NCBI RefSeq assembly: GCF_900115755.1
Contig: NZ_FOXQ01000003.1
Location: 310,001-374,000 of the forward strand
Direction: 5' to 3'
Source: Parafilimonas terrae
GTDB lineage: Bacteria; Bacteroidota; Bacteroidia; Chitinophagales; Chitinophagaceae
Length of the DNA stretch: 64,000 nt
The notes beneath the pieces are model-generated. The model saw nothing but the letters and a program-made list of their open reading frames with translations. It was not told the origin of the DNA and did no database searches. Position 1 is the stretch's first letter; each line of letters begins with the position of its first letter. Positions 1 to 64,000 of the stretch are shown here, in pieces. Position numbers and translations under genes: made by a program.

Positions 1-141
1 TGGCATAAATATACTACCGATGAAGGCGATGTGATAGGCATTTCAAAATTCGGTGAATCTGCACCTGGTGATGTAGTAATGAAAGAGTACGGCTTTACGG
101 TTGAGAACGTTGTAAATAAAGCAAAAGGGCTTTTAAAATAA
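1..141 (+). CDS. tkt: Transketolase, C-terminal end (partial)
   Basis: The window opens inside a plus-strand reading frame whose last 46 codons are visible. They contain [17 protein letters not shown] followed by [13 protein letters not shown] and a TAA stop. This is the typical end of transketolase, where a G-x-S-A-P segment and an EFGFT-like segment close the C-terminal domain. Transketolase moves two-carbon units between sugar phosphates with thiamine diphosphate in the cytoplasmic pentose phosphate pathway. The catalytic part lies outside the window, so full versus split (two-subunit) architecture cannot be judged. A strong hairpin follows 20 bases after the stop. Confidence 0.8.
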
Positions 142-161
142 CGGAAGCTATATTACATAAT

Positions 162-202
162 AAAACAGGTTGTTACGGGAAATAACAACCTGTTTTATTT
201 TC
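162..202. terminator. Strong hairpin terminator, probably bidirectional
   Basis: A perfect 14-bp inverted repeat (162-175 paired with 183-196, 7-base loop) is followed by ATTTTTTC on the plus strand; on the minus strand its 3' arm reads into T-rich sequence. It sits between the convergent transketolase and beta-helix genes and can end both transcripts. Confidence 0.85.
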
Positions 203-215
203 TGCCAGAATCAAA

Positions 216-1415
216 TTATTTACTGGCTTTCCATTTAATATTGGGGTCCACTGCTATTTTAGCCGCCCCATTACTATATATTGCATTATTAGTTGTATAA
301 GTTGGATACGTCCTGTAAACACGCACACCAACATCCGTATTGGTGCCAATTGCATTATCATATACCGTAAATGTTGTATTTGTTGTAGGGTCTGTATAAC
401 GTGTGTCGATCATTATGCTCGCCATTCCATTCGCTCTATGGCCTGATAAGACCCCTGTATTGGATATTTTATTGTTTCTGATAGTAAGCGGGCCAGCCCC
501 CAGAGAAGATATACCCATTGTAAAAGTATTACTGATTGTATTATCATATACGTTGGCTGTAGTGTACCCCCCCAGGCTTATACCGGAACCCTGACCGTTC
601 GTATTATACTCAAAGCCGCAATTAGTAATGGTATTATTATAAATTTCATTAGTGCCTTGCGATGCACAGGATAATTGTATGCCACTCCTGTAAGTATCCT
701 TGATTATCATGTTATGCACTTTAATATTACCCAGGCGTAAAGGTTTTGGATAAATAGTCCTTCCATTGCACGTAATTGCTCTTTTCCCGTTAGGATCCGT
801 ACTTCCTAAGTACATACCTTCCTGGTTGCAGGATTGAATACGGCCATTGTAAATATTTATGCCTTTAATAACCCAGCTGGGATATTGCAGACTGTCAGCG
901 CATGATGCCTCCTGTTTTACCCAGTACCCATAAGTTTTATTGTAAATATCTACCCTTGCAATTATAATATTTGAAGAGCGGCCCTGGATGGTAACACCAA
1001 CACCACTATTTACAGTTGAGGAGATACGAAATCCATATTTATCCTTTGTTCCGTTACCTAAAACTTTTATATACCGGCAGTTAGTAAAAGAAAAACCTGA
1101 AGATAACTGAACCTGTGAGCCTTGGTTCACAATAACCACATGCTTACCCGCTTCGCCATAAATATTTTCAAGCGTACAATAACTCCATTTTCCCGTTAAA
1201 ACGAAGGTATCTCCCGGCGAATAGGAGAAATTTTTACCATTAATATATAGCCCCTGATCTCCACCCTGTTTTAGCAGGATGCGTTTAGGCTTTGCCGTTG
1301 CATCAGATTGTTCAGAAGATTGAACTGCGTCTGAAGATGAAATAGGGGTTTCCCCGGTTTTTGTACATGCATACCACGTACTTACTGCTAACAGCAGAAA
1401 TAACAATTTTCTCAT
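216..1415 (-). CDS. Parallel beta-helix lipoprotein, surface-glycan locus
   Basis: A predicted lipoprotein of 399 residues. The reading frame opens at 1487, but the Met at 1415 is preferred because it starts MRKLLFLLLAVSTWYAC, a signal peptide with a lipobox ending in Cys16. After a Ser/Thr/Gln-rich linker the rest consists of short repeats rich in Asn, Gly and Ile (NIIIARVDIYN, NEIYNNTITNCG, NVYDNTISNT, LTIRNNKISNT) that are typical of right-handed parallel beta-helices. Such folds occur in polysaccharide lyases, hydrolases, epimerases and binding proteins; I see no motif that fixes the activity. It is clearly paralogous to the protein at 32339-33586: both share QEGMYLGSTDPNG, KPLRLGNIKV and RSGIQLSC. 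Location next to the glycan genes suggests it acts on, or holds, the polysaccharide at the cell surface. Confidence 0.75.
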   Translation of the reverse strand: MRKLLFLLLAVSTWYACTKTGETPISSSDAVQSSEQSDATAKPKRILLKQGGDQGLYINGKNFSYSPGDTFVLTGKWSYCTLENIYGEAGKHVVIVNQGSQVQLSSGFSFTNCRYIKVLGNGTKDKYGFRISSTVNSGVGVTIQGRSSNIIIARVDIYNKTYGYWVKQEASCADSLQYPSWVIKGINIYNGRIQSCNQEGMYLGSTDPNGKRAITCNGRTIYPKPLRLGNIKVHNMIIKDTYRSGIQLSCASQGTNEIYNNTITNCGFEYNTNGQGSGISLGGYTTANVYDNTISNTFTMGISSLGAGPLTIRNNKISNTGVLSGHRANGMASIMIDTRYTDPTTNTTFTVYDNAIGTNTDVGVRVYRTYPTYTTNNAIYSNGAAKIAVDPNIKWKASK

Positions 1416-1550
1416 TCTTAAATGAATTTTAAGGCTTTTTTGAATTTGTAGAAAAAAATTTACACGCGCTGAGCCATCAAAAAACATTCCCGAATATAGT
1501 CAAATGTTAAATTAACATTTTTTTACATAAACAAATGTTTGTTATTTATT

Positions 1551-2696
1551 TTACCCTGTAGTGATTACAGTTTGAGGGGAAGTAACATTATTTTTTTGTA
1601 AGGGGTTTCTAACTCGTTTTATGTTCTTTTTATAAGTAAATAAGAACCACGCAAAATTGTTATAAATAAAAAGATTGTAAATAATTATCGACACTACACA
1701 GCCTGCAGTAATGCAGGAGATAAGTATGATATATACGTTATGAATGTCGAAAACATGTACCATGAGCGTTCTTGTAAAAGCGGCTATCATAACATGCATC
1801 ACGTATATATAAAGTGAATGATAGCCCAATATCCTCAACCATGACATCACATTCAATCTTTGCAACATGAATGAAAACGCAAGCATCGTAAAACAACCTG
1901 TAAATGCAATTACCAAAAATTCGGCCCGCATGGTTACAGTGGTGAGATAATACATGTCGTGGTTTAAATAAAATGTTTGGGCAAGGATAAAAAAGGGAAT
2001 GGCAACTAATAATGTAAACGGATTTTTAAAAAAAATTTGAACCCTTTCATGAAAGAATAACTGTGATATTGTATCGCCCACGGCAAAGAATATATAAAAT
2101 TCCATCCAGTCTGAAATCATACTTACGCTTTGCATATAAGGAGACAAAAAATAAAATCCCAAAGCAATAAGCAACAATAACCACCACCTTTGTGTAACAT
2201 ATTTTTTTATGAGAATATATACAACAGCTGCATTAAACAAAGCAGGCAAATACCAGAACTGGTCTAAGTTTCGTGGCTGATAAAATATATAAGTATAATC
2301 GATAAGCCCTCTGTTAGAATTGGTGAATCCTGATGAAATAATCTGCAGGGTTATTTGTATTATCACCCATATAAAATAAGGATACAATAATGTTTCAAAT
2401 TTATTTTCAATGTATTGCTTTACGGTTCTTTTTCTTAAACTCAAGCTCGCAAAAATTCCGGAAAGCATAAAAAACAAAGGCATACGAAAACTGTAAAAAA
2501 CCAGGTTCGCCTGTTCAAGATAGGGCGGTATATATTCACCGCTGCCTTCAATACCAAGCAAAGAATGCCTGTAAACAACCAAAACAATTGCAATGCCTTT
2601 AAGATAGTCAACCCAATGCAGCCTGCTTTTTTGCAGGGCAGGAAGGTTGAAGGCTTTTGATACCCAGCTTTGTTTTTGTACCAGGTTACTATTCAT
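1551..2696 (-). CDS. Acyltransferase 3 family membrane protein
   Basis: A polytopic membrane protein of 381 residues with about ten hydrophobic segments. The N-terminus has HWVDYLKGIAIVLVVYRHS, matching the D-x-L-(R/K)-G-x-A...H signature of acyltransferase 3 proteins, and later FRMPLFFMLSGI. These proteins transfer O-acetyl or other acyl groups to sugars of surface glycans across the inner membrane. The frame extends upstream to 2744, but the ATG at 2696 is chosen because it overlaps the stop of the preceding gene in an ATGAATAG junction. Last gene of the minus-strand series before the beta-helix gene. It is closer to the fucose-4-O-acetylase-like branch than to its OafA-like neighbour. The acyl group and sugar cannot be told from sequence. 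Confidence 0.8.
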   Translation of the reverse strand: MNSNLVQKQSWVSKAFNLPALQKSRLHWVDYLKGIAIVLVVYRHSLLGIEGSGEYIPPYLEQANLVFYSFRMPLFFMLSGIFASLSLRKRTVKQYIENKFETLLYPYFIWVIIQITLQIISSGFTNSNRGLIDYTYIFYQPRNLDQFWYLPALFNAAVVYILIKKYVTQRWWLLLLIALGFYFLSPYMQSVSMISDWMEFYIFFAVGDTISQLFFHERVQIFFKNPFTLLVAIPFFILAQTFYLNHDMYYLTTVTMRAEFLVIAFTGCFTMLAFSFMLQRLNVMSWLRILGYHSLYIYVMHVMIAAFTRTLMVHVFDIHNVYIILISCITAGCVVSIIIYNLFIYNNFAWFLFTYKKNIKRVRNPLQKNNVTSPQTVITTG

Positions 2697-3897
2697 GGGA
2701 AGCTGGTTTAAAAAAAGTAAATTCTGAAGCGGGCTGCTGTACAACCTGAATATTTGCTTTTCCAGTTTTCTTCTTTGTAAAAAGAGAATCTTTAAGTTTA
2801 AGAAACCTGGATTCGTAAACCCTGAAACTTAAGTTTGCAAACAGATAAACAATTATAACATACGGAATAAAAACAACTACTTTCAAAGCAAGATTATCTG
2901 TTATAAAAATACGGTTACATACATATTCGAGAATGGCCCAGTGAAAAAGATACATACCATAAGATACTTTACCAACATTAACCATCCAGTTGGTTTCAAG
3001 CAGCTTTCTTACAGAGGCAAATGCTTTATTGCTGTTATAGCTAATTAATGCGAGAATAAACGAAGCAAATAGAAAATTCAGCACCGTGTAATGCCAAACA
3101 TGCTGGTATAAATGTGTTTGGCCACTATTATATCCCAGATCATTAAAAAAATATTTACCGGAGTCTGTATTAGCGAAGTTGACAATGCCTGCAATAATTG
3201 CAATAACAAGCGCGACAGTAAAAATCCGTTGCGGTTTTTTTATCTTTTTATCCAATGACAAAACCGGGATCAATCCACCCATAAAAAAAGCGTCCAGGTG
3301 GCTTAATGTGTTCCAGTAAACAATATCGGCAACAACAGGCTCCGACAAACCTTTTGCCGTATAATATTCGCCCAGCAAAAACCTTGTAATAGGTGAAATA
3401 AAAATTATCGCGATCATTAAAGTTTTTGTAAACCGCTGCGGGCATAAAAAAATGATCAATGGAAAAAACAAATAAAACTGCTCCTCAACCGAAAGCGACC
3501 ATAAATGTGTAAAAAGCGGGTTGCCCTCCCAACCAGGCAACGATCGTGTGTAATTGAATGTATAGGTAAATAAATAAGATGCATATTCAGAATAATAAGA
3601 AGGAAAATGAAAAAGCAGGTATGCAAGCGTTATAAACAGCAGGTACCCAAAGTATAAAGGGAAAATACGCAGTGAACGTCTTACCCAGAATTTCTTAAAT
3701 TTAAAGGAGAGTGATGATTCAGCGTTTTGTTTTTCCTTCCATAAAATACCTGTTATTAAAAATCCGGAGAGTACAAAAAACAACTGTACGCCAAGCCAGC
3801 CAAAGTGTGTTATTTCAGCATGAAAGCTCATAACCAAAATAATAGCAATAGCGCGCAAGCCATCCAAACTTTTAATATATCCTGAATTACTATTCAT
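2689..3897 (-). CDS. OafA/YrhL-like O-acyltransferase
   Basis: A 402-residue membrane protein of the acyltransferase 3 family. The start shows SLDGLRAIAIILVMSFHAE, with the catalytic-type His, then FGWLGVQLFFVLSGFLITGIL, a signature of OafA/YrhL-type sugar O-acetylases, and WSLSVEEQFYLFFPL in the middle. About ten membrane segments follow. It lacks the C-terminal SGNH domain that some OafA proteins have. Expected role: O-acylation of a repeat unit or of the finished polysaccharide. Its ATG overlaps the stop of the GT-C gene upstream by 8 bases, and its own stop overlaps the next acyltransferase in the same way, so the three are translationally coupled. Confidence 0.87.
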   Translation of the reverse strand: MNSNSGYIKSLDGLRAIAIILVMSFHAEITHFGWLGVQLFFVLSGFLITGILWKEKQNAESSLSFKFKKFWVRRSLRIFPLYFGYLLFITLAYLLFHFPSYYSEYASYLFTYTFNYTRSLPGWEGNPLFTHLWSLSVEEQFYLFFPLIIFLCPQRFTKTLMIAIIFISPITRFLLGEYYTAKGLSEPVVADIVYWNTLSHLDAFFMGGLIPVLSLDKKIKKPQRIFTVALVIAIIAGIVNFANTDSGKYFFNDLGYNSGQTHLYQHVWHYTVLNFLFASFILALISYNSNKAFASVRKLLETNWMVNVGKVSYGMYLFHWAILEYVCNRIFITDNLALKVVVFIPYVIIVYLFANLSFRVYESRFLKLKDSLFTKKKTGKANIQVVQQPASEFTFFKPASHE

Positions 3898-5503
3898 TAT
3901 AATACTTAACCGTTATATCTGTTGGCAATAAAGATTGATATGTTGTTAGGTTCTTTATTAAAGTTTCATCACTTTCCGGCTTAATGGCATAAAAAGAAAC
4001 AGTTGCATCGCCGCAAATAACATTGTTCTCAATTTGCCATGTAGCCACTTTTTTCCATTTATGCAGCAAAGCATCATCAAACCAGCTATCATATACAATG
4101 GCAAATTCCACTTTATTCTTTTGCACAATTTCATTTAAAAATTCGGGCGTATCATAGCCATCTTTTTTTGCTTTCGCTACATCCATATTAGCCAGTCCCC
4201 AAAGGTCAACTATGGTTGACTGGTTAAAGAAGGAAACGGCACCAATATCATTTACTGCAATCGTATCGGTATTATAAAACTTCTTTATAAAATTCCCCAT
4301 CTGATATTGTTGTTCATAAATATTGGTACACGCCTGCGCGGCTTTGGAATAAGCTGCTGCGCTTCTTAGTATCAAAGGAAAAAAAAGAAAGAAAAAGATG
4401 AACGCGAATACCGGTAAAAGCACTTTATTTTCTCGCCAACGTATTTGTTTTATGTATTTAACCACCAATACAGAAACTATGACAACTGTACACATAACGA
4501 GGTAGGCTTCATAACGGTAAAACCAACCAGTTTTTGCAAATGCCAGTTGCAATACAGTGCATATAGTAATGAATAAAATAATCAAAGAATAATCAGGTTT
4601 ATTTTTTAATTGTTTCCAGAAAAGTAAATAAGCGCATGGAAGAATCAATAACAGTCTTTGTGTAGCCAATGCAGTAATACCCGTTTTTGCAAGCGTTAAT
4701 TTTTCAATTAATATATTACTTAAATAACCAGAAAAACCACTGTGAGATAACTCAACAGGGCTTGCCTTCAGCAAAACAGAATTCGGCAGGAAATAACTGT
4801 CTTTAAGCAGTGAAATGAAACCAAAAATTACTAACGGCAATATGGAAACAAATCCCAGTAAAAATGCCGGAATAATCTTCCTGTAATAGAGCAGTGCACA
4901 ACAGGCAATGGCAATTATGAACAAACCCTCATACCGTATGGAACAAATAATCATTCCATATATAAACAGGCTTTTGGGGATAGACCTTTCTCTCGTTTTT
5001 GTCCATTCGGAAAAATTAAAAATAAAGAGAAAGGAAAAGAGGCATTGTATGGTATGCTCCATGCCGCTTATAATAAGTATGGGCAGCGGTGTAAAAAATA
5101 TTACAAGCAATAGAACCAGTAATTGCCATATAAACCCTACATCTTCTTTTTGCAACCTGCGCTGAATAATGAAAATTAAAATAACTGCTGCAACAAGGTT
5201 TACAATAAAAGGAATTAAAGTGTTTACAGAAAACAACTTAAATAAAGCGCTTAATAGCACCGTGTATAAAATGGAGGAAGATGCAGATTGAAATGCTTCC
5301 GGAGAAATGCCCCAATTATTATGCAGTGCCAGGTTTTTGGCTATTACCATGTGAATATAGGTATCATCAAGAGGGTAAATAAGCTTACCATCCGTTAACC
5401 GGAAAACCTGCATTTCAATTAAGACAAGCGGAAGAATTAATGCAATTAAAGCTGTAATTAAAACTATTATTTTTTGCCTGGTAATGGATTTATTCTGTTG
5501 CAC
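3890..5503 (-). CDS. GT-C type membrane glycosyltransferase
   Basis: A 537-residue protein with about ten membrane segments and a soluble C-terminal part of roughly 140 residues. The first loop contains YPLDDTYIHMVIAKNLA, the acidic pair that GT-C glycosyltransferases use after the first membrane helix to bind a polyprenyl-phosphate sugar. The C-terminal part has STIVDLWGLANMDVAKAKKD, a pattern also seen (DLMGLNNIAMG) in the AftB-like protein at 27149-28846. The start codon is GTG at 5503; there is no better in-frame ATG nearby. The TolC-like stop lies 7 bases upstream and the next acyltransferase overlaps its end. Likely function: sugar transfer to the glycan on the periplasmic side, perhaps arabinofuranose from the pathway at 33608-37333 (inference). 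Confidence 0.7.
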   Translation of the reverse strand: MQQNKSITRQKIIVLITALIALILPLVLIEMQVFRLTDGKLIYPLDDTYIHMVIAKNLALHNNWGISPEAFQSASSSILYTVLLSALFKLFSVNTLIPFIVNLVAAVILIFIIQRRLQKEDVGFIWQLLVLLLVIFFTPLPILIISGMEHTIQCLFSFLFIFNFSEWTKTRERSIPKSLFIYGMIICSIRYEGLFIIAIACCALLYYRKIIPAFLLGFVSILPLVIFGFISLLKDSYFLPNSVLLKASPVELSHSGFSGYLSNILIEKLTLAKTGITALATQRLLLILPCAYLLFWKQLKNKPDYSLIILFITICTVLQLAFAKTGWFYRYEAYLVMCTVVIVSVLVVKYIKQIRWRENKVLLPVFAFIFFFLFFPLILRSAAAYSKAAQACTNIYEQQYQMGNFIKKFYNTDTIAVNDIGAVSFFNQSTIVDLWGLANMDVAKAKKDGYDTPEFLNEIVQKNKVEFAIVYDSWFDDALLHKWKKVATWQIENNVICGDATVSFYAIKPESDETLIKNLTTYQSLLPTDITVKYYNE

Positions 5504-5510
5504 TATTAAT

Positions 5511-6311
5511 TTATTTTAAGGCATCTTCCAGGCTCATTCCAATCAATCTTTCAAGTTCCACTTTTAAAAGGTCCTGCTGAAGCTGCAGGTCAATACCTTT
5601 TACAATTTCATCATTATATTTTTTTGAAGCCTCATTATAAAGTTCTAATGTCGTAGTTCCTTCTTTAAACTTTTGTTCCGTTTGCATAAAACTTATCTGC
5701 TCATCATCAATAACCTGGTTTTGAATAATCAGCAATTTTTCATTGGCCTTATATTGTTTATAGTCTTTCAACACTTCGGCTTTTATTGATTTAGCCAATT
5801 CCTGTTGCTGTCCTTTGGCAATTGTTTGCGATTGCCTTGTTATTTTTATATCAGTACCATTGCCCACAATCATACCTATTGGAATAGTTACACCGAAAAA
5901 ATATTTTGGATAAACATAAGCTGTAGTGCTGGTATTAGCCTTTTTTGCAAAAGATTGATCATTATAAGAGGTGGATAAACTCAATAAGTTAAGCCAGTTG
6001 CTTCTTTGCTTTTTTAACTGGTATTCCAGTATTTTATTCTGGGCTTCGGTTTGCTTATACTGCGGTTGTGCCAGCGCAAGCCGCACAAGTTTGTTTTCAA
6101 TTGCAGTATCATCGGCTACTCCCCTGCCTAAGAGTTTTTGCATTGAAGCAGAATGCGAAATATTGTCCTGCGGCACGGTATCAATAATGGCTTCCTGCGC
6201 TGTGCCGGATGAAACCTGATTATCTGAAGGGCCTTGTGCATAAGCGCCCATGAGGCTGCCGAGGCAAATAACAAGCATTATAAATGCAGGGGCTGTTTTA
6301 GTCTTTGTCAT
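5511..6311 (-). CDS. Short TolC-family-like periplasmic/outer membrane protein
   Basis: A 266-residue exported protein with a signal peptide (about residues 1-26, ending GAYAQG). Residues about 75-266 are helix-rich and look like one outer-membrane-efflux repeat: LALAQPQYKQTEAQNKILEYQLKKQ, a short beta-hairpin-like segment YFFGVTIPIG, then a long helix pair ending LELYNEASKKYNDEIVKG. Full TolC proteins carry two such repeats in about 430-480 residues, so this is half size. It sits between the polymerase and a GT-C gene, and no Wza-type export lipoprotein was seen in the window. It may form part of the polysaccharide export channel or brace the co-polymerase; this is a guess from context. Confidence 0.6.
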   Translation of the reverse strand: MTKTKTAPAFIMLVICLGSLMGAYAQGPSDNQVSSGTAQEAIIDTVPQDNISHSASMQKLLGRGVADDTAIENKLVRLALAQPQYKQTEAQNKILEYQLKKQRSNWLNLLSLSTSYNDQSFAKKANTSTTAYVYPKYFFGVTIPIGMIVGNGTDIKITRQSQTIAKGQQQELAKSIKAEVLKDYKQYKANEKLLIIQNQVIDDEQISFMQTEQKFKEGTTTLELYNEASKKYNDEIVKGIDLQLQQDLLKVELERLIGMSLEDALK

Positions 6312-6362
6312 TTTAAATTTGATTTTTAGTTTTTCACCAATGCGGCGTGTGCGGCACAGGCT

Positions 6363-7907
6363 TTAGGTATATTTAAGTTCTGGATTTTCTTTTTCTTCTG
6401 TGTTAACTGAATATTCTTTATCCTTTTTAAAACCTTTCAGCTTAAGAGTTAAAGCAATTATTGGATAATATACCACCGTGTCGGTAATTTGTCCAATGGC
6501 ATCCTGTGCAAAATCGGCAATATAAAATGAAAACAAAAATGCGCAGGAAGCCGCATATAATACTTTGGCATCCGCATCATCCGTATCAAAATAACCGCGA
6601 ATACAATTCTTTAAAACAACAAAATACAAAATGCAAATGAAGATCAGGCCAACCCATCCTGTTTCCAAAGCTTTTTTAAGATAACCGCTATCCGGAGGAA
6701 ACCCTGCAAGGTAATGTGATGGATTAAACCGCAAGCCACCGGCGCCGGTTGTACATAATCCGCCTCCAATTGGATGAGAATAAATATAAGGCTGAATAAA
6801 TGCCCTGTTTGTTTCCCTCACCTTATAAGAATCATCGTTTGCGCCGTTGAAAGTAGTTCTGAACCGGTTCACGGTAGCATTGCCATAAAAAGGGCCATAC
6901 ATTAAAACAACAAACCCCAGCGCAGCAAATGCGGTAAATATCTGCGTACTTTTTTTATTAATTGTTAGCAGCATAAACATCACCAATCCTGCCGCTGCCA
7001 TTGCATTGGCAGTTCTTGTACCTGAATATGCCATTCCTAAAAACATGAGCATAACACCTGCCAGGATAGTTAATTTAACAGGCAATCTTTTTTCATTCAC
7101 AGCTATTATTAAATAGAAAATTCCGCAGGATGCCATCATTATGCCGTAAGCTGTTGGATCAGACATAGTGGAGAATTTGCGGAAATCGCCGGCAATAAAA
7201 ATCAATCCAAAGCGGTTATCATCTGCCATTGCCCATGCCCTTTCATAATCAAATAATCCATGCCATTGCTGAATGCAGCCATATAAGCCCGTAATGGTGC
7301 AAACAATAAATAAGCCCGTTAAAAATTTCCGCACACTTTCATAATTGTCAAAGGCTTTATAGGCAATAAAAAGAAAAACTAATGTGCCCAGCGATTTTCT
7401 TATAGTTTGGAACCACCCGTCGAATGAACGGGCATAAGGATTGAACAATTCAATCATCAGGTAAAAAAACAATGCAAGGATAGCAATAACAACGGGCGTG
7501 TGCACAAATTCATCCAATGTTTTTTTAAGATGCACTCTCTTTATAAAAAAACTGAATAACGTGGCAAGCATCAGTATATCCGATGCAACGCCCGTGGGAA
7601 ATTCATCATTAAAAAAGAAACGTGAAAAAGCAAAGGCAAAAAAAGAATAAATAAGGTTGATGAACAGGCCCGTTAATGTATCTAACATGCAGGCAAGCAC
7701 AACGGCCACACCACATATTAACCCGGCGATGCCAATGCCTAAAGTTGTTTGAGCGGCGAAAAGATATCCCAGCGCTATAGCAAAAAAAGCAACCAGGATA
7801 TAGCCAATAACGTTGTTCAGTTTTTGCTCAATAAAAATCTTATGCAAAAACCGGCCAACTTTAAGCGATATTGAATCCTTAAACCGTTCTATATCAGAAA
7901 ACGCCAT
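6363..7907 (-). CDS. O-antigen ligase/Wzy-like polysaccharide polymerase
   Basis: A 514-residue membrane protein with about twelve hydrophobic segments and one larger periplasmic loop near residues 340-400 that contains YIYSHPIGGGLCTTGAGG and PDSGYLKKALETGWVGLI. This G-x-G...D-S-x-(Y/W)-L...E-x-G-x-x-G pattern is the usual signature of Wzy_C/O-antigen-ligase-type proteins. These polymerise lipid-linked repeat units or ligate glycans in the periplasm. A polymerase role is favoured by its place directly after the Wzc-like gene. The cytoplasmic C-terminus is charged (KEKENPEL). It ends 52 bases before the TolC-like gene, in the same direction, so they probably share a transcript. Confidence 0.8.
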   Translation of the reverse strand: MAFSDIERFKDSISLKVGRFLHKIFIEQKLNNVIGYILVAFFAIALGYLFAAQTTLGIGIAGLICGVAVVLACMLDTLTGLFINLIYSFFAFAFSRFFFNDEFPTGVASDILMLATLFSFFIKRVHLKKTLDEFVHTPVVIAILALFFYLMIELFNPYARSFDGWFQTIRKSLGTLVFLFIAYKAFDNYESVRKFLTGLFIVCTITGLYGCIQQWHGLFDYERAWAMADDNRFGLIFIAGDFRKFSTMSDPTAYGIMMASCGIFYLIIAVNEKRLPVKLTILAGVMLMFLGMAYSGTRTANAMAAAGLVMFMLLTINKKSTQIFTAFAALGFVVLMYGPFYGNATVNRFRTTFNGANDDSYKVRETNRAFIQPYIYSHPIGGGLCTTGAGGLRFNPSHYLAGFPPDSGYLKKALETGWVGLIFICILYFVVLKNCIRGYFDTDDADAKVLYAASCAFLFSFYIADFAQDAIGQITDTVVYYPIIALTLKLKGFKKDKEYSVNTEEKENPELKYT

Positions 7908-8035
7908 GCTAAAAGAATAATATTTTCAGGAAAATATAAACCAGTATGGCGGCTGCCGCAAGTGTTACTATTTTTTCGTGAATTGATACTTTTCTCCTGG
8001 TCATTGTCATAGGAATTAAATTATAAAATAATTGA

Positions 8036-10225
8036 TCAGGCGTCGTTCAGGGTTTCTAACTGAACCTTATTTAAAACAGAGCCGCAGAATTTACCGTTTA
8101 AGTTTTTGAAAAATTTTATTGATTCTTTATCAATCTGCTTGATGGCCTGCCTTGCAGAAAAAATAGCTATAATGCCATCAACATATTGAGCTAATTCTTT
8201 ACTGTCTGAAAAATCATTAAGTGGCGGGCCTTCAAGAAAAATATAATCATATACCGATGTTAATTTCTGTAAATGCTGCAACAGGTTTTTTGCCGGCAGT
8301 ACTTCTGAAGGCGTATAATCTCCGCCGCTGCAACCAATTACATAAATCATTCCTGTACGCACATCTACAGAAGCATTTTGAATTTCTTCAATTAACTTAT
8401 CATCTGCATCATCTGCAATAATTTTTTCTAAAACCGGCGTGCCATTTAACTGAACGGTAAGGTCATTATTGCAAAAGTTTGTATCAATTATCAATACTTT
8501 CTTTTTACTCAGGCTTAAACTGTAAGATAAAGCCTGGATTAAAGTTGTTTTACCCTGGCCTTTTTTTGTGCTGGTAAAAAGAAAAACTTTTTTGCCGCTG
8601 TTCTCCACTTCATACCTGAACTTTCTAAGTGATTCCCTGAACTTGTTTTCGCGGTTCTTTTCCAGCTTATCTGTTGTTGTTGATGTATTGGCAACAACCT
8701 GCGCTATATCTTTATTTTTAAGATTGGTAAAATTTATAAGGGCTAATAACTTAAGGTTTACAATGCGGGAGAATATAGTGGGCGTTTTTATAGACGCATC
8801 AAGGTATGTAAGAAACACTATAATTAAAATTGAACAAACCAGTACAGCCATGCCAGCCATGCCCACTATCAGGAAGCGTTTTGATGGCTCCGGTTCAATT
8901 GCGGGCTGGCCAACCAGTATCTGCCGGAAATTATTTACAGCAGCATTGCTCTGATCTACGGCCGTATTATATTTCTGCAGAAGGTCAAGGTATTCCTTAT
9001 CAGAAAGATCTGCATCTTTTGATAGACTTTGAGCCTGGGCGCTCCTGGTTGCGGCGTTGCTAACACTGCCCTTCAACTGGTTAATTTTCCCCTGGAGTGA
9101 AGCTATATGCAATTTTGCTGCTTCAATATCTATTTCCAGGTCGCCTTTTCTTTGCAGCAAAGTAGATTTATCAAGCAATGACGGGCTGCCGCCTGTTGCA
9201 GCGCCCACAGATTTTATCTTGTTCTGATATTGCTCTTTTAAATTATTATACCTGTTCAATGCATCCTGGTCTGTAGAGCCGCTATTCAGGTATTCCTGGT
9301 TAGCAGCATTCATCTGGTTGCGCAGCTTAAGCACTTCGCTGTTATCAACGGTGGCTGCCGGGCTGCCGGCATTGCCCAGTTGTTTGTTAACGCTTCTTAG
9401 GGCTATCTGGCTCGTGGCTAATTTATCCTGCTCTTCATCAAGTGTTTGCTGCAGGCTGCTTATTAAGTCAAAACTGCTTTTATTGGCATCTTCCACATTC
9501 ATCAACCCGGTTGAAGCGATTTTCTGATTAGCTTCCATCCGGTCCTGCCTTTTCCTTTCCAGCAAACTCTGCAATGTGTCTATAGATTCTGAAGTTCGTT
9601 CGGTGCGAATAAATTTATAATAACGTACAAAGTCTTTATAAACATTATTAACGATAAACGCCGACAGCTCAGGATTTTCAGACCTGTAGTCTATTTGTAT
9701 ATAATCTGTTCTTTCAAGCCTGTAAACATTCAGGCTGCTGGCCAGTGAACCATAATCATAACCGTATAACCGCAAAAACTCAATCAGCTTTTTCTCTTCT
9801 GGCTTATAAGATGTAAGCACGCTCATGGAGTTAAGTTTTCCATTGAAAACTTCCTTTGCATGATTTATATCTACAGCTTTATAAACATCAGACTGTTTCT
9901 GTTCGTTCGTTAATTGCCTGAAAGCTTGTGATGGATTTTCAAGATCATGGAGAATAACACTGTACGACAACAGGCTCATAACCGTTGGCGAAGTAAATGT
10001 TACAATTGCATTATTGAATTTCGTATCAGCCTCAAAGAAATTATTTTCTCCGTTCACGCTTACAACATCATTGGTAGTAAAGCCCGTTGATACCTGCGCA
10101 ATAGAGCGATACTCCAATGGCTGGTCTTTAGTAAAAAACCAGGCTATGAATGCAGCCAGAATAGCAGAACCTACTATTATCCATTTTCTCTTCAACAAAA
10201 CCCTTAGCAGGTAAACGAAATCCAT
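8036..10225 (-). CDS. Wzc/GumC-like co-polymerase with degenerate BY-kinase domain
   Basis: A 729-residue polysaccharide co-polymerase. Residues about 13-32 form the first membrane helix, followed by a chain-length-determinant domain and a long coiled coil (about 205-440, with SLLERKRQDRMEANQKI). A second membrane helix lies at about 452-476, then a cytoplasmic P-loop domain (about 540-729). The Walker A is KKGQGKTTL. Walker A-prime reads VLIIDTNFCNN, and the Walker B position reads YIFLEGPP where active bacterial tyrosine kinases have IIDTPP. There is no Tyr-rich tail; the protein ends KVQLETLNDA. It probably controls chain length and assembly of the export complex with weak or no kinase activity. 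The esterase gene lies 18 bases upstream. Confidence 0.85.
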   Translation of the reverse strand: MDFVYLLRVLLKRKWIIVGSAILAAFIAWFFTKDQPLEYRSIAQVSTGFTTNDVVSVNGENNFFEADTKFNNAIVTFTSPTVMSLLSYSVILHDLENPSQAFRQLTNEQKQSDVYKAVDINHAKEVFNGKLNSMSVLTSYKPEEKKLIEFLRLYGYDYGSLASSLNVYRLERTDYIQIDYRSENPELSAFIVNNVYKDFVRYYKFIRTERTSESIDTLQSLLERKRQDRMEANQKIASTGLMNVEDANKSSFDLISSLQQTLDEEQDKLATSQIALRSVNKQLGNAGSPAATVDNSEVLKLRNQMNAANQEYLNSGSTDQDALNRYNNLKEQYQNKIKSVGAATGGSPSLLDKSTLLQRKGDLEIDIEAAKLHIASLQGKINQLKGSVSNAATRSAQAQSLSKDADLSDKEYLDLLQKYNTAVDQSNAAVNNFRQILVGQPAIEPEPSKRFLIVGMAGMAVLVCSILIIVFLTYLDASIKTPTIFSRIVNLKLLALINFTNLKNKDIAQVVANTSTTTDKLEKNRENKFRESLRKFRYEVENSGKKVFLFTSTKKGQGKTTLIQALSYSLSLSKKKVLIIDTNFCNNDLTVQLNGTPVLEKIIADDADDKLIEEIQNASVDVRTGMIYVIGCSGGDYTPSEVLPAKNLLQHLQKLTSVYDYIFLEGPPLNDFSDSKELAQYVDGIIAIFSARQAIKQIDKESIKFFKNLNGKFCGSVLNKVQLETLNDA

Positions 10226-10243
10226 ACAAGTTTTTATTTATTG

Positions 10244-13200
10244 TTAATGCTGTTTCGTCACTCTTATTGTTTCACTGGTTTTTGCATTAAGCGCTGTAAG
10301 TTTAACCATATATATGCCGGAAGAAAGGCCATTACGGGGCTTAATCGTAACCGAGTTATTTCCTTTAAACAGGTTTAAGAAACGATTTTGATATAAAAGT
10401 TTGCCGCTTAAATCGTAAATCTCAACGTCCACATTATCCTTTGCCGGTAAATTAAACGACAGCGTAAAATTACTGCTGAAAGGATTAGGGTAAGCGGTTA
10501 AGTTGTCAAAGCTGCTTTTTAGTTCGTTAACGCTAACTTCAGTTATCTTTTTAGCGCTTGCCGAGGCAATTGCCGACTGTTGTTGCGGTAATGAAGAAGG
10601 CAGCGTTAACACAGGATCGCTGTAAGCCTGAACTATCATCGCCCCTATCAAACCAAATTGCGATGTTGAGGTGCCCGGTGCAATGGTAATATTAATCTCA
10701 CCATTTTCATCAGGCCTTATGCCGTAAGCTGTAACCGTGCCCTTCGTGTTTAAAGATGTATTTAACAACACCGTTTTACCATTTGCAGTATAAGCAACAT
10801 TTACATCTCCCCATGCCCTTGAACTTGCAAAGAATGTAAGATCATAGTTCATATTAAGATTAAGGTTGCTTAATTTGAGATAAGCTATCTGGCCTGGGAA
10901 CAATCCATAACTCTGTGCAATAACTTTATCCGGGAATACGCCGGAGTTGTTGCCGGTTACATTACCATCAGCATATAATCCTGCAAAAGAATTCAATTCC
11001 GTCATAGTCATGCTTGAAGGATTATTCGCCTCATCTGTAAAATTATCCCATACATATCCCTTTTGCGGAGGCACAGCAGTATTATACCACGGTGATGAAG
11101 CCAGGCTGTCCTGCGTAAAGTTTATATAAACAGCATAGGCTAATGTATAAGCAACTGCAACATTTGAGAAAGCTGATTTATTTGTGTTCTTCACGGCCCT
11201 GACTACATAGTAATAAGTCTTGTTCTGCACCAGATTCTGATCTGTATAAGTTGAAGTATTGGCAGAAACGGTATTGATTAATTTGTAGGTTCCGTTGCTG
11301 CTATCGGCTCTCCATACTTCAAAGCCTGTTTCGTCAAACGACTTATCTATCCAGCTCAAACTTACCGATGTGCGCTTATTGGCTGTAACAATTAATCCTG
11401 AAGGATTAATCAGTGTGGCCGGGCTATCATAGGCCTGGATAATAAGTGAGCTAAGGAAAGCATAATCAGCACCGGCGGCTTTTGCTACAGAAATTGTAAT
11501 CTGTCCGCTCGAGTTAGGCGCTACGCCATTTATCTGAACTGTTTTATTAATATTATATGTTGCATTAAGCGTTACTGTTTGGCCATTAATGGTAAAGTTG
11601 GTCGTCCCGTTCAGACCATCATCATGGCTGTTAAAGAATATAAAGCTGTATAATTTACTTGTTGATAAACCTGATATTCTTATTGTTCTTGTGGTTGTTG
11701 AACTTTCAAATTCACCTGTGCGCATTACAACATCCGGATAAATGCCTTTATTATTACCAGGCCTCATACCAGATGGAACAACACCTTCAAAGCCATTCAC
11801 CAATGTAACCGTAATTGGAGTTGCATTATTATCCGCATCTTTTATATTATTAAATACAGTACCTGAAGATGGCCAGCCCGTTAAATTATTCCAGGGTTTA
11901 TCTGCAAGGCTTCCATCAGAGAAGTTTAGATAAACAGAACTGGTGTTATCAGTAACTGTAATATTAAAGCTCGTTGTGCTTGTTGAATCGCTATTATCTT
12001 TTGCTGTAACAGTTATACCCTGGTAGAAACCGATTGTTCCTGTTGGAGGGTTTACCTGAAACGAACCTGTTCCATTACCATTATCTGTAAATGTTACAAA
12101 AGATGGCAATTGTGAAGCAGTTAAAGTAACGTGGTCTGATGCATCGTCTTTGGCAACAACCTGCACTGTTTGCTGCGTCCCATTCTTAATAATGATATTG
12201 CTAACAGCATTTAAAACCGGTGTTTTATTAACGGTTAGTATGCCGGCGACATTTGAATAACCGGAATTACCATAACTGTTTGATGCAAGTATCTTGTAAT
12301 AATACTGTGTACCGCCTGTGGCTGAAGTATCAAGATAGCTTGTTGCATTAGCGGCAACGGTATTGATTAACACATAACCTGAGCTTTGTGCAGCAGAGCG
12401 GTAAATTTTGAAATTATCTTCATTATATGCAAGATCATTCCAGGATAGTTGCACGCCGCTGCCTGTGCCATCGGCAATCAATGACGTTGGCGTAATTGGC
12501 GCGGTACCATCATCCAAAATTGAATTAATAACTAAGGCATTAATATAACCAACTGGTGTATTGGCATCTCCTTTAGCCATAGTAAACGTAATTGTTCCGT
12601 CTGCATTCGCTTTCAAACCGCCGATTGAAACAGTTTGTTGCGTATTACCCTGCACATATTGAGAAACCGTTTGGTTACCAATTGTAAAAGTTGTTGTGCC
12701 ATTATCCGCAGCACCCGGCCATGAACTTGCAGAGAGGAAAGTAAAGGTGTATTTTAATGCCGTATCAAGACCTGTTACCTGAACATCAACTGTTTCAGGG
12801 CCGCCGAAAATTCCAAAATAATAGTAATCTTTCAGCACCGCATCCGGGTAAATGCCAGAATTATTACCAGTTTCAGGGCCACCGTTGCTGGTTGCATACC
12901 AACCTGTTTGCATGTTCAGGCCAACAGTTGTAGTGTTACCATTTGCATCTTTTAAATTATTCGTGGTAACGCCTGTTATATTATTCCATGGCGTACCAAT
13001 ATCATCAACGTCTTTAAACCTTGCATAAATGGTTTTGTTCGGATCTTTATCGGTTATTGTTATATTAAATGATCTTGTTGTAAAGCCGCCCTTGCCATCG
13101 CTGGCTTTCACATTAACCGTATAAGAACCTGCCGCCGCATAAGTTGGATGCAACTGGAGTTGTGCATTTAGCTTATTCACAGCAACTATCGTAAAATTAT

Positions 13201-16200
13201 CCGGCGCGTTGGCTACAGTCCAGCTTAAAGAGTCGCCGGCATTCTGGTCATGGCCATTTAAGTTAATTGCCAGGCTGCCGTTTTCAGCAACTGCATAATC
13301 CGGTATTGAATCAATTGTTGGATCGTAATTATCATTAACAGTGAAAGTAAAATCGGCAGTGTCTTTTCCACCGTTTTTATCATTTACTACAATTTTAAAA
13401 TTACTATACTCACCTTGCTGGGCAACTTTAGGCTTTAATGTTAGAATTATAGCATCTCTTCCATCAACCTTTTTGGTAACAAAAGCCGGTTTATTTATAA
13501 ATGAAAAAGCTAATGAATCATTATCAGCGTCTATTGCAGACACGGATATTGTGGTAGTAATACCATAACGCACGCTTCTGCTTTCTAATTCATTCAAAAC
13601 CGGTGAGTTATTTTTTGTTTTTTTGAAAATTGCTGCCGATTGTGAGGCAGCATCGCCAACACCTACTGTATATACCTTATAATAGTATGTTGTGTGAGCA
13701 AACAGCGAAGAATCATTATAGGCAACAGTGTTTGCGGGCAATGTACTGCGCAGTTTAAAATTCAGGCTGTCATTCACAGACCTGTAAATTTTATAGGCAA
13801 CCTCATTCGTTGCATTATCTTTCCAGGTAAGTGCAATTACAGAAGAAGATTTTACAACTGCCTTTACGTTAGTTGCCACTGCAGGTGCACCGGGCAGATT
13901 TGCTGTTGTTGCAAATGCTGGTTGAACGGTAAACGCTGCATCTGGAATAGCAGTCTTAGCAATGTTTGGCCCCTGGTAAGAAGCCTCTAATACGTAGTCT
14001 CCACCCTGTTGAAAGAATGTAATATAAATAGGATATACTCCCGCATTTAAGGTAACTGTTCCGGAACGTTCAGTTGCAGCTTGCAAATAATCATTATTCA
14101 CAACCTGGTGTGCAGCATCAAAGCCGCCAATATATAGCTTACTTCCGTCGTCAGACCTTGTATAGAATGTATATTGGCCTGTTGCCGGTATATTAATATA
14201 TCCTTCAAACTTTATTGCATAATTGGTTGTGCTTGTTGCAACCGATAAGGTAACATTATTTACCGTTCCGGTTTTTGACGGCGTAAGGCTGTTGAAGTTT
14301 GGCAAATTGTTCCATACGCCTGAATAATAGGAATATTGTAAGCCGCCGCCAAAAGATGACCCGGCATTATTAACGGCATTTACTTTATAATAATAAGTAG
14401 TAGCTGCGTCTAATGCAGAATCGGTATAAGAAGTAGCGTTTGCACCAGTTGTTTTCACAATCTGGTAAGGCCCGGATTGATTGGTTGCCCTATATATTTC
14501 AAAACCTGTTTCGTTATTGCTGTTGTCAGCCCATGAAACCTGTATCCTTGTATAATCAAGCGCCGTAGCCGTAATATTTGTTGGCATAGCCGGAACTGAG
14601 CCTGCAGAGCTGCTGTTGTTATCTGTAAAGTAGTTATCAGTTATAAGATGACGGTTATTATCGCCGTATAGGGCACTGCATGTCCAGTAAACCTGCATTA
14701 CTTCACCACCCCCCTGTTCAAAGAAAGCCGCAGAAATTGGGTAAATACCGGGTTGCAGCGTTACCGTACCGCTGGCATATTGCGTACCATGCAAACCATC
14801 ATTATTCACCAGCGGTGTTGCGCTGGCATCATAAGCTCCTAACCATAATTTGCTGCCATCGTCTGAATATGTTTCAAACTTGTAAGTTCCGGCAACCGGC
14901 ACTTTTATATAGCCTTGCCAAACAAGGCCAAACTGATCATCTCTGTTTCTTACAGACAGGTCAAAATTGGTACTTATTCCTGTTTTAACAGGTGTGAGGG
15001 TATTAAAATCAGGCAGTACAGACCATGAGCCTTCATAATATTTATAATTAAGTCCCTGCAAGGCAGCAAATGCACTTACCTGGTTGCTTTGAGTTGAATA
15101 GTTACCGCTTATATCCCTTGCCTTCACATAGAAAACATATTGTGTTCCGTTATCAAGGCCATTAGCAGTAACAGTAGTTTTATCTGTAGTATAGGTTTTT
15201 ACGCCATTCACAAAAATATCATACCTGTTTATTCCAACATTATCAGTTGCTGCATCCCAGGCAATGGACACCGATGTGCTTGTAACTGAAACCACGTGCA
15301 GGTTTGCCGGAGCAGAAGGCGGAACATTGTCGGTTAAAGTGGTTGCACTGGCTTCATTTGATAAACCTGAAGCAGCATTATTATTTATAGCACGTACAAT
15401 ATAATAGTAAGTTGTATTGGGCAATGCTGCTGAATCTGTAAATGTAATAACATCAGCAGGCACACTTCCTATATAATTATAAGAATTGCCCGGTTTTGTT
15501 GAACGATAAATTTCAAAAGCTGTTTCATTATAGGTTTGATTTGGCCTGTCAGACCAGTCTAACTGCACTTTCGTATTTGACAAGGCTAAAGCAGTAAGGC
15601 TGGATGCTGCGTCAGGCCCGTTTGTGCCATTTGCATTTATTACTTTATAAGGAGCAGAGTAAACGCTGGCACATCCATACAATTCACCAACAGATACTGC
15701 ATAGCTGCCTGGCTGAGTTACGTTTAATACATTTTGGCTGCCTATTGACGTAGCGGCATCACTTGTGAGCACCCATTTATAACTCACATAATTATCTGGC
15801 ACCTGAAGATTTACAGAATTTCTTCCATCAGGGGCAGGAATAGCCGGGCTGCTTAAATTTTCTACAGTAATCGTTGGAGGAACAGTGGGTGTTTTGGTTT
15901 TTATAACCACCGGGGTATGTGACCAGTCGGACCATACAGAACCTCTTCTTACACGGGCATCATAAGTGCCTGTGCTTGTAACAGAGATAGAGTTTGATGT
16001 GGCTCCGCTTATAACATCACCATCTTTACGCCATTGGTATTCATCAAAGCCGGGAGGCAATCCCATCGTTACATTTATATTATCGTCAGGGCAAAACTCT
16101 GTTCTTCCGGTTAAAGGCCAGGGATTAGATCCGTAAGCCCTTAATAAAAAGGGATAAAAATCAGGCTCAGTCCAAAGCCTGTCCCAAACACCGTGGCCGA

Positions 16201-16972
16201 GGTCCGGATATTCAGTATAGTTAAAATCTCCTCCAGCCGCAACAAAAGCATCACGCACCTGCTGTGCTGTGGGAGGTGCCGGAGAACCGTCTAACCCACC
16301 CTGAACAAGCCATATAGGCGTGTATTTAGCCTGGTTTACATTGCTATTATCTTTATATCCTATTGAAACAGATGACATTGGCACGGCTGCAGCAATGTAA
16401 GCGGGATGATCGAACATCATTTCCCAGGTACCTTGTCCGCCGGCTGACAAACCGTTATCGCTTATGCGGAAAGGGTCCAGTTTATTATTCGTCACCATAT
16501 AATCAATAATCTCTGTAATATATTGGTATTGGCCCGAGCCCCAGAAGCCCTGGCTTTGCATGCAAAGTATATAGCCATCAAACGTGCCGTTATCTACCGC
16601 AGCAGCAAAATCATCGCCGCCATGGTATAGCTGGTATTCGTTATCATAAATACTCCCGGTTTCTCCCAAACCATGAAAAAATACCAGCATTGGATATTTC
16701 TTGCCATCATTGGCAGTTGGGTTATAAGTTTTGGGAAACTTTAAACGGAATGCACATCCTTTATAGATGTATGCCTTGTATGAATCAGTATTCCATCCAA
16801 GGCGTTTTGTTCTTACCCACTTTCCTATCTGGCCCCAGGTTGGCTGGGCAGGTGGGCTGCTTTGGTTGTAAGTAATAACAGGATCAGCAGGATTCAAAAC
16901 TGATTGAGCAGAGACGCAGTTAGAACTGATTAAAATAACCAGGAAAATGAGAAAAGAGTAAACCTTTTGCAT
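10244..16972 (-). CDS. Giant T9SS-secreted multidomain esterase
   Basis: A 2242-residue secreted protein. The Met at 16972 is preferred over 17062 because it begins a clear signal peptide (MQKVYSFLIFLVILISS, cut near VSAQS). Domain order (approximate): alpha/beta-hydrolase 30-290 with nucleophile Ser176 in GLSAGG, a likely Asp in VQGGLDGSP and His in DLGHGVWD; Ig-like 295-450; fibronectin III at 455, 547; PA14 640-780; fibronectin III 794-867; PA14 880-1015; fibronectin III 1024-1117; two cadherin-like domains 1127-1307; then three copies of a malectin-like domain alternating with fibronectin III; a T9SS type A sorting domain in the last 85 residues (AYPNPFSSNFTLSFNLP ... GIYMVKL). The hydrolase resembles polyhydroxybutyrate depolymerase/feruloyl esterase proteins. 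It may deacylate or anchor to the locus glycan. First gene of the minus-strand export block. Confidence 0.85.
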   Translation of the reverse strand: MQKVYSFLIFLVILISSNCVSAQSVLNPADPVITYNQSSPPAQPTWGQIGKWVRTKRLGWNTDSYKAYIYKGCAFRLKFPKTYNPTANDGKKYPMLVFFHGLGETGSIYDNEYQLYHGGDDFAAAVDNGTFDGYILCMQSQGFWGSGQYQYITEIIDYMVTNNKLDPFRISDNGLSAGGQGTWEMMFDHPAYIAAAVPMSSVSIGYKDNSNVNQAKYTPIWLVQGGLDGSPAPPTAQQVRDAFVAAGGDFNYTEYPDLGHGVWDRLWTEPDFYPFLLRAYGSNPWPLTGRTEFCPDDNINVTMGLPPGFDEYQWRKDGDVISGATSNSISVTSTGTYDARVRRGSVWSDWSHTPVVIKTKTPTVPPTITVENLSSPAIPAPDGRNSVNLQVPDNYVSYKWVLTSDAATSIGSQNVLNVTQPGSYAVSVGELYGCASVYSAPYKVINANGTNGPDAASSLTALALSNTKVQLDWSDRPNQTYNETAFEIYRSTKPGNSYNYIGSVPADVITFTDSAALPNTTYYYIVRAINNNAASGLSNEASATTLTDNVPPSAPANLHVVSVTSTSVSIAWDAATDNVGINRYDIFVNGVKTYTTDKTTVTANGLDNGTQYVFYVKARDISGNYSTQSNQVSAFAALQGLNYKYYEGSWSVLPDFNTLTPVKTGISTNFDLSVRNRDDQFGLVWQGYIKVPVAGTYKFETYSDDGSKLWLGAYDASATPLVNNDGLHGTQYASGTVTLQPGIYPISAAFFEQGGGEVMQVYWTCSALYGDNNRHLITDNYFTDNNSSSAGSVPAMPTNITATALDYTRIQVSWADNSNNETGFEIYRATNQSGPYQIVKTTGANATSYTDSALDAATTYYYKVNAVNNAGSSFGGGLQYSYYSGVWNNLPNFNSLTPSKTGTVNNVTLSVATSTTNYAIKFEGYINIPATGQYTFYTRSDDGSKLYIGGFDAAHQVVNNDYLQAATERSGTVTLNAGVYPIYITFFQQGGDYVLEASYQGPNIAKTAIPDAAFTVQPAFATTANLPGAPAVATNVKAVVKSSSVIALTWKDNATNEVAYKIYRSVNDSLNFKLRSTLPANTVAYNDSSLFAHTTYYYKVYTVGVGDAASQSAAIFKKTKNNSPVLNELESRSVRYGITTTISVSAIDADNDSLAFSFINKPAFVTKKVDGRDAIILTLKPKVAQQGEYSNFKIVVNDKNGGKDTADFTFTVNDNYDPTIDSIPDYAVAENGSLAINLNGHDQNAGDSLSWTVANAPDNFTIVAVNKLNAQLQLHPTYAAAGSYTVNVKASDGKGGFTTRSFNITITDKDPNKTIYARFKDVDDIGTPWNNITGVTTNNLKDANGNTTTVGLNMQTGWYATSNGGPETGNNSGIYPDAVLKDYYYFGIFGGPETVDVQVTGLDTALKYTFTFLSASSWPGAADNGTTTFTIGNQTVSQYVQGNTQQTVSIGGLKANADGTITFTMAKGDANTPVGYINALVINSILDDGTAPITPTSLIADGTGSGVQLSWNDLAYNEDNFKIYRSAAQSSGYVLINTVAANATSYLDTSATGGTQYYYKILASNSYGNSGYSNVAGILTVNKTPVLNAVSNIIIKNGTQQTVQVVAKDDASDHVTLTASQLPSFVTFTDNGNGTGSFQVNPPTGTIGFYQGITVTAKDNSDSTSTTSFNITVTDNTSSVYLNFSDGSLADKPWNNLTGWPSSGTVFNNIKDADNNATPITVTLVNGFEGVVPSGMRPGNNKGIYPDVVMRTGEFESSTTTRTIRISGLSTSKLYSFIFFNSHDDGLNGTTNFTINGQTVTLNATYNINKTVQINGVAPNSSGQITISVAKAAGADYAFLSSLIIQAYDSPATLINPSGLIVTANKRTSVSLSWIDKSFDETGFEVWRADSSNGTYKLINTVSANTSTYTDQNLVQNKTYYYVVRAVKNTNKSAFSNVAVAYTLAYAVYINFTQDSLASSPWYNTAVPPQKGYVWDNFTDEANNPSSMTMTELNSFAGLYADGNVTGNNSGVFPDKVIAQSYGLFPGQIAYLKLSNLNLNMNYDLTFFASSRAWGDVNVAYTANGKTVLLNTSLNTKGTVTAYGIRPDENGEINITIAPGTSTSQFGLIGAMIVQAYSDPVLTLPSSLPQQQSAIASASAKKITEVSVNELKSSFDNLTAYPNPFSSNFTLSFNLPAKDNVDVEIYDLSGKLLYQNRFLNLFKGNNSVTIKPRNGLSSGIYMVKLTALNAKTSETIRVTKQH
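10620..13045 (-). repeat. Three diverged copies of a malectin-like domain within the esterase gene
   Basis: Units of about 170 codons lie near 12520-13045, 11430-11940 and 10620-11140. Each starts with a (V/I)Y-x-(N/R)F strand, then PWNN or PWYN, an N-(I/F)-(K/T)-D turn, a GNN-x-G-(I/V)-(F/Y)-PD motif and a closing strand ending (S/A)-(L/M)-(I/V)-I. Fibronectin III domains separate them. The copies are similar as protein but clearly diverged, so this is old internal duplication. Confidence 0.7.
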
Positions 16973-17150
16973 ATTTAGCTTTTGTGGCACGGTGATTAAG
17001 AAAAATTTTTTAAAATTAAATACACGGGGATGAATGCAGTAACTGAATTGGTAAAACATCAAATTTTGTTCGTAAATGCAAAAAACTAAGATATGAACCT
17101 TTTAAGCAGCACTTTAAATATTAGCAGTTGTTCTGTTTTATTATACATTT

Positions 17151-18335
17151 TCATGCGCCTGCCTTCAGCGGGGCACGTTTTACCTTTTCCCAGGTTGAAG
17201 CCTGCTTTTTTGAGACAAACCGGAAAAAGCCCTGTATCACAGATACATTCATAAATACAAAATACCCGGCTGCTTTTAATGGCTTTAGTTTGGAATTTGA
17301 AGGTATATACGGAGATGCAAATGCCGTAATGTAAAAAACAACCTGCATTATAAAGCAAACGATATAAAAATAACCGCCGCCCTTTACAATGATGGCAAGG
17401 TTTGATATAAAAACCAAAATAAGGCAAAGCGGGCTTATGCACCAGCGCATTACTCTATGGCATACATACAAAAACGTAAGCCGCGGATGTTTCCAAAACT
17501 TTAATAAAGGCGTAAGCATTTTAATTGCCTGGAAACCGCCTGCTGCAATGCGTATCTTTCTTTTTCTTTCGTCTTCTATTGACACAGATGCAAACTCCGT
17601 AGCATAAGCGCTTGGCTCGTACATAATCCTGAAGCCTTTTTGTGCTGTTTTCAATGAGATTATAAAATCGTCCAGGATAACCGCGCTGTCAACAGGTTCA
17701 TATAACGCTCTTCTTACGGAGAACAATTCACCGGCAGCGCCCACTACAGAATAAAAATCAGAATCGATCTTTTTTAAGAACGACTCATATTTCCAATAAA
17801 GCCCTTCCCTGTTTCCAACATTTCCCTCATCTCCTTCCGGCTGAACCACTCTTTTTTCGCCTGCCACGCCGCCAACCTTGCTGTCTTCATAATGAGACGC
17901 TATATATTTTATAGCATCTGTATTCAAAAAAGTATTGGCATCGCTCATTATTAATATATCATTCTGTGCGGCAGCAACAGCCCTGTTAAGGGCTGCAGAT
18001 TTGCCCTTTCTTTCAGGCTGGTGCAACAGTTTAATACCGGGATACTTTTGAATAACCGATGCCGTATTATCAGCAGAGCCATCTGTAATAAAGATGAATT
18101 CAATCTTTGATTCGGGATATACCAGCTTTAGCGTATTGAGTATTTTTTCTTCAATTATGTCTTCTTCATTATAAGCCGCTACAATAAATGATACCGAAGG
18201 ATAAAAATTACCTGTATTTACAGCTTTATAACCAGCGCCAATTTTATTAAAGAAATAAACGATTACAGCATATCCAATATAATTGAAAAAGAATAGAAAG
18301 CTTCCTATAAAAAAAATATATTGCCATACAATCAT
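17151..18335 (-). CDS. Membrane glycosyltransferase family 2
   Basis: A 394-residue protein: one N-terminal membrane helix (about 5-25), a GT2 catalytic domain (about 45-285) and two to three C-terminal helices (about 297-355). Catalytic features are SFIVAAYNEEDIIEEKIL, the nucleotide-binding ITDGSADNT and the metal-binding SDANTF. The acceptor region has VDSAVILDDFIISL. The usual QxxRW is replaced by a KIRIAAGGFQAI segment, as in poly-N-acetylglucosamine-synthase-like relatives. It probably extends or makes a lipid-linked sugar at the inner face of the membrane. It is transcribed away from the receiver gene at 18492 and towards the esterase, 178 bases away. Donor sugar unknown. Confidence 0.83.
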   Translation of the reverse strand: MIVWQYIFFIGSFLFFFNYIGYAVIVYFFNKIGAGYKAVNTGNFYPSVSFIVAAYNEEDIIEEKILNTLKLVYPESKIEFIFITDGSADNTASVIQKYPGIKLLHQPERKGKSAALNRAVAAAQNDILIMSDANTFLNTDAIKYIASHYEDSKVGGVAGEKRVVQPEGDEGNVGNREGLYWKYESFLKKIDSDFYSVVGAAGELFSVRRALYEPVDSAVILDDFIISLKTAQKGFRIMYEPSAYATEFASVSIEDERKRKIRIAAGGFQAIKMLTPLLKFWKHPRLTFLYVCHRVMRWCISPLCLILVFISNLAIIVKGGGYFYIVCFIMQVVFYITAFASPYIPSNSKLKPLKAAGYFVFMNVSVIQGFFRFVSKKQASTWEKVKRAPLKAGA

Positions 18336-18491
18336 ATTTGCAATTTATACTCAATCAGTTATTTCTCCTATTTCCCTTAAAATTTAGCTTGATGTTTTTT
18401 TGCGTTCCCGAGCATTTCTTTAACGTTTACCAATTTCAAAGATTGGGGGCAGGCAGGCAGAAGTAATTTTAGCCTATTAAAGTTCGTACCA

Positions 18492-18896
18492 ATGTGGAAT
18501 CTCGTTTCAAAGAATACCCTTTTGATTATAGATGATGATGAAGTCATGGTTTTACTGCTGAAAAAGCTTTTTGAAAAAAAGTATATTGTTTATACAGCCT
18601 GCGACGGCGTTGAAGCAATTGACCATCTTACCAGGGGAGTTTGCCCGGATTTGATTATAACCGATATTTTTATGGAGAACATTGATGGGTATCAGCTTAT
18701 CAAACATCTTTCCACAAGCGTTGTTTACAAACATATCCCTGTAATAGTATTATCCGGTTCTAAAAATGCGGCATTGCCCCATAATTCTCTTTTTTCAACA
18801 ATGCTACATAAGCCTTTTGATCCGCTTCAGCTTCAAAACCTGGTTGAAACGAGCATTCTGAACAAGTACGGTATCCAATCATGCAATGAAAACTAA
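18492..18896 (+). CDS. Stand-alone response-regulator receiver
   Basis: A 134-residue single-domain receiver. All switch residues are present: acidic cluster Asp14-Asp16 (LIIDDDEV), phospho-acceptor Asp58 (DLIITDIF), Ser88 on strand 4 (IPVIVLSGS) and Lys107 on strand 5 (MLHKPFDP). There is no output domain. It is the first gene of the plus-strand glycan operon and stops 6 bases before the initiating sugar transferase, whose N-terminus itself looks like a receiver. It may therefore act by protein contact on the transferase or on a kinase relay rather than on DNA (inference). The cognate histidine kinase is not adjacent; the LytS-type kinase at 42066-42812 already has its own LytTR partner. Confidence 0.88.
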   Translation: MWNLVSKNTLLIIDDDEVMVLLLKKLFEKKYIVYTACDGVEAIDHLTRGVCPDLIITDIFMENIDGYQLIKHLSTSVVYKHIPVIVLSGSKNAALPHNSLFSTMLHKPFDPLQLQNLVETSILNKYGIQSCNEN

Positions 18897-18902
18897 TCCC
18901 CT

Positions 18903-20018
18903 ATGAACGGTATATTTAATAATGAAATAAGCCTGAATGAAACTGCGGAAGCAGGTCCTAACCGGCCTGATCTTAACCTGCTGGTAATATTGTCTGCTTC
19001 ATCTGCTGCTGCAGAAAAAGCCTTTTCACAAAGCGTGTACATTAATGCAGCGGAAGATATCTTTACTGCAAAGGAAATTATCCTGTCAAACAAGGTCTAT
19101 TCTTTCGATGCTATAATATGCGATGCCGCATTAAACAAAAAAAGTATAGCCGAACTTACCAGCATATTGAACAGCAAACAGGTGATTAACAACATCCCGC
19201 TTTTGTTGTTAAGCTTTCATGAAAAAGCAGATAGTGCTGCTCTTTTAAACAGCCTCAAAGGTTTTGATGATATAATAACAGGCAATATTTCATCAGCAGA
19301 CCTGAATGATAAGATTGAAATTCTTAAAAAATACAAGCTTTTAAAAAATAAATTGCCTTACAAACCGGACGCAGCACAACCGGGCTTTGAATACAAAGGT
19401 TTTAATTACACTTTTAAAAGAACACTTGATATCGTATTGTCTTCACTTTTATTATTACTTGTTTCTCCTATTTTAATTCTTATTGCAATTGCTATTAAAT
19501 TAGAAACCAGGGGGCCGGTTTTTTATATTTCCAAGCGGGCAGGGAGATGGTACAGGGTTTTTTCATTTTATAAGTTCAGGACAATGGTAGCAAATGCAGA
19601 CAGCATGATCCACGACCTGAAATATATGAATGAATACAGAGATAATAAAACATCTTTCTTTTTTAAATTGAAAGACGATCCGAGGGTTACCCGTGTGGGA
19701 AGAATACTTCGCAAAACCAGCCTTGATGAATTGCCGCAGCTCATAAATGTTTTAAAAGGCGATATGAGCATTGTTGGCAACAGGCCATTGCCCTTGTACG
19801 AGGCACAAACTATTACTGTTGATAAATCGGCCAAACGTTTTTTTGCCACAGCCGGCATTACTGGATTATGGCAGGTTAAAGGCAGGTCAAACGTTAATCT
19901 TACCACCGACGAAAGAATTGCAATGGATATTGATTATGCTGAAAAGTCCTCCTTTCTGTTTGATTTAAAAATTATGCTTAAAACGCCAAAAGAATTAATA
20001 CTGAAAAGCAATGTTTGA
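18903..20018 (+). CDS. Initiating sugar transferase with N-terminal receiver-like domain
   Basis: A 371-residue phosphoglycosyltransferase of the bacterial sugar transferase family. Residues about 171-371 carry the membrane re-entrant helix ([19 protein letters not shown]), KFRTM, the catalytic Asp-Glu in [17 protein letters not shown] and VGNRPLP, then [12 protein letters not shown]. It moves a sugar-1-phosphate from UDP-sugar to undecaprenyl phosphate, the first step of repeat-unit assembly. Instead of the usual four-helix N-terminus, residues about 24-145 look like a receiver: strands [14 protein letters not shown] (Asp74 at the acceptor place) and IPLLLLS. It lacks the acidic pair and the conserved Lys, so phosphorylation is doubtful. 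It overlaps the next GT2 by 8 bases. Confidence 0.88.
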
Positions 20019-21216
20019 TATAGCGATTAACATATTATTCCTCATTTTTTTAATTTACTGCGGGCTTTCAGTATTTTATTTCTTTATTTTTTCCCTTGCA
20101 GGTTTAATAAGCAAAAAAGAAAGTAATTCAAATTTTTCTGTTCCGGTAAGCCGCATAGCCGTTTTGGTACCTGCTTACAAAGAAGACAATATTATTTTGT
20201 CAACAGCAGCAAACCTGCTCAAACTGGATTATCCGAAAAACTGGTACGATATATATATAATAGCAGATTCTTTTCAGCCGGGCACAATTACCCGGTTAAA
20301 AGAACTTGATTTAAACGTTATTGAAGTTTCGTTTGAAAACAGCACCAAAACAAAATCGCTGAATGCGGCCTTTCAAAGCATTACACAACACTACAACATA
20401 GCATTGATTTGTGACGCTGATAATTTATTGGCTGAAGATTTTTTAAGGCAGGTGAATTACGAATTCGTAAACGGTGAAAAAGCTGTACAGGCAAAGCGCG
20501 TTGCTAAAAATGCTGATACAAAATTTGCCGTGCTTGATGGCTGCAGCGAAGCTATCAATAACCATATATTCAGGAAAGGCGCTAATGCATTGGGCCTTTC
20601 TTCTGCAGTAATTGGTTCAGGAATGGCTTTTGAATTCGATTTCCTGAAAAATATTTTGCACGAAATTGAAGCAGTAAGCGGCTTTGACAAACCGCTTCAG
20701 TTAAAAGTTGTGGAAAGCGGTATAAAAATTAAATACCTGGAAAACGCATTGGTTTTTGATGAAAAGATAGATAACCCTAATGCCTTCAAGCACCAGCGGA
20801 AAAGATGGCTGCTCAGCCAGTTTGTTTATTTAAAACAATTTTTTGTACCGGGCATTCAGCAGCTTTTCAAAGGCAACTTCAGCTATTTTAATCTTGCAGT
20901 ATTAAATAATGTTGTTCCGCCACGGGTGCTTTTAATTTTTGCATTGTTTGTATTAACTGTATTGAGTTATTTCTTTCAGCCAGCAACTATTTTTTATGTA
21001 TTTACGGGCATCAGCATTTTATATTTTATAACGCTTGCAATAGCCTTACCAAAGCAATTGATAAATAAAAATTTATTCAGCGCAGCATTGCACCTTCCAA
21101 AGGCAATATGCATGATGATCGTTTCATTGTTCACAATAAAAAAAGCAAAAAACGTTTTTATTCATACTGCTCATACAAAAAATGAAGTAAGTAATCCTTT
21201 GTTTAAAGCTAAATGA
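20011..21216 (+). CDS. Processive-type GT2 glycosyltransferase
   Basis: A 401-residue membrane GT2. One N-terminal helix is followed by the catalytic domain with VLVPAYKED, IIADSFQPG, ALICDADN (metal-binding D-x-D) and the QRKRW form of the QxxRW motif (KHQRKRWLLSQF). Three more helices close the protein (about 300-390). The QxxRW motif is typical of processive enzymes such as cellulose, hyaluronan and related synthases, although single-addition enzymes with it exist. Its ATG overlaps the stop of the initiating transferase (ATGTTTGA), and its stop overlaps the next GT2 by ATGA, so the order of synthesis probably follows the operon order. Confidence 0.83.
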   Translation: MFDIAINILFLIFLIYCGLSVFYFFIFSLAGLISKKESNSNFSVPVSRIAVLVPAYKEDNIILSTAANLLKLDYPKNWYDIYIIADSFQPGTITRLKELDLNVIEVSFENSTKTKSLNAAFQSITQHYNIALICDADNLLAEDFLRQVNYEFVNGEKAVQAKRVAKNADTKFAVLDGCSEAINNHIFRKGANALGLSSAVIGSGMAFEFDFLKNILHEIEAVSGFDKPLQLKVVESGIKIKYLENALVFDEKIDNPNAFKHQRKRWLLSQFVYLKQFFVPGIQQLFKGNFSYFNLAVLNNVVPPRVLLIFALFVLTVLSYFFQPATIFYVFTGISILYFITLAIALPKQLINKNLFSAALHLPKAICMMIVSLFTIKKAKNVFIHTAHTKNEVSNPLFKAK

Positions 21217-22127
21217 CAAATAAGCCGCTCATATCAATTATTACCATCAATTATAACAATGCCGATATTACTGCAGCTTTGTTGCGGTCGGTTCTTTGTC
21301 TTGAATATACCAATATTGAAGTGATCGTTGTTGACAATGCTTCAAAAGAAAATCCTGCAGAAAAACTTAAAAGCATTCTTCCTTCGGTTAAAATTATTCT
21401 AAGCGATAAAAACCTTGGTTTTGCAGGCGGTAATAATCTCGGCATTAAACAGGCAAAAGGCGATTATTTATTTTTTGTAAACAACGATACTGAATTAACG
21501 CCAACCATACTCGGCGGCTTGCTTGAAATATTCCGCGATTATCCTGATGCCGGCGTTGTAAGTCCAAAGTTCCATTATTATTATGCTCCGGGCACTATTG
21601 AATTTGCGGGCTATAATGCGGTTAACACTTTCACGGCAAGAAACAGCATGATAGGTTGCCGCACAAAAGATGAAGGTCAATATGATACTATATCAAAAAC
21701 CAACTATGGCCACGGCGGCGGTATGATGGTTTCCAGGCGCGTGATTGAAGAAGTTGGCCCGATGCCTGAAGTTTATTTTCTATATTACGAGGAATTTGAC
21801 TGGTGCGAACAAATAAAGAAGAAAGGGTTCAATATCTATTACCAGTACAAATCATTAATCTATCATAAGGAATCAATGACAGTTGGTAAAACCAGCACTT
21901 TAAAAACTTTTTACCTTAACAGGAACAGGATATTATTCATGCGCAGGAATGTAAAAGGCATTTCGTTTTTAGGATTTGCTTTTTACTACACCTTTTTCAC
22001 TTTACCTAAAAATACTGTTGGCTATTTATTAAAGAAAGAAACAGATCATTTAAAAGCATTTTGGAAAGGCGTTGCATGGAATTTATCAAATCGTAACCTT
22101 AAAAAAATTGAATTATGTGCGGAATAG
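21213..22127 (+). CDS. GT2 glycosyltransferase, rhamnosyl/galactofuranosyl-transferase-like
   Basis: A soluble 304-residue GT2. Seen motifs are ISIITINYNNADIT, VIVVDNASKE, NLGFAGGNNLGI, the D-x-D-like FFVNNDTEL, GHGGGMMVSR and YEEFDWCEQIK. This set is characteristic of the WcaA/RfbN-like GT2 group, which includes rhamnosyl- and galactofuranosyltransferases. It acts at the inner face of the cytoplasmic membrane on lipid-linked intermediates. It starts inside the preceding gene (ATGA) and its end overlaps the amidotransferase by 13 bases. The donor sugar cannot be assigned. Confidence 0.85.
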   Translation: MTNKPLISIITINYNNADITAALLRSVLCLEYTNIEVIVVDNASKENPAEKLKSILPSVKIILSDKNLGFAGGNNLGIKQAKGDYLFFVNNDTELTPTILGGLLEIFRDYPDAGVVSPKFHYYYAPGTIEFAGYNAVNTFTARNSMIGCRTKDEGQYDTISKTNYGHGGGMMVSRRVIEEVGPMPEVYFLYYEEFDWCEQIKKKGFNIYYQYKSLIYHKESMTVGKTSTLKTFYLNRNRILFMRRNVKGISFLGFAFYYTFFTLPKNTVGYLLKKETDHLKAFWKGVAWNLSNRNLKKIELCAE

Positions 22128-24019
22128 CCGGCTTCTTCGACTTCAATAAAAACACATCTGCATCTGTATTGCAGAAGATGACGGATGCATTAATACATCG
22201 TGGCCCGAACGATGCCGGTTATGAAATAATCGATAACCCTTATGCTTCCATAGGTTTGGGGCAAAGAAGATTATCAATCATTGATCTTTCTGCTAATGGC
22301 CGCCAGCCCATGCATTTTGAAAACCTGAGCTTGATTTTTAATGGCGAGATATACAACTACAATTCTATCCGGGAAGAACTTATAAAAGCTGGTTATTCTT
22401 TTCATTCAACATCAGATACAGAAGTTATTTTAAAAGGTTATCACAAATGGGGCGATGCTGTTGTAAACAAATTCATCGGCATGTTTGCATATATTATTTA
22501 TGATTCAGCTAAAAATGAAGTAACGATATGCAGGGACAGGGCCGGCGTAAAACCTTTATATTATTATTGGAATAATAATATTTTGCTTTTTGCATCAGAA
22601 TTAAAAAGCCTGCACCAGCATCCATCTTTTCAAAAGGAAGTTGATGTAAACAGTCTTTCGCTGTTTCTTCAATACAGCTATATTCCGGCGCCGCATACAA
22701 TCTTTAAAAATACATTCAAATTAAAACCGGCACATTATCTTAAGCTGTCACTGGCAACAAAAAATATAACGGAAACCAGGTATTGGGATGTATGTAATTA
22801 TTATAATAAACCCACCCTTGATATTTCTGAACAGGAGGCCATTGATGAGGTGGAAAAATTGCTTATCTCTTCTTACGAATACCGCATGGTAGCCGACGTT
22901 CCGGTTGGTTTATTTTTAAGCGGCGGTTATGACAGTACAAGTGTTGCTGCCATTCTTCAAAAAAACAGGACAGAAAAATTAAAAACCTTTACCATAGGTT
23001 ATAAAGAAGCAGCTTTTAACGAAGCGCCTGAAGCAAAAAAGATTGCAGCATATCTTGGCACAGACCATCATGAATGGTATATAACCGCTGCGGATGCAGC
23101 AGATGTTTTTCATAAGCTGCCTGAAATTTATGATGAGCCTTTTGCTGACAATTCTGTTGTGCCAACAGCCTTGGTGAGCAAGCTTGCAAGCCAGCATGTA
23201 AAAGTTTCACTTTCTGCCGATGGCGGCGATGAAGTGTTTGCCGGTTATAACAAGTTTAATCAATCAATCCGTTATACAGAGTCTGTACCTTATTTTATGC
23301 AATCGCTTTTCGGGAATGTAATGTCTTACATTAATCCTGAACATATTCCATATTTCAACAGGCAGTACAATTTTGCCACGCGTTATAAAAAGATGCAGAA
23401 CATCTGGAAAGAGAAAACGCCGGCTGCCGCCATGAAATATATCAGCCAATATATAACTGAAGAAGAAGCAGATGTTTTTCTGAAACATAAATATGAAGGC
23501 TACAAAACAAATTTTGAAAGCGGCTGCAAACTATCCGGCGATGTAAATTCTCTCAACAAATTACTGGCTATAGATTATCAAACATTTTTGGTTGATAATA
23601 ATCTTGTAAAAGTTGACCGCGCCACAATGTCCGTAGGGCTTGAAGGCCGTGAGCCAATGCTGGATCACCGCATCATTGAATTTGTTGCGCAGCTTCCTGC
23701 ACATTTAAAAATACGCAACCATACTAACAAATATATTCTTAAGCAAATCGTGCACAAGTACGTTCCAAAGGAATTAATGGACAGGCCGAAAATGCCTTTT
23801 ATTGCGCCATTAACCGTTTGGTTTAAAGATGAGCTGAAAGAAAAGATTAATTATTATTTGAGCGAAGAAAAGCTTAATGAAACAGGCCTGTTCAATAATG
23901 GCCCTGTTATGAAATTAAGCAAAGATTACCTGCAGGGCAAGCGGGTAACTTACCAGAAAGTATGGAACATTTTAGTATTTCAATTATGGTATGAAAAGTG
24001 GTGCAAAAACGCCGCTTAA
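22115..24019 (+). CDS. asnB: Asparagine synthase-type glutamine amidotransferase
   Basis: A 634-residue protein of the glutamine-hydrolysing asparagine synthetase family. The N-terminal nucleophile is Cys2 (MCGIAGFFDF), followed by the glutaminase domain with RGPNDAG, RLSIIDLS and FNGEIYNY. The synthetase domain has the pyrophosphate loop SGGYDSTSV near residues 268-275 (usually SGGVDSS), LSADGGDEVFAGY and PKMPF near the end. Enzymes of this family inside glycan clusters often amidate uronic acids or amino-sugar carboxylates rather than Asp. Its position between GT2 and GT4 genes, with a 13-base overlap upstream, supports a role in glycan modification (inference). A housekeeping asparagine synthetase remains possible. 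The symbol gives the family. Confidence 0.85.
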   Translation: MCGIAGFFDFNKNTSASVLQKMTDALIHRGPNDAGYEIIDNPYASIGLGQRRLSIIDLSANGRQPMHFENLSLIFNGEIYNYNSIREELIKAGYSFHSTSDTEVILKGYHKWGDAVVNKFIGMFAYIIYDSAKNEVTICRDRAGVKPLYYYWNNNILLFASELKSLHQHPSFQKEVDVNSLSLFLQYSYIPAPHTIFKNTFKLKPAHYLKLSLATKNITETRYWDVCNYYNKPTLDISEQEAIDEVEKLLISSYEYRMVADVPVGLFLSGGYDSTSVAAILQKNRTEKLKTFTIGYKEAAFNEAPEAKKIAAYLGTDHHEWYITAADAADVFHKLPEIYDEPFADNSVVPTALVSKLASQHVKVSLSADGGDEVFAGYNKFNQSIRYTESVPYFMQSLFGNVMSYINPEHIPYFNRQYNFATRYKKMQNIWKEKTPAAAMKYISQYITEEEADVFLKHKYEGYKTNFESGCKLSGDVNSLNKLLAIDYQTFLVDNNLVKVDRATMSVGLEGREPMLDHRIIEFVAQLPAHLKIRNHTNKYILKQIVHKYVPKELMDRPKMPFIAPLTVWFKDELKEKINYYLSEEKLNETGLFNNGPVMKLSKDYLQGKRVTYQKVWNILVFQLWYEKWCKNAA

Positions 24020-24035
24020 CAATATGGCTTGAATA

Positions 24036-25166
24036 ATGGAAAAGAAAAAAATCAAAGTACTTCAGGCCATACGGCAGGGCAAAGTGGGCGGTGGTGAATC
24101 GCACATTTTAAGCCTTGTAAAGCATATTGATAAAACAATATTCGAACCGGTAGTGCTTTCTTTTACTGACGGGCAAATGATTACCGAATTAAACCATACA
24201 GGTATTGACAATTTTGTAATCCCTTCTGAAAAAGCTTTTGATTTTACCACGTGGAGTAAGGTTAAAAAGTTGATGCAGCAGGAGCAGGTTGATCTTGTGC
24301 ATATACACGGCACCAGGGCAACATCCAATATTTACTGGGCTGCAAAAAAATTAGGCTTGCCTGTTGTTTATACCATTCATGGATGGTCGTTTCATGATGA
24401 TCAATCTTTACCGGTAAAAAAAGCACGCATATTATTTGAGCAATGGATAACAAAAAAAACTGACTGTAATATTTCGGTTTCAGCATCCAATCAAAAAACA
24501 GGCAGGGATAATATTTCCAACTTTAATTCTACCGTTATTTATAACGGAATTGATGTTGAACATTTCAGCCCGTACAATACAGAAAGAAGATCATTAAGAA
24601 AAGAATTGAATATTCCGGCAGATGCTTTTGTTTTCAGTTTTATTGGAAGAACCACTATTCAAAAAAACCCGCTGGGATTAATAAAAGCTTTTAAGACAAT
24701 AAAAGAGGCCAACCCTAAAGCCTTATTGTTAATGGTAGGCGATGGTGAATTAAAAGAAGCAGCAGTGCAATTGGTAAAAGAACTTAGCCTGGAAAAGCAT
24801 GTTGTTTTTGAAGGGTTCAGAACTGATGTTGCAGACATCTTGTTTTCGTCCGATGTGTACTGCTTACCTTCTTTGTGGGAAGGCTTCCCAATTGGTTTGC
24901 TGGAAGCAATGGCTATGGCTAAACCGGTAATTGCAACAAAAGTGGATGGATCTTCTGAAATCATCCATCATAAAAAAAATGGTTTACTGATAGAACCGCA
25001 GCGGGATGAAATGCTTTCCGGTGCTATGCTTGAATTAATGAATAATGAAACTTTAAGAAACGAGTTAGCAAAAGCTGCACGGCAAACTATTACCAGCAAT
25101 TTTGATGTTTGTAAAATGACCAGGCAAATCGAAAATATTTATACCAATATCTTATCTGATAACTAA
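24036..25166 (+). CDS. Glycosyltransferase family 4
   Basis: A 376-residue GT-B fold retaining glycosyltransferase. The N-terminal half begins KIKVLQAIRQGKVGGGESH, the acceptor-side glycine loop; the middle has VYTIHGWSFHDD and IYNGIDVEHF; the C-terminal half has FSFIGRTTIQKNPLGLIKAF and the nucleotide-sugar E-x7-E motif in EGFPIGLLEAMAMAKPVIA. It is soluble and acts at the cytoplasmic membrane face. It starts 16 bases after the amidotransferase and ends 5 bases before the methyltransferase, so it is in the same operon. Sugar and linkage unknown. Confidence 0.87.
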   Translation: MEKKKIKVLQAIRQGKVGGGESHILSLVKHIDKTIFEPVVLSFTDGQMITELNHTGIDNFVIPSEKAFDFTTWSKVKKLMQQEQVDLVHIHGTRATSNIYWAAKKLGLPVVYTIHGWSFHDDQSLPVKKARILFEQWITKKTDCNISVSASNQKTGRDNISNFNSTVIYNGIDVEHFSPYNTERRSLRKELNIPADAFVFSFIGRTTIQKNPLGLIKAFKTIKEANPKALLLMVGDGELKEAAVQLVKELSLEKHVVFEGFRTDVADILFSSDVYCLPSLWEGFPIGLLEAMAMAKPVIATKVDGSSEIIHHKKNGLLIEPQRDEMLSGAMLELMNNETLRNELAKAARQTITSNFDVCKMTRQIENIYTNILSDN

Positions 25167-25171
25167 AAACA

Positions 25172-25996
25172 ATGGAAAACAAAACAAGTTTTTATGAGTT
25201 TGAAAGAATCGCTGACAGAAAGCGCATAGATTTTATTGCAGACTTTTTGAAAAGCGCTCTTCCCGCCAATGCAAGCATTCTTGATGTGGGCTGTGGCAAC
25301 GGTGTTATAAGCCGGCACCTTGGCCGCTTTGGCTTTAACGTAACCGGCATTGACGTAAGTGAAAAGGCGATTGAAAAAGCGAATGCTTTGAACCAGTTCA
25401 GCAATGTAAAATTCATGACAAAAAGCGCCGAACAGCTTGTTGCAGAAGGTTCAAGGTACGATGCAATAATATGCAGTGAAGTGCTGGAACATCTTAATAA
25501 CCCGGATGCCTTGCTCGAAGTTTTGGAAAGAAGCCTTACTTCAAAAGGCAAATTAATTATTACCGTTCCCAATGGCAAAGGGCCGAGGGAAAGCATAATT
25601 ACCAAACCTGTTTTAAAACTTAGAAATAAGAACAACCGGGTATGGAATTTGATTGTAAAATCAAAAAAATTATTAGGATATAGCGGCACTACCGTGCAGT
25701 CTGATGCAGACAACTTAGACCATATCCAGTTTTTCTCTAAAAAAGATATTCAGCAGCTTTCATCAAAACATAATTTAAAGATTATACGTTTTGGAAAAGC
25801 AAACTTTATAGAAGATGTATTTCCGTTTTCTTTTTTTGCAAAACGAATTAAATTCTTACAGGTGCTCGATTGCAAAATAGCCGATTGGTTACCTTATTAT
25901 TTCACAGGTGGATTTTTTTTCGTTTGCGAAAAAAACGACCATTATAAAACAGAGGCAATAAAATATAATGAGAATAGCTTACTTAGCATTAAATGA
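25172..25996 (+). CDS. Class I SAM-dependent methyltransferase
   Basis: A 274-residue methyltransferase. The SAM-binding motif I is ILDVGCGNGVISRHL (about residues 36-50), then an acidic strand end in VTGIDVSEKAIEKA, and motif IV-like YDAIICSEVLEHLNNP. The family is close to UbiG/Methyltransf_11 enzymes. In this operon it most likely O-methylates a sugar or caps the growing chain; chain-terminating methyltransferases are known for O-antigens, but there is no direct evidence here. Its last 29 bases overlap the start of the next glycosyltransferase in another frame, which points to strict translational coupling. Confidence 0.83.
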   Translation: MENKTSFYEFERIADRKRIDFIADFLKSALPANASILDVGCGNGVISRHLGRFGFNVTGIDVSEKAIEKANALNQFSNVKFMTKSAEQLVAEGSRYDAIICSEVLEHLNNPDALLEVLERSLTSKGKLIITVPNGKGPRESIITKPVLKLRNKNNRVWNLIVKSKKLLGYSGTTVQSDADNLDHIQFFSKKDIQQLSSKHNLKIIRFGKANFIEDVFPFSFFAKRIKFLQVLDCKIADWLPYYFTGGFFFVCEKNDHYKTEAIKYNENSLLSIK

Positions 25997-27143
25997 CCCT
26001 TTAGACAAGAAATCCTGGTCGGGCACAACCTACTACATTGCAAAGGCATTACAGAAAAACGGCAATGAAGTAGATTACCTCGGGCCCATCAAACCACCAA
26101 AATGGCTTGACAAAACCTTGCGTGCAATAGCCAAAGCAACAAGAATAATTTTCAGAAAGGAGTATATTACAAAATACAGCCTGCTGCTTAGCTGGTATTC
26201 AGCCAAACAGTTTACTAAAAAACTTAAGGGTAAAAAATACGATTGTATTTGTGCGCCGGCAGCATCAGTTGAACTGGGTTTCCTTAAAACAAACCTGCCT
26301 GTAATTTATATTACCGATGCCACTTTTGAATTGGTAAGCAATTACGATTACAGCGAGTTTAATAAAATGTTTTGGTTTTCAAAACTTGAAGGCAATCTTT
26401 TGGAAAAGAATGCACTGAAAAAAAGCTCTGCTGTAATATATCCATCAATATGGGCTGCAGAATCTGCAATTAAAGATTATCATATCGCAAACAATAAAGT
26501 TTTTATCGCGCCATTCGGTGCCAATATTGATATGATTCCTGACAGGCAGATCATCTATAAAAAATTGGAGAACAAACAGCTCACGTTATTATTTCTTGCC
26601 GTTGACTGGGACAGGAAAGGTGGCAGCATTGCATTTGATGTTTTAAAATATCTTATTTATACGCATGGCGTGCAGGCTAAACTTATTGTTTGCGGTTGTG
26701 TGCCGCCTTCACATATAGCGCACCCCAATATGGAAGTGATTCCGTTTCTTGATAAAAATAAGAAAGAAGATTATGACAGGTTTGTAAGCATCATGTCTTC
26801 CGCTCATTTTCTATTGGTGCCAACCCGCGCAGACTGTTCGCTGCTGGTAGGGTGCGAAGCCAATGCTTATGGCGTTCCTGCCATAACAACTGAAACCGGC
26901 GGCGTGCCTGAAATTGTGAAGGATGGCGTTAACGGGTATTGCCTGCCTTACTCAGCACCGGGCAGCACTTATGCCGCTTTAATTAATGAATTATTTATTA
27001 ATGAAGAAAAATACCAGCAGCTTGTTGCTTCAAGCAGGCAGCGTTTTGAAGAACATTTGAACTGGCAGAAATGGACTGAAAGCTTTACAGAGATTTATGA
27101 AAATAGCGTGGCCAAAAAAGAGCCAGCCATCAGCCTGAATTAA
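25968..27143 (+). CDS. Glycosyltransferase family 4
   Basis: A 391-residue GT-B glycosyltransferase. It starts MRIAYLALNDPLDKKSWSG, has LTLLFLAVDWDRKGGSIAFD in the nucleotide-binding half and LVGCEANAYGVPAITTETGG (the E-x7-E region) with VPEIVKDGVNGY. It is the last gene of the plus-strand operon. The ATG at 25968 lies inside the methyltransferase gene, a 29-base overlap. Transcription likely ends at the hairpin 27158-27187, which falls inside the tail of the convergent gene. Donor and acceptor cannot be named. Confidence 0.85.
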   Translation: MRIAYLALNDPLDKKSWSGTTYYIAKALQKNGNEVDYLGPIKPPKWLDKTLRAIAKATRIIFRKEYITKYSLLLSWYSAKQFTKKLKGKKYDCICAPAASVELGFLKTNLPVIYITDATFELVSNYDYSEFNKMFWFSKLEGNLLEKNALKKSSAVIYPSIWAAESAIKDYHIANNKVFIAPFGANIDMIPDRQIIYKKLENKQLTLLFLAVDWDRKGGSIAFDVLKYLIYTHGVQAKLIVCGCVPPSHIAHPNMEVIPFLDKNKKEDYDRFVSIMSSAHFLLVPTRADCSLLVGCEANAYGVPAITTETGGVPEIVKDGVNGYCLPYSAPGSTYAALINELFINEEKYQQLVASSRQRFEEHLNWQKWTESFTEIYENSVAKKEPAISLN

Positions 27144-27148
27144 ATATT

Positions 27149-28846
27149 TCAGGAATTAATAATGCTGATTTTATAATCAGCATTATTTTTTAAACGATCA
27201 ATAAAATCAATACCGGCAAATAAAAAATAGCCGGTATTATTTTTTATATCATATAAATAAACAGGAAGATATAGCTTTTGAAAAGCAGCATCATTAAAAA
27301 TATTTTTCATTGCCTGGTTATCAAAATTGTTTGCATCAATCAATCCAAAATAAACAATGTGTGCTTCATTTAAATCCGTTACAGCCTGGGGCAATAAAAC
27401 ATCCGGCTTCAGTGTATAAAAAATATCCTTATTAAAAGCAGCATGATTTTTTATGCCTTTCCTGTCGCCGGGGCTGTGCCCCATTGCAATATTATTTAAA
27501 CCCATCAGGTCAACTGTTTCACCTTCGTATATAAGGCCAAAGCCTCCTATGGCGATTTTTCCAACAGAAGGCTTAATTGTAAATGTTTTATTGAGGCTCG
27601 TGGCAAGTTGCCTGTCTTGCCTGGCTAATAAAAACTCAAAATTCATTTGTGTTTTTGCAGGCGTTTTTAATTCAGCAAGGTTATTAAGCGCAATAATCAG
27701 TAAAAAAATAATTAGCGTTGCTAAACCTATAGCGCTTATATCTTTATTACTATTCCTGTAAAATTTATAAAGCCATAAAATAACAATAATGCCCCAGGCA
27801 AACAAAGGCAGCAAATGCTGGTAAAACCTAAACCCGCCAAAATGATCTCCGCCCGTTGTACAAGGCAACAAAAATCCAATCCATATTATACCGGTAACAA
27901 TGGCAAACTTCTTTACGATTGAACTATTGGCAAGCGTATCATCTTTCTGTTTAAATAATATTTTTAATTTGAATACTGCATACAATAACATAATTGTCAT
28001 CAGCACAAAAAGAAAACTAATAACCGGCTGGTAACCTGTAATAAAGCTCAATGCATATTTAGCGCCTTCCGTTAAGTTATAAATCCTGTCGGGGGAAATC
28101 TTAGCATAATAAGTATTGGGGAACCTATAGCCGAAATAATGCAGCCTGAACAGGGTGAGGCAAATTTCGACTACAACAAAGCTTACAAAATATAATAAAG
28201 GGAAAAATAATTTTCGCTTGTTTTGAATAAACGTATAAGCCAGTATAACTGTGAAAACAAGGTTCCAGGCCAATGCTTCAGGCCTTATAAGCGAAAGCAG
28301 GCAGCCTGATAATATTAATGCTGATTTCTTTTTAAAAGAAACACTGCCCTGTTCCACCGTTGACAAAACAAGTATAAGCAGCAAGCTAAAGGTAAAATTC
28401 CACAAAGCGTTTTCCATTAAGCTCAATACGCTCCACGCTACAAACGAAGGGCCGATTGTAATGATGAACGCTGTATATATCCAGAAAAAATATTTTGAAA
28501 AAGAAGGATATAATACTGCAACATCTTTATAAATGGCGCGGTAAATATTTGTGAATACAAGGGTGGTAAGTAACAGCGAAAAACAAATGAGCAGCAACTC
28601 AGGGTTTGCAGTAATCAAATATGCACCGGCACATATTATAACCCAGAGAAAAGAAGTGAAGCCTTCAACATGTTCACCATTTGTATTAAAAACAAATCCA
28701 TCGCCGTGTGCCAGGTGATGGGCATAATTCAGAAAAATATTCCCGTCATCTATGCCGGTAATGCCTGCACCTAAATAATAGGAATCAATAAAACTTATAA
28801 TAGAAATAACAACAAGAAAAAAAAGAAATTGTTTTAAAAACTGCAT
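27149..28846 (-). CDS. AftB-like GT-C membrane glycosyltransferase
   Basis: A 565-residue protein with about ten to twelve membrane segments and a periplasmic C-terminus. The first loop reads GIDDGNIFLNYAHHLAHGDG, then VFNTNGEHVEGFTSFLW. The combination DDG, VFN, E-x-VE and T-S...W closely recalls mycobacterial AftB, the terminal arabinofuranosyltransferase that uses decaprenyl-phosphoryl-arabinose. The C-terminal part has DLMGLNNIAMGHSPGD, resembling the DLWGLANMDVA stretch of the protein at 3890-5503. The DPA-type donor operon lies 5 kb away (33608-37333). It may add D-arabinofuranose or a related furanose to the glycan; substrate is inferred. It ends 5 bases from the convergent GT4 gene. 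Confidence 0.72.
   Translation of the reverse strand: MQFLKQFLFFLVVISIISFIDSYYLGAGITGIDDGNIFLNYAHHLAHGDGFVFNTNGEHVEGFTSFLWVIICAGAYLITANPELLLICFSLLLTTLVFTNIYRAIYKDVAVLYPSFSKYFFWIYTAFIITIGPSFVAWSVLSLMENALWNFTFSLLLILVLSTVEQGSVSFKKKSALILSGCLLSLIRPEALAWNLVFTVILAYTFIQNKRKLFFPLLYFVSFVVVEICLTLFRLHYFGYRFPNTYYAKISPDRIYNLTEGAKYALSFITGYQPVISFLFVLMTIMLLYAVFKLKILFKQKDDTLANSSIVKKFAIVTGIIWIGFLLPCTTGGDHFGGFRFYQHLLPLFAWGIIVILWLYKFYRNSNKDISAIGLATLIIFLLIIALNNLAELKTPAKTQMNFEFLLARQDRQLATSLNKTFTIKPSVGKIAIGGFGLIYEGETVDLMGLNNIAMGHSPGDRKGIKNHAAFNKDIFYTLKPDVLLPQAVTDLNEAHIVYFGLIDANNFDNQAMKNIFNDAAFQKLYLPVYLYDIKNNTGYFLFAGIDFIDRLKNNADYKISIINS
27158..27190 (+). terminator. Intrinsic terminator of the plus-strand glycan operon
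   Basis: A perfect 13-bp stem (27158-27170 with 27175-27187), a 4-base loop and a run of T. It lies within the last codons of the convergent minus-strand GT-C gene (the codons for YKISIINS), so coding and terminator functions share the same bases. Confidence 0.8.
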
Positions 28847-28856
28847 ATAATTTCTG

Positions 28857-29714
28857 TTAAACAGTTGCTTCCGCTATACCAATATATTCTTCAAGCTTTT
28901 TTAAAATTAAGGAATCTGATTCCATATCAAACTTCCTTGCAAATAATTTTGAAGAATTAATCAGTTCATTAAAATCATCAATGGTAAGAATTTGCGGATG
29001 TGCAATCGTTGTGTCTGCGCTCCATTTCACATACACAAGGTTTTCTGCAATATTGGTTTTGAATGAAGAATTGTATAAAATAGTTGAAAATATAAATTCA
29101 TCTGCGCCCCAGCAATATTTATAGTACCTTATAACAGCAGGATTTTCCTTTAAAAAAGAAAGGCTGTATTTAATAGCTTTTGTTGTAAGCGTAAACCAGT
29201 TGGCGCGGCCAACGATCGTATGATCAACAGGAAATTTCCTTTGTGGTAAAATATGGGTGAGAAAATTACCAAGCCTGTATTTACCGGGGATACGCCAGTT
29301 AATGAGATGATATTTTTTCACCCTTGGCGCAACAGGCCATTCGTCCTCTATGGATTCGCAGGTTATAAATTCAGTGCCTTTTCTTTTTAAAATATATTCG
29401 TAAATTTCATCAGCAGGCCTGAGCGGAAAATCCTGCGCAGAAATTACGTTTACATAATCATAATTATCCAGCGGTATTTCATTAAATCCATTTAATGTAG
29501 CCTGTATTGTACCGAATGCAGCCCAATAAATTTTTGCCCTTTTCTTAATGAAAGAAACATTGCTGAACTGAGATGATAAATATTGAAAAGGTTCAGCGTT
29601 TACTTTTTTATCAATATGGATATAAAAATGAAAAGCAGGATGCTGCAATGCATTTAAGAGCAATTGCAGTTGCCTCGGATTTTTATGTGCCAATATAAGA
29701 AATGCTATTTTCAT
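28857..29714 (-). CDS. Core-2/I-branching-type glycosyltransferase (GT14)
   Basis: A 285-residue protein that begins MKIAFLILAHKNPRQLQLLL and continues YIHIDKKVN, VSFIKKRAKIYWAAFGTI and NVISAQDFPLRPADEIYEYI. These are hallmarks of the core-2/I-branching beta-1,6-N-acetylglucosaminyltransferase family (GT14), which in bacteria includes xylosyl- and GlcNAc-transferases. WGADEFIFSTILYNS contains the catalytic-type acidic residues. It is soluble, without a signal peptide. It lies 10 bases upstream of the AftB-like gene in the same direction. A branching role is plausible. Confidence 0.85.
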   Translation of the reverse strand: MKIAFLILAHKNPRQLQLLLNALQHPAFHFYIHIDKKVNAEPFQYLSSQFSNVSFIKKRAKIYWAAFGTIQATLNGFNEIPLDNYDYVNVISAQDFPLRPADEIYEYILKRKGTEFITCESIEDEWPVAPRVKKYHLINWRIPGKYRLGNFLTHILPQRKFPVDHTIVGRANWFTLTTKAIKYSLSFLKENPAVIRYYKYCWGADEFIFSTILYNSSFKTNIAENLVYVKWSADTTIAHPQILTIDDFNELINSSKLFARKFDMESDSLILKKLEEYIGIAEATV

Positions 29715-29740
29715 TCGTGCAAGTTTGTTTTTTCAATGAC

Positions 29741-29785
29741 GTCATGCCCGCCTGAACGATTCAGCCGGACAGGGAATCCCGCTAC
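29741..29785. repeat. REP-like dispersed-repeat remnant
   Basis: Between the GT14 and flippase genes lies GTCATGCCCGCCTGAAC..GGACAGGGAATCC. GTCATGCCCGC..GGGAATC strings are common short dispersed repeats in many bacteria. A related-looking GC-rich patch lies at 31409-31440. Copy number outside the window is unknown. Confidence 0.35.
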
Positions 29786-29836
29786 GCACTTCCCCTATGT
29801 GAGAAAAAATTATCATGCCCGGTTTCATTGCTGCTG

Positions 29837-31195
29837 TTACGATGACAAACTTCTTCCGCGATAAATATTGATGGCATTTATATACATATCCCTGTAAGTA
29901 GAGAAAACATATTTCACCACATTAGAGAATTGTAACTGTATCTCTCTTTTCATAACAAAATACCATATTGTAAACCCAATTCCACCGGCAATTAAGGTAG
30001 CAATAGCTGCGCCATAAAACCCGAAAGATTTTAAACAGATGTAAGAAATAACCAGGTTAATTGCCAGCGAAACCGTGTTAATTACAAAACATAGTGACGG
30101 CTTGCCAACAGAATTAAGCAGGTTAGCTGCCTGGTTCTGCATGGGCCGCATTAAACCTGTAATCATATACAATTGCAGGATGGGTGCAGCCTCAACATAT
30201 TTGGCACCGGCAATTATAGTAATAACAAACTTGGGAAAAATAATAATAAATATAGCCGCAGGCGTGGTAAAAGAAAGCAGTACGCCCACCATTCGCTCAT
30301 AAAGATATTTTATCTTATTGCCGCCATCAGCGTCAGAAGAGGCCTTGGATATTTTTGGAAAAATTATATCGGCCGCAGCATAAGAAGGAATATCAACCAG
30401 GCCATTAATTTTTGAAGCTGTATTATAAAAAGCAACAGCGCTGTTTGATATGAAAGCAGCCGTCATCACCTGGTCAACGTTTGAAAAAATATTTGACATA
30501 ACACCCGATCCAAAAATATAGCCGCCATACCCAAAAATCTTCTTAATAGATTTTTTTTCCGGCCTGAAATTATGATTCAGGTATTTTCTGCTGTATATAT
30601 AAAGAACTATTGACCCGGCCAAAATACTTATTGATAAATAAGCGGCAAGATGTGGCAACAAAAAAGGCTTGCCGGTTAAAAAATGAATAGTCAAACACAG
30701 GAAAAAAAGTACCTGCCTCACCAGGTAACCAACAAGCACTCCTTTAAAATCAAGATGCGATTGCTGTATTGCTTCAAAATGAGAAAAAAATACCATGCAG
30801 ATTAAGCCGGGTATAAACCAATATAAAGTGGCAGTAAGGCCAGCCCCGGCATTAAGTTCGGTACTCATCCAGTCAGAAAAAAAGATAAGAAAAATTATGA
30901 ACAGCAATGTTATTAATACATTAATGAGGAAGGATGATGATGCAATAGATATTTTTTCATTTAAATCTTCACTGCCACTTACGTATTTTATATGAGCATT
31001 TTTCAACAGCCCGCTTTTGGTTGCCTCAAAAACAGAAGTAACTGTTAAAAATAAGGCCCAGGTGCCCATCTCTGCAGTGCTTAATGCACGCGCTAATATT
31101 ATGAAGTTTATCAGCCCGAAAAAAGTGAGTGAAAATCGTTGCAGGATGCTATAAAAACCAGAGCGGATCCAGTAGGAGGAAAAATAACGTTTCAA
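29837..31195 (-). CDS. Wzx-like polysaccharide flippase
   Basis: A 452-residue membrane protein with about twelve to fourteen helices, of the MATE/MviN-like polysaccharide biosynthesis family. The N-terminus reads FFGLINFIILARALSTAEMGTWAL and the middle has KKIFGYGGYIFGSGVMSNIFSNVDQVM, both typical of Wzx proteins. It would move lipid-linked repeat units across the inner membrane for the Wzy-like polymerase. The start is unusual: the frame opens with TTG at 31195, with a stop 16 codons upstream and no ATG until residue 42, which would cut the first helix. Its last five codons run into the repeat-rich spacer. Confidence 0.87.
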   Translation of the reverse strand: MKRYFSSYWIRSGFYSILQRFSLTFFGLINFIILARALSTAEMGTWALFLTVTSVFEATKSGLLKNAHIKYVSGSEDLNEKISIASSSFLINVLITLLFIIFLIFFSDWMSTELNAGAGLTATLYWFIPGLICMVFFSHFEAIQQSHLDFKGVLVGYLVRQVLFFLCLTIHFLTGKPFLLPHLAAYLSISILAGSIVLYIYSRKYLNHNFRPEKKSIKKIFGYGGYIFGSGVMSNIFSNVDQVMTAAFISNSAVAFYNTASKINGLVDIPSYAAADIIFPKISKASSDADGGNKIKYLYERMVGVLLSFTTPAAIFIIIFPKFVITIIAGAKYVEAAPILQLYMITGLMRPMQNQAANLLNSVGKPSLCFVINTVSLAINLVISYICLKSFGFYGAAIATLIAGGIGFTIWYFVMKREIQLQFSNVVKYVFSTYRDMYINAINIYRGRSLSS

Positions 31196-31469
31196 GTGTC
31201 GGATATTAAATTCTTTTAAGTAATGGTACGGATAAAAAACTGTTCAAACTTAGTTCAAAAACACATATTGCATAAGAATTAAACCTAAATTGACGGCGAA
31301 ATAGTTATATTTTTTGTTTAACGTAAATTAACCGGCGTAAAAGCAATTTCCAGGTAATGAAACGCCCATATAAAATGTATTTTATGCACCGGAAAAATAT
31401 ACAGCAGGGAGGCCTTCCGAAGCAAATTCGGGACAGGCATGAAACGATTGAAAAAACAAATTCGCACGT

Positions 31470-32342
31470 ATGAAAAACATTGTTATAGCGCCTTGTGGAA
31501 ATAAATCGGATATGTTTTACAAGCACTGGCTTGATCAAAAGGAAATAAAAAATTTTGACCTGTGCCTGCTTTTTTATCATGAAGAAATTAATGATCCAGG
31601 CTTATACAAAGATGCCGACTACTTTTTTCATTTAAAAGATTTTAAATACCACATGCTGCATAAACTATTTACCGAAGTGCAGCCTGCATGGTTACAGCAA
31701 TATGATTATTTCTATTTTTTAGATGATGACATTAAAATTGATACGCAGCATATAAATAAAATGTTTGCCTTAAGCGCCGTGTTTGATAGCTGGATAAGCC
31801 AGGCCAGTCTTTCAAAAAACTCTTATTGCAGTTGGCCAATGTTTAAAACACAGGATGACAGCTTTTGCCGCTTTGTTGGGCAAATTGAAGTGATGGCGCC
31901 TTTATTTAAAGCCGATGCGCTGATAAAATGTTTACCCAGTTTTACAGGCAATAAATCAAGCTGGGGCGTTGATTCCGTTTGGTCAAAAATCCTGGATTAC
32001 CCGGAAGATAAGCTTATTGTTTTTGATTGTATTACCATGGAACATACACAACCCGTTGGAGGTGGTGAATTGTATCAGAAAATAGGAGTTGACCCTAAAG
32101 AAGACTGGGAAAATATCACAAAAGCATTCGGTGCAAAAAAGCAAAACTATAAAGAATATGGCAGGCTTGCCATTATTAATAAAGACCATTACCTGTTTAA
32201 TTTTTTAGGCATAAAAGGCAAAGAATTTTTCAGAACACTTCAGCGGCATGTTAATGATTATGATTTACCGTCAAGGGTAAAAAGCTGGTTTAATAAATTG
32301 AATAATTCACTGAACATCGGCCAAAACAAAAAGAATTTATGA
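31470..32342 (+). CDS. DUF707 family putative glycosyltransferase
   Basis: A 290-residue soluble protein. It starts MKNIVIAPCGNKSDMFYKHW and contains YDYFYFLDDDIKID, a D-D-D cluster like a metal-binding DxD, then SWGVDSVWSKIL and DCITMEHTQPVGGGELY. This pattern matches DUF707, a family found in bacteria and plants and thought to have a GT-A-like fold. The 274-base spacer before it is free of genes. Its stop overlaps the start of the beta-helix gene (ATGA), so the two are co-translated. Sugar unknown. Confidence 0.75.
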   Translation: MKNIVIAPCGNKSDMFYKHWLDQKEIKNFDLCLLFYHEEINDPGLYKDADYFFHLKDFKYHMLHKLFTEVQPAWLQQYDYFYFLDDDIKIDTQHINKMFALSAVFDSWISQASLSKNSYCSWPMFKTQDDSFCRFVGQIEVMAPLFKADALIKCLPSFTGNKSSWGVDSVWSKILDYPEDKLIVFDCITMEHTQPVGGGELYQKIGVDPKEDWENITKAFGAKKQNYKEYGRLAIINKDHYLFNFLGIKGKEFFRTLQRHVNDYDLPSRVKSWFNKLNNSLNIGQNKKNL

Positions 32343-33586
32343 GCAACCCTTTTATTTTACTGTTATGCATTTTATATGCTAATTATTTTGAACAATATCC
32401 AAAGCAAGATCTAAATCAAAATTTACCTGTAGCAGATTGGGCTGTTACTGATTCAAACTGGCAAAAAATAACATTGAAAAAACCTGCGTGCAGGGGCAAA
32501 AAAATTTATATACAAAAAGGAAACGACAATGGCGTTTACCTGGATGGCAATTCACTCTTCTATAGACCTGGTGATACGCTGGTGCTAAAAGCTTCCAACA
32601 ATCCTTATTCTTATTTTTCAATAGGTAATTTTCGTGGCACGGAGAATTGCCCGCTTACTATTATTAACGAAGGCGGGCAGGTAACCCTGAGCAATGGAAT
32701 GGCTTTGGAAAATTGCAATTATATTAATATTACAGGCGCAGGTTATTCTAAAGAGCAATATGGATTCAGGATTGAAGACCCTGCATCAAACGGTGTGGGA
32801 ATAGATATTCATGGAAGATCGTCATTTATAGAAGTGCAGCATTTTTTTATTTACAAAAAAACTTATGGCCTTTGGGTAAAAGAAGAAGGAAGCTGCATTG
32901 ATTCCCTTCAATATCCAAACTGGACGATCAGCAATATTTATATTCACCATAATAAAATTATAAAGATGAACCAGGAAGGCATGTACCTTGGTTCAACAGA
33001 CCCAAACGGTTTAAGGCAAATTGCCTGCAATGGGAAAACCATCAATCCAAAACCATTACGGCTTGGCAACATAAAAGTGTATAATAATATTATTGACAGC
33101 ACCAACCGTTCGGGCATACAATTATCCTGCGGCTCGGGCATGCTCAATGAAATTTTTAATAACACCGTTACAAATTGCGGTTTTGAATTTAATACATCGC
33201 AGGGCAACGGCATTAGCCTTGGCGGCTATACGCAAGCCAAGGTGTATAAAAACAATATAGACCATACTTATGCGCTTGGCATACTTTGCCTGGGCAGCGG
33301 TAAAATTTTAATAAGAGATAATATTATAAATAACAGCGGTGAACTAAGCAATCAGAAGGCAGGCGGAATGGCCGGTATTATGGTTGATACGAGGCCTACA
33401 ACACCAGCAGAAAGCACACAGTTTTTTATACTGAATAATAAGATAGGAAAAAATACAGATTACGCTATACGGGTTTACCGCACAGTTGATAGTTATGCCA
33501 AAGGAAATATTATCTGCAATAACACAGGCAATGTAAAAGTGGATAAAGCAGTTAGCTGGATCAGCAACTGTGCTTCAAAAAAATAA
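32339..33586 (+). CDS. Parallel beta-helix protein, paralogue of 216-1415
   Basis: A 415-residue protein with a short hydrophobic N-terminus (NPFILLLCILYANYF) that could serve for export but shows no clear lipobox. After about residue 45 it is built of short Asn/Gly/Ile-rich coils: YINITGAGYSK, NIYIHHNKIIKMNQEGMYLG, NEIFNNTVTNCGFEFN, KVYKNNIDHTYALGI and ILIRDNIINNSG. It shares long identical blocks with the lipoprotein at 216-1415 (EGMYLGSTDPNG, KPLRLGNIKV, SGIQLSC). Candidate roles are a glycan lyase, epimerase or hydrolase, but I see no decisive catalytic motif. It is translationally coupled to the DUF707 protein. Confidence 0.72.
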   Translation: MSNPFILLLCILYANYFEQYPKQDLNQNLPVADWAVTDSNWQKITLKKPACRGKKIYIQKGNDNGVYLDGNSLFYRPGDTLVLKASNNPYSYFSIGNFRGTENCPLTIINEGGQVTLSNGMALENCNYINITGAGYSKEQYGFRIEDPASNGVGIDIHGRSSFIEVQHFFIYKKTYGLWVKEEGSCIDSLQYPNWTISNIYIHHNKIIKMNQEGMYLGSTDPNGLRQIACNGKTINPKPLRLGNIKVYNNIIDSTNRSGIQLSCGSGMLNEIFNNTVTNCGFEFNTSQGNGISLGGYTQAKVYKNNIDHTYALGILCLGSGKILIRDNIINNSGELSNQKAGGMAGIMVDTRPTTPAESTQFFILNNKIGKNTDYAIRVYRTVDSYAKGNIICNNTGNVKVDKAVSWISNCASKK

Positions 33587-33607
33587 TCAGTTACAACAAT
33601 CAGTTTT

Positions 33608-34237
33608 TTAATAAGAATACCTTCTGAATGGTTTATAATTTTTTTCTGTGGCCAATGCAATCATTGGAAGGTCATCGGGTGAATCGCCGTAAGCATAAAT
33701 TCTCTTATATGTAGAAAGCTGGAAATTCTTTTTTATGTGTTCTGCTTTCTCTTTGCCAGAACAATTGCGGCCTTCAATTTTACCGGTAAGTTTTCCATCT
33801 TTTACCTGCAGCCTGGTGGCAATGCAGGAGATATTATATTTTGAGCACCAGGGTGCAATCCAGTTTTCTGCCGAAGCAGAAATTACAACAACAGGCGTAT
33901 TATGCTGAAGATGTTTTCTTATTTCAAGCAGCGCACTTTTATTCAGTATTCCAGGTAATTTCTTCTCAGTAAATTCTGCACAAAGCACATTGAACTTTTT
34001 TTCGTCGAAATTTTTTAAGAAATAAGCAAGCAAAATTTCTTTGGCGCTGTGATTTGAAATCAACCCCATTTTATAAGCAATGATTATGGGAGATAAAATA
34101 AGAATACCTGTATAATAGCTGAATTTTCCTTTAATAAATTTCAATACTTCGGCAAGGGAATCTTTCGAAGTGATAGTTCCGTCAAAATCAAAGAAGGCTA
34201 TATCCGTAGTTTGTATTTTTAAATCGTCAGAAATCAT
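33608..34237 (-). CDS. HAD-IB phosphatase, probable phosphoribosyl-lipid 5'-phosphatase
   Basis: A 209-residue HAD-IB phosphatase. Motif I is FFDFDGT with Asp17 and Asp19, motif II is VVVISAS, a Lys lies in SGKEKAEHIKK, and motif IV is YGDSPDD (about 184-189). Residues about 39-55 form a hydrophobic stretch (YTGILILSPIIIAYKMG) often seen in relatives that act on membrane lipids. In other bacteria similar HAD domains occur with or fused to UbiA-type prenyltransferases. Here the gene is last in the operon with UbiA, DprE1 and DprE2, so it likely removes the 5-phosphate from polyprenyl-phosphoryl-5-phosphoribose. It starts inside the DprE2 gene (ATGA overlap). Alternative: a generic sugar phosphatase. 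Confidence 0.75.
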   Translation of the reverse strand: MISDDLKIQTTDIAFFDFDGTITSKDSLAEVLKFIKGKFSYYTGILILSPIIIAYKMGLISNHSAKEILLAYFLKNFDEKKFNVLCAEFTEKKLPGILNKSALLEIRKHLQHNTPVVVISASAENWIAPWCSKYNISCIATRLQVKDGKLTGKIEGRNCSGKEKAEHIKKNFQLSTYKRIYAYGDSPDDLPMIALATEKNYKPFRRYSY

Positions 34238-34965
34238 AAATTCTTTTTCTTAAATATATTTTCAGGAATTGATTTTATAATCATCATTATCCATTTCCAA
34301 AACCATTTTACATAAACAACATTTTGTTTTTTCCCTATGGCTTTTTCCACGGCGGCAGCTACCTGTTCTGTATCAGCTGTAAGCAATGGCGGTAATTTTA
34401 ATTCAGCCGTCATTTTTGTATTTACAAAACCCGGCAAAACACTTACCACATGAACTTTATGTTTATACAGGCGGTTCCTCAGTCCTGATAAGTAAGCCGT
34501 AAAACCAGCCTTTGCGCTGCCATAAATATAATTGCTTTGCCTTCCCCTCTCTCCAGCCACAGAACTTATACCCACAATAGTGCCGCTATTCCGTTCAGCA
34601 AAATCTTCTGCCACAATATTTAAAACAGAAACGGCGCCGGTATAATTGCTATTAATTATCTTCAAACTCTCTTCCCAGTTTTTGCTGGCAGCCAGCGTAT
34701 CGCTCATATAACCAAACACACAAATAACAATATCAGGCTTTGGTGATAAAGACAAATAAAATGATGAATGTGTTGCAAAATCTGTTGCATCAAATTCATA
34801 TATGGCACAGTTTACACCATATCGTATAGAGATATCAGATTGTAAAGCCTGCAAACGCCCTGCATTACGCGCCGCAAGCTGAATATTATTTCCTTTTGCA
34901 GCCATTTTTCGGGCAATGGCTACGGCCATGTCTGATGTGGCTCCTAATATTAAAACTGTTGACAT
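34234..34965 (-). CDS. dprE2: DprE2-like decaprenylphosphoryl-2-keto-ribose reductase
   Basis: A 243-residue short-chain dehydrogenase. The nucleotide-binding site is LILGATSDMAVAIA; catalytic residues are Ser134/135 (VGISSVAGERG), Tyr148 and Lys152 (YIYGSAKAG). Beyond the generic fold, INSNYTGAVSV, AGERGRQSNYIYGS, LPGFVNTKM and the hydrophobic tail WIMMIIKSIPENIFKK match mycobacterial DprE2 as I recall it. DprE2 reduces the 2-keto intermediate to polyprenyl-phosphoryl-beta-D-arabinofuranose. It follows the DprE1 gene by 110 bases and overlaps the phosphatase by 4 bases. Confidence 0.83.
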   Translation of the reverse strand: MSTVLILGATSDMAVAIARKMAAKGNNIQLAARNAGRLQALQSDISIRYGVNCAIYEFDATDFATHSSFYLSLSPKPDIVICVFGYMSDTLAASKNWEESLKIINSNYTGAVSVLNIVAEDFAERNSGTIVGISSVAGERGRQSNYIYGSAKAGFTAYLSGLRNRLYKHKVHVVSVLPGFVNTKMTAELKLPPLLTADTEQVAAAVEKAIGKKQNVVYVKWFWKWIMMIIKSIPENIFKKKNL

Positions 34966-35049
34966 AATAATTTACGCTGTCCGGTTTCTTTTTTATTTAT
35001 CGGCTAATGAATATATGGCATTACAATCTAAGTTGATGCCCTGTATAGT

Positions 35050-35072
35050 AAAGCAGCGAATAAGGCTGCTTT
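35050..35072 (-). repeat. Hairpin between dprE1 and dprE2
   Basis: A perfect 8-bp stem (35050-35057 with 35065-35072, 7-base loop) lies directly after the dprE1-like stop. It has no T-run, so it may trim or stabilise the transcript or weakly terminate it rather than act as a full terminator. Confidence 0.45.
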
Positions 35073-35075
35073 AAA

Positions 35076-36410
35076 TTATGTAGTTAATTCCAACCTGTCT
35101 GATTGAACAGAACGTATTTTATTTGTAGGGTTGTATTTATTTACGATCTTTCTGAACTCACTTAATTTCGGGTAGCCTGCCCTCAACACTTCGGGCTTCA
35201 TGCGTGCATCTTTGCTCATATATAAACGGCCGCCATATTGCAATACAACCTGGTCAAGCTCATCTAAAAATTCAAACAAACCTTTTCGCACAGGAAAATC
35301 AAGCGCCAGCGTATAACCTTCTTTTGGAAAAGAAATGATACTATCCTGCCGGCCAAACACTTTTAACACAGCAAGAAAAGAACCAAGACCCTTATTACTG
35401 ATGCGCTGCAATATTTCTACAAGGCCCTGCTTTGCTTCAAGCGGTAAAACAAACTGGTATTGCACAAAACCTTTTTTACCATAACCACGGTTCCAGTTCA
35501 ATATTGCGTCAAGCGGGTAAAAGAAGGGTTCATAGCTAACTACATTATTAATTTCTTTCTTAAAATTTTTACCGTAGTATAAAAAATTGAAAAGCTTTAC
35601 GGTAAGGCTATTCAGCACCCACGAAGGAAGATTGATGGGAAACGGGATACTTTTTTTAGCAGGAAGTTTTAATGGATCTGATTTTAATTTTTCAGGCAAG
35701 TCTTCCAGTTTTGCATGCTCGCCTAAAATAAGAATGCTCCTGCCAAAATGTTGCCCCTTTTTTAAACAATCAATCCAGGCCACGGAATATGTAGAATGTT
35801 TATATTCTTCAAACAAACGAATAATATCATCGAGGCTTTCAGCCTTTATTTGTTTTTGTTTTATATAAGATGTTTCAATTTTTTTCAGCCTGAATTTAAC
35901 TTTTGTAATTAGACCAGTTAAACCCATGCCGCCACAGGTTGCTTCAAAAAGATCTGCATTTTTTTCGGGAGAGCAAACAATAGTCGAACTATCGGCCAGT
36001 ATTAATTGCATCTCAATAATATGATTGGAAAAAGAGCCGTCAACGTGATGATTTTTTCCATGCACATCACTGCCTACTGCACCGCCAACCGTTATGAATT
36101 TTGTTCCCGGTGTTACAGGAAGAAACCAGCCTTTGGGAACAATTATTTCCAATATTTTATCTAATGTAAGGCCGCTCTGGCACTCCAATATTCCATTCAC
36201 TGTATCAAAAGAAAGCACCTTATCATATTTCAAAGTACTGATGGTTTCTTCCCCAAGCGAAGCATCGCCATAACAACGGCCATTTCCACGCGGGATAAAG
36301 TGAATGCTTTCTTCTACCAACTGTTCCAACTGTTCATCAAAACTAAAACTGCGTTCATTACTTTCTACAACAGGATAATTACCCCAGTTTGCTATGTTCT
36401 TTTGCGCCAT
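35076..36410 (-). CDS. dprE1: DprE1-like decaprenylphosphoryl-ribose 2-oxidase
   Basis: A 444-residue FAD-linked oxidase. The N-terminal FAD domain has PRGNGRCYGDA, PVTPGTKFITVGGAVGSD and VHGKNHHVDGSFSNH (residues 116-130), nearly the same as mycobacterial DprE1. The C-terminal half has ALDFPVRKGL and GGRLYMSKDAR; Lys400 matches the active-site Lys418 of Mycobacterium tuberculosis. At the place of Cys387, the target of benzothiazinones, there is Ala369 (gap-free alignment between the two sites, same offset of 18). The enzyme oxidises the ribose C2 hydroxyl of polyprenyl-phosphoryl-ribose. Its ATG overlaps the UbiA stop (TAATG), so both are made together. Confidence 0.88.
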   Translation of the reverse strand: MAQKNIANWGNYPVVESNERSFSFDEQLEQLVEESIHFIPRGNGRCYGDASLGEETISTLKYDKVLSFDTVNGILECQSGLTLDKILEIIVPKGWFLPVTPGTKFITVGGAVGSDVHGKNHHVDGSFSNHIIEMQLILADSSTIVCSPEKNADLFEATCGGMGLTGLITKVKFRLKKIETSYIKQKQIKAESLDDIIRLFEEYKHSTYSVAWIDCLKKGQHFGRSILILGEHAKLEDLPEKLKSDPLKLPAKKSIPFPINLPSWVLNSLTVKLFNFLYYGKNFKKEINNVVSYEPFFYPLDAILNWNRGYGKKGFVQYQFVLPLEAKQGLVEILQRISNKGLGSFLAVLKVFGRQDSIISFPKEGYTLALDFPVRKGLFEFLDELDQVVLQYGGRLYMSKDARMKPEVLRAGYPKLSEFRKIVNKYNPTNKIRSVQSDRLELTT

Positions 36411-37333
36411 TACTTAAATATTGAAATGTCGGGTAAATAAATTATCAGGTAAAAACTTATGATCCATAACACAAGTGTTATTTGCAAAAACTTGTCTTTA
36501 TATAACAGGTCCGTTGGCGAGCCGCTGTCTTTCTCAATAAATGTTATTTGGAGATAACGCATCAGCCCAACAATAACAAATAAAGATGTATAATAAAGCC
36601 TGTATGTGTTCCAGTGCTGCATTACTTCGGGTGAAATAGTGTACATAATATACGCTATGATGATAATACCGGTAAACAATGAAAGCATGGCATTTAAGAA
36701 TTCGAGATTGTAGCCTTTAATAGCTTTGCGCATATCAAGCCCCGAATCAAGTTTAATTAAAACATCGTCCCTGCGTTTTGCAATTGCCATAAACATGGCA
36801 AGCAAGAACACCATTATCATTAACCATTGTGATATACCAATTACTGCAATTACACCGCCGGCTTTAATCCTCAGCACAAAACCCATTGCCACCAACACTA
36901 TATCAAGCACCGAAATATTTTTGAGGCCAAGGGAATAACCGAGGTTCATTATAAAATACAGCATTAACACAAACAGGAACTTGTCTTTTACAAGCGCTGC
37001 TATTGCAATGCCCAGCACCACGCAGCTTATAAATAATGCAATAGCCGCTTTTTTAGATACGGCGCCGGAAGCGAGCGGCCTTGCGCATTTAACCGGGTGC
37101 TTTTTATCAGCTTCAATATCCATGTAATCATTAATTACATACACCGCGCTGGCAATAAATGAAAAGGCAATAAACCCTGCAAAACACAACAGCAGCTTTT
37201 GCATGTTAAATACTTCGCCCGAAAAAAATAAAGGAAGAAAAATAAAAGAATTCTTAATCCAGTGCTTTGGGCGAAGCAGACTCAGATAATGTGATATGGA
37301 TTTATTATTTGCTATGGAACCTGATGTAACCAT
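36410..37333 (-). CDS. ubiA: UbiA-family polyprenyl-phosphate phosphoribosyltransferase
   Basis: A 307-residue membrane protein with about eight or nine helices. The start is SLLRPKHWIKNSFIFLPLFF, and the first Asp-rich motif is NDYMDIEADKKHPVKCARP (about 68-86), matching the phosphoribosyl-binding enzyme Rv3806c of mycobacteria rather than the quinone-type UbiA (NDxxDxxxD is shared). KRRDDVLIK holds the second acidic motif. It would transfer 5-phosphoribose from PRPP to a polyprenyl phosphate at the inner membrane, the committed step to polyprenyl-phosphoryl-arabinose. It sits 5 bases after the glycosyltransferase gene and overlaps dprE1. The symbol gives the family only; a quinone role is unlikely in this context. 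Confidence 0.85.
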   Translation of the reverse strand: MVTSGSIANNKSISHYLSLLRPKHWIKNSFIFLPLFFSGEVFNMQKLLLCFAGFIAFSFIASAVYVINDYMDIEADKKHPVKCARPLASGAVSKKAAIALFISCVVLGIAIAALVKDKFLFVLMLYFIMNLGYSLGLKNISVLDIVLVAMGFVLRIKAGGVIAVIGISQWLMIMVFLLAMFMAIAKRRDDVLIKLDSGLDMRKAIKGYNLEFLNAMLSLFTGIIIIAYIMYTISPEVMQHWNTYRLYYTSLFVIVGLMRYLQITFIEKDSGSPTDLLYKDKFLQITLVLWIISFYLIIYLPDISIFK

Positions 37334-37338
37334 TATAA

Positions 37339-38583
37339 TCAGCTTAAATATTTATTAATGATAGCGCTTAATTTTTCAACAGATTTTTCCCAGGTATGGG
37401 AGCCTGCAAAAACAATTCTTTCCGTTCTTAATTTATCGTTGTCTTCAGTAAGCGCTTTTTCAATAAGATCGGCGAATTCGGCAGGTGAATCTGAGAGATA
37501 AGTAAATGGTTCAAACATGCGCATGGCTTCTGTTCTCGTTGCCACAACGGCTTTGCCCATCGAGAGATATTCATCAATCTTTAAAGGATAATTGCCTTTA
37601 GTGATTTCATTTTTCACCTGCGGGTTAATGCAAACATCAAAAGCATTTACATAAGCCGGCAACTCCTGTAATTTCTTTCTTCCTAAAAAATGAATATTGC
37701 TGTAGTTGTGCAGCTTCGATTTCAGGAAATTCTCTTCTTCAGGGCCTACCAAGACAATATTTGCGTTAGAATATTGTAGGGCAATAGCTGCAATGATCTC
37801 CTCATCAAGCCTCTCAATATCAAGAACACCGGTATATCCAATAATAGGGTACGGAATATTCTTTAAATCAACGGGCATTTCATACGCAGTATCTGCATTA
37901 AAAAGCCTGGTATTGCAGCCTTGCCCAATATAGTAAGATGATGCGTTGTAACTACTGCAGTAATTAGCGTAATATTCTGAATTGGTAACAACAACATCAG
38001 CCTTTTCAATAAGTTCAGGTTCTAAAGTATCGCAATGTTTTTTCCAGTAATCGTAACCTCTTAAATAATCGCGGCAGTAATAAACATATAAAGAGGGTGA
38101 TAACAACTCTTTAAGGTAATAGCCATTAAAAATATCATTATCGTTAAAGAGTATTATATCCTTAAAACCAAGTTCTTTAATTGCGGATTCTATATCTTTT
38201 GCAAAACGCTTGTTATTAACGTAGTTAATTTTTTTAAAAACGCTTGTTGAAGGCAGCCAGTTGATGGATTCTATAACAGATGCCGGAAAAAACTGCCACA
38301 TATTTTTCTTTATCTTCTCCACTTTATTGCCGCTTTCCTTAACAAGGTCGTAATGCAATTGAACGCCTTCATCTTTAGTTTTTGAAACCCAGGTTTTGCG
38401 GTTCAATGGTTTATTTACATATAAAACCCTGTTATGCTCTGCAAGCCTTGAAGCAATGTCTTTACAATTGCTTCCCACATGGTAATACCATGGCTGTAAG
38501 CCAACAACAACTATGTCTTTTCCTTTCAGGGTAAGAAGGTTTGAGACTTTCTTCTCATTAACTTCCGGATATAAAACTCGCAT
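37339..38583 (-). CDS. GT-B glycosyltransferase (GT1/GT4-like)
   Basis: A 414-residue soluble protein with a GT-B plan. The N-terminal half has DIVVVGLQPWYYHVGSNC and VLYVNKPLNRKTW; the linker reads YPIIGYTGVLDIERLDEEII; the C-terminal half has IVLVGPEEENFL, HFLGRKKLQELPAYV, INPQVKNEITKGNYPLKIDE and SMGKAVVATRTEAM. This layout is common in glycan-locus glycosyltransferases that read as WcaI/GumK-like. It is in the same run as the UbiA-DprE genes (5-base gap) and follows the 2OG oxygenase by 13 bases. Sugar unknown. Confidence 0.8.
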   Translation of the reverse strand: MRVLYPEVNEKKVSNLLTLKGKDIVVVGLQPWYYHVGSNCKDIASRLAEHNRVLYVNKPLNRKTWVSKTKDEGVQLHYDLVKESGNKVEKIKKNMWQFFPASVIESINWLPSTSVFKKINYVNNKRFAKDIESAIKELGFKDIILFNDNDIFNGYYLKELLSPSLYVYYCRDYLRGYDYWKKHCDTLEPELIEKADVVVTNSEYYANYCSSYNASSYYIGQGCNTRLFNADTAYEMPVDLKNIPYPIIGYTGVLDIERLDEEIIAAIALQYSNANIVLVGPEEENFLKSKLHNYSNIHFLGRKKLQELPAYVNAFDVCINPQVKNEITKGNYPLKIDEYLSMGKAVVATRTEAMRMFEPFTYLSDSPAEFADLIEKALTEDNDKLRTERIVFAGSHTWEKSVEKLSAIINKYLS

Positions 38584-38596
38584 TCAATTAAAAGAG

Positions 38597-39412
38597 TTAG
38601 TTTTTTGATTTATTTAACCCCTGTAATAAAATAGGCGGTGTAAACAGCCTAATGGTTTCTTTTAAAGAAGTCATTACACGGGCTTTTTTATCTTCCTTTC
38701 TATATTTGAAAATGGTGTTATGATCGGCATCGCTAACAGCAGCTTCTTCTGCCGGCCTTCCATTTGTATAATAATATAAGGCAAGTGATTTTCTTGATCT
38801 TCCTTCAGGGCATTTTACCACGTTTGGATTGCCATGCCATGAAGTGCTGGTGGTTGAGAACATTGCCATCCTGTTAAATATGGGTAGGATTGATGTACGG
38901 CATTCTTTCATATCAAGGTCCCACAATTCAAACTGGCCGCCATATTCTTCTTTCCAGTCTTCGTTTAAATATACTAACACGTTCAGCCTTCTGTCAAGTT
39001 TTGTTCTTGGATGCTTGTTGAAATCTGCATGTATTTTAAGCATACCGCCCGGTTGAATCTGGTGACAGCCACCGCCATCAAAAAATGGATCGGGGATTAA
39101 ATTTTCAATCCCGGTAAGCGCTGATAAAAATTCAAGGAAGGGCTGGGAATTTAAATAATGCATGAGCTCTCTCGTGGTTTCTCCAAACCTGTACTCACCT
39201 TTTGATGCAAGCTTTATCTGGTTCGCATCATTATATTTAAAGTCTGCATTCTTAGACATGTCAGGAAATTCGCTCAACACTTTCTTTAAAACATCCTCAT
39301 TAAAAAAGTTATCAAAGTAAATACTGGGAAATGGATCTGCTGAAGCATATGCATCCTTATATTGCAATGCAAATGCTTTCAGCTCTTCGGGGGTACGTGA
39401 TGTAAAGTTCAT
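38597..39412 (-). CDS. 2OG-Fe(II) oxygenase
   Basis: A 271-residue oxygenase of the prolyl-4-hydroxylase-like group. The metal triad is visible as H-A-D in GGMLKIHADFNKHP and His in STTSTSWHGNPNVV, with the 2-oxoglutarate-binding Arg in EGRSRKSLALYYYT. The strand RRLNVLVYLNEDW and YGGQFELWD are typical. Such enzymes are frequent in surface-glycan loci, where they may hydroxylate a sugar, lipid or protein carrier; the target here is unknown. It is the first gene of the minus-strand donor operon. Confidence 0.83.
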   Translation of the reverse strand: MNFTSRTPEELKAFALQYKDAYASADPFPSIYFDNFFNEDVLKKVLSEFPDMSKNADFKYNDANQIKLASKGEYRFGETTRELMHYLNSQPFLEFLSALTGIENLIPDPFFDGGGCHQIQPGGMLKIHADFNKHPRTKLDRRLNVLVYLNEDWKEEYGGQFELWDLDMKECRTSILPIFNRMAMFSTTSTSWHGNPNVVKCPEGRSRKSLALYYYTNGRPAEEAAVSDADHNTIFKYRKEDKKARVMTSLKETIRLFTPPILLQGLNKSKN

Positions 39413-39559
39413 AACGGCTATTTTTTTATATCGGGGCTAAATTAGAACAGTAATAAAAATTTTTATTTTCCTTTTAAGTGAATATTCCGTTTTATCCTAT
39501 ATGCGTGTTATTTTTAACGTTAAACGATATTCAAACTGTTTCTGTAATTTTATAATGAA

Positions 39560-41200
39560 ATGAAATCCAATCTTTCTATTTCCCAAAACAACTGGCTAAG
39601 GAATTCAGATTTATTCATCATTATTATCTTTTGCTGCGTTCCGCTTTTTATGAGTTTTCCCTATAGGGTAAATATTTTTCTGTCCTGGGAAGGCGCTTAC
39701 AGGTTGTACCTCGGCCAGGTGCCGTACCGTGATTTTGGTTTACCCATGGGATTTGGATATTGGGTGGTGCCGGCCATTTTCTTTAAAGTCTTTGGGCCTT
39801 ATCTTATTTCATTGATAAAAGCACAGGTATTCTTAAATTTTATATGTTGCCTTTCTTTCAGGGGCATACTAAAAAAATTAAAACTTTCAGATGGCGTAAG
39901 AATTGCGGTAATGATTATTTTCTGCCTTTCTTATATACTCCCGAATTTTTGGCCATGGTACAATAACTCTGTTATCATCTGGCAGATAGTGGGCCTGAAT
40001 TTTTTATTAGGTTTTTTAAATACTGAAGCCAGAAAGAAATATGTTTTTTTATTCTTAAGCTGTTTTTTTCTTTTTGTTTCATTTTTCACCAAGCAGGATG
40101 GCGGCTTTTTAGGTTTTGCAATTGCGGCAGCGCTTGTTTTGTATAACACCATCATCACAAAAAAATGGAAAGATATTTTTCTTTTTTTACTGCTTTATAT
40201 AATCATTGCCGTACTGGTAATCTTACCTTTTACACAATACAGTTTCGGCTATTGGTTTAATCATGGCCAGCCGCCGCACACAGCAAGAATTTCTATTTCC
40301 GAGATACTGGGTGAACTTTTTAGCGCTTCACAATGGATTAAATTTTATTTTCTGTTAATCGCTATTATCGTTGCCTTCAAAATAAAAAATAACCGCAGTT
40401 TTTTAACCAACAGGAATGAAATGATTTTCCTGCTGCTTACACTGGGCATTTTAGCGGAAGCATTAATTTTTGGCGTAACAAGTTATACGCCGCCCGATAA
40501 TAATATTTTCTTTCACAGTTTTGCGCTGGCATATATTATTACAGGTTTATCTGGCATTACCTTAATTAATTTCAGCAAGGTTTATTATTTTTTGGGATTG
40601 ACAATATTGATTCTGTTCTGGTGGTCGGCTGGTTACTGGCAATATATTAATAGGATTGCCATGCGCATTTTTCCTTCAGAAACAGTTGAAGCAAAAAATG
40701 ATTCGCTGCCTGCTGAAAATGTGATCAACCGTTACACTTACATGCTTAATCTTGATTCCAATTATTATGAAGATGAAAGCACATGGACAACGATAGATTC
40801 GCTTAAATCATTTCAAAAAATATATTTGCCGCCTTCCACTATTGCAGGCATACAGCGGTTGAAAAAAATGGATGTATTAAAAAACAATAATGCATCCGTT
40901 TTAAATATGACCGAATTAACGCCGCTGGATTATGAGTTTGGTTATAAACTTGAGACCGGCCAGGACCACCCGCTGTGGGACCATCTTGGTGTTTGCATGT
41001 TCAATAAACAATGCGATGATTATTGCAATAAAATTAAAAACAAGCAATATGATGTTGTTTTGTTTGAATACATACCATCACTTAATAATTTCTTCCCTTT
41101 CAGGATAAGAGATTCGCTGCAGGTATATTATAAAAAAACAGATAGTTTTCTTGCTCCCAGAAGGCCAACAAACGGCACGATTGAAGTGTATGTAAAATAG
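39560..41200 (+). CDS. GT-C-like membrane protein of the glycan locus
   Basis: A 546-residue protein with about eleven membrane segments and a C-terminal periplasmic domain of about 170 residues. After the first helix it has SWEGAYRLYLGQVPYRDFGLP; an acidic residue and a (Y/R)-LYxGxxPYxDF pattern after helix 1 is common to GT-C enzymes. It lacks the DD pair of the proteins at 3890 and 27149, with Glu instead. The C-terminal part (QYDVVLFEYIPSLNNFFP) resembles the late soluble domains of those proteins. An upstream ATG at 39555 leads straight to a stop, so 39560 is the start. Likely a membrane glycosyltransferase; function unproven. Confidence 0.6.
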   Translation: MKSNLSISQNNWLRNSDLFIIIIFCCVPLFMSFPYRVNIFLSWEGAYRLYLGQVPYRDFGLPMGFGYWVVPAIFFKVFGPYLISLIKAQVFLNFICCLSFRGILKKLKLSDGVRIAVMIIFCLSYILPNFWPWYNNSVIIWQIVGLNFLLGFLNTEARKKYVFLFLSCFFLFVSFFTKQDGGFLGFAIAAALVLYNTIITKKWKDIFLFLLLYIIIAVLVILPFTQYSFGYWFNHGQPPHTARISISEILGELFSASQWIKFYFLLIAIIVAFKIKNNRSFLTNRNEMIFLLLTLGILAEALIFGVTSYTPPDNNIFFHSFALAYIITGLSGITLINFSKVYYFLGLTILILFWWSAGYWQYINRIAMRIFPSETVEAKNDSLPAENVINRYTYMLNLDSNYYEDESTWTTIDSLKSFQKIYLPPSTIAGIQRLKKMDVLKNNNASVLNMTELTPLDYEFGYKLETGQDHPLWDHLGVCMFNKQCDDYCNKIKNKQYDVVLFEYIPSLNNFFPFRIRDSLQVYYKKTDSFLAPRRPTNGTIEVYVK

Positions 41201-41263
41201 ACGTGAACCGGCAATAGTGAAACGTGAAGAGAATTTTGTGGCTTTAAGCTGCATTATTGACGA

Positions 41264-42019
41264 TCAGAAAGAAATAACGCCTTTCAGTTCTTCGAAGAAA
41301 ACATCTTTTTTGCGTGCGGAGATGGGCACAGATGCGCCGTCGGTCATAATAATAGATGCGCCAACGCCTTTTACAATTTTAATCATGTGCCTTATATTGA
41401 TAAGGTAAGATTTGTGCACGCGGTAAAAACCTTTTTCCGTAAGCAGCTCTTCAAAGTCTTTTAAAGATTTTGAAGCCACATAGCTAATATTACCGGTAAG
41501 CTTTAGCTTGGAATAGCTATCCAAAGCTTCTATATACATTATTTTACTAATGTCAACTATATCATATCCATCAGCAACATGCACTACAATCTTTGAAAAG
41601 TTTTCAGGCGAGTTAGTAAAGTAATTTTTAATAAGGCCGCTTATTTCGCCGTATTTATTTTGTTTATTCCTTACCTTTTCTATGGCGGCAATTATGTCAG
41701 ATGATTTTATGGGCTTTAAGATGTAATCCATAGCGGCCATTTTTAAGGCGCGTATGGCATATTCCTGATAAGCAGTTACAAAAACTATTTCAAAATCAAT
41801 TTTCGGGATTTTTGGCAAGAGCTCAAAAGAAGTATAAGGCGGCATCTGGATGTCCATAAAAATAACATCCACTTTTTCCTTCTCGATATTTACCAATGCA
41901 TCATCTAAGTTGTCTGCAATCCACACAACTTCTACATTTTCGCAGCTTAATACAACGCGTTTAAGTATTTCGATATTGGACATTTCATCATCCAAAATAG
42001 CAACTCTAACGTTTCTCAT
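41264..42019 (-). CDS. LytTR-family response regulator
   Basis: A 251-residue regulator. The ATG at 42019 is used; the frame opens with TTG three codons earlier. The receiver domain has Asp10/Asp11 (VAILDDE), acceptor Asp56 (VIFMDIQMP), Thr in FVTAYQEYAIRAL and Lys102 (YILKPIK). The LytTR DNA-binding domain (about 150-250) shows IMYIEALDSYSKLKL, FYRVHKSYLINIRHM and VPISARKKDVF. LytTR proteins bind direct repeats and often control surface polysaccharides. It lies 46 bases after the partner kinase gene, at the right border of the glycan locus. Confidence 0.9.
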   Translation of the reverse strand: MRNVRVAILDDEMSNIEILKRVVLSCENVEVVWIADNLDDALVNIEKEKVDVIFMDIQMPPYTSFELLPKIPKIDFEIVFVTAYQEYAIRALKMAAMDYILKPIKSSDIIAAIEKVRNKQNKYGEISGLIKNYFTNSPENFSKIVVHVADGYDIVDISKIMYIEALDSYSKLKLTGNISYVASKSLKDFEELLTEKGFYRVHKSYLINIRHMIKIVKGVGASIIMTDGASVPISARKKDVFFEELKGVISF

Positions 42020-42065
42020 AGAAAGCAATTATAACAATTTTTTCTTAAGTGAATGCAAAAACCTG

Positions 42066-42812
42066 CTAAATATTTTGAACAGGCAACCCTAATTCCACCA
42101 AAAGGCCTTCTCCCCCGTTTGCTTTTTTATCTACAAAGCCGATATAAGCCTTCATTGCCGAGGTTTCATTCATCATCTTAATACGCTCATTAAGAATTTT
42201 AAGCGCTGATCTTTCATAATTTGGATTACTCTGAAAATCCTGCTTTAAACCAAGGCCGTTATCATCAATTTTGCAGATTAAAAGTTTGTCGAAATGAAAA
42301 TCAATTTGCAGAAAACCATTATGCTTTTTTGGCGCAAGGCCGTGCCTCACTGCATTTTCAACAAGCGGCTGAATCATCATGGTTGGTATATAAATATTTT
42401 TAGGTTCGGGAATATTATTAAGATTAATATTATAATCGAAGCTTTCATTAAAACGCAGCCGTTCCAGTTCTATATACCTTTTTATAAAAGTTAGTTCATC
42501 AGCCAGCGACACTTCAGGTTTCTTGGCATTTTCAAACATCTGCCTTAATAACAAAGAGAAATCTGATAAATAATCAAATGCTTTTTTATTCTCATTTATC
42601 ATTATCAAATATTGAGCTGCACTTAATGAGTTATAAATAAAGTGCGGGTTCATTTGGCTGCTGAATGCCTTCGACTCTAACTCTATTTTATTATTTTTAC
42701 GCTCGAGCCGGATATTCTTTTCAGTAAGTTTATTGTAAGTACGCCTGTAGAAATAGCTGCCTGCTGCAATAACAGCTAAAAGAATGTAATAAACAAAGAT
42801 TGCAAAGGTCAT
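42066..42812 (-). CDS. LytS/YehU-type sensor histidine kinase with minimal sensor
   Basis: A 248-residue histidine kinase. It has one N-terminal membrane helix (about 3-22), a short coiled segment (YNKLTEKNIRLERKNNKIEL), then the His_kinase domain with phospho-acceptor His57 in SSQMNPHFIYNSL, ELERLRFNESFDY and an ATPase domain with QPLVENAVRHGL and IDDNGLGL. Most relatives carry five to seven more helices or a periplasmic sensor; here there is almost no sensor region. It therefore probably senses membrane state or depends on a partner protein. It is paired with the LytTR regulator downstream. Confidence 0.88.
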   Translation of the reverse strand: MTFAIFVYYILLAVIAAGSYFYRRTYNKLTEKNIRLERKNNKIELESKAFSSQMNPHFIYNSLSAAQYLIMINENKKAFDYLSDFSLLLRQMFENAKKPEVSLADELTFIKRYIELERLRFNESFDYNINLNNIPEPKNIYIPTMMIQPLVENAVRHGLAPKKHNGFLQIDFHFDKLLICKIDDNGLGLKQDFQSNPNYERSALKILNERIKMMNETSAMKAYIGFVDKKANGGEGLLVELGLPVQNI

Positions 42813-42937
42813 AAGCTTAAGTTATCTGCGGATCACAATTAAGTCTTAGAAATTTTTTCGCTAAATAAACTTAAGTTTTTTTATTTTCAATATTATTACG
42901 TTACAAATTGTTTAACCACAACTCTTGTATTTAATCA

Positions 42938-43975
42938 ATGTCCTGGGTACCCATATCGAAGAAAGAAACTGCTCTTTGGAATGAAAAACTAAAAAATGCA
43001 GATGCAGTTTTTAATCAATTTCCTTATTACATCGCAAATGAATACAATTCATTTTTAGCAAAAAGCTGCTTTATAAAATATGTTTGGCAGGAACAGGAAG
43101 TAGCTTATGCAGCTATCATAGAAATTGGCCTATATCCTGCTAAGATGGGCATTATCGAAGGCGGGCCCGTATTACTAACAAATGATGCAGATGTGGGCGC
43201 CATAATAAGTAACCTCAAAAAATTTGCAGCAAAATCAGGTTATACGCATTTGCAAATAAGGCCTCCTATTAATTCTCCTGCCGTAAGCATTATAGAAACA
43301 GACAATGACTTTGAAAAGAAAGTTTATTTCCCTTACCATATAAAAGAGAATAGCGAATTAAACATTTATAATAAACCCGAAAAAGAATTGCTTGCCGGTT
43401 TTAAAATGCAATGCCGGCGAAAAATTGTTTTGGCCGGGAGGGTTGGCTTTGAATATAAAAAAGCCGGCGAAAAGGAATTAGTTGATATAAAGAACCTTTT
43501 TAACGAAGTATCAAACAGTAAGGGTTATGGTTTTTTACCCTTTAAAATATATGAAGCCATTCACAAAGAAGGCAGGAAATATAATTTATGCGATTGGTAC
43601 ACAGCCTATTTAAATAACGAACTTGTAAATGCAGTTTTTATTGTAAAAGACAGCCAGTCGTTCTATCATTTTACAAGTGCATTAAGGGTAACCAACTATC
43701 ATCCAAACGAATCTCCTCCTGCCAAACTGCATTTTTTTGCCATGCAGGATAGCTTTTATAATGATAATAAAGCATACTATAATATAAGTTATGGCGGCAG
43801 CAACAGTTTAGTTAGGTTTAAAGAATTATTCAACCCTGTGGAAGTTGAAAAACCCCCTTATTATACGTATGTGATTAAAAGAAGAACATTGAAATGGCTT
43901 TCCGGATTTTCAAAAAATTATGCTGCACGTTTTAGAAGCATAATAAAATCCATGGATAAATTATTTAGAAAATGA
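42938..43975 (+). CDS. FemAB/GNAT-like aminoacyl- or acyltransferase
   Basis: A 345-residue soluble protein with two GNAT-like halves. The first half has YIANEYNSFLAK, VAYAAIIEIG and KMGIIEGGPVLL; the second has KMQCRRKIVLAGRVGFEYKK, ELVDIKNLFNEV, ELVNAVFIVKDSQSFYHFTSA and ISYGGSNSLVRFKELFNP. This order (M-x-x-x-x-R-R-x-I ... a G(G/S)N-x-L-x-x-F-K-x-x-F end) is typical of FemAB and its exopolysaccharide-locus relatives such as PEP-CTERM-locus FemAB proteins. It may acylate or aminoacylate an amino sugar. It reads away from the LytS gene. Confidence 0.75.
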   Translation: MSWVPISKKETALWNEKLKNADAVFNQFPYYIANEYNSFLAKSCFIKYVWQEQEVAYAAIIEIGLYPAKMGIIEGGPVLLTNDADVGAIISNLKKFAAKSGYTHLQIRPPINSPAVSIIETDNDFEKKVYFPYHIKENSELNIYNKPEKELLAGFKMQCRRKIVLAGRVGFEYKKAGEKELVDIKNLFNEVSNSKGYGFLPFKIYEAIHKEGRKYNLCDWYTAYLNNELVNAVFIVKDSQSFYHFTSALRVTNYHPNESPPAKLHFFAMQDSFYNDNKAYYNISYGGSNSLVRFKELFNPVEVEKPPYYTYVIKRRTLKWLSGFSKNYAARFRSIIKSMDKLFRK

Positions 43976-44044
43976 AACACATCCATTTAAATTCCAGCCT
44001 GTTTTAAAAAACGTTTTTGCTAATTTTTTAATAGCTTATCAGCT

Positions 44045-44069
44045 ATTTCAAAGATATTTGTTTTGAAAT
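44045..44069. promoter_or_regulatory. Inverted repeat upstream of the LacI-type regulator
   Basis: An 8-bp perfect inverted repeat (ATTTCAAA 44045-44052, TTTGAAAT 44062-44069, spacer 9) with outer AGCT copies (44041-44044 and 44073-44076). It lies 58 bases before the regulator start. It could be an autoregulatory operator, but LacI operators usually have a central CG, which is missing. Confidence 0.3.
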
Positions 44070-44127
44070 GGCAGCTAACTGACTGCTTTAAAAAGTTTTA
44101 GATTCAAAAAATAACTTATAACACAGT

Positions 44128-45165
44128 GTGAAACCAGAAAAGGAAATTACGATTTACGATATTGCCAAACAATTGGGTGTATCTCCGGCCACGGTAAGCC
44201 GTGCGCTCAATAACAGCCCGTCAATCAGCACTTCCACACGTAAACGCGTAAATGCTTTAGCCGAAAAATTAGGCTACCGGCATAATACTTTCGCCAGCAG
44301 CCTGCGCCTCCAAAAAACAAATACAATTGGCGTAATCCTTCACGAATTAAACAGCTACTTTATTACTTCTGTGCTTGCAGGTATAGAAAAAATTGCATCA
44401 GAAGCTAAATACAATCTTATAATCGTGCACTCGGCTGAAAATGCTGCACTTGAAATAGCAAATGCCCGCAATCTTTTTCATAAACGGGTTGACGGTGTTA
44501 TAGCTTCCCTATCATTCGATACAGAAGACATTTCTCATTTCAATCAGTTTCAAAGTAAAAATATACCCGTTGTTTTCTTTGACCGCGTTTTTGAAAACAG
44601 CGAGAGCACAAAAGTTATTATCAATAATTTCCAGGCGGGCTATGATGCCACCAGTCATCTTATACAACAGGGTTGCAGGCGTATTGCACATGTTACCTCC
44701 AGCCTTAAAAGAAATGTTTATGCCGAAAGAATGAGGGGCTACAAACAGGCTTTGCTTGATAACAAATTGAAGTTCGATGAAAAGCTTGTGATAATTGACG
44801 GTTTTAAAGAGCAGGACGCCACCCGTTCGGCAAAGCATATCTTGTCTATGAAAACTTTACCCGACGGCCTTTTTATTACCAATGATTTTTGTGCAGCCGT
44901 AATAATGCAAATATTGAAAGATGCAGGTGTGCGTGTGCCGGAAGATATAGCGATTGTTGGTTTTAATAACGATAGTATAGGCAAAGTTGTAAGCCCCAAA
45001 CTCACTACCATAAATTATCCCGGCTTTGAAATGGGACAGGTTGCAGCACAAAGCCTTATTAATCATTTAAAGGGGTTATGGAATATAAACCTTACCAACA
45101 CTGTGGTAATAAAATCGGAGCTTATTATCAGGGAGTCATCCCTTAAATCAGGTAAAACAGCATAG
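44128..45165 (+). CDS. LacI-family transcriptional regulator
   Basis: A 345-residue regulator that starts with GTG. The N-terminal helix-turn-helix is ITIYDIAKQLGVSPATVSRA followed by the hinge KRVNALAEKLGYRHN. The periplasmic-binding-like domain (about 60-335) has TIGVILHELNSYFITSVLAG, ARNLFHKRVDGVIASL, VVFFDRVF, LPDGLFITNDFCAA and VPEDIAIVGFNND. Such proteins bind a sugar or sugar phosphate and control nearby genes. No sugar uptake or catabolic gene is adjacent, so it may be a global or orphan regulator. Confidence 0.9.
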   Translation: MKPEKEITIYDIAKQLGVSPATVSRALNNSPSISTSTRKRVNALAEKLGYRHNTFASSLRLQKTNTIGVILHELNSYFITSVLAGIEKIASEAKYNLIIVHSAENAALEIANARNLFHKRVDGVIASLSFDTEDISHFNQFQSKNIPVVFFDRVFENSESTKVIINNFQAGYDATSHLIQQGCRRIAHVTSSLKRNVYAERMRGYKQALLDNKLKFDEKLVIIDGFKEQDATRSAKHILSMKTLPDGLFITNDFCAAVIMQILKDAGVRVPEDIAIVGFNNDSIGKVVSPKLTTINYPGFEMGQVAAQSLINHLKGLWNINLTNTVVIKSELIIRESSLKSGKTA

Positions 45166-45253
45166 GTTTTTTATCTGTATTAGAATGCACTTATCTTAAC
45201 TAAAAGCTACAGATTAATGATAATATTGCATAAATCTTAACCCTTAAGTTTAC

Positions 45254-45261
45254 TATTTTTG
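45254..45261 (+). promoter_or_regulatory. -7 promoter box of the desaturase gene
   Basis: TATTTTTG fits the Bacteroidota -7 consensus TAnnTTTG exactly, 29 bases before the ATG. A clear TTTG at -33 was not found, so support is partial. Confidence 0.5.
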
Positions 45262-45290
45262 CAATTCATTTTTTAAAAGTCTGTTTTCTC

Positions 45291-46361
45291 ATGAGTGTTA
45301 CTCCAAAATTTGCACAGCTAAAACCATCTTTTCATGCTGAATTAAAAAAACGTATTGCTAACTATTTTGAAACTACCGGCAAATCGACTGCTGGTAATTA
45401 CGCACTTTGGACCAAAGCCATTATTTTAGTCTCGACACTTATCTTCTTATATATACACCTGGTTTTCTTTACGCCTTCAACATTCTGGGCTATAACTGAA
45501 TGCATATTGCTTGGCGGCGCTGTTGCATCAATAGGTTTTAATATTATGCACGATGGCGCTCACGGCAGTTTCAGCAAGAGCCCTGTTTTAAATAAAATGG
45601 CTGCCGTAACGCTTGGCTTTTTGGGTGGAAGCCATTTTATGTGGAATGTTAAACATAATATTATTCATCATGCTTATACAAACATTGATGGCGTGGATGA
45701 TGATATTGACGCAAAGCCTTTTTTAAGAATGGCATCAACTCAGAAGAAGTATAAATTTCATCGTTTCCAGCATTGGTATTTTTGGTTTTTTTATTGCTGG
45801 CTGTATATATACTGGATTTTCTTCTCTGACTATAAAAAATATTTTACCCGCAAAATAGGAGATATACCACTGAAGAAAATGACGATAAGCGATCATGTTT
45901 ATTTTTGGCTGTATAAGGTAGTAAGCCTCGCAGTTTTTATTGTTATACCTATGATTAAAGTGGGCGTGGGCGATACCATTATTGGCTATTTAATAATGAC
46001 GCTTGTTGCAGGTTTTATTTTAAGTATTGTGTTTCAATTAGCGCACACAGTTGAGCACACGCATTTCCCAATGCCGAATGAGGTTTCCGGCAAAATGGAA
46101 GACGAGTGGGCAATTCACCAGCTAAAAACAACCGCCAATTTTGCAACAAGAAATCCTGTTATTTCCTGGCTGGTAGGCGGCCTGAATTTCCAGATTGAAC
46201 ACCATTTATTTCCTAAAATATCGCATGTTCATTATCCTGCCATCAGCAAAATAATAAAGCAGGCATGCAAGGAATATAATATCACTTATGTTGAATATCC
46301 GCGCATGTACCAGGCAGTTATTTCGCATGTTTCTTTCCTGAAACAAATGGGAACGGCGTAA
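45291..46361 (+). CDS. Membrane fatty acid desaturase
   Basis: A 356-residue desaturase. The three histidine boxes are all present: HDGAH (87-91), HNIIHH (122-127) and QIEHH (301-305). The hydrophobic pattern gives four helices in two pairs. The third box with Gln and the following LFPKISHVHYPAIS place it with linoleoyl-CoA/front-end-type desaturases, acting on acyl chains of membrane lipids or acyl-CoA with a di-iron centre. No N-terminal cytochrome b5 domain is present. It is single, with its own promoter and a hairpin behind it. Confidence 0.9.
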   Translation: MSVTPKFAQLKPSFHAELKKRIANYFETTGKSTAGNYALWTKAIILVSTLIFLYIHLVFFTPSTFWAITECILLGGAVASIGFNIMHDGAHGSFSKSPVLNKMAAVTLGFLGGSHFMWNVKHNIIHHAYTNIDGVDDDIDAKPFLRMASTQKKYKFHRFQHWYFWFFYCWLYIYWIFFSDYKKYFTRKIGDIPLKKMTISDHVYFWLYKVVSLAVFIVIPMIKVGVGDTIIGYLIMTLVAGFILSIVFQLAHTVEHTHFPMPNEVSGKMEDEWAIHQLKTTANFATRNPVISWLVGGLNFQIEHHLFPKISHVHYPAISKIIKQACKEYNITYVEYPRMYQAVISHVSFLKQMGTA

Positions 46362-46436
46362 CGAAGTTTTAAAGCCCACGGGTTTACATGTTCATTAGTT
46401 TAATACACAATTAGCATGTAAACTCCCTGGCTTCGT
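46361..46436. terminator. Interrupted hairpin between convergent genes
   Basis: GTTTACATG (46382-46390) pairs with CATGTAAAC (46415-46423), and ACGAAG (46361-46366) with CTTCGT (46431-46436). The long loop and lack of a T-run make it a weak bidirectional terminator candidate between the desaturase and RNA methyltransferase genes. Confidence 0.45.
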
Positions 46437-46451
46437 GAATATTCAAATTTT

Positions 46452-47180
46452 CTAAATCTTAATCTTTAACGAGTACAAAATAATACCTGTCGCCACGGCG
46501 GCGTTCAGCGATTCTGCATTGCCAATTTTCGGAATAGATATTTTCTTTTGAATATAAGGCTGAATATTTTCCCTGATACCCTTTCCTTCATTGCCAATTA
46601 TCACAAAGCATTCTTCTGTTTTTTTGATAGCTGAAACCGCTTCCCCGTCAAGCATAGCGCCATAAACGGGTATTTTATTGGAATACAGAAATCCGTCTAA
46701 ATCAGTATAAATCATATTTACACGGGCTATACTTCCCATAGTTGACTGCACAACCTTTGCATTATATATATCTGCCGTGTCCGGCGATGCTATGATATTT
46801 TCAATGCCAAACCAGTCTGCCGTCCTGATGATAGTTCCAAGATTGCCGGGATCCTGTATGCCGTCAAGCACCAGCGTTATTTTATTGTTGAAATCAGGGC
46901 TTTGACGCAGCTTCTTTTTTTCAAATACCGCAATAACTTTGTTTGGTGTTTCGAAGTTTGATATTCTTTTTAAACCTGCTTCATCAACTTCTATAACATC
47001 TTTTATATCGCTGTTATCAGCAGCCCATTTTTTAAGCGCATAAATTTTTCGTATCGCAAATCCCGACTGTATTAATTCGTCAACGACCTTTACACCTTCG
47101 GCTACAAAACAACCTTCATTATCACGGTTTTTTTTATGGCCTAAACTTTGGATATATTTGGCCTCATTCCTGCTGAGCAT
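46452..47180 (-). CDS. SpoU/TrmH-type RNA 2'-O-methyltransferase
   Basis: A 242-residue methyltransferase of the SPOUT class. The N-terminal substrate-binding part starts KYIQSLGHKKNRDNEGCFVA; the catalytic part has LDGIQDPGNLGTIIRTADWFG, FVIIGNEGKGI and ISIPKIGNAESLNAAVATGI, the three SpoU motifs that form the knot and bind SAM. It methylates a ribose 2'-OH in rRNA or tRNA; the exact site cannot be assigned. The ATG at 47180 is 6 bases from the divergent Omp85 start, so the two share a promoter zone. Confidence 0.9.
   Translation of the reverse strand: MLSRNEAKYIQSLGHKKNRDNEGCFVAEGVKVVDELIQSGFAIRKIYALKKWAADNSDIKDVIEVDEAGLKRISNFETPNKVIAVFEKKKLRQSPDFNNKITLVLDGIQDPGNLGTIIRTADWFGIENIIASPDTADIYNAKVVQSTMGSIARVNMIYTDLDGFLYSNKIPVYGAMLDGEAVSAIKKTEECFVIIGNEGKGIRENIQPYIQKKISIPKIGNAESLNAAVATGIILYSLKIKI
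47153..47160 (+). promoter_or_regulatory. -7 promoter box of the Omp85 gene inside the divergent gene
   Basis: TATATTTG matches TAnnTTTG and lies 26 bases before the ATG at 47187, inside the first codons of the minus-strand methyltransferase gene. It supports 47187, not 47148, as the Omp85 start. Confidence 0.5.
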
Positions 47181-47186
47181 TTAGAT

Positions 47187-49628
47187 ATGATTTTGAGTAG
47201 AACAAAGATTATAAATACCTTATTTTTTTTAGCCTTTATTTTTTTATTGCAGTCCTGTACCGAAGAAAAGTTCCTGTTTGCCATTAACCGCGTTAAAGTA
47301 AAAAATTATCCTGTTGACACACCTTTCGTGTATAGCAATAAGATAAATATAGATGGTAAAATAAGCGGCGAAGAAGAAACCCGGTTGCAGGAAAATCTTG
47401 TAAGTTATTGGGCTGATAGTTTATATGCAAGACGGGTTCAAAAACTGGGTTACCGTTATATTTTGAGAAATCCGCCTGTTTTTGATTCCACTTCTATAAA
47501 TACTACGCATGATTTTATGAACAGCTTCCTGTTTTCGCAGGGATATTTCAACACCGCCATAACTGATACTTTCCATATAGATACTGTGTATAAAGGCAAA
47601 AAGCCGCCTCAGTACCGTACAACTGTAGAAATGAATATTGATGTTGGCAAGCGGGTAATTATAGATTCATTTGGGTATGACCTTCAGGATGAAATGCTGC
47701 AGCGCATTGCTAAAAACACAGTTAAAGCAAGCAAAATAGAGCCGGGTAAAACACCTTATTCAAAAGAAGTTTTAGGGGCTGAATTAGACCGGTTAGTGAA
47801 TGTTTACAGAAACAGGGGCTATTTTTTGTTACAACGCAATAACCTGGCAGCCCTGGTTGATACAGGCAATATTGCCCTGCTTAACCTAACCGTTGACCCT
47901 TTTGAACAGATGCATATAATTGAACAGGCGCAGCAAAAAAAACTTGAAAACCCCACAGCCACCGTTACCATACAGCAACGCCGGCTGGCAGATACAACCA
48001 ATTCTAACCAGGATACTTCTTTTCTCAAAAGGTTTTATACCGGCAGAATTTATTATTTTCCCGAAACTTATATAACTGAGTTACCTGATACCATTTTAAA
48101 TCATACTGAAAACTTTCGCGTACAAAATTTCAGAAATTACTCAGTTTATTACAGGCGCGGCTCATTCAAACCAAAAATGTTCCGGCAGCTTAACTTCCTT
48201 AGATCCGAGCGCATGTATAACGACAACCTGTTTTACAAAACGGTAAATACCTTAAATCAGATTGGCGCATGGAAGCAGGTAGATACAAGAACCATTATAA
48301 GAGGCGATTCACTTGACATATATTATTTTTTATATCCCGACAGAAAACAAAATATAAGCTATAACCTTGAAGCCAGCCGCAATACCGGCGATGTATTGAC
48401 TTCTTCTAACTTTTTCGGCCTGGCATTAAATACTACCTATCGCAACAGGAACGTGTGGCGCAATGCGGTACAATCGTCCACCAGTTTTGTAAACGGCGTT
48501 GAACTCAGCCTTAATCAAAGCCAGGTGCAAAATAATTCGCTCTTCCAGGCATTTCAAATTTCGCTTGGTCAAACGTATAGTTTTCCCCGGGCATTCATTC
48601 CTTTTAAAATAAAACGGCCCGGGCGGTTCGATTTTGGCCGCACCGTTATAAGCGCCAATGCCTCTTATGCCGACAGGCGCGATTATTTCCGTTTGCGCTC
48701 TTTTGTGGCCGATTACGGTTATGACTGGAAAAAGCGGAATAAAGTATGGCAGGCACGTTTTCCAAATATCGAATTATACTCTTTGGATACTTTACCAAGG
48801 CTCGTAGAAGCTTTTGAACAAAACCCTTTTTTGCGTAACTCTTTCAATACGGGAAAAGTAATCAGCGCCAGGGGAAGCCTGATTATAACCTATCCCGGCA
48901 AAACAAACGTCACTAATTATGTGCGCTTTTCAAGCGAGCTGAGCATACCCGGGTTATATAAAATAAACGACAGGATATATCAATTTGTAAAAGCAGAAGC
49001 TGAATACCGTAAAACGATCAACCTGCACAGAACTGTGCTGGCCACACGTGCTTTTGCAGGTGTAGGGTACAACTATCATGTATCTCAAAGCCTGGGCATA
49101 ACCCTGCCTTTTTATAAACAATTTATTGCCGGCGGGCCAAACAGCATGCGGGCCTGGGGCCTGCGGCAACTAGGCCTTGGTTCTTCTTTGCTAAGCGATA
49201 CATCTTCCACTTTCAGGGACAGGTATGGAGATATGCAACTGGAAGCAAATGTGGAATACCGCTATCCTATTGCACATTATTCAAGCCTTAACCTTAACGG
49301 CGCTTTGTTTGTGGATGCGGGCAATATATGGAATGTGCGAAAAGATCCCAATAACCCTGAAAGCGAATTCAATATAAGCCGGTTTGGAAGAGATATTGCC
49401 ATAGGCGTTGGCACCGGTCTTCGTTTCGATTTTAATTATTTTTTAATAAGGGTTGATATGGGCATAAAACTAAAAGACCCTGCACGCCTTGAAAATAATG
49501 GCTGGCTCGATATTCCAAATTTCACCTGGCGCAATCATGAATTTGACAGGTATGATGTAAATGGAAAACTCATTGGCTCCAAACGAAATAATTATGCCAT
49601 ACAGTTAGGCATTGGCCTGCCCTTCTGA
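47187..49628 (+). CDS. tamL: TamL-like lipoprotein of the Omp85 family
   Basis: An 813-residue outer membrane protein. From the Met at 47187 it has a lipoprotein signal (IINTLFFLAFIFLLQSC), so it is a lipid-anchored Omp85 protein as in Bacteroidota TamL. POTRA-like parts are seen near residues 85-250 (DFMNSFLFSQGYFNTAI, ELDRLVNVYRNRGYFLL). The barrel follows from about residue 380, with strands such as SYNLEASRNTGDV, and contains AGGPNSMRAWGLRQLG, the loop-6-like region, and a last strand NNYAIQLGIGLPF ending in Phe. It likely inserts proteins or moves lipids together with TamB, which is not in the window. Its last 24 bases overlap the convergent truB gene. Confidence 0.82.
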   Translation: MILSRTKIINTLFFLAFIFLLQSCTEEKFLFAINRVKVKNYPVDTPFVYSNKINIDGKISGEEETRLQENLVSYWADSLYARRVQKLGYRYILRNPPVFDSTSINTTHDFMNSFLFSQGYFNTAITDTFHIDTVYKGKKPPQYRTTVEMNIDVGKRVIIDSFGYDLQDEMLQRIAKNTVKASKIEPGKTPYSKEVLGAELDRLVNVYRNRGYFLLQRNNLAALVDTGNIALLNLTVDPFEQMHIIEQAQQKKLENPTATVTIQQRRLADTTNSNQDTSFLKRFYTGRIYYFPETYITELPDTILNHTENFRVQNFRNYSVYYRRGSFKPKMFRQLNFLRSERMYNDNLFYKTVNTLNQIGAWKQVDTRTIIRGDSLDIYYFLYPDRKQNISYNLEASRNTGDVLTSSNFFGLALNTTYRNRNVWRNAVQSSTSFVNGVELSLNQSQVQNNSLFQAFQISLGQTYSFPRAFIPFKIKRPGRFDFGRTVISANASYADRRDYFRLRSFVADYGYDWKKRNKVWQARFPNIELYSLDTLPRLVEAFEQNPFLRNSFNTGKVISARGSLIITYPGKTNVTNYVRFSSELSIPGLYKINDRIYQFVKAEAEYRKTINLHRTVLATRAFAGVGYNYHVSQSLGITLPFYKQFIAGGPNSMRAWGLRQLGLGSSLLSDTSSTFRDRYGDMQLEANVEYRYPIAHYSSLNLNGALFVDAGNIWNVRKDPNNPESEFNISRFGRDIAIGVGTGLRFDFNYFLIRVDMGIKLKDPARLENNGWLDIPNFTWRNHEFDRYDVNGKLIGSKRNNYAIQLGIGLPF

Positions 49629-50330
49629 TGCCTGTTTCATTTTGTTTATTCTTTCCTCAAACTGTAAAGGCAGCATGGCATCATTAACTGAAAAACTGCC
49701 AATGCGCGTTCTTCTCAGGCTGCTCAGATAAGCGCCGGCGCCAAGTATTTTACCAAAATCACTTGCAAGGCTTCGTATATAAGTGCCTGTTGAACAAACA
49801 ACTTTAAACTCAATCACCGGCAACTCAATTTTAGTAATGTCGAAAGCGCTGATGGTTATTTTCCTCGGCTCAAGCTTTACTTCATGTCCTTTGCGGGCCA
49901 GCAGGTAAACAGGTTTACCATCTTTTTTTATAGCGGAATGAATAGGTGGCGTTTGCAATATTTCCCCGGTTAATGATTGTGCCGCCTGTTGCAAATCTGC
50001 TTCTGTAAGATGATTTATTTCTTTAAAATCAGCCGGTTCGCTTTCAAGATCAAATGTAGGCGTTGTGGCGCCAATAGTAAATGAGCCGGTATATTCCTTT
50101 TCCATTCCCATATATTCATTAATCTTTTTGGTGAACCTGCCTGTACAAATTATAAGCAGGCCGGTTGCAAGTGGGTCTAAAGTGCCGGCGTGGCCCACTT
50201 TTGAAACGCCGGTAAGAATTCTTATTTTTTTAACAGCGTCAAAAGATGTCCAGCGTAAAGGCTTGTCAATCAAAATAACCTGTCCATCCAGGAATTCCTG
50301 CATTGCTTCGTGCACCGGTTTTTGTTTCAT
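49605..50330 (-). CDS. truB: tRNA pseudouridine synthase B
   Basis: A pseudouridine synthase of 241 residues from the Met at 50330. The frame opens at 50411, but the later Met gives the usual short lead before GQVILIDKPLRWTSFD. The catalytic Asp is in KVGHAGTLDPLATGLLI; later motifs are QTPPIHSAIKKDGKPVY and CSTGTYIRSLASDFG. It makes pseudouridine-55 in the T-loop of tRNAs. Its C-terminal PUA-like part is very short, as in many Bacteroidota. The stop lies inside the convergent Omp85 gene. Confidence 0.92.
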   Translation of the reverse strand: MKQKPVHEAMQEFLDGQVILIDKPLRWTSFDAVKKIRILTGVSKVGHAGTLDPLATGLLIICTGRFTKKINEYMGMEKEYTGSFTIGATTPTFDLESEPADFKEINHLTEADLQQAAQSLTGEILQTPPIHSAIKKDGKPVYLLARKGHEVKLEPRKITISAFDITKIELPVIEFKVVCSTGTYIRSLASDFGKILGAGAYLSSLRRTRIGSFSVNDAMLPLQFEERINKMKQASEGQANA

Positions 50331-50468
50331 AAAAAGAATAAATGAATTAAAATATCTGTACAGAATTTTCGTTTTTACAGGCGGTAAATTTAATGGTATA
50401 GCTTTTGCCAATATCGCAACGTTTAAACTTTACGTTCAAAATATAATCTCAGTGCTGAAAACTTGTAT

Positions 50469-51455
50469 ATGAATTTATCAGGAAAGCTTTTATCCATACC
50501 TTTTATAATTTTACTGTCTGCACTTTTTTTAATCACTTCATGCCTTAAAGAAAATTCCACCCGCCGTAGCAACCGCAGGGCGGAGACCTATAAAAACCTG
50601 CAATATGGAACGAATACAGATATAAATAATAAACGGGTTGACCTAAAGCTGGATGTATATGTGCCCGAAGGCGCTGCTGACAACCAAACATTTCCCATGG
50701 TGTTGTATGTGCATGGCGGCGGGTTTAGCGAAGGCGATAAAAACGGTGCATCAGCTTTAATGCTAAAATTTGCCGATTCAGGTTTTGTCGCCGTTTCAAT
50801 TGATTACCGACTCATTCCTGAAGATGGCAGCAGCCCCTGCACCGTAGATCCGCTACAAACGCAATACGCTTCTTACATGGCAGTTCAGGATACAAAAGCC
50901 GCCCTGCGTTATATGGTAGCAAATGCGGCAGCCTATCATGTGGATGCTTCAAAAATTTTCCTGTCGGGCAACAGCGCCGGCGCCGTAACTGTTTTAAATA
51001 CGGTTTATCTTTCCCAAAGCGATTTCAGCAACATGATCCCCGGCGTGGAAATTAAGCTGGGCAGCCTTGACAATTCTACCAATAGCCTCACCAATACATA
51101 CACCATCAGGGGCATAGCAGCCAATTCAGGCTGCCTTCCCGACCCATCTTATATAACAGCATTAAATGCGGTACCCATGATTTTTTTTCACGGTGAAAAA
51201 GACGAAGTCATCCCGGTTGATAAAGGCCATACTTACGGTTGCGACAATACTCCGTTCGTTTATGGAAGCGAAAGCTTATACACCAGGGCCTCCGCGCTGG
51301 AAACGGCGGCAGTAGTGCATATTGACCCCGGCGGCAGTCATTTGCCTTACAATTCTAATTTCCTGGCAATTAATGAATCATGCTTTTTTAGCAGCATACT
51401 AAGTGGCGCGCCCGAAAGCGGTTATTACACAGGCAATGAATCCAGTTGCCGGTAG
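50469..51455 (+). CDS. Alpha/beta-hydrolase lipoprotein (esterase/lipase)
   Basis: A 328-residue predicted lipoprotein. The start at ATG 50469 is preferred to TTG 50463. The signal ends in LITSC. The hydrolase part has MVLYVHGGGFSEGDK (oxyanion hole HGGG), KIFLSGNSAGAVTV (nucleophile Ser in G-N-S-A-G), FFHGEKDEVIPVDKG (Asp) and DPGGSHLPYN (His). It belongs to the carboxylesterase/acetyl-xylan-esterase-like group and acts in the periplasm or at the surface. The substrate is not known. It lies just upstream of efp in the same direction but efp has its own promoter box. Confidence 0.83.
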   Translation: MNLSGKLLSIPFIILLSALFLITSCLKENSTRRSNRRAETYKNLQYGTNTDINNKRVDLKLDVYVPEGAADNQTFPMVLYVHGGGFSEGDKNGASALMLKFADSGFVAVSIDYRLIPEDGSSPCTVDPLQTQYASYMAVQDTKAALRYMVANAAAYHVDASKIFLSGNSAGAVTVLNTVYLSQSDFSNMIPGVEIKLGSLDNSTNSLTNTYTIRGIAANSGCLPDPSYITALNAVPMIFFHGEKDEVIPVDKGHTYGCDNTPFVYGSESLYTRASALETAAVVHIDPGGSHLPYNSNFLAINESCFFSSILSGAPESGYYTGNESSCR

Positions 51456-51482
51456 ATTTTTCATTTTTAAAAATTGAATCCA

Positions 51483-51490
51483 TACTTTTG
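51483..51490 (+). promoter_or_regulatory. -7 promoter box of efp
   Basis: TACTTTTG fits TAnnTTTG, 22 bases before the efp ATG; a T-rich stretch but no exact TTTG lies at the -33 place. Confidence 0.5.
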
Positions 51491-51512
51491 CCGCCCTATT
51501 AAAAAGTAAAGT

Positions 51513-52079
51513 ATGGCAACAACATCAGATATTTCCCGCGGCATGATATTGAAACTCGACGGAAGCCTTTATTCCGTGGTTGAGTTTGGTGAAAATAAAA
51601 CAGCCCGTGCCGCCGCAAAGGTTTGGGCCAAATTAAAGGGCGTTGATAACAGCCGCACCATTGAAAAAACCTGGAACAGCGGCGAAAATATTTTTCCTGT
51701 AAGAGTTGAAAAGAAAGCATACCAGTTTTTATATAAAGATGATGGCGGTTACAACTTCATGGATAATGAAACTTTTGAACAGGTGGCTTTGCCGGAAAGC
51801 ATGATTGATGCGCCGCAGTTTTTAAAGGAAGGTGGTGAAGTTTTCGTAAGCATCAATACCGAAACCGAGCAAGCTATTTCGGCTGAACTGCCTGAAAAGA
51901 TTGCTTTAAAAATAACCTATACAGAACCGGGACTGCGTGGCGATACCGCTACCCGCGCTTTAAAAGCAGCTACGGTGGAAACCGGCGCAACTGTTCAGGT
52001 GCCGTTATTTGTAAACGAAGGTGAAGTTATCCGCATCAACACAAAGACGGGTGATTATGTTGAAAGGGTGAAAGAATAA
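51513..52079 (+). CDS. efp: Elongation factor P with Arg32 in the modification loop
   Basis: A 188-residue EF-P of normal length with three OB-like domains (MATTSDISRGMILKLDG; the middle with AYQFLYKDDGGYNFMD; the end with TGDYVERV). EF-P frees ribosomes stalled at proline runs. Most EF-Ps carry a Lys at the loop tip (PGKG) that is lysylated or otherwise modified. Here the loop is EFGENKTARAAAKV, so the tip is Arg32. The surrounding NK-x-x-R-x-AA matches Pseudomonas aeruginosa EF-P (NKSGRNAA, Arg32), where EarP adds rhamnose. No earP, epmA or ymfI gene is adjacent. A terminator follows. Confidence 0.95.
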   Translation: MATTSDISRGMILKLDGSLYSVVEFGENKTARAAAKVWAKLKGVDNSRTIEKTWNSGENIFPVRVEKKAYQFLYKDDGGYNFMDNETFEQVALPESMIDAPQFLKEGGEVFVSINTETEQAISAELPEKIALKITYTEPGLRGDTATRALKAATVETGATVQVPLFVNEGEVIRINTKTGDYVERVKE

Positions 52080-52101
52080 TACGGTTTAATATATTAAACT
52101 G

Positions 52102-52137
52102 AAAGCGTTTTATTTCTGCTGAATAAAACGCTTTTTT
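52102..52137 (+). terminator. Intrinsic terminator of efp
   Basis: A perfect 13-bp stem (52102-52114 with 52122-52134), a 7-base loop and T6 at its end, 22 bases after the efp stop. Confidence 0.9.
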
Positions 52138-52398
52138 ATTATAAGCATGATTGGGAATTCAATAATGAAGTTGGGCCCGCCCTGTAATATCCGGGAAAAA
52201 CCGGCTTTCGTATTTCGATTTTTTACTTTCGTCTCATTTACTTTTGATTTTCCTTAATAAATACCGAATATGCGGCAAACAGCAAAATAGCGTAATCTGT
52301 TTATATCTCTTTAAATAAAAATATTGGTAACCAACAGATTTATTGCGCATACCGCTTAATTTTAAGGCCTTTCAAAATCATAAAAACTGCATAGCCAC
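52138..52398. other. Spacer without a gene
   Basis: No convincing open frame, RNA or repeat is seen. The T-rich stretch at about 52210-52340 probably contains the promoter of the ThuA-type gene, but no exact TAnnTTTG was found. Confidence 0.5.
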
Positions 52399-55300
52399 AT
52401 GAAGAAATTGCTCGTATTTGCCACACTAACTGCAATTGTAATTGCATATTATTCCTGCAGCAATAAAAGAAGCGAAAAACCCCGGGTGCTTATTTTCAGT
52501 TTAACAAAAGCGTTTCATCACGATGCCATCCCGGAAGGCATTGCGGCCATTCAAAAGCTTGGCCAGGAAAATAATTTTGATGTGGACACTACCACAAATC
52601 CTGAAATGTTTACCGACAGCACGCTGGAAAAATATTCAGCCGTTATATTTTTAAGCACTACCGGCGATGTGCTCAATTACAGGCAGGAAGCGGCTTTTGA
52701 GCGCTACATACAAGCCGGCGGCGGATATGTGGGCGTGCATGCTGCCGCAGATACCGAATACGACTGGGGCTGGTACGGAAGGCTGGTTGGCGGGTATTTC
52801 TACGATCATCCCGGCATTCACGATACAGCGCATAATGTGCAGGAAGGCGTTTTGGAAGTAATTGATCAAACCAATAATGCCACTAAACATTTGCCCAAAC
52901 AATGGAAGCGTACCGATGAATTTTACAGCTTTAAAAAATTCGATTCTGCCAATGTTCATGTATTAATTACGATTGATGAAAACACGTATAATGGCGGCAA
53001 GCGAATGGGGTATCATCCAATGACCTGGTTTCATGAATATGATGGCGGCCGTTCATTTTATACCGCCCTTGGCCATACAAAAGAATCATACACCGAACCA
53101 GATTACCTGAAATTATTACTGGGCGGCATCCAGTATGCAATAGGCGATAACCTTAAGCTGGATTATGCCAAAGCCAAAACACAAAACCCGCCGGATGCAG
53201 ACCGGTTTGTAAAAACGCAACTGGTGGAAGGCGAGTTTTTTGAGCCTACGGAAATGACCATTCTCCCCAACTTTGATATATTGATTGCGCAGCGCCGCGG
53301 CGAATTAAAATTGTACAAAAACGATACGAAGAAAGTAAAGCAGGTTGGTCATCTCGATGTTTATTGGCACACCAATACACCCGGCGTAAATGCAGAAGAA
53401 GGTTTTCTTGGCCTTGCCAAAGACCCCAATTACGCAAAAAATAACTGGATATACATTTATTACAGTCCTATCGACACTTCTGTAAACCGGCTTTCCCGCT
53501 TTACATTTAAGAACGATACGCTTGATATGGCTTCAGAAAAAGTGATCCTCGATGTGCATTCACAGCGGGAAATATGTTGCCATACCGGCGGCTCCATTGC
53601 ATTTGGGCCTGACGGTTTATTATATCTTTCTACCGGCGATAATTCCACACCGTTTAATGAGCCGGGCGTGAAATATGTTTCCAACAGCTTTGCCCCGCTA
53701 AATGATATACCCGGCCACCAGCAGTACGATGCCCGCAGGTCTGCCGGCAACACCAATGATTTGCGCGGTAAAATTTTACGCATACGGGTAAAAGATGACG
53801 GCACGTATGAAATCCCCGACGGGAACCTTTTTCCAAAAGGTGAAGACAGTACACGCCCCGAAATTTATGTGATGGGCGACCGCAATCCTTACCGCATTTC
53901 TGTTGACCAGAAGAACAGCTATTTATATTGGGGCGAAGTGGGGCCTGATGCCAATAACGACAGCCTTGCAACACGTGGCCCCCGCGGCTACGATGAAGTG
54001 AACCAGGCACGCAAAGCCGGTTTCTTTGGCTGGCCTTTATTTGTTGGAAATAATTATGCTTACCATGAGTATGACTATGCAACCGGTAAAAGCGGCCCCG
54101 CTTTCGATCCGGCGCACCCGGTAAATAATTCACGTAATAACACCGGTCTTAGAAACCTTCCTCCTGCAAACCCTGCCTTTATATGGTATCCTTATGCGGC
54201 TTCGCCCGATTTTCCGCAGGTAGGCACAGGCAGCAGGAATGCAATGGCCGGCCCGGTATATTATACAGATATGTTTCCCAAAGAAACAAGGCTGCCGGAT
54301 TATTATAATGGCAAACTGCTTATTTACGACTGGATGCGTGGCTGGATAAAAGCTGTGACCATGTTACCAAACGGAGATTTTGATAAGATGGAACCTTTCT
54401 TTGAAAATATCAAGCTGAGTAACTGTATTGATATGGAAGTTGGACCGGATGGAAGAATATATTTACTTGAATATGGCTCCGGCTGGTTCCAGGAAAACCC
54501 TGATGCCGGTTTGGCAAGAATTGATTACATATCCGGCAACCGTGCGCCAAAGATTACTTCGGTTAAAGTAAATAAAGCCACAGGCGCACTGCCATTTAAC
54601 GGCACAGTTACAGCAGAAGCACATGATCCGGAAAATGATAAAATAACTTATTACTGGAACCTTGGTAATGGTACTGTTAAAGAAACCACCACGCCGCAGC
54701 TTGATTTCAGCTATACCACGGCAGGCGATTACAGGATTACAGTTACAGCCAAAGATCCTTCAGGCGATTCTTCTGTGAGCGAACCTGTAGCCGTTTATGC
54801 GGGCAATGAAACGCCGGTTGTAAATATTCAGCTTAATAATCCAAACAAATCATTCTATGTGCCTGGCAAGCCTGTTGGTTATACGGTAACGGTTACCGAT
54901 CCAAAAGACACTTCTAAAATTGACCCGGCCAATCTTTTTGTTTCGGTTGATTACATTGAGAACTACGGGCAGCAGAAATTTGTTAGCGGCACAGAGCTTG
55001 AAACAGCTCCTATCGCCGGTAAAATACTCACACAAACACTGGATTGTAAAAGCTGCCATAAAGAGAATGAAAAATCTATCGGCCCATCTTTTATAGAGGT
55101 ATCGCAGAAATATGCAAAAGACCGCAGGGCAATGAATTACCTCATACAAAAGATTATTAAAGGCGGTGGTGGCGTTTGGGGAGAAACCGTAATGGCAGCC
55201 CATCCCAATCTTCCGCAAAGCGATGCCCGGCAAATCGTGGGCTGGATATTATCGCTCTCCGGAGAACATACCGGTAAAAAATCATTGCCGGCTAGCGGTA

Positions 55301-55815
55301 CCATTGTGCCGCCTGCCGATGCGAAACCCGGCGCTGCCATGGTGCTTTCTGCAAGCTATACCGACAAGGGCGGCAACAACATTAAAGCTTTAACCGGAAG
55401 AAGCGTAGCTGTACTGGGCAGCAATACTGTTACATTTAAAGGCACCGAGAAAAAAGAAGGATATTCAACCTTTAGTTTTAACGGTACTAATCTAATGGTG
55501 TTGCCTCTGGAGCAGGGCTGGTTTGCATTGGATAGCATCGACCTTACCGGTGTTACAGCCACAACGCTGATGCTTGGCTGGCAGCTTCCGCCAAAATATG
55601 GTTTTGATTTTGAAGTAAGACTGGATGCGCCCGATGGAAAATTATTGGGTAAAGGCAAATTAGCGCCACCGGCAGGCAAACAGAATTATGGTATGGCTAA
55701 TATAAAATTGGAGCCGGTAACCGGTTCAGGCTATCATACAGTCTATATTGTTTCAAAAGCTGCTGATGCAAAGGAAACGGCAAGAGCCGGTATTACCTAT
55801 GTACAATTTAAATAG
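52399..55815 (+). CDS. ThuA / PQQ-type sugar dehydrogenase / PKD / cytochrome c fusion lipoprotein
   Basis: A 1138-residue lipoprotein (signal ending AYYSC). Order of domains: ThuA-like (about 30-250: RVLIFSLTKAFHHDAIPEGI, GGYVGVHAAADTEYDWGWYG); a soluble glucose-dehydrogenase-like beta-propeller (about 270-710: GLAKDPNYAKNNWIYIYYSP, CCHTGGSIAFGPDGLLYLS, GDRNPYRISVD); PKD (about 715-800); a c-type cytochrome (about 870-965) with CKSCH near 880; and a C-terminal carbohydrate-binding-like domain (about 985-1138). It probably oxidises or rearranges a sugar in the periplasm and passes electrons to the haem. Such fusions are frequent in Bacteroidota; the substrate is unknown. It stands alone and ends 4 bases from the convergent gene. 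Confidence 0.88.
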   Translation: MKKLLVFATLTAIVIAYYSCSNKRSEKPRVLIFSLTKAFHHDAIPEGIAAIQKLGQENNFDVDTTTNPEMFTDSTLEKYSAVIFLSTTGDVLNYRQEAAFERYIQAGGGYVGVHAAADTEYDWGWYGRLVGGYFYDHPGIHDTAHNVQEGVLEVIDQTNNATKHLPKQWKRTDEFYSFKKFDSANVHVLITIDENTYNGGKRMGYHPMTWFHEYDGGRSFYTALGHTKESYTEPDYLKLLLGGIQYAIGDNLKLDYAKAKTQNPPDADRFVKTQLVEGEFFEPTEMTILPNFDILIAQRRGELKLYKNDTKKVKQVGHLDVYWHTNTPGVNAEEGFLGLAKDPNYAKNNWIYIYYSPIDTSVNRLSRFTFKNDTLDMASEKVILDVHSQREICCHTGGSIAFGPDGLLYLSTGDNSTPFNEPGVKYVSNSFAPLNDIPGHQQYDARRSAGNTNDLRGKILRIRVKDDGTYEIPDGNLFPKGEDSTRPEIYVMGDRNPYRISVDQKNSYLYWGEVGPDANNDSLATRGPRGYDEVNQARKAGFFGWPLFVGNNYAYHEYDYATGKSGPAFDPAHPVNNSRNNTGLRNLPPANPAFIWYPYAASPDFPQVGTGSRNAMAGPVYYTDMFPKETRLPDYYNGKLLIYDWMRGWIKAVTMLPNGDFDKMEPFFENIKLSNCIDMEVGPDGRIYLLEYGSGWFQENPDAGLARIDYISGNRAPKITSVKVNKATGALPFNGTVTAEAHDPENDKITYYWNLGNGTVKETTTPQLDFSYTTAGDYRITVTAKDPSGDSSVSEPVAVYAGNETPVVNIQLNNPNKSFYVPGKPVGYTVTVTDPKDTSKIDPANLFVSVDYIENYGQQKFVSGTELETAPIAGKILTQTLDCKSCHKENEKSIGPSFIEVSQKYAKDRRAMNYLIQKIIKGGGGVWGETVMAAHPNLPQSDARQIVGWILSLSGEHTGKKSLPASGTIVPPADAKPGAAMVLSASYTDKGGNNIKALTGRSVAVLGSNTVTFKGTEKKEGYSTFSFNGTNLMVLPLEQGWFALDSIDLTGVTATTLMLGWQLPPKYGFDFEVRLDAPDGKLLGKGKLAPPAGKQNYGMANIKLEPVTGSGYHTVYIVSKAADAKETARAGITYVQFK

Positions 55816-55819
55816 CAGT

Positions 55820-56197
55820 TTAAGCCTTCCTTCGCCGGCGGGCATACACATAGTTGATAATTAATACAACTATTAAAATAACAAGGCCGAAAAATTCACG
55901 GGTTTCTTCAATCCATGGTTTTTCGGCCTTCATTGTTGCAGCAATATCTTCCGCATGATGCTTTGTTGCCCAGTCAATCAGCCCGTTGGCATCAAATATT
56001 TTATAAACAGCATACCCCAGGTAAACTATAATGCCGATAATGTAGGCCGGCGGATAGAATTTATTCCTGAAAGCCAGCCAGCATAAAATAGCAGGATATA
56101 AGTAAATAATTATCCATTTAATGCCGTCGGGATCGTTGTACTGTAACGCAGCGAATAAAACAAACAATATGCAGCAGGTGATATTAAATATTTTCAT
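55820..56197 (-). CDS. TMEM220-like membrane protein
   Basis: A 125-residue protein with four hydrophobic segments. It contains FAALQYNDPDGIKWIIIYLY and KPWIEETREFFGLVI, both hallmarks of the TMEM220 family, whose function is not known. The tail is basic (YARRRRKA). It is convergent with the ThuA-type gene, with only 4 bases between the stops. Confidence 0.8.
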   Translation of the reverse strand: MKIFNITCCILFVLFAALQYNDPDGIKWIIIYLYPAILCWLAFRNKFYPPAYIIGIIVYLGYAVYKIFDANGLIDWATKHHAEDIAATMKAEKPWIEETREFFGLVILIVVLIINYVYARRRRKA

Positions 56198-56252
56198 GGC
56201 TGAAAGTTAAAGCGAAAAATGTTTCAACCACGTTTAAACGTTCCGCACATGC

Positions 56253-56609
56253 TTACAGCTCCGGATCATCAATAAAATTCACCTTGCCTTCAGATTGTGC
56301 ATCTTCCCATTTTAACATCAGGCCGCTTAACTTAAAACGTATATAATCTTCATCCTGCAGGTTGAATGCTGTTATAGCTGCATCAGGATGCAATAATTCC
56401 ATCAAACGGTTCAGCTTTTTTATATCAGCATCGGGCAAAGCTTTGTCTATAATAAGCAATTGAAAGTTTTGCGCATTCATGGCATTTACAGCATCTTCTA
56501 TATTGTTTTCATAAGTAATATCCAGGTGCTGAACGCCTGCTGCTACATTTTGTAAAGTATTAGTATTACTTGTTTCATTTATTACTGCGTATGCCTGTAA
56601 TGTTTTCAT
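56253..56609 (-). CDS. Hypothetical protein, receiver-like fold without the acidic pair
   Basis: A 118-residue protein from the Met at 56609 (the frame opens 12 codons earlier). I do not recognise a named family. The pattern of short strands and helices (LQAYAVINE, HLDITYENNIEDAVNAM, FQLLIIDKALP) resembles a CheY-like receiver, with an Asp where the acceptor would be, but the N-terminal acidic residues and the later Lys are not seen. It may be a degenerate receiver. It lies 55 bases upstream of the TMEM220 gene in the same direction. Confidence 0.5.
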   Translation of the reverse strand: MKTLQAYAVINETSNTNTLQNVAAGVQHLDITYENNIEDAVNAMNAQNFQLLIIDKALPDADIKKLNRLMELLHPDAAITAFNLQDEDYIRFKLSGLMLKWEDAQSEGKVNFIDDPEL

Positions 56610-56911
56610 GTTAACCTCTTCTTTGTACAAACTTACAAACACCAAAAGCTGCTATCCATTAACATAGGATAAGTTCAGGGTTTTACCCGGCAACTATTCT
56701 TCATAAAAAACTCCTCATTTTGTAAAAAGATCTTCAGCCACAGATGCACAGATTTTATTTATGTATGTGTGGCTGATAATTCTCTTATTTTTTTATTGAT
56801 TAAGCATAACCGGTTCTAAAATATTGGAAGCCCTTACCAGGGGATAGCAATAAACTTTTATGGTTTGCCTACACAGCAAGCAATTGCTTAAATTGCTTTT
56901 TATTTTACGTT
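56610..56911. other. Spacer with an inverted repeat
   Basis: No gene is seen. It holds a 9-bp inverted repeat (TCAGCCACA 56734-56742 and TGTGGCTGA 56768-56776) around CAGATGCACAGATTT, a word similar to short dispersed repeats seen in many environmental bacteria. It could also serve as a hairpin. The promoters of both flanking divergent genes must lie here. Confidence 0.45.
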
Positions 56912-57586
56912 ATGCAGGAAGATTACAAGTCGCTTATTCACCTGGTGTTTATTGGTATTATAACATTGTTTCCGGTAGTAAATCCTATCGGTACTGCATT
57001 TATTCTAAATCCATATTTTGATAACCTTACACGCAAACAAAGAAAAAATGCAGTAAAAAGAATAGCCTTATATGCCTTCATCATTTGCACAGTAACTTTA
57101 TTTATAGGGCACTGGATACTGGAGTTGTTTGGTATTTCCATACCGGTTATACAACTGGCAGGTGGTATAATGATTTGCAAAATGGGATGGGAATCTTTAT
57201 CTGCCGGCAATAACTCATCAGAAAACCAGGTAAAGGCTGCTCACACTGCAGCAGCAGTTAATGTTGACAGGTTGCAGGATAAACTCTTTTATCCCATTAC
57301 ATTTCCCGTTACTGCAGGCGCCGGTACTATTTCGGTATTGTTTACATTGGGCGCCAGGAGCACACACGAAGACATGAAAGCCTACCTTATGAATACAGGT
57401 GCGCTTATGATTGCCATTATGGTTATATGCATACTGATTTACATCTTCTATCTCAATACAAAATCGCTCATACAATTTATGGGGCCGAAAGGAGAAAACG
57501 TGGTTAACCGTATTAGCGCTTTCCTTATATTTTGCGTGGGTTTGCAAATAGCCGTAAATGGCATAAAAGTTTTGGTACAGGCATAG
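56912..57586 (+). CDS. MarC-family integral membrane protein
   Basis: A 224-residue protein with six hydrophobic segments. FPVVNPIGTAFILNPYF near the N-terminus and PITFPVTAGAGTISVLFTLG in the middle are the two MarC-family signature regions (N-P-x-G and P-x-T-x-G-P/A-G). MarC proteins are called NAAT-type transporters, but their substrates are mostly unproven. It is a single gene with no partner on the same strand nearby. Confidence 0.88.
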   Translation: MQEDYKSLIHLVFIGIITLFPVVNPIGTAFILNPYFDNLTRKQRKNAVKRIALYAFIICTVTLFIGHWILELFGISIPVIQLAGGIMICKMGWESLSAGNNSSENQVKAAHTAAAVNVDRLQDKLFYPITFPVTAGAGTISVLFTLGARSTHEDMKAYLMNTGALMIAIMVICILIYIFYLNTKSLIQFMGPKGENVVNRISAFLIFCVGLQIAVNGIKVLVQA

Positions 57587-57666
57587 AACTAATATCCCCA
57601 ATACAAACTCTTCAATAATACAAGCCTGCATTATTAAGCTATAATAATTCACTAAGATAACTGCAT

Positions 57667-57696
57667 AAAAAAGCTGCCCCGGGAAAAGGGCAGCCC
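57667..57696 (-). terminator. Minus-strand intrinsic terminator without a known gene
   Basis: Read on the minus strand: GGGCTGCCC, an 8-base loop, GGGCAGC and then T6 (57672-57667). The T-run is only on the minus strand (the plus strand continues with A7), so it ends a leftward transcript, although no annotated leftward gene precedes it. Confidence 0.75.
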
Positions 57697-57727
57697 AAAA
57701 AAACATTGCTTACAAATTCTTTTTCAC

Positions 57728-57772
57728 TTACGGAATGTTGGTTTCATTTAATGATATGCGATCATAATCCAT
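57728..57772 (-). CDS. Possible 14-residue peptide MDYDRISLNETNIP
   Basis: A 14-codon frame with ATG at 57772 and TAA at 57730-57728, ending 32 bases before the minus-strand terminator. No ribosome-binding site or homologue can be shown. It could be part of a small RNA instead. The charged, polar peptide has no membrane segment. Confidence 0.25.
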   Translation of the reverse strand: MDYDRISLNETNIP

Positions 57773-57806
57773 TGTTATTTGGTACTTAAAAAATTTATTT
57801 TTGTTT

Positions 57807-57831
57807 GTAATAAAAACCCTGTTTTTATTAC
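57807..57831. repeat. Perfect 10-bp inverted repeat
   Basis: GTAATAAAAA (57807-57816) and TTTTTATTAC (57822-57831) with a 5-base loop CCCTG. It may be a weak terminator or an operator at the upstream end of the supposed minus-strand small transcript. Confidence 0.5.
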
Positions 57832-57975
57832 AGTAAAGCGATTATTTATCCTGCGGCTGTAACATCTTGCGCCAAACATTCGCCGCTATGTCCTATTTTG
57901 CAATACAGCCAGCCGGCATTGAACAAAGTAAATGCGCTTATTTTCACAGGCTCCTGTCCTTAAATTTTTATCAAT

Positions 57976-60258
57976 ATGGCACAATTGATCCGCAAAGAAG
58001 ATGCACTTGAATATCATGAAAAAGAAAGACCGGGCAAAATTGAAGTTGCCCCCACCAAAGAAACCAAAACACAGCGCGACCTGGCTTTAGCTTATTCGCC
58101 TGGCGTGGCAGAGCCTTGTTTGGAAATACACGATAATACAGAGTATGTTTATAAATATACAGCCAAGGGAAATCTCGTAGCTGTCATCAGCAATGGCACG
58201 GCCGTATTGGGTTTGGGAAATATTGGCCCGGAAGCGTCCAAACCGGTAATGGAAGGCAAGGGCGTATTGTTTAAAATTTTTGCTGATATAGATGTGTTTG
58301 ATATAGAACTGAACATCACCAATGCAGACGAATTTGTAAAAGTGGTAAAAGCGCTGGAGCCCACGTTTGGCGGCATTAACCTGGAAGATATAAAAGCGCC
58401 TGAATGTTTTGAGATTGAAAGAAGGTTGAAAGAAGAGTTGAAGATACCCGTTATGCACGATGATCAGCATGGCACCGCCATTATATCGGGAGCAGCTTTG
58501 CTGAATGCATTGGAACTGGTGGGCAAGGATATTTCAAAAGTTAAGTTTGTAATAAGCGGCGCAGGCGCATCTGCTATCTCCTGTTGCAAAATATACATTG
58601 CGCTTGGCGCCGATGTGCGCAACATGTATATGTTCGACAGTAAGGGATTGATCATAAAATCCCGCACCGACCTCGATGAAAACAAGCAGTTTTTTGCGCA
58701 GGATGTGCAGCCGCAAAGCCTTGAAGAAGCCATGAATAACTGCGATGTATTTATCGGTCTTTCAAAAGGCAATGTCGTAAGTAAAGAGATGCTGAAATCA
58801 ATGGCGGACAAACCAATTGTTTTCGCATTGGCCAACCCCACACCTGAAATTGCCTACGACGATGCCATTGAAGCAAGGCCGGATGTAATTATGGCCACCG
58901 GCCGGAGTGATTATCCTAACCAGGTGAATAATGTACTGGGTTTTCCTTACATCTTCCGTGGTGCGCTTGATGTGCGTGCCACAGCTATTAATGAAGCCAT
59001 GAAGCTGGCAGCCGTAAAAGCATTGGCGGAACTGGCAAAAGAACCTGTGCCCGATATTGTGAATGTAGCTTACAACGAAAGTCATCTGCATTACGGGCCT
59101 TCGTATATTATTCCCAAACCCATGGACCCAAGGCTGCTGGTTACTGTTTCGCCTGCTGTGGCAAAAGCCGCCATAGAAAGCGGTGTGGCAAAATATCCCA
59201 TTACTAATTGGGAAGCTTATGAAGCACAATTATATAAACGCCTCGGCACTGATGATAATATTCTCCGCTTCATTATAAACAAAGCAAAACAAAACCCGCA
59301 GCGCGTGGTATTTGCCGAAGCAGAAAATATTAAAATACTGAAAGCGGTGCAGGTTGTAAAAGACGATGGTATTGCTATCCCGATTTTATTGGGTAACGAA
59401 AAACGCATACAAAAAATAATTGAAGAGAATAACCTGCCTTTGAAAGACGTGCAGATTATTGACCCCAAGAGCGAAGAGATGGATGCGAAGTGCATTGAAT
59501 TTGGCGATATATATTTTGAGAAAAGAAAACGCAGCGGTTTCAATTTATATGAAGCAAGGCAGGTAATGCGCGAACGTACTTATTTCGGTTGCATGATGGT
59601 GGCGCAGGGCGAAGCCGATGCCATGATATCCGGGCTTACACGGCGTTACCCTGATACGGTAAAACCTGCGCTGGAAATTATAGGTATGGAATCCGGTGTT
59701 AAGAGAATGGCGGGCATGTACATTATGCTTACTAAAAAAGGCCCGTTGTTTTTTGCAGATACCACGCTCAATTTCAATCCTAATGTTGAGCAGCTAAAAG
59801 ATATTACATGCCTCACTGCAGAAGCAGTTAAGAATTTTAATATCAAACCGCGTGTAGCTATGCTGTCTTATTCCAATTTTGGAAGCAGTTCTTCGCCCGA
59901 AGCCAAGCTGGTTCGCAGCGTGGTAGAGCAAATAAAAATAGAAAATCCTGGTTTGGTAATTGATGGTGAGATACAGGCTGCCGTTGCATTTGACCAGGAT
60001 TTGCTGAAAGAAAATTATCCTTTCTCCGACTTTGTAAATGAATCGCCCAATGTGTTGATATTCCCTAACCTGGCAGCCGGCAATATTGCCTATCATTTAA
60101 TGCAGGCCGTTGGCGGTGCAGAAGCAGTGGGCCCGGTATTGCTCGGCTTAAAAAAACCGGTGCATGTTTTACAACTGGGAAGTTCTGTAAGGCAAATTGT
60201 AAATATGGTGGCAATAGCCGTTTGGGATGCACAGATTAAATGTGCTAAAGAGAAATAA
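57976..60258 (+). CDS. maeB: NADP-type malic enzyme with phosphotransacetylase-like C-terminus
   Basis: A 760-residue MaeB-type protein. The malic enzyme part (about 1-410) has [43 protein letters not shown] and [16 protein letters not shown] (nucleotide-binding); the catalytic Lys is expected near TAKGNLVA. The C-terminal part (about 425-760) has [35 protein letters not shown] and [17 protein letters not shown], like phosphate acetyltransferase, which serves here as a regulatory acetyl-CoA-binding domain. It converts malate to pyruvate and CO2 while making NADPH, in the cytoplasm. Single gene. Confidence 0.93.
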
Positions 60259-60306
60259 GCTGATGACATCCTGCATTAGCACCTGGTAAAAAATAAAAGA
60301 TTAAAA

Positions 60307-60349
60307 GAATTGACAAAGCAAGATTCGCAAAGTCTTGCTTTGTCAATTC
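60307..60349. repeat. Perfect 17-bp inverted repeat after maeB
   Basis: Arms at 60307-60323 and 60333-60349 with a 9-base loop (TTCGCAAAG), 48 bases after the maeB stop. The stem is long and perfect but no T-run follows, so it may be a Rho-independent-like 3' end, an mRNA-protecting hairpin or a repeat. Confidence 0.7.
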
Positions 60350-60495
60350 CCATATCAATTACTCTATAAACAACACAGGAGCCCCCAATTATTATTAACC
60401 TGAAATAAAACAGCCAAAATTATTTTGCTATTTCATTTTTTATCATTTTACTTTGTATTTCAAAGCACTTTTAATTACATCAAATACCTTTCACA

Positions 60496-61062
60496 ATGAA
60501 AGCACAAAAAAGTTTATCCCGGCCTGTTTCCCGGGTAGCAGCAATAACCCTTCTTTTGCTTGCAATACCTTTTACAGCCATGCAGTTTACCAAAGAAGTA
60601 AACTGGAGCGCATCAGATTTTATTATCATGGGTTTGCTGATATTCGGTACAGGATTATCTTACGTATTCCTTACGAGATATTCTTCCGGCTTTACGCACC
60701 GGGCAGCTTTTGCACTTGCTGTTGGTACCACGTTTTTATTAATATGGGTTAACCTCGCCGTCGGGCTTATTGGTTCAGGGCCTAACGCTGCCAACCTTAT
60801 GTATGCAGGCATTGTAGCCATTGTTATTATCGGCACCCTCCTCTCCCGCTTTACCAGCAAAGGCATGAAGCACGTGATGTTCATTGCGGCTTTTGCACTG
60901 GCAATATGTGCCGGCATACAGTTGCTGGCCAAAATGTATGAATATGCAGGCAGCTCTGTAACAGAGATTATTATGGTGAATGCATTCTTTGCCATGCTGT
61001 ATGCTATTTGCGGCCTGCTGTTCAGGCATATAGCTTTAAAGCTGCCGCCTGCAGCAGCATAA
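60496..61062 (+). CDS. Hypothetical membrane protein
   Basis: A 188-residue protein with five or six membrane segments (VAAITLLLLAIPFTAM, FIIMGLLIFGTGLSYVF, AAFALAVGTTFLLIWVNLAV, LMYAGIVAIVIIGTLL, HVMFIAAFALAICAGIQLL, MVNAFFAMLYAICGLLF). No family is recognised with confidence. The N-terminus has a basic start (MKAQKSLSRPVSRV). It stands alone between maeB and the peptidase gene. Confidence 0.75.
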   Translation: MKAQKSLSRPVSRVAAITLLLLAIPFTAMQFTKEVNWSASDFIIMGLLIFGTGLSYVFLTRYSSGFTHRAAFALAVGTTFLLIWVNLAVGLIGSGPNAANLMYAGIVAIVIIGTLLSRFTSKGMKHVMFIAAFALAICAGIQLLAKMYEYAGSSVTEIIMVNAFFAMLYAICGLLFRHIALKLPPAAA

Positions 61063-61265
61063 CTTTATATGCATGCAGATATACAGCCTTCTTTACGTAC
61101 AGCAATTTCTGCGCAAAGTAAAAATCAGCGGCACTAAAAACTGGTGCTCATGTGCTGGCCAAATTGAATGATGCAGGCTTAATAATAAGCGCATAACAAA
61201 CTCTTCTATCTCTCATGCTAAAAACTTACTTTGCGCTTTTTGTATTTATAAACTGAATGTTTAAC

Positions 61266-63422
61266 ATGAGAAAAATTTCCTTGCTTCTGCTTGCTGCATG
61301 TATATCTGCTGCTGGTTTTGCGCAAAAAGATTCTGTAACTGTAAGCGATTATGCACGTGCTGAAAAAATGCTGTCTGCCAACCTTACGCCATATATCTAT
61401 AACAATGTGAGCTATGGCAAATGGATAAACGATAACCAGTATGCTTATCAAACACGCACAGCACAGGGGGTTAATTATGTTATGGTTGATGCAGTTAAAG
61501 GAACACGCACCAGCTTAACTGATAAGCCTGAAGGCCTTGGTGGCAACAGATACGGCTCCGGCAATAAAGAAGTGCTTTCTCCTGATGGCAAAAAAGCAGT
61601 ATTTATAAAAGATTATAATTTATGGGTGAGGGATGTTGCCACCAACCAGCTTACCCAACTTACAACAGATGGCGTTGAATATTACGGTTATGCAACCGAC
61701 AACGCCGGCTGGACACATTCTGATAATGCCATTGTAAGATGGTCGCCCGATTCAAAAAAAATCGCCACTTTCCGGCAGGATGAACGCAAGGCCGGCGATA
61801 TGTACCTTGCCACAACCAACGTTGGGCATCCAACATTGCAGCACTGGAAATATCCATTGCCCGGCGATACCAATATTATTATGATTGAAAGAGTTGTGAT
61901 TGATGTTGAAAATCCTAAAGTGATCCGCCTTCAAATTCCCCCTGATCCGCACCGTGCTACCTTAAGCGATGATATTTCAAGCAGCGGCACATTTGATGAT
62001 ATAAGCTGGAGCGATGATGGTTCTCAGTTTGCTTTTGTTTCCACTTCAAGGGATCATAAAATTGAAAAAGTGCGCATAGCCGATGCTAACAGCGGCGCTG
62101 TACGGGAAGTGTTTGAAGAAAAAGTACCCACGCAATATGAATCAGGCTGGGGCTCTATTAACTGGAAATATTTGCCTGGCACAAAAGAGATCATCTGGTT
62201 TTCAGAACGCGATAACTGGGGCCATCTGTACCTGTATGATGCAACAACAGGCAAGCTCAAAAATCAAATTACAAAAGGCAATTGGGTGGTTACGCAAATG
62301 TTGCATGTGGATGAAAAAAGCAGGACGATTTATTTTCTTGCCAACGGGCTTGATACAGCCAATCCTTATTTCACGCATTTTTATAAAATTGGTTTCGACG
62401 GAAAGAAATTGGTGCCGCTTACGCCTGAAACAGGTTTTCACAGGATTACCTTTTCACCTTTAAAAAATTATTTTATTGATGATTATTCGCAGCCCGATGT
62501 TCCCAATACTGTTGTACTACGCAATACAAACGGAAAGGTTATTACAACGCTGGAAAAAGCAGACGTCAGCCCGCTGAAGGCAATTGGCTGGCAACCGCCA
62601 AAACCTGTAACCTTAAAAGCGCATGATGATACAACAAATATTTATGGATTGGTATTTACGCCTTCTAATCTTGACCCGGCAAAAAAATACCCTGTTGTAG
62701 TATATATCTATCCCGGCCCGCAAGGTGGAAGCATCGGCGGTAATTGGGGCTTCTCTCCTGCCAGGGGCGATAATCAATCGCTGGCAGAACTGGGCTTTGT
62801 AGTGGTTGCCATTGAAGGAACGGCTAACCCGCTCCGTTCAAAATCTTATCATGATATGAGTTATGGCTTTATGGCTGAAAACACTTTGCCCGACCAGATT
62901 AACGGCGTAAGGCAACTGGCTGCACGTTATGATTATATTGATACAAACCGTGTAGGCATCTGGGGACATTCCGGCGGTGGTTTTGCCACAGCTTGCGCCA
63001 TGTTTAAATTCCCCGACTTTTTTAAAGTGGGTATTTCAGAATCAGGTAACCATGATAACCGCAATTATGAAGATGACTGGGGTGAAAGATATATCGGCCT
63101 GCTTGTAAAAGATGCTTCCGGAAAAGACAATTATGAAGCGCAGGCCAACCAGGTTTATGCCGGCAACCTTAAAGGAAAATTATTGCTGGCGCATGGTATG
63201 CTGGATGATAATGTTCCGCCGTACAATACACTGCTGGTGGTTGAAGCGCTCGAGAAGGCAAACAAAGATTATGATCTTATCATTTTCCCCAACAGCCGCC
63301 ATGGTTACGGCGCATTTTCTTATTACATGATGCGCCGCCGCTGGGATTATTTTGTAACGAATTTATTGGGCGCTGCGCATCCTAAGGAGTATAGATTATC
63401 TAATCCAATGGGCGGAAGATGA
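61266..63422 (+). CDS. Dipeptidyl-peptidase IV-like serine peptidase (S9)
   Basis: A 718-residue secreted peptidase. The ATG at 61266 (MRKISLLLLAACISAAGFAQ) gives a signal peptide; an ATG three codons earlier is also possible. The N-terminal beta-propeller (about 60-450) has WTHSDNAIVRWSPDSKKIA, DDISWSDDGSQFAFVS and WFSERDNWGHLYLYD. The catalytic domain has the nucleophile Ser569 in GHSGGG, the Asp in LDDNVPP (647/648) and His679 in NSRHGYG. It cleaves dipeptides, probably X-Pro, from peptides in the periplasm. Single gene, with hairpins behind it. Confidence 0.92.
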   Translation: MRKISLLLLAACISAAGFAQKDSVTVSDYARAEKMLSANLTPYIYNNVSYGKWINDNQYAYQTRTAQGVNYVMVDAVKGTRTSLTDKPEGLGGNRYGSGNKEVLSPDGKKAVFIKDYNLWVRDVATNQLTQLTTDGVEYYGYATDNAGWTHSDNAIVRWSPDSKKIATFRQDERKAGDMYLATTNVGHPTLQHWKYPLPGDTNIIMIERVVIDVENPKVIRLQIPPDPHRATLSDDISSSGTFDDISWSDDGSQFAFVSTSRDHKIEKVRIADANSGAVREVFEEKVPTQYESGWGSINWKYLPGTKEIIWFSERDNWGHLYLYDATTGKLKNQITKGNWVVTQMLHVDEKSRTIYFLANGLDTANPYFTHFYKIGFDGKKLVPLTPETGFHRITFSPLKNYFIDDYSQPDVPNTVVLRNTNGKVITTLEKADVSPLKAIGWQPPKPVTLKAHDDTTNIYGLVFTPSNLDPAKKYPVVVYIYPGPQGGSIGGNWGFSPARGDNQSLAELGFVVVAIEGTANPLRSKSYHDMSYGFMAENTLPDQINGVRQLAARYDYIDTNRVGIWGHSGGGFATACAMFKFPDFFKVGISESGNHDNRNYEDDWGERYIGLLVKDASGKDNYEAQANQVYAGNLKGKLLLAHGMLDDNVPPYNTLLVVEALEKANKDYDLIIFPNSRHGYGAFSYYMMRRRWDYFVTNLLGAAHPKEYRLSNPMGGR

Positions 63423-63508
63423 TCTTCAACTAACATAGCATCCGTTTGTTGAAGATTAATAATCTTGCTTTGAATACCCGGTCAGACCGCTGGCACGGCC
63501 GACCGGGT
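63422..63508. terminator. Two hairpins between convergent genes
   Basis: The first hairpin pairs 63422-63430 with 63448-63456 (9 bp) at the peptidase stop; the second pairs 63476-63483 with 63501-63508 (8 bp, inner CCG/CGG) at the stop of the minus-strand gene. Together they probably end both transcripts. Confidence 0.6.
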
Positions 63509-64000
63509 TTAATTGCGTTTCTTGCCAACTTTTATTCCCAATATTTTTCTTGGCTGGCTGTAGGTTACCAATATGTTTGTTTCACAATTGGGGTTATTAG
63601 GGTCATGAATAATTTTCGCAGATTCTACCGTAACATCTTTTGCTGATTGCAGGCGTTTGCAAAGCTCCGATAAGGAGATTGCCTTTTTTTCAGAATTGGC
63701 TTTAACCAATGTGCCTTCGCCGCCGCAAAAAAACTGGGCAACTTTCTGTGCCGTTACATTTGGGTCTCCATTAGCCACCTTCGTAAGCAATGTTTTCAAA
63801 TTTGCATCAGTTAAGCTTTTGCGTGCAGCGTTATCAGCCTGGTTTGGCATGCTGCCGCCTGCTGCTGCGTTTGAAGCAATATAAGTGAACTGTGGCGAAG
63901 AAGCAGGTGACGGGCCATTTTCCGTTGTTACCATAACAGGCCCCGTCTGGCTGCCTTCGCTAACAATGGCTGTAATTTCTGTTGGCGAAACTATTTGGAA
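63509..64000 (-). CDS. Hypothetical protein, partial (5' end outside the window)
   Basis: A minus-strand frame that stays open to the window edge; at least 163 residues are visible. An internal Met lies at 63934, but the frame goes on upstream with SPTEITAIVSEGSQTGPVMV, so that Met is unlikely to be the start. The visible part has FTYIASNAAAGGSMPN, an acidic-to-polar middle with KVAQFFCGGEGTLVK and a basic end KILGIKVGKKRN. No family is recognised. Confidence 0.6.
   Translation of the reverse strand, partial: FQIVSPTEITAIVSEGSQTGPVMVTTENGPSPASSPQFTYIASNAAAGGSMPNQADNAARKSLTDANLKTLLTKVANGDPNVTAQKVAQFFCGGEGTLVKANSEKKAISLSELCKRLQSAKDVTVESAKIIHDPNNPNCETNILVTYSQPRKILGIKVGKKRN

Follow-up and report, generated by a model that had tools for sequence, protein, structure and literature searches.

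Gene content for a predicted polyprenyl-phosphoryl-D-arabinofuranose pathway, with candidate transferases, in Parafilimonas terrae and related Bacteroidota

D-Arabinofuranose (D-Araf) is chiefly familiar as a sugar of the mycobacterial wall, and it also occurs in a few glycans of Gram-negatives. The window analysed here, a 64,000-nucleotide stretch of Parafilimonas terrae DNA (contig NZ_FOXQ01000003.1, positions 310,001 to 374,000), carries four minus-strand genes, spanning 37333 to 33608, whose families predict a route from PRPP to polyprenyl-phosphoryl-D-Araf, in support of the pathway proposed in an earlier note on this DNA (Table 1). The account that we hold with good confidence builds on the families to which the proteins belong, on residues that are conserved, on the order of the operon and on the co-occurrence of the membrane protein GTC39 with DprE1. 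In this account, the predicted reactions of the four gene products would yield a periplasmic lipid-linked sugar donor, a putative flippase would export it, and GTC39 would move D-Araf onto a conserved envelope glycan or glycoprotein, to which, in this organism, the AftB-like GTC27 may add a second D-Araf, possibly terminal and beta-linked.

Table 1. Features of the window discussed in the text, with loci counted among the 80 fetched with DprE1
Feature	Coordinates	Strand	Predicted or possible role	Remark
GTC27, AftB-like GT-C	27149-28846	-	Second candidate arabinofuranosyltransferase	Family-profile match to AftB
Wzx/MATE-superfamily transporter	29837-31195	-	Possible flippase	Pfam Polysacc_synt, 5.7e-22
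HAD-IB phosphatase	33608-34237	-	Polyprenyl-P-ribose-5-P 5-phosphatase	209 aa ORF; role read from gene context
DprE2-type short-chain reductase (SDR)	34234-34965	-	2'-Keto to arabino	243 aa ORF
DprE1-type FAD oxidase	35076-36410	-	2'-Oxidation of polyprenyl-P-ribose	444 aa ORF
UbiA-type phosphoribosyltransferase	36410-37333	-	Polyprenyl-phosphate 5-phosphoribosyltransferase (PPPRS/DPPRS type)	307 aa ORF
GT4-type glycosyltransferase (TuaH-like)	37339-38583	-	Possible accessory	Upstream of ubiA; 16/80 loci
2OG-Fe(II) oxygenase-like protein	38597-39412	-		Local neighbour; 9/80 loci
GTC39, GT-C-like membrane protein	39560-41200	+	Best candidate polyprenyl-P-Araf-dependent transferase	From co-occurrence

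The four enzymes and their operon

Open reading frames, family models and PDB matches confirmed the four-gene set claimed earlier, and the motifs then cited (RPKHWIKN, NDYMDIEAD, VHGKNHH, Lys400, YGSAK and IPENIFKK) were all found. The gene overlaps reported at the same time were present between ubiA and dprE1 (TAATG) and between dprE2 and the HAD gene (ATGA), but not between dprE1 and dprE2, which are separated by 110 bp (34966-35075) containing a 9-bp hairpin. Contig ends truncate some of the 80 loci that were fetched with DprE1. The contiguous order Ubi-E1-E2-HAD was repeated in 62 of the 80, which argues that the grouping is not due to chance; E2 adjoins E1 in 73 loci and HAD adjoins E2 in 64.

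The top model for the UbiA-type protein was that of decaprenyl-phosphate phosphoribosyltransferase (NF008977, 219.7 bits, 5.6e-65, below the curated cut-off of 234), and its best PDB match was Rv3806c (8j8j, 9.4e-36). When counted by hand on the PDB alignment, residues N68, D69, D72, D76, K27 and K186 correspond to N73, D74, D77, D81, K28 and K191 of Rv3806c, and all six were invariant in an alignment of 25 sequences, while Y157 of Rv3806c is replaced by F152. The protein carries the NDxxDxxxD motif and the K28/K191 equivalents of the UbiA-fold phosphoribosyltransferases of DPA biosynthesis, and is predicted to act as such. For DprE1, the corresponding model likewise ranked first (NF053785, 438.8 bits, 2.9e-131, below the curated cut-off of 500), and the best PDB match was 4aut at 4.7e-88, with the first chain other than DprE1 at 1.9e-11. 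Residues H117, K119, Y310 and K400 were identical in all 89 aligned sequences, and they include the His and Lys (H117 and K400) that are presumably catalytic. Both top-ranked models, though under their curated cut-offs, agree with the earlier note. The SDR passed the generic model NF005489 (341.7 bits over a cut-off of 267), which scored higher than the second-ranked DprE2 model NF053786 (197 bits, 4.1e-58, under the cut-off of 250), and the HAD protein passed TIGR01490 (121 bits over 98.3).

In six family genomes (G028, G029, G077, G084, G103 and G106) the operon reads GTC39/Ubi-E2-HAD and lacks E1, which is found elsewhere as a stand-alone gene. These E1s and those of two more genomes (G055 and G085), eight in total, lie on one side of a branch with an SH-aLRT of 100 and retain all eight positions checked. 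Four family relatives have UbiA and HAD but no E1, and look like a ribofuranose (Ribf) version of the pathway. A similar locus in G060 has retained much of its content, minus E1, E2 and GTC39, of which E1 and GTC39 were also absent elsewhere in that genome at the thresholds used; two other genes, encoding a methyltransferase and a 383-aa protein of unknown identity, occupy the place that GTC39 has in the window, so that a clean loss does not account for the whole difference. The sugar had previously been suggested to be D-Araf or D-Ribf. Since both epimerase genes are present in the window, polyprenyl-phosphoryl-D-Araf is the predicted product and is favoured, and Ribf fits the E1-less relatives instead.

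Candidate transferases

DprE1 was found in 32 of the 117 genomes of the family sample, leaving 85 negative, and UbiA in 36, namely all 32 DprE1-positive genomes and four negative ones. GTC39 occurred in 30 genomes, every one of them DprE1-positive, and in none of the 85 negative genomes (Fisher p = 7e-26, without correction for kinship). An rpoB tree of 106 genomes gave 14 independent pairs on supported branches, of which GTC39 and E1 agreed in 12.8 on average, opposed each other in 0 and were undifferentiated in 1.2 (median p = 0.00024); the association thus persists once kinship is taken into account. In the genomes searched, GTC39 was thus always accompanied by DprE1, also in the six where DprE1 is an unlinked paralogue. 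At the level of loci, GTC39 was present in 53 of the 80. DprE1 was found in 64 of the 296 genomes of the phylum sample, at least 7 of which carried GTC39 (the first four or five candidates per genome were scored, and misses are possible), indicating that GTC39 is lineage-bound.

GTC39 has 11 predicted TM segments and a soluble C-terminal part, and its first loop (residues 31-67, after TM1) carries the invariant residues E44 and D58. The protein matched no Pfam family and gave no credible PDB match. Among 39 members scanned, PMT_2 was matched by one (6.3e-4), GT87 by one (0.14), TgpA_N by three (best 2.2e-4) and GldL_N by ten (best 0.0062), matches that look like chance. The gene is single-copy in all 30 genomes bearing it, save two matches split into two pieces, which suggests a conserved acceptor; the match in G077 contains an in-frame stop.

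The GTC27 family resembles AftB, a terminal beta-(1->2)-arabinofuranosyltransferase (PMC12041299), though the similarity is remote and found by profile only (PDB 9dlf, 2.9e-6). All five aligned donor-site residues of AftB, comprising the DD motif and four further positions, are kept (D62, T91, E172, R221 and T274 as D34, T64, E145, R188 and T245), while AftB R372 falls outside the aligned part. The NCBIfam beta-arabinofuranosyltransferase model NF041481 was matched by two of four family members (best 3.1e-10); the window protein alone matched no NCBIfam model, including this one, and no Pfam family. GTC27 was present in seven of the 117 family genomes, all DprE1-positive (Fisher p = 6.8e-5, uncorrected for kinship), and the rpoB tree gave four pairs for and none against, too few independent pairs (median p = 0.125). 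A relative sits inside the operon of Algoriphagus (L078), and genomes of the phylum sample with weaker AftB-like matches were E1-positive in only 7 of 23 cases. Taken together, 31 of the 32 DprE1-positive family genomes have GTC39 or GTC27, the exception (G054) being 86% complete. The complete DprE1-positive genome without GTC39 (G061) carries GTC27; its UbiA match contains an in-frame stop. These results support the proposal that two GT-C-like proteins may be DPA users and make it likely, with co-occurrence pointing to GTC39, and the AftB match and conserved residues pointing to GTC27. We lean slightly towards a wider reading, in which GTC39 founds a new GT-C family dedicated to polyprenyl-phosphoryl-D-Araf and, with GTC27, decorates a conserved glycan or glycoprotein, as yet undescribed, in the envelope of Chitinophagaceae and relatives, the joint loss of E1, E2 and GTC39 giving a ribofuranose system.

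Export, acceptor and alternative explanations

The comparison turned up no conserved flippase, GtrA being near-universal (115 of the 117 family genomes) and the Wzx/MATE gene being present in only 6 of the 80 loci, a weak link to the module. The GT4-type gene was present in 29 of 32 E1-positive and 25 of 85 E1-negative family genomes, among them all four with UbiA, and on the tree about 9.1 pairs were for and 0.1 against an association. For the 2OG-Fe(II) oxygenase-like protein no tie to E1 was seen at genome level (6/20, p = 0.48). A common neighbour family occurred in 22 of the 80 loci; its one scanned member is RecG-like.

That D-Araf decorates the exopolysaccharide whose GT/Wzx genes lie next to the module (about 17-31 kb) is doubtful. 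These genes are physically near, and beta-helix, Wzx, Branch and GTC27 are kept in a close relative (L004, Parafilimonas), but the module is often found apart from genes of this kind: 32 of the 53 GTC39-bearing loci had, within the fetched flank, no homologue of the 18 window genes taken as the glycan locus, and the neighbour family with the RecG-like member is shared by 22 of the 80. The single-copy state of GTC39 also suggests a conserved acceptor. An acceptor solely in that exopolysaccharide is thus not supported, and the nearby polymer is not the sole likely site of D-Araf; it may be served by GTC27 rather than GTC39. It is unlikely that GTC39 is instead a membrane partner, as flippase or scaffold, of another GT-C that uses the donor. 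GTC39 lacks a recognised GT family, the flippase is the only step lacking a conserved candidate, and other DprE1-positive lineages manage without GTC39; however, its predicted topology and acidic first loop fit a GT-C better than a transporter, and the presence of GTC27 in the genome without GTC39 is as expected of alternative transferases.

It seems quite improbable that the epimerase pair acts on another lipid-linked pentose or stops early, with D-Ribf, a keto sugar or a different pentofuranose as end sugar. E1, E2 and UbiA all scored under curated cut-offs, and ribofuranose systems have the same first enzymes (PMC11127046), as do the four relatives without E1. Against this stand the invariant DprE1 positions, the adjacency of E2 to E1, the six genomes that kept E2 in the operon and have E1 supplied by a separate paralogue, and the Araf-containing glycans that accompany DprE1/E2 homologues according to Kelly et al. 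(PMC11127046). The last alternative, a quinone-type UbiA beside sugar-lactone oxidases, chance neighbours whose roles are unrelated, had been named in the earlier note as fatal to the pathway, and the Pfam matches (UbiA and FAD_binding_4) are indeed to superfamilies common to both. It is refuted, with next to no probability left, by the far lower scores of ubiA_proteo (32 against 219.7 bits) and of the best oxidase model other than DprE1 (57.6 against 438.8 bits), Rv3806c and DprE1 being closest instead, and by the presence of the four-gene module in many genera.

Comparison with known systems

On the preferred reading, a D-Araf donor used by GTC39 and GTC27, a member of the Bacteroidota has the full gene set for a donor whose best-known place is the cell wall of tuberculosis bacteria. 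D-Araf, now searchable in the envelope of this group, would then be more widespread in nature than the known structures indicate, given how often DprE1 was found in the family and phylum samples. The analysis names probable transferases, offers the relatives without epimerase genes as natural controls, and suggests the AftB-like and unclassified transferases of non-mycobacterial hosts as possible model enzymes.

The phosphoribosyltransferase and DprE1 are homologous to those of the mycobacterial and corynebacterial DPA pathway, and the checked residues are kept; the DprE2-type reductase is probably homologous as well. Unlike in that pathway, the genes form one tight cluster, in which a HAD-IB phosphatase replaces the unrelated Rv3807c, and no Emb-type Pfam family was matched among the 20 window proteins scanned. 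All 89 DprE1 sequences have Ala at the position aligned with a cysteine of the mycobacterial enzyme that we take to be Cys387. The pilin of Pseudomonas aeruginosa is arabinosylated by a transferase that we presume to be TfpW. As here, a polyprenyl-P-Araf donor has been proposed for that Gram-negative (cited in PMC11127046).

The earlier framing as a mycobacterial and Pseudomonas pathway was incomplete, since general three-component pentofuranose systems of Gram-negatives have been published (Citrobacter youngae O1/O2, GT136; Kelly et al. 2024, PMC11127046). Its occurrence beyond mycobacteria has thus been published already; new here are its reach in Bacteroidota, the candidate transferases and a natural loss. 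In the published systems, a PRPP-dependent UbiA-type synthase, a HAD phosphatase and pentose-changing epimerases (DprE1/E2 homologues for Araf) produce the donor inside, and a GT-C uses it outside, with a linked MATE-family flippase (PMC11127046). By gene content, the present module would likewise combine a PRPP-dependent polyprenyl phosphoribose synthase and a HAD-type phosphatase with DprE1/E2 and a GT-C-like candidate. In contrast to those systems, HAD and UbiA are separate proteins and a MATE flippase does not regularly accompany the module. As to the user, GTC39 could be placed in none of the known families and GTC27 resembles AftB, and the module is found repeatedly in the genomes of one family.

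Enzyme identity and layout of the module

The four minus-strand genes of the proposed polyprenyl-phosphoryl-D-arabinofuranose pathway (the DPA pathway of mycobacteria) lie where the earlier note had placed them, and all of its quoted motifs were recovered by ORF and sequence checks. Of the overlaps it described, two of the three junctions stood (TAATG and ATGA), but dprE1 and dprE2 are separated by a gap of 110 bp (34966-35075). This gap contains a 9-bp hairpin, and its folding as a whole was no better than that of shuffled sequences (z = -0.94). A promoter of its own may serve dprE2 and the HAD gene, which would fit the genomes in which dprE1 lies outside the operon.

Features of the module, its candidate transferases and related loci (window coordinates unless a locus is named)
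Feature	Location	Strand	Remark
UbiA-type protein	36410-37333	-	ranks first with phosphoribosyltransferase model and Rv3806c structure
DprE1-type FAD oxidase	35076-36410	-	4aut match 4.7e-88
Short-chain reductase (DprE2-type)	34234-34965	-	generic SDR model passed; DprE2 second
HAD-IB phosphatase	33608-34237	-	HAD-IB type
GTC39	39560-41200	+	GT-C-like membrane protein
GTC27	27149-28846	-	AftB-like GT-C
2OG + GT4 pair	window 37339-39412; L004-L007, L012, L013, L016, L040, L061		
PDFDRD membrane protein	L027:8455-10116; L035:12741-14366; L037:8343-9971; L050:12721-14397; L063:7964-9613		
Stand-alone DprE1 clade	L091, L093, L095, L097, L099, L101, L106, L107		apart from other pathway genes

The UbiA-type protein scored 219.7 bits with the decaprenyl-phosphate phosphoribosyltransferase model, its top-ranking model, slightly below the curated 234, and matched Rv3806c at 9.4e-36, with quinone models far behind. 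In a hand-counted alignment its residues N68, D69, D72, D76, K27 and K186 correspond to N73, D74, D77, D81, K28 and K191 of Rv3806c, and these are invariant across 25 aligned sequences (alignments A1 to A6 held 39, 25, 25, 15, 10 and 4 sequences). Phe152, again by hand count, stands at the place of Tyr157, one of three Rv3806c residues touching the lipid phosphate (PMC10994848). For DprE1, the first PDB chain not called by that name reached only 1.9e-11, and Y47, H117, K119, Y310, Q317, Q319, A369 and K400 were identical in 89/89 sequences. These come from the DprE1 tree, which retained 89 of 91 sequences, with a length filter of 381 to 559 residues applied to the 80 locus copies. Opposite the invariant alanine A369 (35304-35306), the aligned mycobacterial stretch has a cysteine that we take to be the benzothiazinone-binding Cys387. 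A quinone-type UbiA paired with a lactone oxidase was ruled out by this family and PDB ranking, in which both proteins fell among their DPA-pathway relatives. The reductase scored under the cut-off of the DprE2 model. The HAD enzyme gave nothing at E up to 0.001 against NF006088, presumably the model for a HAD-UbiA fusion. Its HAD-IB type differs from the mycobacterial pathway, which instead has Rv3807c; in the Citrobacter pentofuranose system, a HAD-type phosphatase domain performs the dephosphorylation step (PMC11127046).

Conservation of the module and its candidate transferases

A contig scan with the window's own DprE1 as query, which thereby favoured close relatives, confirmed 108 loci, and counts refer to the best 80 of these, excluding L001-L003 and including several that end at contig edges. 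By title they are mostly Chitinophagaceae, Mucilaginibacter and Cytophagales, and outside Bacteroidota there are two contigs from Leptospiraceae, two from Gammaproteobacteria and one from Desulfosporosinus. Identity is 47 to 53% for the DprE1 homologues of L075 and L079 (Leptospiraceae), L077 (Thiomicrorhabdus), L082 (Gammaproteobacteria) and L083 (Desulfosporosinus). The order ubiA-dprE1-dprE2-HAD was contiguous in 62/80 loci, several being cut by contig ends, with adjacency of ubiA and dprE1 in 73/80, of dprE1 and dprE2 in 73/80, and of dprE2 and HAD in 64/80. Enzyme families, residues and this recurring gene order agree that the pathway proposed in the earlier note is real, and it is probably functional. 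Across a phylum sample of 296 genomes, DprE1 was present in 64; it was frequent in the families f17, f22 and f24, whose genomes measure about 2 to 3.7 Mb.

Among the window's other proteins, GTC39 stood out by its presence in 53 of the best 80 loci, against 3/80 for GTC27, 16/80 for the TuaH-like GT4 and 9/80 for the 2OG-Fe(II) oxygenase. Where GTC39 and ubiA occurred together (50 loci), they adjoined in 38 and lay on opposite strands in 37. When 117 genomes from the same family were searched (thresholds 1e-30 for DprE1, 1e-20 for UbiA, 1e-40 for GT4 and 1e-10 for GTC39, GTC27 and 2OG), DprE1 was found in 32, UbiA in 36, GTC39 in 30 and GTC27 in 7. All 30 GTC39 genomes and all seven GTC27 genomes carried DprE1, and neither protein was found in the 85 DprE1-negative genomes at 1e-10. 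The only DprE1-positive genome with neither was G054, which is 86% complete. In-frame stops were seen in the GTC39 match of G077 and the UbiA match of G061.

Kinship was controlled for with a quick one-gene rpoB tree of 106/117 genomes, four rows of which were under 1100 residues. The 11 missing genomes, none of them DprE1-positive, were G086 and G092 (no rpoB match), the fragmentary G012, G016, G033, G043, G057, G059 and G105, G032 with an internal stop, and G090. On 14 independent pairs differing in DprE1, GTC39 was concordant in 12.8 (mean) and discordant in 0 (median p = 0.00024), and the GT4 gene gave 9.1 for and 0.1 against (median p = 0.004). GTC27 gave 4.0 for and 0 against, which was not significant (median p = 0.125), and the 2OG gene showed no association with DprE1 (1.9 for, 2.8 against). 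With adjacency to the module in only 9 of the best 80 loci and no genome-level tie, the oxygenase was rejected as a core component. It forms a travelling pair with the GT4 gene, lying upstream of ubiA in some loci and downstream of the HAD gene in others.

GTC39 received no assignment in Pfam and PDB comparisons. Its GT-C nature is suggested by three features: the prediction of 11 TM segments, the invariant residues E44 and D58 in the first loop, and a C-terminal portion that is soluble. Kinship with GTC27 or with the Mucilaginibacter-type membrane protein was set aside, since profile comparison gave probabilities of 1.8 and 2.4 per cent. Searched against the PDB, a profile of four GTC27 proteins gave a credible match to AftB, an arabinosyltransferase (9dlf, E = 2.9e-6), and to no other entry. 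The catalytic D62 of AftB and its donor contacts T91, E172, R221 and T274 (PMC12041299) align with D34, T64, E145, R188 and T245, invariant in all four GTC27 proteins. The NCBIfam beta-arabinofuranosyltransferase model matched two of the four, the window's own protein not being among them. In Algoriphagus aestuarii a GTC27 relative lies within the operon, between dprE1 and dprE2, and in the phylum sample all five genomes with matches above 200 bits were DprE1-positive, against 7/23 with weaker ones. The suggestion of two GT-C users was thus borne out at the level of candidates, by the co-occurrence of the unclassified GTC39 with DprE1 and by the match and donor-site residues of the AftB-like GTC27.

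Split and partial modules, and other lineages

Six genomes (G028, G029, G077, G084, G103 and G106) carry GTC39, ubiA, dprE2 and HAD as an operon without dprE1 and a stand-alone dprE1 elsewhere, and the co-occurrence of GTC39 with DprE1 is therefore independent of linkage. G055 and G085 have an extra stand-alone copy in addition to that of the operon. The eight stand-alone proteins form one side of a single branch (SH-aLRT 100) and retain the checked residues.

The G060 locus (L102) keeps the histidine kinase, LytTR regulator, 2OG, GT4, ubiA, HAD and beta-helix genes and lacks dprE1, dprE2 and GTC39, the position of the last being taken by a methyltransferase gene and an uncharacterised 383-aa gene. 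Similarly, G035 (L103), G015 (L104) and G066 (L105) have ubiA and HAD without dprE1, dprE2 or GTC39 within the fetched stretch, and DprE1, GTC39 and GTC27 were absent genome-wide from all four at the thresholds used. These loci, with a UbiA-type phosphoribosyltransferase and a HAD enzyme, are probably a ribofuranose version, and the joint absence of DprE1 and GTC39 ties GTC39 to the epimerised sugar, not to ribofuranose.

In the phylum sample, GTC39 occurred in at least 7/296 genomes, all DprE1-positive (scoring covered the 4 or 5 leading candidates of each genome). DprE1-positive lineages without GTC39 must use different transferases. A candidate third family is represented by a membrane protein with 8-10 TM segments and a PDFDRD motif, about 550 aa long and unclassified, seen beside the HAD gene in five loci without GTC39, three of them titled Mucilaginibacter. 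An 846-residue membrane protein adjoining the module in L015 and L021 was set aside as YfhO-like, a resemblance we assume. No flippase linked to the module was found in the best 80 of 108 loci (Wzx in only 6/80), and the search for GtrA (PF04138) in this role was without discriminating power, as 115/117 genomes have it.

Acceptor and comparison with known systems

A restriction of D-Araf to the neighbouring exopolysaccharide, one of the acceptors envisaged in the earlier note, was not supported. In 32 of the 53 GTC39 loci, the fetched flank, to which the comparison applies, held no homologue of the 18 window genes, annotated and unannotated, that we chose to represent the glycan locus; this argues against a role confined to local exopolysaccharide.

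Among the matches listed from open-licence PMC text, none reported D-Araf or DPA from Chitinophagaceae or other Bacteroidota, a result that argues only weakly for their absence from the literature, and the accessible text of a review on marine Gram-negative glycans (PMC3210612) makes no mention of Araf. According to Kelly et al. 2024 (PMC11127046), Araf-containing glycans accompany DprE1/E2 homologues; SI Fig. S11 of that paper lists further candidate systems, which may include Bacteroidota. The module here follows the same logic as the three-component pentofuranose systems described there (PMC11127046) and as the mycobacterial DPA pathway, but differs in its apparent lack of a MATE flippase linked to it regularly, and in gene architecture, phosphatase and transferase families.
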